DNA of 26,469 bases, taken from the IMG/VR virus record IMGVR_UViG_3300021963_000565, positions 1-26,469 of that record; one strand, written 5' to 3'. The position numbers and the translations under genes were made by a program. Positions 1 to 26,469 of this stretch are shown here, one piece after another (position 1 is the stretch's first letter; every line of letters starts with the position of its first letter). Below the pieces are notes generated by a model that was given only the letters and a program-made list of their open reading frames with translations, had not been told where the DNA came from and searched no databases. Source of the DNA: a virus.

Positions 1-1346
1 CCTGTTGGGCCAGGCTCCCCAGTTGAGCCAGCTGGCCCTGTTGGGCCCAATACACCGGGTTGTCCGGGCTCTCCGGGATTTCCCTGTGAGCCGGGTTCGC
101 CTTGTGATCCACTTGGACCAGTTGGACCAGTTGCTCCAGTTGGACCAGGGGCGCCAGTGGGTCCATTTGCGCCGGGTTCCCCGTATGGACCAGGGCTACC
201 TGTTGGGCCCGGATCTCCTTGTGGGCCAACAATAGGACCTACATCATTCCATGCTCCTTCTGCTATGTTCCAAAACCATAAACTTCCAGATAAGTGTACG
301 GCTGTAATAGTAATAATACCTGTCATTGTACCGTGGACCTGACAGATATAGTAATAGGTACCGGGTGCAACTCCCGTGGTATCCCACACTATAGTTGCTA
401 CGTCAGATCCGTTGTTGGTTACTCCGGTTACAGCATCTCCTGTTCCAGTTGTGGCGGCAGTTTTAATCCAAAAAGGATGTCCTGCAGCAGTTACTTCAAA
501 TGTCAGGGTAGATCCAGTAACAGCAGAAATTGATATGTTTGTATCAATGCCGCCAAATACATAGCCACTGGCACCGGAGTTAGTTACATTGTATAGTTGA
601 TTTGCCGGAAGAGAACCTGCGGTCACAATCCAACCGTGTCCATCACTTCCTGTTAAAGGCAAGTCCTCTATTGTGGCTTTGGTACCTTGTAGTGTTACAC
701 TAACACCCTGTGCACCAGTTGGGCCAGTGTCTCCAATTTGTCCTGTAGGACCGGGGCTACCTGTGGGCCCAACTTCTCCTTGTGCTCCAGCCGGACCAGT
801 AGGGCCTTGCGAACCAGTAGGGCCTGTTCCGCCAGTGGGACCCACTGAGCCAGGTTCTCCAGTTGATCCCGGTGACCCGGGGTTTCCTTGTGAACCAGTG
901 GGTCCCGGTGTACCAATTGATCCTTGTGGCCCTGCTGGTCCTGTTGGACCAATGCTACCAGGAGATCCAGTTGGACCAGGTGGTCCGGGGTTGCCAGTTG
1001 GCCCAACGCTGCCAGAAGGACCTGTGGGACCTACGGAACCTACGGAACCTGTAGGACCGGTTGCCCCGTTGTTGCCTGGAGCCCCATTTTCGCCGGGACT
1101 ACCGCTGGGTATACCATTAATTAATGTAGTTACATATCCAATACTTGCTGCACCGGCAACATCGTTTACTGTTAGTGCAATGTTACCTGTGCGTCCCGCA
1201 ACTGTTTGTACTGGCGCACTAACTATGATTGTTCCGCTTGCTATATTAGCAAAATTCTGATTAATCTTTTCAAACGCATTGCGAATTGGATCGCCTGTGT
1301 GGTCGTTAGCTGTTGTACCTACGTAGACATTTGCAAAATTGCTCAT
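1..1346 (-). CDS. Collagen-like tail fibre with embedded cupredoxin domain (3' end outside window)
   Basis: The frame is open from the ATG at 1346 to the window edge, 448 codons, so the C-terminus is missing. Residues 1-80 form a head with the motifs [17 protein letters not shown] and [20 protein letters not shown], which recur at the N-termini of marine phage fibres. Residues ~81-213 are Gly-X-Y repeats (GPTG, GSPG, GPAG). Residues ~214-250 resemble a small fibre domain ([15 protein letters not shown]). Residues ~255-355 are cupredoxin-like (GHPFWIKT ... [13 protein letters not shown]), with His290, Cys335, His338 and Met341 in the type-1 copper pattern. The small domain then resumes ([19 protein letters not shown]) and a second collagen stretch runs off the edge. 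It is probably a trimeric adsorption fibre or fibre tip. Copper binding is inferred from the ligands. The long Pro/Gly open frames on the other strand are shadows. Confidence 0.88.
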
Positions 1347-1371
1347 AAAAAATACCCTATTATAGGGTATT
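1347..1371 (-). terminator. Hairpin plus T6 just upstream of the fibre gene
   Basis: A perfect inverted repeat with 9-base arms (AATACCCTA/TAGGGTATT) and a 3-base loop covers 1351-1371. On the minus strand it is followed by six T (1352-1347). It has the form of an intrinsic terminator for transcripts coming from uvsE, ending against the fibre ATG. Its upstream arm overlaps the late-type box at 1368-1375. Confidence 0.55.
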
Positions 1372-1375
1372 TATG
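1368..1375 (-). promoter_or_regulatory. T4-late-type promoter CATAAATA for the fibre gene
   Basis: CATAAATA on the minus strand matches the T4 late consensus TATAAATA at 7 of 8 positions and lies 22 bases upstream of the fibre ATG. With T4 spacing the start would fall near 1362, inside the loop of the overlapping hairpin, so late RNA would lack the first arm of the terminator. Confidence 0.5.
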
Positions 1376-1396
1376 GCCAAACGTAAAAGCTCTGGA

Positions 1397-2416
1397 TTAG
1401 GCTTGTGCTTGTTTATATAACTCAAATGATGCTAAATTTTTTCCTTTTGACTCTGCCATGATGTCTGCCCAGGAACTATGTGTCAATGCCCAGTCATTTA
1501 CTGCTGTATTCCAGTAGAAGTCACTGTGTGCTCTGAGCTTGCCCTTTTTGTGGCCAGATTCTATCAACGGAATAAGAGCGGGGCGTTCGTGTCCGGAATG
1601 TCCGACAAGTACATCTTCACGGCTAACGGAGTAATGTATAACAGGGCGCACACCACGCCAACTATCACAAATCCTTTTAATACGGTCATCATTGTTTTCA
1701 ATATATTCTCCAGTTTTAATCCAATGGTGGTGTATGTCTAGCACTAAGGCGCAATCACTGGCTAGCTCTAGGCTCGAATCGATACCCCATGACATTTCGT
1801 CGTTTTCGATTGTGATGCAGTTTCTTGCTTCGGGGCTAAGACGTTGGAGGGCAGAGCGAATACCCGCGGGACCTCTTCTACCCGATATGTGTACATTGAT
1901 CTTAAAGTCCTGAAAGGTTTGTCCATAACCCATCCAACGTGCCATGTCAGCATGATATTCAAACTCCTCTATACTTCTATTTACGATTTCATCGGCCTCG
2001 GAAGCAAGAACACAGAATTGTCCAGGATGAAAGCTAAGTCGTACATCCAATTCTCTGGCACGGGCACCAACAGGTGCAAATATACGAGCACAATGATCTT
2101 GTATTTCTGTTCGTTGCCACCAGGCTTGCCAATCTTTTTCAGTGTAACCTTGTAGCATCTCGGATCCTAGTCGCACCATACGCAGATGGGGATCTAAACT
2201 GCCCACACGCTCAACCAGTTGAAGTGCGGCACTAGCATTGTGGTTCATAATGTCCCACTGTCGTTGTTCGGCTTCGGCTTTGTGTTCTCTAAGCCAACGC
2301 ATGGTAGTTGATCTGCCGTTGAGCTCTCGGTCCTTGGCATTTACCTTCATGCCTCCCACTTCACTGGGATCATTGATCCACTTGCAAGCAAAACCAATTT
2401 TACCAAGTTTTTTCAT
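1397..2416 (-). CDS. uvsE: UV damage endonuclease (UvdE family)
   Basis: 339 residues. The protein reads as a UvdE TIM-barrel endonuclease, which nicks DNA 5' of UV photoproducts using a metal cluster and starts repair. Family motifs occur in order: RLSFHPGQFCVLAS (~128), FEYHADMARWMGY (~152), FKINVHISGRRG (~171), ITIENDEMSWG (~202), CALVLDIHHHWI (~223), VIHYSVSRE (~260) and RAHSDFYWN (~293). The His/Glu/Asp metal ligands expected in these blocks are present. The start overlaps the stop of the upstream 49-residue gene by 4 bases (ATGA), so the two are probably co-translated. UvdE genes are common in marine T4-like phages, where they would help repair UV-damaged genomes in surface water. The family is clear; activity was not tested. 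Confidence 0.93.
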   Translation of the reverse strand: MKKLGKIGFACKWINDPSEVGGMKVNAKDRELNGRSTTMRWLREHKAEAEQRQWDIMNHNASAALQLVERVGSLDPHLRMVRLGSEMLQGYTEKDWQAWWQRTEIQDHCARIFAPVGARARELDVRLSFHPGQFCVLASEADEIVNRSIEEFEYHADMARWMGYGQTFQDFKINVHISGRRGPAGIRSALQRLSPEARNCITIENDEMSWGIDSSLELASDCALVLDIHHHWIKTGEYIENNDDRIKRICDSWRGVRPVIHYSVSREDVLVGHSGHERPALIPLIESGHKKGKLRAHSDFYWNTAVNDWALTHSSWADIMAESKGKNLASFELYKQAQA

Positions 2417-2562
2417 AGATATTTAATAACAAGTTGTTCAACCACAAGATAGTAACCCCACAATGGGAAAACTACGGCAAAGAAAGTACTCCAAAATCCC
2501 TGTGCAATTACTATGCCAGCAAGCCACCAAGCAAAAAGGATAAGTGAAACTAGATATCTCAT
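2413..2562 (-). CDS. Small membrane protein, 49 residues
   Basis: The ORF begins MRYLVSLILFAWWLAG and ends LVVEQLVIKYL, 49 residues. It is almost wholly hydrophobic: one segment at ~3-20, a short FWSTFF turn, and a second at ~26-42, so two membrane passes or a hairpin are likely. Its stop overlaps the uvsE start (ATGA), which supports it as a real gene despite its size. Similar small proteins occur near uvsE-type genes in marine T4-like phages as far as I recall, with no known function. A role in membrane modification is possible but not shown. Confidence 0.75.
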   Translation of the reverse strand: MRYLVSLILFAWWLAGIVIAQGFWSTFFAVVFPLWGYYLVVEQLVIKYL

Positions 2563-2567
2563 AGTGT

Positions 2568-2596
2568 ATTATATACGCATTTAATTAATGACGCAA
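2568..2596 (-). promoter_or_regulatory. Possible sigma70-type promoter for the 49-residue gene and uvsE
   Basis: A perfect -10 (TATAAT, 2568-2573) is separated by 17 bases from TTGCGT (2591-2596), a weak -35. It lies just before the ATG at 2562 and partly inside the end of the upstream gene. It is weaker than the TTGACC promoters at 4018-4824. Confidence 0.35.
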
Positions 2597-2764
2597 TGGA
2601 TTTAGGCTTTCTACACCACCTACTTTGAGCATGGCACAATGTGTGACTAGCCGCTGAAATTCATCAATTTCATCTGAGCTAGCGGCAATTTCGGGAAGTG
2701 TGCCGTGTACCACATCCCAGAGGCGTTGGATGTCTTCTTCTTTGAGCCAAGTATCAAATTCCAT
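2585..2764 (-). CDS. Small conserved-type phage protein, 59 residues
   Basis: I do not recognise this protein. It begins MEFDTWLKEEDIQRLW and is acidic and mostly helical in appearance, with no membrane segment. The start at 2764 was chosen because its ATG comes directly after the stop of the upstream gene (TAA at 2766-2768), the usual spacing here. A longer frame to 2860 would run deep into that gene. It belongs to the run of small early-type genes between uvsE and the GIY-YIG nuclease. Confidence 0.7.
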   Translation of the reverse strand: MEFDTWLKEEDIQRLWDVVHGTLPEIAASSDEIDEFQRLVTHCAMLKVGGVESLNPLRH

Positions 2765-2765
2765 T

Positions 2766-2948
2766 TTACTTCTCCATGATGTATTGTATGACTTCTCGGG
2801 CGTCTTTATACTTAGATGCTTCAACCGCCTGCTCGAGATAGCCTTGGCGCATGTCTTCAAGTTGATTAAGGAAATCAGTGATTTGATCCTTACGCAAAGT
2901 ATACGTATAGGTAAAAATGTTTGTAGTGGGCTTTTTTTCTGGATTCAT
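2766..2948 (-). CDS. Small phage protein, 60 residues
   Basis: The function is unknown. The ORF begins MNPEKKPTTNIFTYTYTLRK and continues as an amphipathic helical segment (DQITDFLNQLEDMRQGYLEQAVEASKYKDAREVIQYIM). It is charged and has no signal peptide or membrane segment. Its ATG overlaps the TGA of the upstream gene (ATGA at 2945-2948), so it is probably translated by coupling. It may be a small helical binding protein, but nothing in the sequence indicates the partner. Confidence 0.7.
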   Translation of the reverse strand: MNPEKKPTTNIFTYTYTLRKDQITDFLNQLEDMRQGYLEQAVEASKYKDAREVIQYIMEK

Positions 2949-3277
2949 TTGATTTTAACCTCTGAGTCTTTGACACGGTCACTGTAAAGTTTATGCCCGC
3001 GACTTCTGACTAATTCTGCAGAACCTTGTGGATCATTTTCAAACATTTCACGCACATCATCTGCGTCAATGCCATCCTCAACATTAAGAGTGTAAACTTC
3101 ATAATGTCGCTGACTGTTATATCGGGCACGTATGATTATTCTATTAACCAACTGGTTAAGATTAACATCAGCGGCCTCTCCTTTTAACACACGCCATGAC
3201 CGTTCTTGCTCAATGGCGGTGACATCAATCACTGCCTCAATGCCGGTCATGTCCCAAGACAACAAGAAGGTGTGCAT
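2945..3277 (-). CDS. Conserved-type phage protein of unknown function, 110 residues
   Basis: The start at 3277 (MHTFLLSWDMTGIEAVID) was chosen because its ATG lies one base after the stop of the 29-residue gene; the alternative TTG at 3295 lies inside that gene. Recognisable blocks are LVNRIIIRARYNSQRHYEVYTLN (~50) and MFENDPQGSAELVRSRGHKLYSD (~82). I recall similar small proteins in pelagiphages and cyanophages, without an assigned role. Mixed alpha/beta composition, no membrane segment and no catalytic motif. It probably belongs to the early takeover genes. Confidence 0.8.
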   Translation of the reverse strand: MHTFLLSWDMTGIEAVIDVTAIEQERSWRVLKGEAADVNLNQLVNRIIIRARYNSQRHYEVYTLNVEDGIDADDVREMFENDPQGSAELVRSRGHKLYSDRVKDSEVKIK

Positions 3278-3278
3278 G

Positions 3279-3368
3279 TCAGAATTCGCCTGCAAGTATT
3301 AATGCCAGGCCCATACCTATAATAGGTGCGCCCACCACAATAAAAAGATTTATTAATGCTTGATCCAT
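3279..3368 (-). CDS. Tiny membrane peptide, 29 residues
   Basis: The ORF reads MDQALINLFIVVGAPIIGMG then LALILAGEF. It is a single hydrophobic segment with Gly and Pro in the middle and almost no charge. It has one of the better ribosome sites in the area (GAAGGAGTGGTAAG before ATG), and its spacing to the neighbours is tight: stop of the upstream gene one base before, start of the next gene one base after its own stop. That packing supports it as a real gene. It is a one-pass membrane peptide of unknown role. Confidence 0.65.
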   Translation of the reverse strand: MDQALINLFIVVGAPIIGMGLALILAGEF

Positions 3369-3369
3369 C

Positions 3370-3600
3370 TTACCACTCCTTCTTGTCGCCTGTGGCTTCG
3401 TTGTTACGATAACCAGCGGCGTAGGCCGCAATCTCTGTGTCAGTCATTTGTGCCATGTCAATTCTAGGACTGCGGTGAGTGTCTCTCACAAAGTAGTGAG
3501 GCATGTAGTCACGACCGTAATAGCTGTCAGCTTGACCGCGATCGTAGGGACCGCCATGGCGTTGATCGTAGTAACCAGAATGTGTAACTTCTTTAATCAT
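3370..3600 (-). CDS. Conserved-type small phage protein, 76 residues
   Basis: The function is unknown. The protein is rich in Tyr, Arg, Asp and Gly (YYDQRHGGPYDRGQADSYYG) with the blocks DRGQADSYYGR, PHYFV, TEIAAYAAGY and GDKKEW. I recall short proteins with the order DRG-AD-YYGR-PH-AY-GY-E in many T4-like and cyanobacterial phages, none with a known role. Polar, no membrane segment. It lies 9 bases after the gene at 3610-3987 and is probably in the same transcript from the promoter at 4018. Confidence 0.78.
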   Translation of the reverse strand: MIKEVTHSGYYDQRHGGPYDRGQADSYYGRDYMPHYFVRDTHRSPRIDMAQMTDTEIAAYAAGYRNNEATGDKKEW

Positions 3601-3609
3601 AGATGCTCC

Positions 3610-3987
3610 TTAAGCCGCTTTGCGGAAGTATTGATAGGGCAGGCCCAGGGTCCAAGCCAAGTAACTGTCGTCGCCATTAGTCTCTTCTGCCTCATGGATC
3701 CAACGCAGGGCCATGCCGCGGTCTTTAGCACCCATGGTTATCAACTCTGCAACACGGCGCTCAAAGGCTGTGACAGCCTGAGCTTCTGACGCCTTGCGAG
3801 CAGTCTCTTCACGGTCAATGGCTTGACCCAGGATCACAAACTCAGCTTCAAAATCATCAAGAGTCCACGCAGAAGTGTCAATGCAACGTGGGCGGACACC
3901 ATATGCATCTTTGTGCATGTCCCAGTAAGTGGCCTGAGCTTGCTCTAAGTCTGACAGCTCGTCCCAAGATTTGAATTCTGTAGTCAT
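3610..3987 (-). CDS. Conserved-type phage protein, 125 residues
   Basis: The gene has its own strong promoter (4018-4046) and a leader of about 24 bases with the ribosome site AAAAAGGACTTGTAA. The protein contains YWDMHKDAYGVRPR (~22-35), a block I recall in small proteins of many tailed phages, followed by a long charged helical region (~50-95) and the C-terminus WTLGLPYQYFRKAA. No enzyme motif or membrane segment. The promoter type suggests early expression by host sigma70 polymerase. Confidence 0.8.
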   Translation of the reverse strand: MTTEFKSWDELSDLEQAQATYWDMHKDAYGVRPRCIDTSAWTLDDFEAEFVILGQAIDREETARKASEAQAVTAFERRVAELITMGAKDRGMALRWIHEAEETNGDDSYLAWTLGLPYQYFRKAA

Positions 3988-4017
3988 TTACAAGTCCTTT
4001 TTAATTACTATACAAGT

Positions 4018-4046
4018 ATTATAGCAAAGGTTGAATTATGGGTCAA
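4018..4046 (-). promoter_or_regulatory. Sigma70-type promoter (TTGACC-17-TATAAT)
   Basis: The -35 TTGACC (4041-4046) and perfect -10 TATAAT (4018-4023) are separated by exactly 17 bases. The -35 is preceded by GG, giving the block GGTTGACC shared with the promoters at 4384 and 4796. It drives the 125-residue gene starting at 3987. Confidence 0.85.
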
Positions 4047-4050
4047 CCGT

Positions 4051-4377
4051 TTAGTGCGTGTTTAATGCAGGCATTTGGCTGTTAATGATGTCACGTTCCA
4101 TGCTGTGAGCTGGCTTGCGGCCACGCACAACATCAACCAACAAGACTGCAAACGCTTCTGCACCGTGCTCACGGATGCTTTGGCAAAGTGCCCAATCTTT
4201 GTTTTCTGTTAACGCACGACGAACGTGCTTTTGAAAACGCACTTTGAGAGCTTTGTTAATTTGGTTGCCGCATACTGTGATGCCAATGTAGCTTTCGTTT
4301 GTGTTAGTGTTTACTAACATATAGACAGCATGCTTGGTGTCTTGACGGCGTTTACGTGATTGCTTTTTAAGTTCCAT
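4051..4377 (-). CDS. Small free-standing GIY-YIG endonuclease
   Basis: 108 residues. The GIY-YIG pattern appears as VYMLVN (18-23) and SYIGIT (29-34), about 10 residues apart as the fold requires, followed by Arg47 (KVRFQKHV), Glu94 (SMERDIINSQ) and Asn106 (PALN), the expected catalytic Arg, Glu and Asn. The first motif has Val where most members have Gly. There is no extra DNA-binding domain. Family members include homing nucleases (T4 Seg proteins) and T4 endonuclease II (DenA), which breaks down host DNA; the small size and early promoter fit the DenA type better, but this is inference. The promoter at 4384 places the transcript start at the A of the ATG, with no room for a ribosome site. 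Confidence 0.8.
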   Translation of the reverse strand: MELKKQSRKRRQDTKHAVYMLVNTNTNESYIGITVCGNQINKALKVRFQKHVRRALTENKDWALCQSIREHGAEAFAVLLVDVVRGRKPAHSMERDIINSQMPALNTH

Positions 4378-4383
4378 ACATGT

Positions 4384-4412
4384 ATTATAGCCGAGAACGC
4401 TTTTTGGGTCAA
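4384..4412 (-). promoter_or_regulatory. Sigma70-type promoter (TTGACC-17-TATAAT), apparently leaderless
   Basis: TTGACC (4407-4412), 17 bases, then TATAAT (4384-4389). Six bases separate the -10 from the ATG at 4377, so the expected +1 is the A of the start codon of the GIY-YIG gene. Confidence 0.85.
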
Positions 4413-4433
4413 CCGAAATTAGACATTTTTTGC

Positions 4434-4477
4434 AAAAAAACAGCCCAAAAAGTAGTACTTTTTGCTACTTTTGGGCT
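4434..4477 (-). terminator. Intrinsic terminator after the 94-residue gene
   Basis: On the minus strand a stem AGCCCAAAAGTAG pairs with CTACTTTTTGGGCT (one bulged base) around a 9-base loop (4456-4464) and is followed by G and seven T. It lies 6 bases after the stop of the gene at 4484 and separates it from the next promoter. Confidence 0.85.
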
Positions 4478-4483
4478 TTATTA

Positions 4484-4768
4484 TTAGATAATCTCTCGGG
4501 ATAATAGCTTTTTATATACGGGTTTTGGCATTTTAATATTAACCGATAATGCGTTTGCTTTAATACGCAGGGTTTCAATAATATTATTAACTTCTGTTAA
4601 GTTAATATTATCGGGATTATTATCGATAATATAAAGTGCTTTATTTGCAGTAAACTCCGAATATGTATTTGCTACAATACGCAGAGAAATTACATCATTT
4701 TTATATGGAGTACGTTTAAAGTTAACTTTTAGATATAAAGTACTAATTGGCAAAGCATTGTAATACAT
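4484..4768 (-). CDS. Unknown small protein, 94 residues
   Basis: I do not recognise this protein. It begins MYYNALPISTLYLKVNF. The start at 4768 follows a clear ribosome site (AAAGGAG, 5 bases before ATG) and lies 27 bases after the -10 of the promoter at 4796; a longer frame to 4828 would begin within the promoter and is rejected. The protein is rich in Asn, Ile, Lys and Tyr, with a repeated helical look (LTEVNNIIETLRIKANAL), and is more AT-rich in coding than its neighbours, which may mean later acquisition. It forms a single-gene unit with its own promoter and terminator. Confidence 0.75.
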   Translation of the reverse strand: MYYNALPISTLYLKVNFKRTPYKNDVISLRIVANTYSEFTANKALYIIDNNPDNINLTEVNNIIETLRIKANALSVNIKMPKPVYKKLLSREII

Positions 4769-4795
4769 ACCCACTCCTTTGATGAACAAGTATGT

Positions 4796-4824
4796 ATTAT
4801 ACATTAGACCCCATTTTAGGTCAA
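4796..4824 (-). promoter_or_regulatory. Sigma70-type promoter (TTGACC-17-TATAAT)
   Basis: TTGACC (4819-4824), a 17-base spacer and perfect TATAAT (4796-4801), with GG before the -35 as in the two promoters further left. It drives the 94-residue gene. It sits right after the stop of the acidic gene at 4831. Confidence 0.85.
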
Positions 4825-4830
4825 CCAAAA

Positions 4831-5058
4831 TTAGTGCAAGGGTTCGTCTTTGTTAACATTTTCAAGATCGTAAATTCCAAATATCTTTAAAATCTTTGTG
4901 ATGTTTTTAGGAGGGTTAAATGGAATGTTTTCAGGAAAAAACACTGACTTCAATTCGCCGTCTGGACCAAGTATAAAGCCGTAGTCATCGTCTGCAATCT
5001 CGTCATCGTAAATATCCTCAACTTCTAGCTCTCTACTAGATTGGGCGGCTTTGCTCAT
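4831..5058 (-). CDS. Acidic small phage protein, 75 residues
   Basis: The function is unknown. The N-terminal half is strongly acidic (ELEVEDIYDDEIADDDYGFI), followed by LGPDGELKSVFFPENIPF and a basic/hydrophobic helix (PPKNITKILKIFGIYDL). The block DDDYGFILGPDGELKSVFFPE resembles short phage proteins of unknown role. Its start overlaps the end of the metallopeptidase-like gene by 23 bases, so it is probably the last gene of the endolysin transcript. Confidence 0.75.
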   Translation of the reverse strand: MSKAAQSSRELEVEDIYDDEIADDDYGFILGPDGELKSVFFPENIPFNPPKNITKILKIFGIYDLENVNKDEPLH

Positions 5059-5638
5059 ATTCTAACTCCAGTTCTTTTAAGTATTTAACAATTTGTTTTT
5101 CTAATTTTACTACCACTGAATGGTCTATGTCAAATGTTTTTGTGTATATTTGGTACATAGCACAGTCTTGATAATTCCGATCAAAGGCAACAGCTTCTGC
5201 GGCAATGCTAAACCCGTATGCTTCAATTTCTGCGCTTTCCCCAAGGTAAATTTGATTATCAATGTTGCTTTTATACTGCTTTGATTTTTTACCTTTTTGG
5301 TACTGTTGACGGTGTACCAGCTCGTGCCCGATGCACTCTGCAATATCAAAGGTTAGTTGTTCCCAGTTGAGCAAGTTCCCAAAATACAGTTCTTGTTCAG
5401 GGTGATAGCATAGTGTGATTTCTGTGTGCGGTAAATGGTGTGCATCGTTATAACAATCATATAAGCCTGCAACAATGACCATGTTGGGGTCAACGGCATA
5501 ATCTCTTTGAGTACGAAAACAAAGATCCGCAGCAGGAAACTGTCTACGGATTACCTTTGTGAACTCACTGGCAGAAAAGCTACGTTCATAGTATCTATCT
5601 TTGAGTGCCAACAAGCGATTTCTAGTGTCAAAGAACAT
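5036..5638 (-). CDS. HExxH metallopeptidase-like protein
   Basis: 200 residues from the ATG at 5638; the preceding TTG at 5641 is less likely. A zinc peptidase signature, HELVH, is at 105-109 (IAECIGHELVHRQQ), and a downstream acidic segment (GESAEIEAYGFSIAAE, ~133-148) can supply the third ligand. The N-terminal part holds a beta-rich region (MVIVAGLYDCYND, TEITLCYHPEQ). No signal peptide. The start overlaps the endolysin stop by one base (TGATG), so it should be translated with the endolysin. Its size and motif fit small SprT/minigluzincin-type proteases. The substrate is unknown; candidates are a host protein or a virion precursor. Confidence 0.72.
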   Translation of the reverse strand: MFFDTRNRLLALKDRYYERSFSASEFTKVIRRQFPAADLCFRTQRDYAVDPNMVIVAGLYDCYNDAHHLPHTEITLCYHPEQELYFGNLLNWEQLTFDIAECIGHELVHRQQYQKGKKSKQYKSNIDNQIYLGESAEIEAYGFSIAAEAVAFDRNYQDCAMYQIYTKTFDIDHSVVVKLEKQIVKYLKELELEYEQSRPI

Positions 5639-6309
5639 CAAACGTCCGAATAAAAGATGTGTCCACCAATTTTATTTACAGTTCTTTTTTGTTTAGCCCA
5701 TGTTGGTCGAACAGATGTGGCATGGAAGTATAGTGCGTCTGAATATTTCATTCTCCAGGGCAAGTACTCCCCAGTTAATAAATTATATGCTATGCGACGA
5801 CTTTCTTCCCAACGATCACTTTCCAACTTGGGCTTCTTCACTGATTGGCATGTCCAAGAAAATTGGCAAACAGAAAACTGATTTTTAACTGTTTTAGTTC
5901 TAGTTTCAGTTTCTTCTTTGCTAAACCATCCCGCAGGTTTTACTATCACAGTTTCTAGCACATCCTTGCTACGAGTAATAACTGTACGTGATTTGACTAC
6001 TTCACAGATGCTGTTGCCAAAGCGGCTGTCACGTACACGATTAATGGTAACTATGCCAACTGCGGCTTTGCCCTCCTCGGGTTCGTTGCCCGATTCGTAG
6101 TAGATGTTTTGTGCCAGACAATCAACATCTTTTGATGACACTTTAAAATTAATCCAGGGATCTACAATCACATGAACTAAGGTATCCCAGGCGCCCGTCA
6201 CAACTTGTTTGACAAGTCCCGATTTTGGCGCTGTTACTTCCTCTGCATGACCGGGTGCTAATACGGTCAGGGCAAATACTGCAACAATAGTTTGAAATAT
6301 TGTTCTCAT
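5638..6309 (-). CDS. Exported cell wall hydrolase, probable endolysin (SleB/CwlJ type)
   Basis: 223 residues. A Sec signal peptide is visible: MRT, a hydrophobic core (FQTIVAVFALTVLA) and a cleavage site near PGHA-EE (residue 22). The Hydrolase_2 (SleB) domain follows from ~62: CLAQNIYYESGNEP with Glu72 as the likely catalytic acid, GKAAVGIVTINRVRDSRFG, and CQFSWTC at ~148. Enzymes of this family cut peptidoglycan glycan strands as muramidase or lytic transglycosylase. As the only wall hydrolase in the window it is the likely endolysin; the signal peptide means it could reach the periplasm through host Sec without a classical holin. The ribosome site is strong (TAGGAGGACAGT) and the promoter is at 6363. 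Confidence 0.87.
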   Translation of the reverse strand: MRTIFQTIVAVFALTVLAPGHAEEVTAPKSGLVKQVVTGAWDTLVHVIVDPWINFKVSSKDVDCLAQNIYYESGNEPEEGKAAVGIVTINRVRDSRFGNSICEVVKSRTVITRSKDVLETVIVKPAGWFSKEETETRTKTVKNQFSVCQFSWTCQSVKKPKLESDRWEESRRIAYNLLTGEYLPWRMKYSDALYFHATSVRPTWAKQKRTVNKIGGHIFYSDV

Positions 6310-6362
6310 ACTGTCCTCCTATTTTAACTTCGTAAGATATTTAAGTACATATCCTGATAGTT

Positions 6363-6391
6363 ATAGTACTATATAAAAGTTTGTAAGTCAA
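6363..6391 (-). promoter_or_regulatory. Sigma70-type promoter of the lysis unit
   Basis: TTGACT (6386-6391), 17 bases, then TACTAT (6363-6368), a 4 of 6 match to the -10. It lies about 55 bases ahead of the endolysin ATG, with a strong ribosome site in between. Confidence 0.65.
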
Positions 6392-6411
6392 GTTAAATAA
6401 GACCCAGTGAC

Positions 6412-6429
6412 AAAAACCGTCGTTAACGG
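6412..6429 (-). terminator. Probable terminator after the 632-residue virion gene
   Basis: A short stem (CCGT/ACGG, 5-base loop) followed by TTTTT on the minus strand begins two bases after the gene's stop. The stem is short, so it may be weak. Confidence 0.5.
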
Positions 6430-6430
6430 C

Positions 6431-8329
6431 TTACTTATTCTGTGATAAGTACGTACTTAATGGCACTCCCAAGGAGTCAGCACGTTGAATTGCCTGGGCA
6501 GGCTGTGGGTCATTTGAGATTTGTATTCCTGCACCTTGCAGGATTGTTGAGTTGATTGATTCAGCAATGGCAGATCTGATGGCATCCCCGTTGCTATCTT
6601 TGGTGATAATATTAGAGAAAAACTGGTATGCTTCAAACTGAGTTTTGTCAGCAGCCATGGTTCCAATCTGTTCTGCTAGATTCTTTAAAGTAGATGTCTC
6701 CCCCACTCCAAAGATTATATTGCCCTTGGTCAAGTTTGCTACTTCAGTGGCTAACTGCACAATCATATTATTATATGATATGCTTGAAGAATAGAATGAT
6801 GCAGAATTAGGGAACGATGTTAGTACAGCATTCACTGATGATACTGCAGAACTTATTCCGCTTGGTTCAGGCCAAGTGCTGCCACCTTCTGACACAGTGG
6901 GTCCAGTGGAGATGTAGGTAGTAACTGCGGATTTTAATATAGTCAATGCCGACACCAATCCCGTAATTGGTACGCCTGTGTAATTAGTAACAATTGTCTG
7001 GAAACCTGCAGTATAAGGAATTCCTGCACATGCGCCAAGAAAGTCTTTAACAGTTGCATGACCCACACTACCTGAGCCAGTCACTGAATTAGAATTTAAT
7101 GTAGCAATGGTATTTGCTGTTAATACAGTGGTGGTTGCACCAGGAGCAATGTTCGATGACAAAATAGGAACTTCAATTGAACGCAAGAACTTGGCCATTG
7201 TTGCCCAAGATTCAAATGTTGCCTGTCCGAGAATCTTATGAAAGTATGTGCCCAGGGTACTAAAATCTGTTACACCTATTGCTGACAATCTTGTTAGTAG
7301 TGTATTGTCAATAACCGTAGACAAAGTTAAATAATCATCTAATGTTGTTAATCCACTGGCAATACCATCTAATGCAGTAAATTTTGTTGAGCTAACAATT
7401 GAAGTTAAATCTGCGGCAGTAACTTTTTTATATATACTGTGCATGACGTCAGGACTGGATGCAGTCACAGGAGTATTAATGGTAACGTTTTCTGTGATTG
7501 GAAGTTCAACTGCGCCAACATAAGTTGTGGCTGTTACTGTGTTAGACTGATGATATGAGATCGCTGTACTCGACGGGGGATTAGATAAATCCCCAAGATT
7601 CAATCCGGCTTCTAAGAACAACGTAGTTAACTTATATTTGCCCAAGCCTTGTTTTAGCAAGTTTTGCCCAAATACATAAGGATCAGCAAAGTTTGATAGA
7701 TGTTTGATGTCATACATTGTGCCCCATCCAGCAACAACATCGGCCAACAACGCACCATTAGCACCAATTCCACCAGTGGCCAGGGCCACAGGTCCAGTGA
7801 ATCCAATTCCACTTTGCGAATATGTTTTGTCTTTTAAAATATTAATAGAACTAACAGTTTCAAAGGATTGATTTGCGGCGCCATAGGATGTCATGTACAC
7901 ATTGGCAAATCCTGCAAGGCCATTAGCAAAGGGCAGGCCTGCTTGTACTAAAACTGTGTTGCTTACGCTTGCCGTTCCTGCTTGTCCCGTATAATCATAG
8001 TGATCTAATATTGGAGTCTCGCCACCGCCTACATAAACAGGGACTGCAATATTTCCATAGTAAGAGACATTGCCCGAAGAAACTACAGTATTTCCCGACG
8101 GGTAAAAATCTATTAGAAAAGCCGGAGCAATAACTCCAGTTCCGATCCCCGCAAGCACAGAATATAAAGTTGTGGGTCCAGTACTGGCTGCAGTGAATAT
8201 TTCTTTAACTAACTTAACACTGGCTAAGTTTTGATAAGAAGTTATAGTTGTAGTTAAATCGGGACTTGCGCTTAACCCAAGTCCGTTGATAATTGTTGCC
8301 TGTGCATTTAACTGTAGAGCCGATGCCAT
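6431..8329 (-). CDS. Large virion protein coupled to the PAAR tip (baseplate or tail-tip candidate)
   Basis: 632 residues, rich in Ser, Thr, Ala, Gly and Val with few charges, typical of virion structural proteins. I see no catalytic motif and no signal peptide. The N-terminus reads MASALQLNAQATIINGLG; the C-terminal quarter is more helical (NLAEQIGTMAADKTQFEAYQ, DAIRSAIAESINSTIL). Its ATG overlaps the stop of the PAAR gene by one base (TAATG), so both are made together, which suggests a tail-tip, hub or baseplate part. I recall similarly long proteins beside PAAR genes in marine T4-like phages, without firm naming. Structural role: fairly sure; exact position: inference. Confidence 0.75.
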   Translation of the reverse strand: MASALQLNAQATIINGLGLSASPDLTTTITSYQNLASVKLVKEIFTAASTGPTTLYSVLAGIGTGVIAPAFLIDFYPSGNTVVSSGNVSYYGNIAVPVYVGGGETPILDHYDYTGQAGTASVSNTVLVQAGLPFANGLAGFANVYMTSYGAANQSFETVSSINILKDKTYSQSGIGFTGPVALATGGIGANGALLADVVAGWGTMYDIKHLSNFADPYVFGQNLLKQGLGKYKLTTLFLEAGLNLGDLSNPPSSTAISYHQSNTVTATTYVGAVELPITENVTINTPVTASSPDVMHSIYKKVTAADLTSIVSSTKFTALDGIASGLTTLDDYLTLSTVIDNTLLTRLSAIGVTDFSTLGTYFHKILGQATFESWATMAKFLRSIEVPILSSNIAPGATTTVLTANTIATLNSNSVTGSGSVGHATVKDFLGACAGIPYTAGFQTIVTNYTGVPITGLVSALTILKSAVTTYISTGPTVSEGGSTWPEPSGISSAVSSVNAVLTSFPNSASFYSSSISYNNMIVQLATEVANLTKGNIIFGVGETSTLKNLAEQIGTMAADKTQFEAYQFFSNIITKDSNGDAIRSAIAESINSTILQGAGIQISNDPQPAQAIQRADSLGVPLSTYLSQNK

Positions 8330-8655
8330 TACGGACCTACCATTACTGTGGGATCACCGGGGCCCATTACATAATGAAATCCACAGCTACACAAAGTTGC
8401 TGGGCCAATTCTAGCAATTGGTTTACCCATTACTAAAATGTTGGGTACACCCACTGTTATTTTTGCTGTTGCACAAGCAGGATTGTATCCTGGTAATTTC
8501 GGATTTGTATAATTACCATGCGGTGCAACTATTGCACCAACTGTGGCCACAGGACGACCGTGTGCTAACACCGTGGTTGTTATACTAGCGATAACATTGG
8601 GAGGACCGTATTTGGGATCAACTTTGTCTCCGGTGACAGCAACTGGAAAAGGCAT
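8329..8655 (-). CDS. PAAR-domain tail spike tip protein
   Basis: 108 residues, the usual PAAR length. It begins MPFPVAVTGDKVDPKYGPPN and has paired repeats (VLAHGRPVATVGAIV and ILVMGKPIARIGPATLCSCG), with His32, His47, Cys89/Cys91 and His94 able to bind the structural metal, and a C-terminus GPGDPTVMVGP. PAAR proteins form the sharp cone that caps the membrane-piercing spike of contractile tails (T4 gp5.4). The tight coupling to the 632-residue gene supports a tail-tip location. Confidence 0.88.
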   Translation of the reverse strand: MPFPVAVTGDKVDPKYGPPNVIASITTTVLAHGRPVATVGAIVAPHGNYTNPKLPGYNPACATAKITVGVPNILVMGKPIARIGPATLCSCGFHYVMGPGDPTVMVGP

Positions 8656-8656
8656 G

Positions 8657-8965
8657 TTAGGTAATTATTCCATTCTTTACTGGCTGTATGCCTGTGGTAG
8701 TATGGATATAGTGATTTTCAATATCCTTTACCACTGGACTATGCATGATTACATGCGATTTGCTCAGCGTTATAGTAGTATTTATATCCGCAGAAATCAT
8801 GGTCTGAAGTAGGCCCAGTCCTTGTTGACTAGGAATAACTGTGCAGGGCTTTTTAATAACATAGGCAGAGTCTGTTTCTTCAGACAATGTAGCCAATACT
8901 TCGTCACCATTGACAATTTTGAAACACACAACGTCACCTGCGCTGTAACCTTTTGAAATTAACAT
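8657..8965 (-). CDS. Sm-like (LSm-type) small beta protein
   Basis: 102 residues. The order YSAGDVVCFKIVNGDEVLATLSEE (~8-31), AYVIKKPCTVIP (~34-45), a glutamine-rich loop (SQQGLGLLQTM) and SKSHVIMHSPV with a final YIHTTTGI resembles short phage proteins with an Sm/Hfq-like five-strand barrel. This is recognition by pattern (G-D-V, hydrophobic strand, NG-D/E-V-x-A), not a search. Such proteins may bind RNA or form rings in the virion. It sits one base ahead of the PAAR gene and two bases after the glutaredoxin gene. Confidence 0.65.
   Translation of the reverse strand: MLISKGYSAGDVVCFKIVNGDEVLATLSEETDSAYVIKKPCTVIPSQQGLGLLQTMISADINTTITLSKSHVIMHSPVVKDIENHYIHTTTGIQPVKNGIIT
8779..8786 (-). promoter_or_regulatory. 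Possible late promoter TATAAATA inside the Sm-like gene
   Basis: An exact TATAAATA on the minus strand, about 124 bases ahead of the PAAR start. It would give late expression of the PAAR/632-residue pair separately from the nucleotide genes. It lies in coding sequence, so a chance match is possible. Confidence 0.35.
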
Positions 8966-8967
8966 TT

Positions 8968-9213
8968 TTATCCTTTAAGTGTTTGGAAGAATTCATCTGA
9001 TTGTTTTGCTAGTCCTTGATAGCCACCTTCAACTAGCAACTTACCGTCTTGGTAAATTTGTGGAACTGTACGATGTCCTTCGGCCATGACAAACTCGCGG
9101 GCGTCGGGTGTTTCGTCAATTTTAATTTCTTCAAAGGCAATGCCTTTTTGTTCTAATAGATATTTTGCTTTAACACAAAATGGGCAATTGTTTTTGCTGT
9201 ATACTGTAATCAT
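8968..9213 (-). CDS. grx: Glutaredoxin
   Basis: 81 residues, a normal class I glutaredoxin. The active site is CPFC (10-13) after ITVYSKNN; the cis-Pro block TVPQIYQDGKLLVEGGYQ (~49-66) holds the glutathione-binding TVP and GG. It transfers electrons from glutathione to target disulfides. With NrdA and NrdB in the same transcript, its likely client is ribonucleotide reductase, as with T4 NrdC. The start is an ATG with no close overlap (20 bases after the previous stop). Confidence 0.92.
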   Translation of the reverse strand: MITVYSKNNCPFCVKAKYLLEQKGIAFEEIKIDETPDAREFVMAEGHRTVPQIYQDGKLLVEGGYQGLAKQSDEFFQTLKG

Positions 9214-9232
9214 AAAATCCTCATGTTATATA

Positions 9233-10021
9233 TTAATTATTGAAAAAGTTCTCTGACTCTAATTTTTTATAAATTAAATCTGCCCACAGGGCATGTGTTT
9301 TAAAATTAGGATGGAAATTATCTTCTTGCAAATCTCCAATTTCTTTGGCTAACTCGTAGATGCCATCTTTGCGCTCATTTAAAAACACCCAACGATCAAA
9401 ATCAATTTGTTTAACTAGATAGTCTAAATCTTTGAACTGTGTAATACCGTAATCCAAATCTGCCACCCGAGGTTCAGCAGTCCAGTAATTTACATATGAA
9501 CTCATTAGATATGGTATTTTACATTCTTTTAAATAATTTTGCAAATTTAGAATATTCAAAAGAGTATCCTGGGCCATTGAACGCTCATTGCTATATTTGT
9601 ACAACGGATTAAACATCTCTTTGGTGGCAGGATGATGCTCCCAACTGCCGTTGATGCCACCACTTAGTATGTAACTAGTGTGTCTACCGGCCCATCGAAC
9701 AAATCCATATCCATCCAAGGTACTCATTAAAACTTTATCACTGTGGTCGACTGCTAGATCTTTTCTAGTTAATCCGCTCCACATAATTATTACAAGGTCG
9801 GGATTGAAACCGGGTGCAACTCCGGGGCCTTGATCTCTATTTATTAAGTGACTGTCAAGTATGGGTTTGTTGGCAATGTATGTATTACCTGCGCCAGGGT
9901 GCCCGTGATTGTGCAACTTTGTTTCTACTGAATGTTCTGCAGAAATTTTATCAACTAATAATTTGGGCCAACCACGTTCCTGTGCATAGGTAAAACTACA
10001 CCCCACGGTATAGATATGCAT
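9233..10021 (-). CDS. SGNH/GDSL-type hydrolase-like protein
   Basis: 262 residues. SGNH blocks are visible: block I as VGCSFTYA with Ser9, a Gly/Asn block as HPGAGNTY with Asn46, and block V as EDNFHPN with Asp234 and His237, giving a complete candidate Ser-Asp-His set. A strand DLVIIMWSGLTRKD (~73) matches block III-like sequence. Family enzymes remove acyl or acetyl groups from glycans and lipids. Start 3 bases after the NrdB stop. I recall phage proteins of this kind in marine T4-like genomes, never with a proven substrate. Surface-glycan deacetylation or modification of phage or host polysaccharide is possible; this is inference. Confidence 0.75.
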   Translation of the reverse strand: MHIYTVGCSFTYAQERGWPKLLVDKISAEHSVETKLHNHGHPGAGNTYIANKPILDSHLINRDQGPGVAPGFNPDLVIIMWSGLTRKDLAVDHSDKVLMSTLDGYGFVRWAGRHTSYILSGGINGSWEHHPATKEMFNPLYKYSNERSMAQDTLLNILNLQNYLKECKIPYLMSSYVNYWTAEPRVADLDYGITQFKDLDYLVKQIDFDRWVFLNERKDGIYELAKEIGDLQEDNFHPNFKTHALWADLIYKKLESENFFNN

Positions 10022-10024
10022 AAT

Positions 10025-11125
10025 TTATAAGGATGGTAGTGCGTCGTAGTCTATGGCATCACCCATGACACCAATTACATAACTTGTTGATTCAGATTCT
10101 TGTAGTGCTGTTTGTTTCTTACTAGTATCTGTGTGCTTGTTAAACCATGGTATAGGAGTATTCTTAGGTGCATGTGCTTGGTACTTAATACCGATGTCTT
10201 TTAGTGCGCCAACTGCTGTATAATCAACGAAATCTTTAAGAATATTAGCGTTTAGACCAATCACAGGACCCATCTTGAACAGGTAAGTTGCCCAGTCTTT
10301 TTCTTCGCGTATAACATCCATGTACAGGGCGTATACTTCAGCTTCACACTCTGCTCGGGCTTCAACAAAACGTGCATCATCCTTGATCACTTGATTGATT
10401 AGGTATGCAGTCCAGCCTTTGTGTAGCAGTTCGTCTTGTAGGATCAAGCTAATGATGTTGCCATTGCCCATGAATATGCGGTTTTCAACCATGGCCAGAC
10501 TGGTGGCAAACGATGTCATAAAACGAAATGCCTCCAGTGCATAACTAGCATGTAGTGCCATCCATATTGCTCGTATGTGTTCTTTTTCAGTGACTTCTAT
10601 GCCAAGTTCTTTGCAACAATTGATTTGATGTAGCTTGTCATAATAGTTGCCTACACTACTGGCCATGTCAACAATTTCTTTGGTGTCATGAATTGTGTTG
10701 AACACATCCTTGGGCACGTTATAAATGTTGCGAATGATATGACTATAGCTTTTGCTGTGTATATTGGTTTCAAAGAAGCCCCAGTTGTACATCAGTGCTT
10801 CAACTTCGGGTAGACTACAAACAGGGGTAAATACCTGTGTTGGGCCACGGCCTTGTAGGCTGTCCAGTGCTGTTTGACGTAGCAGGTTGCTGGTAAAAAT
10901 ATGTTTGACAGCATCGCTGGCTTCTTTGAAGTCATTGCTGTCTTTTGTAAGACTCACTTCTTCTGGCTGCCAAAAGAATCCGCGAGCAGTGGCTTCAAAG
11001 TCTGCAATCTTTTTGTACTTGACTTCTTCGAATCGCTGAATAGTAACTGGACCTGCTGGATCCAGGAACATCTTGCGACTAAGATAGTCTGTTTTGGTAT
11101 TTAGATTGTATTGTTGTTTTGACAT
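10025..11125 (-). CDS. nrdB: Ribonucleotide reductase class Ia, small (beta) subunit
   Basis: 366 residues from MSKQQYNLNTKTDYLSRK. This start has a purine-rich ribosome site (AGAGAAAAAATA); the longer frame to 11185 would run into the upstream gene. Diiron ligands, aligned to E. coli: Asp88 (LDSLQGR), Glu119, His123, Glu198 (ALEAFRF), Glu232 and His235 (DELLH); radical Tyr127 (HSKSYSH). Near the C-terminus, TSYVIG keeps the Tyr needed for radical transfer. The segment FFETNIHSKSY has one residue more between the Glu and His ligands than E. coli or T4 (SETIHSRSY). The subunit holds the tyrosyl radical that starts reduction of ribonucleotides in NrdA. Confidence 0.96.
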   Translation of the reverse strand: MSKQQYNLNTKTDYLSRKMFLDPAGPVTIQRFEEVKYKKIADFEATARGFFWQPEEVSLTKDSNDFKEASDAVKHIFTSNLLRQTALDSLQGRGPTQVFTPVCSLPEVEALMYNWGFFETNIHSKSYSHIIRNIYNVPKDVFNTIHDTKEIVDMASSVGNYYDKLHQINCCKELGIEVTEKEHIRAIWMALHASYALEAFRFMTSFATSLAMVENRIFMGNGNIISLILQDELLHKGWTAYLINQVIKDDARFVEARAECEAEVYALYMDVIREEKDWATYLFKMGPVIGLNANILKDFVDYTAVGALKDIGIKYQAHAPKNTPIPWFNKHTDTSKKQTALQESESTSYVIGVMGDAIDYDALPSL

Positions 11126-11144
11126 TATTTTTTCTCTTTTATAA

Positions 11145-11447
11145 TCATATTTTAGGTCCGTTAAATATCTGAGTGCTGGCGTCACCTGTACCCAACACGC
11201 AGGCTATTTTCTCATCAAACTGAATCAGTGTCCATGATTTGGTTTCATCGTTCACAAATAAACTGTATCGTGACACAGTGGCGCCAGGTTCAATACCCCA
11301 CCATATGGGCTTTTCTTTATAGTCACTACCGCCCAATCCCCGCAACAATGTGGCCGTGTCAGCACATTCTATAGGTTTTTGCACAGTGACAGACTGTGCT
11401 ACTGTTAGGCCAACCACCAACAGAGCAAGAAGTAGAAGATATTTCAT
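11145..11447 (-). CDS. Small exported protein of unknown function
   Basis: 100 residues. It begins MKYLLLLALLVVGLTVAQSV, a clear Sec signal peptide with cleavage near TVAQ; the start at 11447 leaves one base to the aldolase stop. The mature part holds KPIECADTATLLRG, KPIWWGIEP, RYSLFVNDETKSWTLIQFD and IACVLGTGD, with two Cys that could pair. I recall this pattern in several marine phages. Its place between the two reductase subunits is probably positional, since it should act in the periplasm. It may be a secreted small enzyme-like or inhibitor-like protein; no catalytic motif is seen. Confidence 0.75.
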   Translation of the reverse strand: MKYLLLLALLVVGLTVAQSVTVQKPIECADTATLLRGLGGSDYKEKPIWWGIEPGATVSRYSLFVNDETKSWTLIQFDEKIACVLGTGDASTQIFNGPKI

Positions 11448-11448
11448 A

Positions 11449-12099
11449 TTAGTAATTTCCGCTAGCAAGAACAATACGAGCAATGTGTTCAAGGCGTTCT
11501 ATATGTTCATAGGCACGCCACGGACTTGTGTCAATGGCAACAACTCCGTGGCCTTTAATGCCTACAATGTCGTAGGCAATATTACCGGCGTTGTCTAATT
11601 GTAACTGCCGATGACACTGGTCTGCAAGTTCTTGACTGATAGGTGCAACATCGCCTACATTGGGTGCTACTTTGGTATATCGATTCAGTTCTGGAAAGGC
11701 TGCACTCACAGTACTCAAATCAATACCGGCATGCATGGCCGCAATACAGTAAGTGGGATGAACATGTACTACCACACGAACTTCACCAGTGTGCTGTCCC
11801 ATCTCTCGTTGCAAGCCAAAATGTAGTGGTAGTTCTCCACTGGGTTTTAAATTTTTACTAATATCAGTGTACTCTAACTCTTTAGTTGCATGATATCTAG
11901 TTGGTGGTTGACCCCAGTATCCTGTCTCAATACCAATCTTCTTAAACTGATCTGGCTGTAAAGTCTGCTTACGCACACCGCTTGGGGTGATGTAAAAGTG
12001 ATCACGGTCGTGATGTCGTATGCTGACATTGCCATCACGACTAGTAATCCAGTTACGCTTATAAGCGTCTACCATAATATCGCAAATTGTTTCTAACAT
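11449..12099 (-). CDS. Class II aldolase/adducin-family enzyme
   Basis: 216 residues, the usual length. Motifs in order: SRDGNVSIR (20-28), YITPSG (37-41), KPSGELPLH with the likely catalytic Glu89, VHVHPTYC with zinc ligands His112 and His114, and IKGHGVVAID with the third ligand His184. FucA, ribulose-phosphate epimerase-type and methylthioribulose-phosphate dehydratase enzymes share this fold, so the substrate (a sugar phosphate) cannot be fixed from sequence. The zinc site is complete, so activity is likely. Start overlaps the NrdA stop by one base (TAATG). Its place between nrdA and nrdB suggests use of sugar phosphates during nucleotide synthesis, but this is inference. Confidence 0.85.
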   Translation of the reverse strand: MLETICDIMVDAYKRNWITSRDGNVSIRHHDRDHFYITPSGVRKQTLQPDQFKKIGIETGYWGQPPTRYHATKELEYTDISKNLKPSGELPLHFGLQREMGQHTGEVRVVVHVHPTYCIAAMHAGIDLSTVSAAFPELNRYTKVAPNVGDVAPISQELADQCHRQLQLDNAGNIAYDIVGIKGHGVVAIDTSPWRAYEHIERLEHIARIVLASGNY

Positions 12100-14420
12100 T
12101 AAAGTTTGCAGCTTTCACAATCTTCTTGGTCGTCCCAGTTAATTTCTTCTAGCATTGCTGGCGCTTCTTCGGCGTCAGCTTTTGCGCCTTGTTTGTTAAT
12201 CAAACTGTAGTAGAATGTTTTCAATCCCCAATGATGCGCCTGCATCAAGTTCTTGGCAATCAATGTTGTTGGAACTTTGCGATCTGCCCAATGTGCAGGA
12301 TTGTAGAATGTATTAGTACTAATTGATTGGTCAACATAAGCCGCAATAACTGCCGCGGTTTTTAAATAACCGTCGCAGTCTTTCTGATCCCACATCAATT
12401 GATATTTGTTTTTTAGCTTGTGATATTCAGGCACAACTTGAGTCAATGATCCTGCCTTTGATTCTTTGACTGAAATCAATTGCATGGGCATTTCAATGCC
12501 ATTGGTTGAATTAATTACCACCGAACTAGATTCAACTGGAGCAACAGCCATTAGTGTAGCATTGCGTACACCGTACTGTTTCATGTTGGTGCGTAGTGTT
12601 TCCCAATCTAATTCTGGTGTAAAGTCTGCTAGTTCATTGGAGCCTTTGGCACGTAGTTCCCAGGGAAATATACCTTTACCATATCGTGTCTTATCGCTGT
12701 GTAGACATGCACCACGTTCTTTGGCCAATTCCACGGTTGCTTCCGTTAGGTAGTAGGCTTGGTGCTCCATCCAAGTCTTAACATCTTGGAGTGCATCTTT
12801 TTCACCATATCGGTAACTACGTTTGGCGTGCCAGTATGCCAGGTTAGTGATACCAATGCCCAATGGGCTGATCTCATCATTGCTTAATTTACTTTGGATA
12901 CTCAAGAAGTCTTGATAATCCAATATATTACAGAGGCTACGCTGTAGAATACGACAAGCCCGGCGCATATCTTCAGGATTGCGGAATGCACCCCAGTTAA
13001 TGCTTCCGAGCGTACATAAAGCAATACGACCGTCAACGTCATCAAGACGTTTAAAAGATTTAGTAGGAAGAAGAATCTCACAGCATAAGTTACTCTGGTA
13101 AATTGTATGATACTCAGGATCAAATGGTCCTTGATTCATAACATTGTCAGCAAACACAAGATAGATACGTCCCGTGTCTGTGCGTTCTTTTAAGATGCCA
13201 CCTTTGAATACTTCTTCAGCACTCATTGTTTTTGTACGTAGACCTTTTTGCTTTTCATACTTGACATACAGTTCTTCGAACAGTTCTGTGTTGGAGTAAA
13301 ACGCTTCGTACAGGTCTGGCACTTCATTGGGATCAAAGAAGGTTATGTTTTCTTTGTTTTTAAATCTTCTCCAGAAGAAAGCACTAAGCACAACCCCATA
13401 ATCCATAAAACGGACTCGGGTTTCGTCTGTGCCTTGGTTGTTCTTAAGAACAATAAGATCATCAAACTGATGATGCCAAATAGGATAAAAAACAGTAGCA
13501 CTTGCATTACGAATACCTCCTTGTGAACATGATCGTAAATCTCCAAACCATTTCTTCAAGAAAGGTATCATACCTGTGTGCATGATCTCACCACCACGGA
13601 TGGGCGAACCCAGGGGGCGTAGTCGTCCAATCTCCAATCCTATGCCAGCACGTTTGCTGGCATACTTGGCCATCATCTCACCACTAGCGAAAATACTATC
13701 CAGGTCATCATCACTGCGAATGAGTACGCACGAACTGAATTGTTTAGTAGGGGTACCGAGACCAGCAAGCACAGGGGTAGCAAGAGTAAATAATCCATCA
13801 GATGCGGCATTGTAGTATTCCTTGATGTAGCGCATTCTTGCGCTGTTGGGTTCTTCTTTGTGGAAGACAGTGGCAGAAGCAACCATATAGCGAATCTGCG
13901 GAGTTTCATAAATTTCCTTGGTAGCACGATTTCTTACTAGATATTTTTCAATCATTTGTTCGATTGCGGCATAACTGTAACCTTCATCTTTGCTGTGATC
14001 CAGCATGTCATTCATGCGGTTCCAGTCGTCTTCGGTGTACCAGTCTAGTAATTCTTTGGAGTACAATCCTGTGGCTACATTTTTCTTTATGATAGTATAC
14101 AGGTGAGGAGGCTCATAGGAGCCATAAACATCCTTGCGTAGCATGCTAAGTCTTTGCTTGCCTGCTACGTATTGATAATTTGTGTGTCCGACATCGGGAT
14201 TAGATTCTACATCAATTAAATCAACAATGGCACGTAGAGTGATTTCATCAACTTCTCTGGTTGTAATGCCATCATAAAAATGTGGTTGACTTTTGATTTC
14301 AATCATTGACTGACTTACATCTGCAATGCCCGAGCATACTTTGCTGATTTGGGCCTGCCATTTTTCGATCATTAACGGTTCTTGTTTGCCGTCTCGTTTT
14401 GTAACTTGAATTTGACTCAT
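12099..14420 (-). CDS. nrdA: Ribonucleotide reductase class Ia, large (alpha) subunit
   Basis: 773 residues, full length. The N-terminal ~90 residues are an ATP-cone (VTKRDGKQEPL ... DGITTREVDEITLRAIVDL), so dATP/ATP control is likely. Catalytic features match E. coli NrdA: Cys in KQFSSCVLI (C225), NLCCE (N437, C439, E441), ALCTLGSINWGAF (C462), and the Tyr pair KTFYYS (Y730/Y731). The C-terminus DCESCKL has the reducing pair as CX2C instead of the CX4C of E. coli. Makes dNDPs for phage DNA synthesis, with NrdB and the glutaredoxin at 8968 in the same transcript. Confidence 0.97.
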   Translation of the reverse strand: MSQIQVTKRDGKQEPLMIEKWQAQISKVCSGIADVSQSMIEIKSQPHFYDGITTREVDEITLRAIVDLIDVESNPDVGHTNYQYVAGKQRLSMLRKDVYGSYEPPHLYTIIKKNVATGLYSKELLDWYTEDDWNRMNDMLDHSKDEGYSYAAIEQMIEKYLVRNRATKEIYETPQIRYMVASATVFHKEEPNSARMRYIKEYYNAASDGLFTLATPVLAGLGTPTKQFSSCVLIRSDDDLDSIFASGEMMAKYASKRAGIGLEIGRLRPLGSPIRGGEIMHTGMIPFLKKWFGDLRSCSQGGIRNASATVFYPIWHHQFDDLIVLKNNQGTDETRVRFMDYGVVLSAFFWRRFKNKENITFFDPNEVPDLYEAFYSNTELFEELYVKYEKQKGLRTKTMSAEEVFKGGILKERTDTGRIYLVFADNVMNQGPFDPEYHTIYQSNLCCEILLPTKSFKRLDDVDGRIALCTLGSINWGAFRNPEDMRRACRILQRSLCNILDYQDFLSIQSKLSNDEISPLGIGITNLAYWHAKRSYRYGEKDALQDVKTWMEHQAYYLTEATVELAKERGACLHSDKTRYGKGIFPWELRAKGSNELADFTPELDWETLRTNMKQYGVRNATLMAVAPVESSSVVINSTNGIEMPMQLISVKESKAGSLTQVVPEYHKLKNKYQLMWDQKDCDGYLKTAAVIAAYVDQSISTNTFYNPAHWADRKVPTTLIAKNLMQAHHWGLKTFYYSLINKQGAKADAEEAPAMLEEINWDDQEDCESCKL

Positions 14421-14429
14421 TGATTCCTC

Positions 14430-14879
14430 TTAATATTCTTTTAATTTTAATTCTGTGCTGTTAAACTGATGTGTTAATTTAAAATTTTTGTTTATCGATT
14501 CAATATTTACGACAACATTGTCAATCAAATTAACAACATATTTTCCCTGAGCCAAGATAGGTAAATTATATGTAAAACCAGTTTCGGCATCAACATAGAT
14601 ACGTAGCTCTGCATCCAAGTCTACGCCGTGACTAGTAAAGTGTATAGTATACAGCATTCCTAGTGCTTTTGCAAGATCACAATAGTAATTTTCGGCAATT
14701 AATTCCCAGGGCGTAGGCCATGTCTCGGGTTTACCGGGATCCAAGTAATAAGGAACGTAAGGACATTTTTGCCAGTATTCAGCAACGGATTGAACTGCTT
14801 GCTCTAAGGATAAGTCGTCCAAAGATTTTCGAAAGTCTTTCCAGTGAGCAATACGCCCACTGGCTGTAAGTTTCCACAT
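14430..14879 (-). CDS. Small phage protein linked to the tail spike
   Basis: 149 residues. The N-terminus reads GRIAHWKDFRKSLDDLSLEQAVQ, then EYWQKCPYVPYYLDPGKPETWPTPWELI (~33-61), a Trp/Pro-rich block I recall in short proteins next to tail fibres of many T4-like marine phages. No catalytic motif. It follows the tail-spike stop directly, with ATG at 14879 and stop of the spike at 14880. A chaperone or small structural partner of the spike is possible; this is inference from position. Confidence 0.75.
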   Translation of the reverse strand: MWKLTASGRIAHWKDFRKSLDDLSLEQAVQSVAEYWQKCPYVPYYLDPGKPETWPTPWELIAENYYCDLAKALGMLYTIHFTSHGVDLDAELRIYVDAETGFTYNLPILAQGKYVVNLIDNVVVNIESINKNFKLTHQFNSTELKLKEY

Positions 14880-16550
14880 TTATTGAATAGGTTTATGGTA
14901 TCGTAGGTTGTAGGTTAAATTCACTGAATCACCTGTGGCCGATGAAATATATTCAACATCGCCATTGCCGGGATTGACACGGAATGTTACATAAGTTTCG
15001 CCAGTCTCATTGTATTCTTCATCATATACATAACTACCACCAATGCGTGATGCTCTTAGGACACCACTGCGTTGTTGATTGTTGTGTGTTAATGTATAGT
15101 CAAAGGTCAAATTTTGATAGCTCGGCGGTATGTATTTAACTCCCGAGTCAGTGAAGCTTGCAGAATCTGTTAGAGTTGTTGCATAGCCAATGCCGGTAGT
15201 ATAATGTCCCAGTATTAGACCTTTTTCTTCATTGGTAACAATACAATCATAATCGTTTAATTCAATGTTAGGGAAGTATTCAAAATCAGTGGTACTACGA
15301 TCGCATGAGTCAGCGGTACTATAATTTCCATCGCTGTTAAATGTAATAACAGGACTAACTGCATGCCCTTGCCACTCCACAGGATTGTTTGCAACATAAT
15401 CGGCCAGGCCCGAGCCAGTGAACATATTAGAGTTTGACATTACACCAAAACATGCTTCGCCGCAGTAGATTGCTTCATGCGACGAATAACGGAAATAATT
15501 GTCTTGGATGGTAATACCGAATGAGTTGTAAGCCGGACTGTCTCTACCAATTACAATGTTATGATAATTATGATCGAAGTAACAAGTATTGATACTTGTG
15601 CCCAGTGTCTCACCATTGATTTCAATGCCGTAGTTGATGTCAAAGAAGTCACATTGTGTAAAACTTACGTTACGAATTTGTTGATATATTGATGCATTAT
15701 TCATACACACCCCAGCAATACCTGTGCCTCGGTCTGACGTAAAGTAATCCAAGCCCGAACCATTGCCGTATCCGTCCTCGGCATCGGGCTGTACCCAAGG
15801 TGTAATGCCACGGAACATACAACGTGAGAAGGTTGCTGTGTAGCAACCGTCAATTAAAACACAACTCTGATTGTAATCTTCGTTTAGTTGTTCAAATCCC
15901 AGATCAGCTAAGTGGTATTCAGCAATGTCCGGTGTGTTACCATCCTCGTCATCTCCGCCAAATTCTGACCCGCTTTGTCCGAAGCTGTCCACAAACTGTG
16001 CCAGTGCGCCTGCAAAGGATCCTGATATAATTGATGTACGTTTACCTTCACCTTGCAATCGAATGAATGGCGGAATATTTAATGTTGCAGAAATTACATA
16101 GTTTCCCGACGGGAATAGAATAGTTCTATGCTTGTTACTAAGCAATTGAATTTGATTTGTTGCAAACACACGATCCATGGCACGTTGGATTGCTGCCGTA
16201 TCGTCATCTACACCGTTGCCTGTTGCCCCAAAGTCTTTGATAGATACAATGTCATCAAGTTTATCCTGTAGTGTACGAACCACAGGATGCAAACTGTCGG
16301 GACCTGTTACTACTTCAAAACCCGCGGCCAAGCCTTTAAATGTGTATGTATCAAAGAATGATAACAAGTCACTGTTTGCAGTTAAAATCTCTGTTACACC
16401 TTCACTAGGTGCACCTTCTGCGAGAGTTCCGTTACCGATGAACAAACGTCGAGTATCAACACTCCACCCCATCTCAGCTGACGCTAACTGCGGTAGATCT
16501 TGTTGAAGACCTCTACGTAATTGTATTTGTGATATTTGTACAATAGCCAT
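14880..16550 (-). CDS. Tail spike with pectate-lyase-type beta helix
   Basis: 556 residues. Residues 1-50 resemble the N-terminal virion-binding domain of phage receptor-binding proteins (ISQIQLRRG ... ASAEMGWSVDTRRLFIGNGT, like Bordetella phage Mtd). From ~100 a Pectate_lyase_3 start is clear: VSIKDFGATGNGVDDDTAAIQRAMD, then repeats of short strands and turns (FPSGNYVI, IRLQGEGKRTSI, FSRCMFRGI, SINTCYFDHNYHNI, ITIQDNYFRY) typical of a right-handed beta helix. C-terminal ~430-556 is a beta-rich domain. It should bind and perhaps cut a host surface polysaccharide. Driven by the late box at 16572 with a ribosome site ACAGGA. Confidence 0.87.
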   Translation of the reverse strand: MAIVQISQIQLRRGLQQDLPQLASAEMGWSVDTRRLFIGNGTLAEGAPSEGVTEILTANSDLLSFFDTYTFKGLAAGFEVVTGPDSLHPVVRTLQDKLDDIVSIKDFGATGNGVDDDTAAIQRAMDRVFATNQIQLLSNKHRTILFPSGNYVISATLNIPPFIRLQGEGKRTSIISGSFAGALAQFVDSFGQSGSEFGGDDEDGNTPDIAEYHLADLGFEQLNEDYNQSCVLIDGCYTATFSRCMFRGITPWVQPDAEDGYGNGSGLDYFTSDRGTGIAGVCMNNASIYQQIRNVSFTQCDFFDINYGIEINGETLGTSINTCYFDHNYHNIVIGRDSPAYNSFGITIQDNYFRYSSHEAIYCGEACFGVMSNSNMFTGSGLADYVANNPVEWQGHAVSPVITFNSDGNYSTADSCDRSTTDFEYFPNIELNDYDCIVTNEEKGLILGHYTTGIGYATTLTDSASFTDSGVKYIPPSYQNLTFDYTLTHNNQQRSGVLRASRIGGSYVYDEEYNETGETYVTFRVNPGNGDVEYISSATGDSVNLTYNLRYHKPIQ

Positions 16551-16571
16551 GCTTAAATCCTGTCTTTTTAG

Positions 16572-16579
16572 TATTTATG
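16572..16579 (-). promoter_or_regulatory. T4-late-type promoter CATAAATA for the tail spike
   Basis: CATAAATA, 21 bases ahead of the tail spike ATG, followed by CTAAAAAG and a ribosome site. The expected start is near 16566, giving a leader of about 16 bases. Confidence 0.55.
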
Positions 16580-16589
16580 AACTACTGTA

Positions 16590-17579
16590 TTAGACGGGTG
16601 TTAGTTTAAATAGCTTCTTAGGTAAATGCTCTTGTGCAGGAATTAATGTGCTGTCACTGTACATAAATCCACACATATTGCAGGTATTTTCCGGCTCTTT
16701 TTGTCTAGCAAACCAAGCATCAATTTCAGATTCTGTGGCTTCCATGCCAATGGATTCGTATTGACTATAATAGTCGGACCAGTCTTCATCTGACTGTAAG
16801 TTAAATGTGTCTAGTGTTTGATTTAATACTGCCCGGGGCGGACATTTATACAATCTACCCCGATATAACTGTACATAATTCTTAATGTGGCACTCACGAT
16901 GATTTTCCAACTTGGCTGTTTCATTATTGTAATCATGCCAGGGTTTTAGTTCGCTGCCGCGGCCTTGGTAATGGCTAACAAAATGGTCAGCATATTGTCG
17001 GGTAATACTTATTACTGTTAAATTTGCATGTTCACTGGGGGCATTTCTTAGCATTTTATATTCTTTGTGTCCTTTAGAATATGTTGCACTATCTACCCAC
17101 CAAAATTTACGTCGTGGCCACTTTTTAACTGCTGCGTCACAAATCAACGTTGCTAAAGTATCAACATTATATTGTAATAAACTAGAATATGGTTCAGTTA
17201 ATGTATGATGTGTCACGCTTAGACACAAACCGTTGTCTATAAATAATTCAGTGATGTGATCAAACAACTTGTCTAAAAAATAGCCGTTAGTACTCAACCA
17301 AATTGGCATACGAGAGCCGGTCACTGTTGTGGGCCAGGCAGAGGTTACTAGTCTAATCCAATCTCTGAGTTGCGGATGCATCATCGGCTCACCGCCAAAT
17401 AAATGTATTTTTCTTGGTTCTATATATTTTGACCAAAAATTAATTGCATCTGCAGATTCGTTGACATCAACAAGTCCATTGATTTCCCGGTGATTGCTAA
17501 ATGTACAACACCCTTCGCAACTTAGTTGACAACTGCGAATAATTACTACGTCTAAAACATCTACTATGTGCTTTGTCAT
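16590..17579 (-). CDS. Radical SAM enzyme with an auxiliary Cys domain
   Basis: 329 residues. The [4Fe-4S] motif CX3CX2C is at Cys17-Cys21-Cys24 (RSCQLSCEGC), followed by GGEP at 62-65 for SAM binding and WLSTNGY at ~94. The C-terminal part has Cys230, Cys246 and the pair Cys300-Cys303 (ENTCNMCG), which fits a twitch/SPASM-like domain holding one more cluster. Such enzymes often modify peptides or proteins; others act on small molecules. No precursor peptide is seen nearby. The start overlaps the nuclease stop by 4 bases (ATGA). Neighbours are the tail spike and a glycosyltransferase, so a surface or virion modification is a possibility only. It needs Fe-S clusters, and the phage has its own IscU/IscA about 2 kb away. 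Confidence 0.87.
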   Translation of the reverse strand: MTKHIVDVLDVVIIRSCQLSCEGCCTFSNHREINGLVDVNESADAINFWSKYIEPRKIHLFGGEPMMHPQLRDWIRLVTSAWPTTVTGSRMPIWLSTNGYFLDKLFDHITELFIDNGLCLSVTHHTLTEPYSSLLQYNVDTLATLICDAAVKKWPRRKFWWVDSATYSKGHKEYKMLRNAPSEHANLTVISITRQYADHFVSHYQGRGSELKPWHDYNNETAKLENHRECHIKNYVQLYRGRLYKCPPRAVLNQTLDTFNLQSDEDWSDYYSQYESIGMEATESEIDAWFARQKEPENTCNMCGFMYSDSTLIPAQEHLPKKLFKLTPV

Positions 17580-18289
17580 TGGTTTGTTTGGTAATAAAGT
17601 TCTACACGTTTATTCCATTCATTGCTCCAATGATTAAACTCATCTCCTTCAATGACAAATTCAAGATATTCTGGTGTCGAATAGGTGTTGTCTTCAAGTA
17701 ATTTAGGCTGTACAGCCATTAAAATTACACCTTGATTAATTTCGGTGCCGTGCATATTGTTGTGAGCTTGAGCATAGGCACATAACTGTAAAAAGTAATC
17801 ACCGATGTATTCACGCTTCTTGGGTTTGTTACTTTGTTTAAAGTCCATAATAGCAGGACGACCTTTCCATATTCCAAGACAATCTGTAGTTCCTGCATAC
17901 AGTCCGCTGTAATATAAAGGAACCTCCACTCCCCAAAATTCGTCTACATTACAAAGTCCTTTAAGTATAACTTCAGCAGCCATAAACCAGCTAGGGTGTG
18001 CGTACGGATTACCTGGCAGAGGTTTCAACTCGTCACTTAATACATAACTCTCTAAATAGCTATGCATCCGTGTTCCGCGATTTGCGGCTTCTGTGGTAAT
18101 TTGTTGTGCTTTTTGCTCACCAATGGCCTTGCGCCAATTGGCCAATGCTTGTCGAGATTCTTCACTTTTAGTTTTATCCAGTATAGTCGTAACACTAGGG
18201 ACTTTGCTGCCGTCTGGAAGGCAATAATGTCTTTTGCCGTCGATTGTGGTTCTATCACAGGGGGTGTAATTGTATCGTGTAATTATCAT
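17576..18289 (-). CDS. PD-(D/E)XK nuclease, RecB/Cas4-like
   Basis: 237 residues from MIITRYNYTPCDRTT; an upstream TTG at 18322 would add 11 residues that do not resemble the family. The nuclease core is visible: RGTRMHSYLE with His76, VEVPLY with Glu122, GTTDCLGIW with Asp136, IMDFKQ with Asp149 and Lys151, and YFLQLCAYA with Gln168 and Tyr172, i.e. RecB-type motifs. The N-terminal LPDGSKVPSVTTIL is shared with phage exonucleases of this type. There is no C-terminal Cys set, so no Cas4/AddB iron-sulfur cluster. Likely a single-strand or end-processing exonuclease in phage DNA replication or recombination. Confidence 0.85.
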   Translation of the reverse strand: MIITRYNYTPCDRTTIDGKRHYCLPDGSKVPSVTTILDKTKSEESRQALANWRKAIGEQKAQQITTEAANRGTRMHSYLESYVLSDELKPLPGNPYAHPSWFMAAEVILKGLCNVDEFWGVEVPLYYSGLYAGTTDCLGIWKGRPAIMDFKQSNKPKKREYIGDYFLQLCAYAQAHNNMHGTEINQGVILMAVQPKLLEDNTYSTPEYLEFVIEGDEFNHWSNEWNKRVELYYQTNQ

Positions 18290-18291
18290 TC

Positions 18292-18299
18292 TATAAATA
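18292..18299 (+). promoter_or_regulatory. T4-late-type promoter TATAAATA on the plus strand
   Basis: Exact TATAAATA, 6 bases ahead of the ATG at 18306. With T4 late spacing (start 6 bases after the box) the transcript would begin at about 18305, so the mRNA would be leaderless. Confidence 0.55.
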
Positions 18300-18305
18300 C
18301 TTATT

Positions 18306-19373
18306 ATGAGTTTTTCAATCAAGGTGTTAAATCAACACCGCAGTGAGTTTAATTTTTCTAAGATATCTGTTAATAGTAATTATAACATAATTATGCATTG
18401 TGTCTATGACCTCAATGTCCACTTTGATGAGGAGCTTGAGTTTTTAAAAGATTCTGCTCTAGATTCAAACACTATTGTAATACTATGGCATGCTGTAGAA
18501 CAAGGTGTATGGAATAATGAATGGATATCAAAATTAAATACTGTTATTAAAAATGCCCCATATCGTTTGATTTATGTAACTGGTTGCAGTCATCAAGTTA
18601 ACATTAAAGATTTTTTTGATATTAAATTTGAAGTTAAGTTTTTACCCATCTTTGATATACGTGCAACTGATATGTTTTCCCTGGGGCCAATTGTAGTCAG
18701 TGCTTATAAACAAAAATCTTATATGTTTATCAATGCCGCTGATGCTGCACATCGACGACATATTTTTGGAACATTACTACAAAACAATTTATTAGATAAA
18801 GGCAATGTAAGTTATCAATGTTGTCGTGGGAAAATTTCAGCCAGTAGAGATTTTGAAATTCAACGAGGGTTTACTGTTAACCAACTTGAGCATTCAAATT
18901 TTCTATTTAATATAACAGATCCTGTTCTGCCCATGTTGATTGATGATAGCACAGTTGCTTCACGCTTGCCTAGGAGATTGTTTTTAGATTGTTACCTAGG
19001 AATCATTGGAGAAACACATTTTGTAAATATCCCCAATTCTTTTAATACTAGTTTTGTCACTGAAAAAACATTTAACGCAATAGCAAACAATCAAATGTTT
19101 ATCATAGTCGGACATGCAGGTAGTTTAGATTTATTAAGATCATTGGGGTATAAAACATTCGATACTGTAATCAATGAGAGTTATGACACGATCTTAAACA
19201 ACGGAGATCGACTAGAAGCTGTAAGCAAAGAAATTGTTAGATTTTTGGCCAGGCCATTCAATGAGATAAAAGAAGATTATATTAAAGTTTCAAACATTAT
19301 TAAACATAACAGAGATCTTGTTTTTTCACAAAGTTTAGAATCTAGAATGCAACTTCTAGTAGATCAACTATAA
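18306..19373 (+). CDS. Glycosyltransferase-like protein, the only plus-strand gene
   Basis: 355 residues. The C-terminal third contains FNTSFVTEKTFNAIANNQMFIIVGHAG (~246-272), the E-K-x-F ... P/F-I-x-x-G pattern of fucosyltransferase/exostosin-type glycosyltransferases that binds the sugar nucleotide. An N-terminal Rossmann-like part (VILWHAVEQGVW, LIYVTGCSHQ) fits a GT-B fold. It is AT-rich (many Asn, Ile, Lys, Phe) compared with its neighbours and runs against them, ending head to head with IscA (one base between stops), which suggests it was acquired separately. It could glycosylate host surface or phage components. The start has no ribosome site; ATG30 (18393) is an alternative but also lacks one. 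Confidence 0.6.
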   Translation: MSFSIKVLNQHRSEFNFSKISVNSNYNIIMHCVYDLNVHFDEELEFLKDSALDSNTIVILWHAVEQGVWNNEWISKLNTVIKNAPYRLIYVTGCSHQVNIKDFFDIKFEVKFLPIFDIRATDMFSLGPIVVSAYKQKSYMFINAADAAHRRHIFGTLLQNNLLDKGNVSYQCCRGKISASRDFEIQRGFTVNQLEHSNFLFNITDPVLPMLIDDSTVASRLPRRLFLDCYLGIIGETHFVNIPNSFNTSFVTEKTFNAIANNQMFIIVGHAGSLDLLRSLGYKTFDTVINESYDTILNNGDRLEAVSKEIVRFLARPFNEIKEDYIKVSNIIKHNRDLVFSQSLESRMQLLVDQL

Positions 19374-19374
19374 A

Positions 19375-19695
19375 CTATACTCTGAAACTTTCACCACATC
19401 CGCAACGATCTCTTTCATTGGGGTTGTTAAATTGAAATCCTTCGTTTAGCCCCTGCCGTACATAATCTATTTCCATGCCCTGCATGTATGCAGAGCTTTT
19501 TGGATCCACAAATAATTTACAACCGTTACAATCTATGCAAATATCTTCTACCTTGGGGTTGTCAACATACTCAAGTACGTAGGCAAGACCCGAACAACCA
19601 GTTGTTTTAACACCTAAACGAATTCCTTGTCCAGATCCACGACGGTGGAGTACTTGTTGTACTTTTTGTGCTGCCTTGGTTGTTATGGATATCAA
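19375..19695 (-). CDS. iscA: A-type iron-sulfur carrier protein with an extra Cys triad
   Basis: 106 residues, like E. coli IscA. Conserved ligands are all present: Cys34 (TTGCSGLAY), Cys98 and Cys100 (DRCGCGESF). Between them E. coli has EDIVFEDKGVKVVVD, while this protein has DICIDCNGCKLFVD: extra Cys53, Cys56 and Cys59 (CX2CX2C). A-type carriers bind [2Fe-2S] or [4Fe-4S] clusters and pass them to client enzymes; the triad might bind another metal or cluster, not known from the family. Start overlaps the IscU stop by 4 bases (ATGA). No HscA/HscB/ferredoxin/IscS genes are seen, so host partners are needed. Confidence 0.9.
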   Translation of the reverse strand: MISITTKAAQKVQQVLHRRGSGQGIRLGVKTTGCSGLAYVLEYVDNPKVEDICIDCNGCKLFVDPKSSAYMQGMEIDYVRQGLNEGFQFNNPNERDRCGCGESFRV

Positions 19696-20072
19696 TGCTT
19701 TTTCCTATAATCCTCAACTGCGGCTTTGATGGCATCTTCTGCTAATATACTACAGTGGATTTTGACTGGTGGTAGTGCTAGCTCTTCGGCGATTTCGGAG
19801 TTTTTAATTTCTCCGGCTCGGTTGATGTGCATGCCTTTGACCCACTCCGTAATGAGGCTCGAACTCGCGATAGCCGATCCGCAGCCATACGTTTTAAATT
19901 TCGCATCTGTAATAATACCTGTATCATGATCAACCTTTATTTGTAGTTTCATTACGTCACCGCAAGCAGGTGCGCCAACCATACCAGTACCAATATCAGT
20001 ATCACTCTTGTCAAAAGATCCGACATTCCTGGGATTTTCATAGTGATCAATTACTTTGTTTGAATAGGCCAT
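19692..20072 (-). CDS. iscU: Iron-sulfur scaffold protein
   Basis: 126 residues, close to E. coli IscU (128). Cluster ligands Cys37 (PACGDVM, with Asp39), Cys64 (YGCGSAI) and Cys107 (KIHCSIL) are all kept. The LPPVK motif (100-104) that docks the chaperone HscA is also kept, so this phage protein could be unloaded by the host HscA/HscB. It receives sulfur from IscS, which is not in the window. Start overlaps the stop of the His-rich gene by one base (TAATG). Together with IscA it could raise Fe-S supply during infection, e.g. for the radical SAM enzyme at 16590. Confidence 0.94.
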   Translation of the reverse strand: MAYSNKVIDHYENPRNVGSFDKSDTDIGTGMVGAPACGDVMKLQIKVDHDTGIITDAKFKTYGCGSAIASSSLITEWVKGMHINRAGEIKNSEIAEELALPPVKIHCSILAEDAIKAAVEDYRKKH

Positions 20073-20374
20073 TATTGTGTACAGGTTCTTTCGCGGTAGA
20101 TCTTACCGTCGAGTGTTTGGATTTCTTTCCAAGGTGTGCAAGACTCTTGTGGCACATAGATAGGCTGTTGTTGTACAATCACTGTTTCTGCTTGTGCAGG
20201 ACGATTGGCAATGGCAGCACCTACTACGCCACCAATGATAATAGGAACAACCCAGTTTCCCTGACCATAGTGTCTGGCATGGCCATGATGGCCGTGGTGT
20301 CCATGTCGCCAATGTTGTGCCATTGCCGGACCAGTGGCCAATGTTAATAATACAATTGCTAAAACTTTTTTCAT
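20072..20374 (-). CDS. His-rich exported protein with glycine-rich segment
   Basis: 100 residues. Sec signal peptide MKKVLAIVLLTLATGPAMAQ (cleavage after AMA), then a His/Gly tract HWRHGHHGHHGHARHYGQG able to bind metals, a Gly-rich hydrophobic segment WVVPIIIGGVVGAAIA (glycine zipper-like), and a C-terminal part with two Cys (ESCTPW, ERTCTQ). Similar domain orders occur in bacterial outer or inner membrane small proteins with YxxGxW/glycine-zipper motifs. The gene has a strong ribosome site (AGGAGAGCAAC) and heads the operon with iscU and iscA. Metal handling in the periplasm is a reasonable guess but not shown. Confidence 0.8.
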   Translation of the reverse strand: MKKVLAIVLLTLATGPAMAQHWRHGHHGHHGHARHYGQGNWVVPIIIGGVVGAAIANRPAQAETVIVQQQPIYVPQESCTPWKEIQTLDGKIYRERTCTQ

Positions 20375-20406
20375 GTTGCTCTCCTAGAGTATAATAATAT
20401 AACGCC

Positions 20407-20436
20407 TTAGGCAACAAATACGTTGACTTAGCCTAA
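20407..20436. repeat. Inverted repeat in the leader of the Fe-S operon
   Basis: TTAGGC at 20407-20412 pairs with GCCTAA at 20431-20436 across 18 bases. CTAAG blocks also occur at 20403-20411, 20425-20433 and 20463-20471. In the RNA it could form a stem between the start site and the ribosome site; on DNA it could be an operator. Confidence 0.4.
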
Positions 20437-20445
20437 TCATACCTC

Positions 20446-20474
20446 ATTATAAGATATTTATAGGCCTTAGTCAA
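20446..20474 (-). promoter_or_regulatory. Combined sigma70 and T4-late promoter of the Fe-S operon
   Basis: TTGACT (20469-20474), 17 bases, TATAAT (20446-20451): a near-consensus sigma70 promoter. The spacer contains an exact TATAAATA (20455-20462). The operon could therefore be read early by host polymerase and again late. Confidence 0.75.
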
Positions 20475-20487
20475 TGATTCTTGTGGG

Positions 20488-20919
20488 TTATTTGGCTGCC
20501 GCTTTGGCTGCCATTTTGGATACAATTTTACTTGGGTCACCTGCAGGTGCTGATCTTGCACCCAGTGGGTCAGTATCATCTACTGTGTTTTCCGGCGGAG
20601 ACAAATAAATGTACTTCTCTCCAGTTTTTGGGTCATCTTTGATGTCTTTGATCAATTCTTTAACTGCTCCATTGGAGGACATTGCGTCATCTAATGCGGC
20701 AAAGTTAAATGCTTCGTTTCCGGGAATATCACGTACACGTTCAATAACTGTGTTGACTTTAACACGGGGAGTGACCGCACCACTTTGCTCGGCTTGGTGA
20801 CGCAATAATTCTAGAGCGGTGATCAAAGCGGCATCGCCGCGAGCATCTGCTTCGTCTTCGATTGATTCATTGGGGGTACCAAATACATCACTCTCTAGAA
20901 TAATTTCATGAATACGCAT
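20488..20919 (-). CDS. Structural or head-core type protein, 143 residues
   Basis: The protein begins MRIHEIILESDVFGTPNESIEDEADARGDAALITALELL and is acidic, helical and Ala/Asp-rich, with no catalytic motif. The N-terminus IILE-S fits the T4 prohead protease rule (L/I-x-E before A/G/S). Its ATG lies one base after the stop of the gene upstream. Content and neighbour suggest a scaffold or internal head protein; it may instead be a virion protein of unknown place. Confidence 0.7.
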   Translation of the reverse strand: MRIHEIILESDVFGTPNESIEDEADARGDAALITALELLRHQAEQSGAVTPRVKVNTVIERVRDIPGNEAFNFAALDDAMSSNGAVKELIKDIKDDPKTGEKYIYLSPPENTVDDTDPLGARSAPAGDPSKIVSKMAAKAAAK

Positions 20920-20920
20920 A

Positions 20921-21637
20921 TCAACGACGTGCTCGGCCTAGGTCTTCTTCACCACCTGCAGCTGCATCTGTGGCATCAAATCCATCAGTGGGAGTATCAA
21001 ACTCAGAACCCATGCCGCCATCAACGGGCATGTCTGCATCAAAATCGCTGTCACCGGCCATTGGGTCTACGCCCATGTCAGTTGCGCCGCCTAGGTCCAT
21101 TTCGCCACCGCCAACATCTTCGCCGGCTAATGTACGTACTGAATTGTCTGCTGTTTCACGACCAGATTGTAGTGCTTGATACAATGTGTCTAACACTGGG
21201 CGTACTGCATTTTTAAATGCTTCGCTTTGTTCTGATCCAATTTGGTCACGGATAGTATCTACTAGTGCAGGTACTTGTTCGTTTTGAATCTTGCTAACTT
21301 TTTCAAGCATGTCTTGAATACTGTCAACAATGTCTTTGGCGGCCAAAACAGCTTCGCTACGACCCATTTCACTTTCAAACAAACCTTGCTCGCTGCCCAA
21401 CCATTTATCAAGGCCTTCTTTAACCAGCATCAATTCCATGTACTTTGGATTCTTTTCAGCAGTATGACTACCAAAAGATTTTTTAATCTGTACAATATTT
21501 TCTCTTAGTGCTTTACTCAAACGTTGAGCTTTGGCGTAAGTTAAATTATCATAGTCGATTGTGAAGCCAAAGCGGCTTTCAGTGATTTTGTTAATTTTTT
21601 GAGGTGTTACCTCAGTGTGCATTTCGGAGAGTCTCAT
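20921..21637 (-). CDS. Head-core or scaffold-like protein, 238 residues
   Basis: The N-terminal half is helical and charged (RFGFTIDYDNLTYAKAQRLSKALRENI; KNPKYMELMLVKEGLDKWL), blocks I recall in marine T4-like phages without firm naming. The C-terminal ~65 residues are low-complexity and very acidic with Gly and Asp (GGGEMDLGGATDMGVDPMAGDSDFDADM), as in scaffolding proteins. No membrane segment. Prohead core is my best guess; a neck or tail role cannot be ruled out. Confidence 0.75.
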   Translation of the reverse strand: MRLSEMHTEVTPQKINKITESRFGFTIDYDNLTYAKAQRLSKALRENIVQIKKSFGSHTAEKNPKYMELMLVKEGLDKWLGSEQGLFESEMGRSEAVLAAKDIVDSIQDMLEKVSKIQNEQVPALVDTIRDQIGSEQSEAFKNAVRPVLDTLYQALQSGRETADNSVRTLAGEDVGGGEMDLGGATDMGVDPMAGDSDFDADMPVDGGMGSEFDTPTDGFDATDAAAGGEEDLGRARR

Positions 21638-21674
21638 AGTTGTTTATTCCCAAACTTATATGTTATATTTAGTC

Positions 21675-22214
21675 TTATTCCCAAACTTTGTTGAACTTCG
21701 CATACCTTTGTATTTTCAATATTTTGTCCTTGGCGTCTTCTAGCTGTTTTTCTGACACTTCTAGTCTGGCCTGACGAATATCTACAATATCATATTCTTT
21801 TCTAGCTCGAGCACGTTCTTGACTACGGCGCATTGCTGTTATATCTGTGCTATTTTTATTTATTTCCATGTCTAACTGCATGATTTCTCTGGCAGTTTTT
21901 ATTTGGTTTTTAATGCTGTAAACTGTGTACAGTATAGCATTTATTTTGTTATCAAACAAGTGTAAAAATTCCTTGTTTGCATCATGCAATTCACAGGTTT
22001 TGTTTTTGTTTACAATTAATGTATATGTACCAATTTTATAACCATTGTTTGTTGGAATACAAATAGGTGTTTTGTTACGTTGGAGACTGCCCAATTCTTT
22101 GGTAGTCCAATGCTTAATATAGTCCGCAGCTAGATTAGTCATTTGCCGCATTTCAGGCGGCAAATGTGATTTTGTTTTTTTAGCGGATTTTCTTTTTGTA
22201 GGAGATTTGGCCAT
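21675..22214 (-). CDS. Phage protein with basic N-terminus and coiled coil, 179 residues
   Basis: The start MAKSPTKRKSAKKTKS (22214) is preferred; an upstream start at 22223 adds only three residues. A Lys-rich N-terminus suggests nucleic acid contact. The middle (YIKHWTTKELGSLQRNKTPICIPTNNGYKIGTYTLIVNKNKTCEL) looks like a beta domain. Residues ~85-165 form long charged helices, probably coiled coil (LEVSEKQLEDAKDKILKIQRY). It overlaps the gene upstream by about 35 bases. No family identified. Confidence 0.75.
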   Translation of the reverse strand: MAKSPTKRKSAKKTKSHLPPEMRQMTNLAADYIKHWTTKELGSLQRNKTPICIPTNNGYKIGTYTLIVNKNKTCELHDANKEFLHLFDNKINAILYTVYSIKNQIKTAREIMQLDMEINKNSTDITAMRRSQERARARKEYDIVDIRQARLEVSEKQLEDAKDKILKIQRYAKFNKVWE

Positions 22215-22386
22215 TGTTTGCACGATGCACTATGTCTTGCATCACTAGTTGATTCATTATTACTTGTTCTCTTTCGTCTAGAGAATTCTTATTGATATTT
22301 GGCTCATGATCAAAACGTCCAAGCAAGTCTGCTTGCTCGTTGGTTATACCAATTTGAACGTTGTTGAGTAGTTCTACTATTTTCAT
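22180..22386 (-). CDS. Small conserved-type phage protein, 68 residues
   Basis: It begins MKIVELLNNVQIGITNEQAD and has the block LLGRFDHEPNINKNSLDEREQVIMNQLVMQDIVHR, which I recall in short proteins of pelagiphages. All-helical, polar, no catalytic motif. Its start overlaps the stop of the coiled-coil/TM gene (ATGA-type) and its end overlaps the next gene, so three genes are translationally linked. Confidence 0.78.
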   Translation of the reverse strand: MKIVELLNNVQIGITNEQADLLGRFDHEPNINKNSLDEREQVIMNQLVMQDIVHRANNGQISYKKKIR

Positions 22387-22655
22387 TTAATGTGTACAAT
22401 TAAAGTTACCAACGCACCAATTAATGCCCCTAGCATTGTAGTTCCAATTGCGATCATTGTTTTATATGGTCCACTACTGTCAGAGGCTTCGGATTTATTA
22501 TTTACTAAAGAGTTTTTAATCTCTACTAGGTAACCTTCTAATCTATCCATCCTTGACTCTAGGCTGTTTAGTTTTGTGTCCAAGTTTTCATACCTTTCAG
22601 CGCATAATTCTACATGCGCCTCAAGGCTTTTCTTTTCAATATCGGTACCCGCCAT
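22383..22655 (-). CDS. Coiled-coil protein with C-terminal membrane anchor
   Basis: 90 residues. Residues ~10-55 are a heptad-type helix (LEAHVELCAERYENLDTKLNSLESRMDRLEG), and residues ~65-88 a single membrane segment (YKTMIAIGTTMLGALIGALV). The order resembles short hemolysin-XhlA-like or holin-associated proteins of phages, and could act in lysis, but its position among structural genes leaves other membrane roles open. It follows an exact TATAAATA at 22747, about 90 bases upstream. Confidence 0.75.
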   Translation of the reverse strand: MAGTDIEKKSLEAHVELCAERYENLDTKLNSLESRMDRLEGYLVEIKNSLVNNKSEASDSSGPYKTMIAIGTTMLGALIGALVTLIVHIK

Positions 22656-22746
22656 ATAAATTCTTTCAATATATTATTAATGCAATTTTAGTGAGCCTAA
22701 GGGTGCCGTAAGTAAAAGCCATAATGGTGCTGTAGCATCAGTTATG

Positions 22747-22754
22747 TATTTATA
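22747..22754 (-). promoter_or_regulatory. T4-late-type promoter TATAAATA
   Basis: Exact TATAAATA directly after the stop of the gene at 22755, in a ~100-base gap with no convincing gene. It would drive the coiled-coil/TM gene and those after it. Confidence 0.5.
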
Positions 22755-23189
22755 CTAGCTGATATATCGTTCAATGTATATATTTCTAATTGTACCGTAG
22801 GGATAGAAGATAGGTAACAGGAACTTTGCTGTTTCAGTTAATCCTGTGATAATAGGTACTTGTTCCAGGTCTTGTAATAAACCGCTCAATGGTTTATCAT
22901 GTAGATCGTATATGCCAGTTTTTTCCACTGTCCATACCCATGACCACATCTTTTGTGGCTGATTGTGATAGAACTCGCCAAAGTCATGCAGTCCGTGATT
23001 TTCTATTAGAGTTGCTTCAGGAAATTGAAGTATTGTTGGTTGTGTGCGTAGACTTAGACATTGCACAACTGTTTCCCAATTGCGTTGTTGATTGCGCTCC
23101 GTGTCTTTATCGATGCCACCACGTATGACTCCGGTGGCTGTAATGTCTACTAGAGAATAACCGATAAAAACTTCTATGCCGTTGTCCAT
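22755..23189 (-). CDS. Unknown phage protein, 144 residues
   Basis: It begins MDNGIEVFIGYSLVDITATG; the start at 23189 is used because the longer frame starts (TTG, 23213) within the terminator of the previous gene. It has beta-rich segments, Trp/Tyr-rich (HNQPQKMWSWVWTVEKTG) and a C-terminus FLLPIFYPYGTIRNIYIERYIS. Possibly a virion or baseplate protein, judging by context. No close family recognised. Confidence 0.7.
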   Translation of the reverse strand: MDNGIEVFIGYSLVDITATGVIRGGIDKDTERNQQRNWETVVQCLSLRTQPTILQFPEATLIENHGLHDFGEFYHNQPQKMWSWVWTVEKTGIYDLHDKPLSGLLQDLEQVPIITGLTETAKFLLPIFYPYGTIRNIYIERYIS

Positions 23190-23211
23190 GATACAGTATT
23201 TAGCGGCCAAC

Positions 23212-23238
23212 AAAAAAGGCAGAACGAATCTGCCTTTT
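23212..23238 (-). terminator. Intrinsic terminator after the 132-residue gene
   Basis: Stem AAAAGGCAGA/TCTGCCTTTT with a 5-base loop and a T run on the minus strand, 18 bases after the stop of the gene at 23256. It shares an 18-base identical tract with the terminator at 23717. Confidence 0.9.
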
Positions 23239-23255
23239 GTTTAGTTTAAAAACTA

Positions 23256-23654
23256 TTAAGCTAGTTTAAAACCAAGTGAGCTAGAAACTGTAGTTACGTT
23301 AGCCCATACATTAGAACCACCAGCAACACTGGCGTTGCCCAGGGCTTGGATACGTGTTCCAATTGCAGTAGCGTTAGAACCAGTGGCTTCTAACAATACG
23401 CTGATTTGACTTTCGTCGACTTGGAACATAACGATTGTGCTGTCTACGCCAATAGTGCGTAAAACTGTTTCAACAAAACCACCAGTGGCAGAATCAGCAG
23501 AGCTCAGAGTCTGGCTTTTGCCTAATTTAACAGTTAGTGCTGTTGGGTTTTTTGTTAAACCTGTAGCAATAATTGTTGCTAACGTACCATCATATTCTGC
23601 ATCAACGTTGTTAATACCTTTTGCATCACCTGCATAACGAGTTTGGATTGCCAT
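23256..23654 (-). CDS. Small probable virion protein, 132 residues
   Basis: It begins MAIQTRYAGDAKGINNVDAEYDG and is rich in Ala, Thr, Val and Gly with low charge (GLTKNPTALTVKLGKSQTL; GSNATAIGTRIQALGNASVAGGSN), as in decoration or tail proteins. The gene forms a compact unit: late box at 23700, 5' hairpin, ribosome site AAAGGA, gene, terminator, the layout expected for a highly expressed late gene. Whether it is a decoration, tail or head protein cannot be read from the sequence. Confidence 0.75.
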   Translation of the reverse strand: MAIQTRYAGDAKGINNVDAEYDGTLATIIATGLTKNPTALTVKLGKSQTLSSADSATGGFVETVLRTIGVDSTIVMFQVDESQISVLLEATGSNATAIGTRIQALGNASVAGGSNVWANVTTVSSSLGFKLA

Positions 23655-23677
23655 TTTATTTTTCCTTTAAAATTACG

Positions 23678-23690
23678 AGTCCTCGGGACT
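23678..23690 (-). promoter_or_regulatory. 5' leader hairpin of the 132-residue gene
   Basis: AGTCC and GGACT are paired around a 3-base loop, between the late box and the ribosome site. Such a leader stem can protect a transcript from 5' decay. Confidence 0.5.
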
Positions 23691-23699
23691 ACATGTACA

Positions 23700-23707
23700 T
23701 ATTTATG
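23700..23707 (-). promoter_or_regulatory. T4-late-type promoter CATAAATA
   Basis: CATAAATA is followed by TGTACATG, the leader hairpin and ribosome site of the 132-residue gene; 46 bases to the ATG. It comes right after the terminator at 23717. Confidence 0.55.
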
Positions 23708-23716
23708 CTGGCCAAC

Positions 23717-23740
23717 AAAAAAGGCAGATAAACTGCCTTT
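23717..23740 (-). terminator. Intrinsic terminator after the 109-residue gene
   Basis: Stem AAAGGCAG/CTGCCTTT around 5 bases, then TTTTTT on the minus strand, about 24 bases after the stop at 23764. It and the terminator at 23212 share an 18-base identical tract. Confidence 0.9.
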
Positions 23741-23763
23741 GATGTTTACATTGTAATGTAAGA

Positions 23764-24093
23764 TTAACGTTGATCTAAGTAAGCAACTACAGAAGCAGTA
23801 ACTCCAGTAACGCCGCCAAAGTCAGCACCAGCAACCGGGGCTGGACCTTCAGAGATAATCCAAACGTTGTCAGTTGTTCCAGCAACAAACGCTGGACCAG
23901 TGGCGGCTTCAGCACCAACTGCTGTTACAGAAGATGTTAACTGAATGAACTGAATGCAAGCATCTAATTCAGCTTGTGTAATGTTAGTTTTAGCTAATTT
24001 AGTTAAAGCTAAACGACGGCCTGCTGCGCCAAAACTTTGTGTTTTGCCAATAAGAGTGCCATCGGCACGTGTGTGTGATAAACCAATTGTCAT
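23764..24093 (-). CDS. Small probable virion protein, 109 residues
   Basis: It begins MTIGLSHTRADGTLIGKTQS, low charge, Ala/Gly/Thr/Val-rich (SVTAVGAEAATGPAFVAGTTDNVWI). Same layout as the gene at 23256: late-type box upstream, AAAAGGA ribosome site, terminator downstream. Size and composition differ from the 132-residue neighbour and I see no clear duplication. A structural protein made in quantity is likely. Confidence 0.72.
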   Translation of the reverse strand: MTIGLSHTRADGTLIGKTQSFGAAGRRLALTKLAKTNITQAELDACIQFIQLTSSVTAVGAEAATGPAFVAGTTDNVWIISEGPAPVAGADFGGVTGVTASVVAYLDQR

Positions 24094-24133
24094 AATGTTT
24101 TCCTTTTAAAAATGTGCGGGTCACGCATAAATT

Positions 24134-24141
24134 TATTTATC
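24134..24141 (-). promoter_or_regulatory. Degenerate late-type box GATAAATA
   Basis: GATAAATA, 41 bases ahead of the 109-residue gene's ATG, overlapping the stop of the gene upstream. It differs from TATAAATA at the first base, so support is moderate. Confidence 0.35.
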
Positions 24142-25246
24142 ATTTATTGAAATGTGCGCCCCCAAATACACCTCGATTTACTAGTTTTATTAGGCCTGCC
24201 CCCGGTGTATTTGACACAAATCCTTCGCCACCGGGCTGTCCGTTGATACTCTGCGAAAACCCTGCAACCTGCTTTTCTAGCTGATCTGCAATAGAATTCT
24301 TTAGCTGATACATGGCATTCCACACATCTGCCAGTGCTTGATATCCTTCTGCGTTTACAGTTAGATAACCTGTTTCCCCATCGCCGACTAGCTTTTTAAC
24401 TGTACCGGGCTTGGTATTACTTTCGGGGCTGGACAACCAAGTATCCAATGGATCTTTTGTTTGTCCTGTTATTTGCTTGTTAAAATATGTTTGGATTTTA
24501 GCTTTGCTTACGCCATCTAATCCTGCTAAGAACTGCTCTGCTCTAGGACCTTCAGCGGCCACTGCACGTTTGGCGTTCTTCAAAATTCTAGTGGGTTCAT
24601 TTAATGTAAAGGGCTTGGATTTTTGTCCTGCGGGCATGCCCATTGGGCCTATCACTGCTACATCACCTGCATTTGTTAATCCTGATACACCATCCCAAGG
24701 AGCATTACCTTTGGAGTGTACTACAATCATAGCAACTTTGCCTTCCATTGCAGCACCCATTGGACTTTTAACAGGAACTGTGTATGTAACTGTAGTAGGC
24801 TTGAATACAAATGCCTTGCCATTAGGCTTCATTTCTGCACCCAGGGCCATTAAATCGCCTTTGAATACTGCCTGCTCTGTGACTGCGGAACGTAGGCCTT
24901 CCCAGATTAACTCAATCTTGGGATATAAATCGGGTCTGGGTTGGCGACTGGCCTTGACCTGCGTGTCATACTTTTGCCAATCAGCGGGACTGCGGGCATA
25001 AAACCCTGCAGGATACATATACTTGTCACTGACAAAGAACTCGCCGCCGGGTGTGTATCCAAAGAACAAGGCAATACCACCGTCCCACTTAATACTGGTA
25101 CTTGCAGGATTTTTTATAACTTGTTCTATACCTGTCAGGTATTTGTTAACCTCTGACAACCCACCAAAGATAGCATCCTCAGGATGAGGAATACGTGGGC
25201 CAGCACCTTCAGCTTCTAACAATACACTGATAAAATCTAAATTCAT
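24140..25246 (-). CDS. Ligase-like phage protein with KxDG motif
   Basis: 368 residues. The region TSIKWDGGIALFFGY (51-64) contains KWDG (53-56), matching motif I (KxDG) of ATP-dependent nucleic acid ligases and capping enzymes, where Lys takes the nucleotide. FKGDLM (128-133) lies where motif III is expected, and FKPTTVTYTVP (148-158) recalls a block I associate with the phage family DUF6267, which I think this is. The remaining part (~200-368) is unlike ligases. The N-terminus MNLDFISVLLE-AEG fits the T4 prohead protease rule. It is translated with the nucleotidyltransferase upstream (4-base ATGA overlap). Ligase activity is inferred; the family may have kept only the fold. Confidence 0.65.
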   Translation of the reverse strand: MNLDFISVLLEAEGAGPRIPHPEDAIFGGLSEVNKYLTGIEQVIKNPASTSIKWDGGIALFFGYTPGGEFFVSDKYMYPAGFYARSPADWQKYDTQVKASRQPRPDLYPKIELIWEGLRSAVTEQAVFKGDLMALGAEMKPNGKAFVFKPTTVTYTVPVKSPMGAAMEGKVAMIVVHSKGNAPWDGVSGLTNAGDVAVIGPMGMPAGQKSKPFTLNEPTRILKNAKRAVAAEGPRAEQFLAGLDGVSKAKIQTYFNKQITGQTKDPLDTWLSSPESNTKPGTVKKLVGDGETGYLTVNAEGYQALADVWNAMYQLKNSIADQLEKQVAGFSQSINGQPGGEGFVSNTPGAGLIKLVNRGVFGGAHFNK

Positions 25247-26016
25247 AGATTATGTCCCATCTTACGGAACCATGCGGCTGTACCCGGCGTATTATCTTCG
25301 GGTAATGTTAACATACCCTTGGCTTGATCTTGTTTAGCCTGTGCTAGTTTACCTTCGCGGTCCGGGTCATTTTGTAATGCGGCTATAACTGTACTGACAG
25401 AATTTAAATCTGCGGCCTTGGCCTTGGGGTTTAGTAATATTTTAGCGGCATCATTGCGATTATCTGCAACAACTTCATTGTTGTCACGGCGCATTACTGT
25501 ACCACTAAACGCATCAACTTTAAGTCCAAGGAATTTAGCGACACTACTTAATAACATGAATAAGTGCGAGCCTTTAAAATTAGGATCATCGTACATGCCA
25601 CGTGGACCATGCTGGTGCCAGTCGGCAACTTTCTTGGCATTGGGAATAATCATTAAATCAACTTGACCAAAACGTTGTTTACCATCACGTTTGGCTACAT
25701 AAGGAACATCAACGTGAACGTTACGTCCCATTACCTTGACACCGTAGCCCTTGGCTTGATAGTATTGAGCCAATGCTTGTTTGGCTTGCTTTTCGTCAGC
25801 AACATCAAAGTTTTTAATTGTAGTAGCTTGATCTAGAAATAAATCAATGTCTCCAGATTCAACTTTATATCCAGCAGAGCCGATGTCGGTTATTACCTGT
25901 GTTTGTAGTGTGCTGGGCAAGTCACGCTTGACTGCGCCAACTACTGTGGGAACATCTTCTTGGGCTACCGGCTCTGTGTTGTCAAATACATTACCACCTT
26001 CGTATAGATACATCAT
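25243..26016 (-). CDS. Pol-beta-type nucleotidyltransferase
   Basis: 257 residues. IGSAGYKVESGDIDLFLD (45-62) gives the Gly46-Ser47 and Asp56-x-Asp58 signature, and FGQVDLMII (116-124) supplies the third carboxylate, Asp120: a complete metal-binding set of the Pol-beta superfamily (poly(A)/CCA-type, antibiotic and protein nucleotidyltransferases). The N-terminus MMYLYE-GGNVFDN resembles phage proteins starting LYEGGNVF and also fits L-x-E/G. The C-terminal half is helical without recognised domains. Its ATG overlaps the stop of the gene upstream (TAATG), and its end overlaps the KxDG gene. Substrate unknown: RNA end, protein or small molecule. Confidence 0.75.
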   Translation of the reverse strand: MMYLYEGGNVFDNTEPVAQEDVPTVVGAVKRDLPSTLQTQVITDIGSAGYKVESGDIDLFLDQATTIKNFDVADEKQAKQALAQYYQAKGYGVKVMGRNVHVDVPYVAKRDGKQRFGQVDLMIIPNAKKVADWHQHGPRGMYDDPNFKGSHLFMLLSSVAKFLGLKVDAFSGTVMRRDNNEVVADNRNDAAKILLNPKAKAADLNSVSTVIAALQNDPDREGKLAQAKQDQAKGMLTLPEDNTPGTAAWFRKMGHNL

Positions 26017-26469
26017 TAAGTTTGATCCAATGCTTGATTTAAAAATGCTGCTACAGTTACATTAGCTGGTCTTCCATTTTGATCGAGCCAATTGCCAGTG
26101 TCAGTTAATGAGAATATATTCTTTTTATATCTAGCCAATGTGGGACTGTTTCCAGTAGCTGGTTTGATCTGTACCCCACCAATATCTTGCCAACCGCCCG
26201 GGGCTGTTGGTGTGGGTGCAGGTGGTGCTGTTGTAGCGGGCACACTCGGTGCCGGTGTTCCGTTAGAAGATGCTTGAGGTGTCATATATGGATTAGGGCG
26301 GCCAGTCTGCTGTGAAAGTGTTGGCGGCACAGTAGCAGGACCGGGTGTTCCACTTTGCGCCGTTGGTTGTGGCACAGTAGCAGGTGAAGTTCCGGCAGTT
26401 CCACTCGGCGATCTTGTTGCATTCTGCTGTGCCAACAGGGCCATACCTACGCCAGTTAGAAAGTCGATA
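26016..26469 (-). CDS. Pro/Thr-rich structural protein (5' end outside window)
   Basis: The frame is open to the right edge (IDFLTGVG precedes the first Met at 26444), so the gene is probably longer. Residues from 26444 are rich in Pro, Thr, Ala and Gln (TSPATVPQPTAQSGTPGPAT; SVPATTAPPAPTPTAPG), a disordered linker, followed by a folded-looking C-terminus (GGWQDIGGVQIKPATGN ... YKKNIFSLTDTGNWLDQNGRP). Likely virion-associated by context. Function not recognised. Confidence 0.65.
   Translation of the reverse strand, partial: IDFLTGVGMALLAQQNATRSPSGTAGTSPATVPQPTAQSGTPGPATVPPTLSQQTGRPNPYMTPQASSNGTPAPSVPATTAPPAPTPTAPGGWQDIGGVQIKPATGNSPTLARYKKNIFSLTDTGNWLDQNGRPANVTVAAFLNQALDQT

Follow-up and report, generated by a model that had tools for sequence, protein, structure and literature searches.

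T4 Rnl1 and Pnkp repair tRNAs that have been cut by host anticodon nucleases. T4 Rnl1 and other ATP-dependent RNA ligases carry their motifs in the order I-III-IV-V, and in ATP-dependent DNA ligases an OB-fold domain follows motif V. The family X DNA polymerases (Pol lambda, Pol mu, Pol beta and TdT) have a palm with the pattern GS...DxD...D and a domain following it. The Pol X of African swine fever virus is without DNA-binding domains that are conserved in its homologues (PMC5330486), and the virus also has a repair DNA ligase (PMC6344480). In phage T4, the internal head proteins carry a propeptide of 10-19 residues that targets them to the prohead, and gp21 cuts after the sequence L/I-x-E (PMC9026906).

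The window, by which we mean the whole 26,469-base virus record examined in this study (IMGVR_UViG_3300021963_000565), carries on its minus strand a pair of genes that recalls these systems. The first, NT1 (25243-26016), encodes a Pol-beta-type protein of 257 aa, and the second, LIG (24140-25246), encodes a KWDG protein of 368 aa that belongs to DUF6267 and has a ligase-like core with a helical insertion. An earlier note on this DNA, made from the letters of the sequence, had drawn attention to the motifs of both proteins and to a 4-base overlap of their genes. Both open reading frames were recovered, and the sequence ATGA at 25243-25246 (minus strand) contains the stop of NT1 and the start of LIG. 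A search for conservation of the pair, which the earlier note had proposed, found the pair strictly conserved in a family of large aquatic phages: NT1 is followed by LIG on the same strand in all 61 distinct viral loci whose sequence extends far enough downstream. In total, 68 distinct NT1 loci were compared, the other seven end too early, and none is without LIG. Our scans of viral contigs returned seven relatives of LIG and 228 of NT1, of which 80 were kept. With the patterns used, no relative of NT1 was found in 84,980 bacterial and archaeal genomes; therefore, no host-gene origin is visible. In isolated phages, tblastn found no NT1 and gave only marginal matches for the LIG of the window, and more divergent DUF6267 queries were needed.

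The reading that we prefer, to which we give a chance somewhat below even, is that NT1 and LIG form a pair that processes the ends of nucleic acid (DNA or RNA), with NT1 as a minimal family-X-like enzyme and LIG as a divergent covalent nucleotidyltransferase, perhaps delivered from the capsid. It draws on the Pol X fold of NT1, the motifs of LIG, the conservation of the pair, the operon, a leader motif and a protease encoded in large relatives. The proposal that the two proteins could work on the same end had already been made in the earlier note; the Pol-beta fold, the ligase-like motifs and the conserved pair speak for it, and its weakly supported element is the ligase core of LIG.

NT1 resembles the family X DNA polymerases in both its motifs and its predicted structure. 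The Pol-beta signature GSAGYKVESGDID occupies residues 46-58 (25843-25881, minus strand) and holds the catalytic-type residues D56 and D58, and a third catalytic-type Asp, D120, lies in the sequence QVDLMI (25657-25659, minus strand). G46, S47 and these three aspartates are invariant in all 66 distinct sequences. An AlphaFold2 model obtained from an alignment of 35 rows (pLDDT 82) was compared with the PDB by Foldseek; the best match was Pol lambda (4k4g, E 8.8e-7, TMq 0.47-0.51), followed by Pol mu, TdT and Pol beta with TM values of about 0.4-0.5, and the best 50 of the 69 PDB matches (E <= 0.001) are all family X polymerases. The fold of the model corresponds to the palm of a family X DNA polymerase together with its thumb, which bears out the earlier assignment of a Pol-beta type. 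The GS motif is reached after only about 45 residues; therefore, the 8-kDa and HhH fingers domains are absent, and in this respect NT1 is similar to the minimal Pol X that African swine fever virus encodes, which is without DNA-binding domains found in its homologues. NT1 matched no family in Pfam, PHROGs or NCBIfam, including any Pol X model, and its matches to PDB sequences did not go beyond chance level. Since the sequence itself gives no match to Pol X, we name the protein Pol X-like. NT1 also differs from the family X polymerases in that it is encoded by a phage and that its partner is not a canonical DNA ligase.

The LIG sequence matches the Pfam family DUF6267 (PF19782) with an E of 1.7e-23 and 84 bits, against a cut-off of 27, and the alignment joins residues 20-367 of LIG to positions 5-373 of the 376 in the model; LIG also matches phrog_455. 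It is thus a full-length member of DUF6267 (PHROG 455; T4-like gene cluster 71 of cyanophages), with the motif residues common to both, and all 29 LIG/DUF6267 relatives in our set match PF19782. Relatives of DUF6267 occur in 466 phage records, mostly of cyanophages; the family has so far been without an assigned function, and no paper that refers to it by name was found in the literature searched. Direct sequence searches of PDB, Pfam, PHROGs and NCBIfam with LIG returned only DUF6267/phrog_455, the other matches being at chance level.

Four segments of LIG, all given here on the minus strand, occupy the positions of nucleotidyltransferase motifs. KWDG (residues 53-56; 25079-25090) stands at the motif I position and supplies the candidate nucleotidyl-lysine, K53. 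FKGDLM (residues 128-133; 24848-24865) stands at the motif III position, with the invariant D131 instead of the usual Glu, and EGFV (residues 341-344; 24215-24226) stands at the motif IV position, with E341 and G342 invariant. K354, in the sequence IKLV (24185-24187), is at the motif V position, and the second Lys of this motif is replaced by the invariant V356. Among the 51 distinct LIG sequences, none departs from K53, D55, G56, G130, D131, E341 or K354. Moreover, K53, D55, G56, D131, H177, E341 and K354 stay invariant after the addition of distant DUF6267 proteins from Kyanoviridae and Straboviridae (seven), which are about 20% identical (19-24%) and include those of a pelagiphage, a methylophage and a Vibrio phage. 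Because the motif residues are invariant in the relatives, we consider that the motifs of the two proteins are not chance occurrences. The earlier note had held that variation of the Lys or Asp residues among homologues would speak against its reading, and K53, D55 and D131 of LIG and D56, D58 and D120 of NT1 do not vary. The EGFV and IKLV sequences at the C-terminus of LIG, its membership of DUF6267 and its leader-like N-terminus were absent from that note.

The predicted structure of LIG (pLDDT 91.6, pTM 0.86; residues 1-17 disordered, with pLDDT < 50) runs from a strand leading to KWDG through a pair of strands, a pair of helices, a GD-bearing strand and further strands to a helical insertion of 106 residues, after which come two strands that carry EGFV and K354, respectively. 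This order of strands, helices and motifs is that of the covalent nucleotidyltransferase core. The insertion (residues 219-324; 24275-24592, minus strand) lies between the motif IIIa and motif IV positions and comprises six helices according to DSSP on the model. Motif I, as KxDG with an invariant Lys, and motif IV, as EGhh, are present, and the order I-III-IV-V is shared with T4 Rnl1 and the other ATP-dependent RNA ligases. In T4 Rnl1 and in LIG, motifs IV and V are separated by 13 residues with EG[FY]V...K[IL] in register, and the profile of this LIG segment falls into register with motifs IV-V of T4 Rnl1 at a pairwise P of 0.003, uncorrected. Ligases account for 16 of the best 50 PDB structural matches of LIG and represent about five distinct proteins. 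In the search of viral predicted structures (BFVD), DUF6267-like proteins come first and the next named matches are mostly RNA and DNA ligases (10 named), the best RNA ligase having an E of 7.5e-3; once DUF6267 itself is set aside, the named matches are most often RNA ligases.

However, the best PDB match, the archaeal RNA ligase 5d1o, has an E of 0.32, which is below significance. Profile-profile comparisons of LIG with relatives of T4 Rnl1, with relatives of T4 DNA ligase and with the phages' own DNA ligases were not significant, and the weak Pfam matches of the 29 DUF6267 members, followed up to an E of 10, include no ligase family; with characterised ligases, no significant match was found at the level of either sequence or structure. 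Motif III has Asp where the canonical residue is Glu, motif V departs from the two-lysine pattern hhKhK at V356, and LIG ends 14 residues after K354, with no C-terminal OB domain. For these reasons, we grade LIG as ligase-like on the basis of its model; its membership of the ligases is weakly supported and should not be considered as established. Compared with T4 Rnl1, LIG has the motif III Asp, a single motif V lysine and no significant profile or structure match, and the helical part, which is a C-terminal domain in Rnl1, lies inside the core. The earlier suggestion that the KWDG protein has a ligase core is thus weakly supported: the order of motifs and secondary structure and the ligase-rich matches agree with it, but the matches to known ligases fall short of significance (PDB E 0.32; BFVD E 7.5e-3). 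The comparison of both proteins by structure and profile, which had been proposed together with it, yielded a Pol X fold for NT1 and a ligase match below significance for LIG.

In relatives on longer contigs, the gene order is a primase (phrog_47, E 6e-25), a DnaB-like helicase (phrog_19, E 6e-71), an 82-aa protein whose PHROG is labelled virion structural, a variable protein that in many cases bears a leader, NT1, in some cases a further gene (NT2), LIG, and structural genes. The NT1-LIG pair lies at the 3′ end of the primase-helicase operon of the phage. The earlier note regarded the position of the pair, in a structural instead of a replication cluster, as unusual. We reject this view, because the window ends just before the helicase and the impression of a structural cluster is an edge effect. 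The gene upstream of NT1 (26016-26444, minus strand; neighbour cluster 20) is cut by the window edge; in relatives it encodes the variable protein, which frequently starts with a leader such as MKIKDVINEA. NT2, of about 338 aa, lies between NT1 and LIG at 23 of the 61 loci, or about a third. It carries a second Pol-beta-like motif set, GSS...GDID...VQ[IV]D, in which G60, S61, D79, D81 and D140 are invariant in 10 sequences, and it has an N-terminal leader (e.g., MRIKDIILEGG). An arrangement of DnaB helicase, one gene and DUF6267 is also found in Pelagibacter phage HTVC008M and Methylophilales phage Melnitz, and Vibrio phage EniLVp02 has the helicase-DUF6267 arrangement with one tiny extra ORF. 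Each of the seven large relatives tested encodes, in addition, an ATP-dependent DNA ligase of its own (PF01068), and on this ground we rejected LIG as the replicative DNA ligase of the phage. Neither a PF09414 RNA ligase nor an NAD-type ligase was found in these seven.

LIG begins with MNLDFISVLLE (residues 1-11; 25214-25246, minus strand), a capsid-targeting-like leader with a possible prohead-protease site after E11, where the next residue is A. The T4 capsid-targeting sequence of IPI-III and Alt is a propeptide that runs to L/I-x-E, and LIG has L-L-E at residues 9-11 of a leader that is disordered in the model. The sequence [LI]xE stands ahead of the conserved H-x-E block in 30 of 30 LIG relatives, against 8.9 expected from shuffles, these sequences being related and not independent. 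Leaders are also found in the DUF6267 proteins of HTVC008M (MYNDLLVE), Melnitz (MLTLINFSKYITE) and C48C1 (MMLDFKNFITE) and are absent from those of P-RSM6, S-CAM9, S-RIM8 and EniLVp02, among which are Kyanoviridae and Straboviridae homologues; therefore, the leader behaves as a separable module. Leaders of the same kind occur on many unrelated neighbour proteins. One of these is the downstream protein at 20488-20919 (minus strand; cluster 11 of the neighbour genes), in which MRIHEIILE is followed by S and the leader is conserved. In two large relatives, the strict form M[KR]xx[EDQSH]hhxE[AGST] was counted in 5 proteins out of 444 and 3 out of 505, compared with 0.01 expected. Furthermore, an S77 (T4-gp21-type) prohead protease is encoded in three large relatives, the window itself being a 26-kb fragment, and in the gene order of two relatives this protease adjoins a T4-like capsid protein whose conserved body is preceded by LAE or LSE.

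Virion data exist for a neighbour of DUF6267. The cytidylyltransferase of S-SM1, whose gene lies directly after DUF6267, was detected in virions (PMC3037559), and that of S-CREM2 was also detected in virions, with the caution of its authors that such virion proteins could be contaminants (PMC10665884). The N-termini of the two proteins are MKKFSAFLNEA and MKNFSSFLTEA, respectively. In the region of the S-CREM2 annotation that was examined, no DUF6267 gene was recognised; therefore, the virion data of this phage bear on the cytidylyltransferase only, and S-CREM2 was rejected as a direct virion test of DUF6267. In the literature texts accessible, we found no report of DUF6267 itself in virions. 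From the leader analysis, we lean slightly towards the view that the leader of LIG, and of NT2, is a signal for capsid entry and that the proteins are delivered from the capsid.

The opposite view of delivery, in which the LIG leader is not a targeting signal and the enzymes act in the cytoplasm with the replisome, keeps a considerable probability, if some way below even; it concerns delivery only and is compatible with any enzymatic reading. The operon with primase and helicase would suit it, as would the several DUF6267 homologues without a leader and the very short leader of NT1, which at only about 5 residues is below the T4 minimum of 10. However, the occurrence of [LI]xE throughout the 30 window-lineage sequences and in HTVC008M, Melnitz and C48C1, together with its absence elsewhere, is what a separable module would produce, and the recurrence of this kind of leader on unrelated neighbours likewise argues against cytoplasmic action.

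If NT1 and LIG process nucleic-acid ends, as we prefer to believe, their action would involve gap filling, lysine adenylation, sealing and capsid entry, all of which are predictions. The task of NT1 would be either the addition of nucleotides at a 3′ end or the filling of a short gap. LIG, once it had formed a lysyl-nucleotide at K53 (lysine adenylation), would activate a 5′ phosphate for sealing. The leader-bearing LIG and NT2 may enter the prohead, where a T4-gp21-type protease would remove the leader, and the enzymes, ejected with the DNA, could work immediately on the entering genome or on nucleic acid that the host has damaged. A more specific proposal, which we consider rather unlikely, is that the phage packages both enzymes by way of T4-type targeting leaders, one a Pol X-like polymerase and the other a ligase of a new class (DUF6267, whose helical domain sits inside the catalytic core), and injects them as an end-repair kit; some large eukaryotic DNA viruses would offer a parallel in their repair polymerase and ligase. 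If it is true, phages would send nucleic-acid repair enzymes into the cell along with their genomes, and the ligase fold would gain a branch: DUF6267, very common in marine T4-like phages, would be a part of the covalent nucleotidyltransferase fold that had escaped recognition. DUF6267 now has a testable chemistry in the lysyl nucleotide, a Pol-fold partner in one lineage and a testable capsid-targeting route.

The end that is processed might instead belong to RNA, with LIG acting as an RNA-ligase-like enzyme and NT1 and NT2 as 3′-end nucleotidyltransferases that restore tRNAs or other RNAs after attack by host anticodon nucleases. This rival has to be taken seriously, because the named neighbours of LIG in the viral structure library are most often RNA ligases and a DNA ligase already exists in seven of seven large relatives, where a second is not obviously needed. 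It would also be in keeping with the RNA ligase as best PDB match, with the motif IV-V segment, which aligns best with that of T4 Rnl1, and with the missing OB domain, in which LIG is unlike DNA ligases. However, the resemblance of NT1 is to the family X DNA polymerases and not to poly(A) or CCA-adding enzymes. The genes beside the pair include none that we recognised as a polynucleotide kinase, and the operon is one of DNA replication. We judge RNA repair to be a rather unlikely role, in spite of these affinities of LIG.

The window lineage of DUF6267 has a leader and a Pol-beta-like partner, whereas in many cyanophages a cytidylyltransferase gene comes directly after DUF6267. In addition, BFVD contains proteins of 591-601 aa that match the LIG model over its length; two are named 'cytidyltransferase-like' and the others are unnamed, and their entry lengths and names suggest that they are fusions of DUF6267 with a cytidylyltransferase. 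The S-CREM2 authors call the cytidylyltransferase an NMNAT homologue (PMC10665884). Because the partner of DUF6267 varies between lineages (Pol-beta-like, cytidylyltransferase or an unassigned protein), end sealing is not the sole possible common denominator. DUF6267 could thus be a lysine-nucleotidylating protein that works with any nucleotidyltransferase partner on a protein, an NAD-related cofactor or a small molecule. This explanation is possible because of the cytidylyltransferase partner in cyanophages, and the apparent fusions and the NMNAT homology would agree with it. However, the partners in the window lineage are Pol X-like proteins, the known relatives of which have DNA as their substrate, and a position next to the DnaB helicase is common to several phage families. 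We hold nucleotidylation of this kind to be distinctly improbable.

A last explanation, that both proteins are internal components of the head or tail in which old enzyme folds serve without catalysis, would account for the leader-like N-terminus and the structural genes downstream, but it is very improbable, since structural reuse does not require catalytic-type residues that are invariant in 51 and 66 distinct sequences. As a minor observation on the family, the DUF6267 of S-PM2 appears frameshifted in AJ630128.

In L020 and 22 of the other loci in which NT1, the Pol-beta-fold protein, precedes LIG, the ligase-like DUF6267 protein (23 of 61 distinct loci), the interval between the two genes holds a second Pol-beta-like protein, NT2 (L020:2620-3636, 338 aa). 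The N-terminus of NT2 carries a leader resembling the T4 capsid-targeting sequence, MRIKDIILEGG. Profile searches of Pfam and PHROG assigned NT2 to no family, and no PDB match was found by sequence. A leader, MRINSILSEN, also begins the 800-aa protein encoded directly 5′ of NT1 in L037 (L037:7602-10004), which has endolysin/LysM-like matches and is possibly a further capsid-delivered protein.

In a pelagiphage, a methylophage and cyanophages, the gene directly 5′ of DUF6267 (L099:3923-4981, L100:3884-4969, L237:1254-2477 and L238:1233-2477) encodes a TD[hydrophobic]...LSVK/SLK-G pattern that, judged by eye, resembles the core of PD-(D/E)xK nucleases. Pfam gave no meaningful match for the two of these genes that were tested. 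A leader (NLSEA and FLSEA) is present in two of the encoded proteins. The predicted structure of LIG is matched along its length by three viral proteins of 591-601 aa in BFVD (A0A6J5L7B8, A0A6J7XLZ9 and A0A0M6VVW4), two of which are named "cytidyltransferase-like". The extent of the match, the size of these proteins and the two names together suggest a DUF6267-cytidylyltransferase fusion.

The remaining genes described here lie on the minus strand of the window. Pfam matches mark one of two adjoining genes (19375-20072) as an A-type Fe-S carrier (E 9e-21 to PF01521) and the other as a NifU/IscU-like scaffold (E 3e-54 to PF01592); each of the two is also found again among related viral contigs (neighbour clusters 17 and 19). 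A homologue of the UV-damage endonuclease UvdE (1397-2416; PF03851, E 2e-31) is an additional DNA repair gene of this phage. A PAAR-motif protein (8329-8655; PF05488, E 4.6e-10) is likely a tail-tip spike. The phage also encodes a class II aldolase-type protein (PF00596, 11449-12099) and a radical-SAM/Fer4-type protein (PF13353, 16590-17579).
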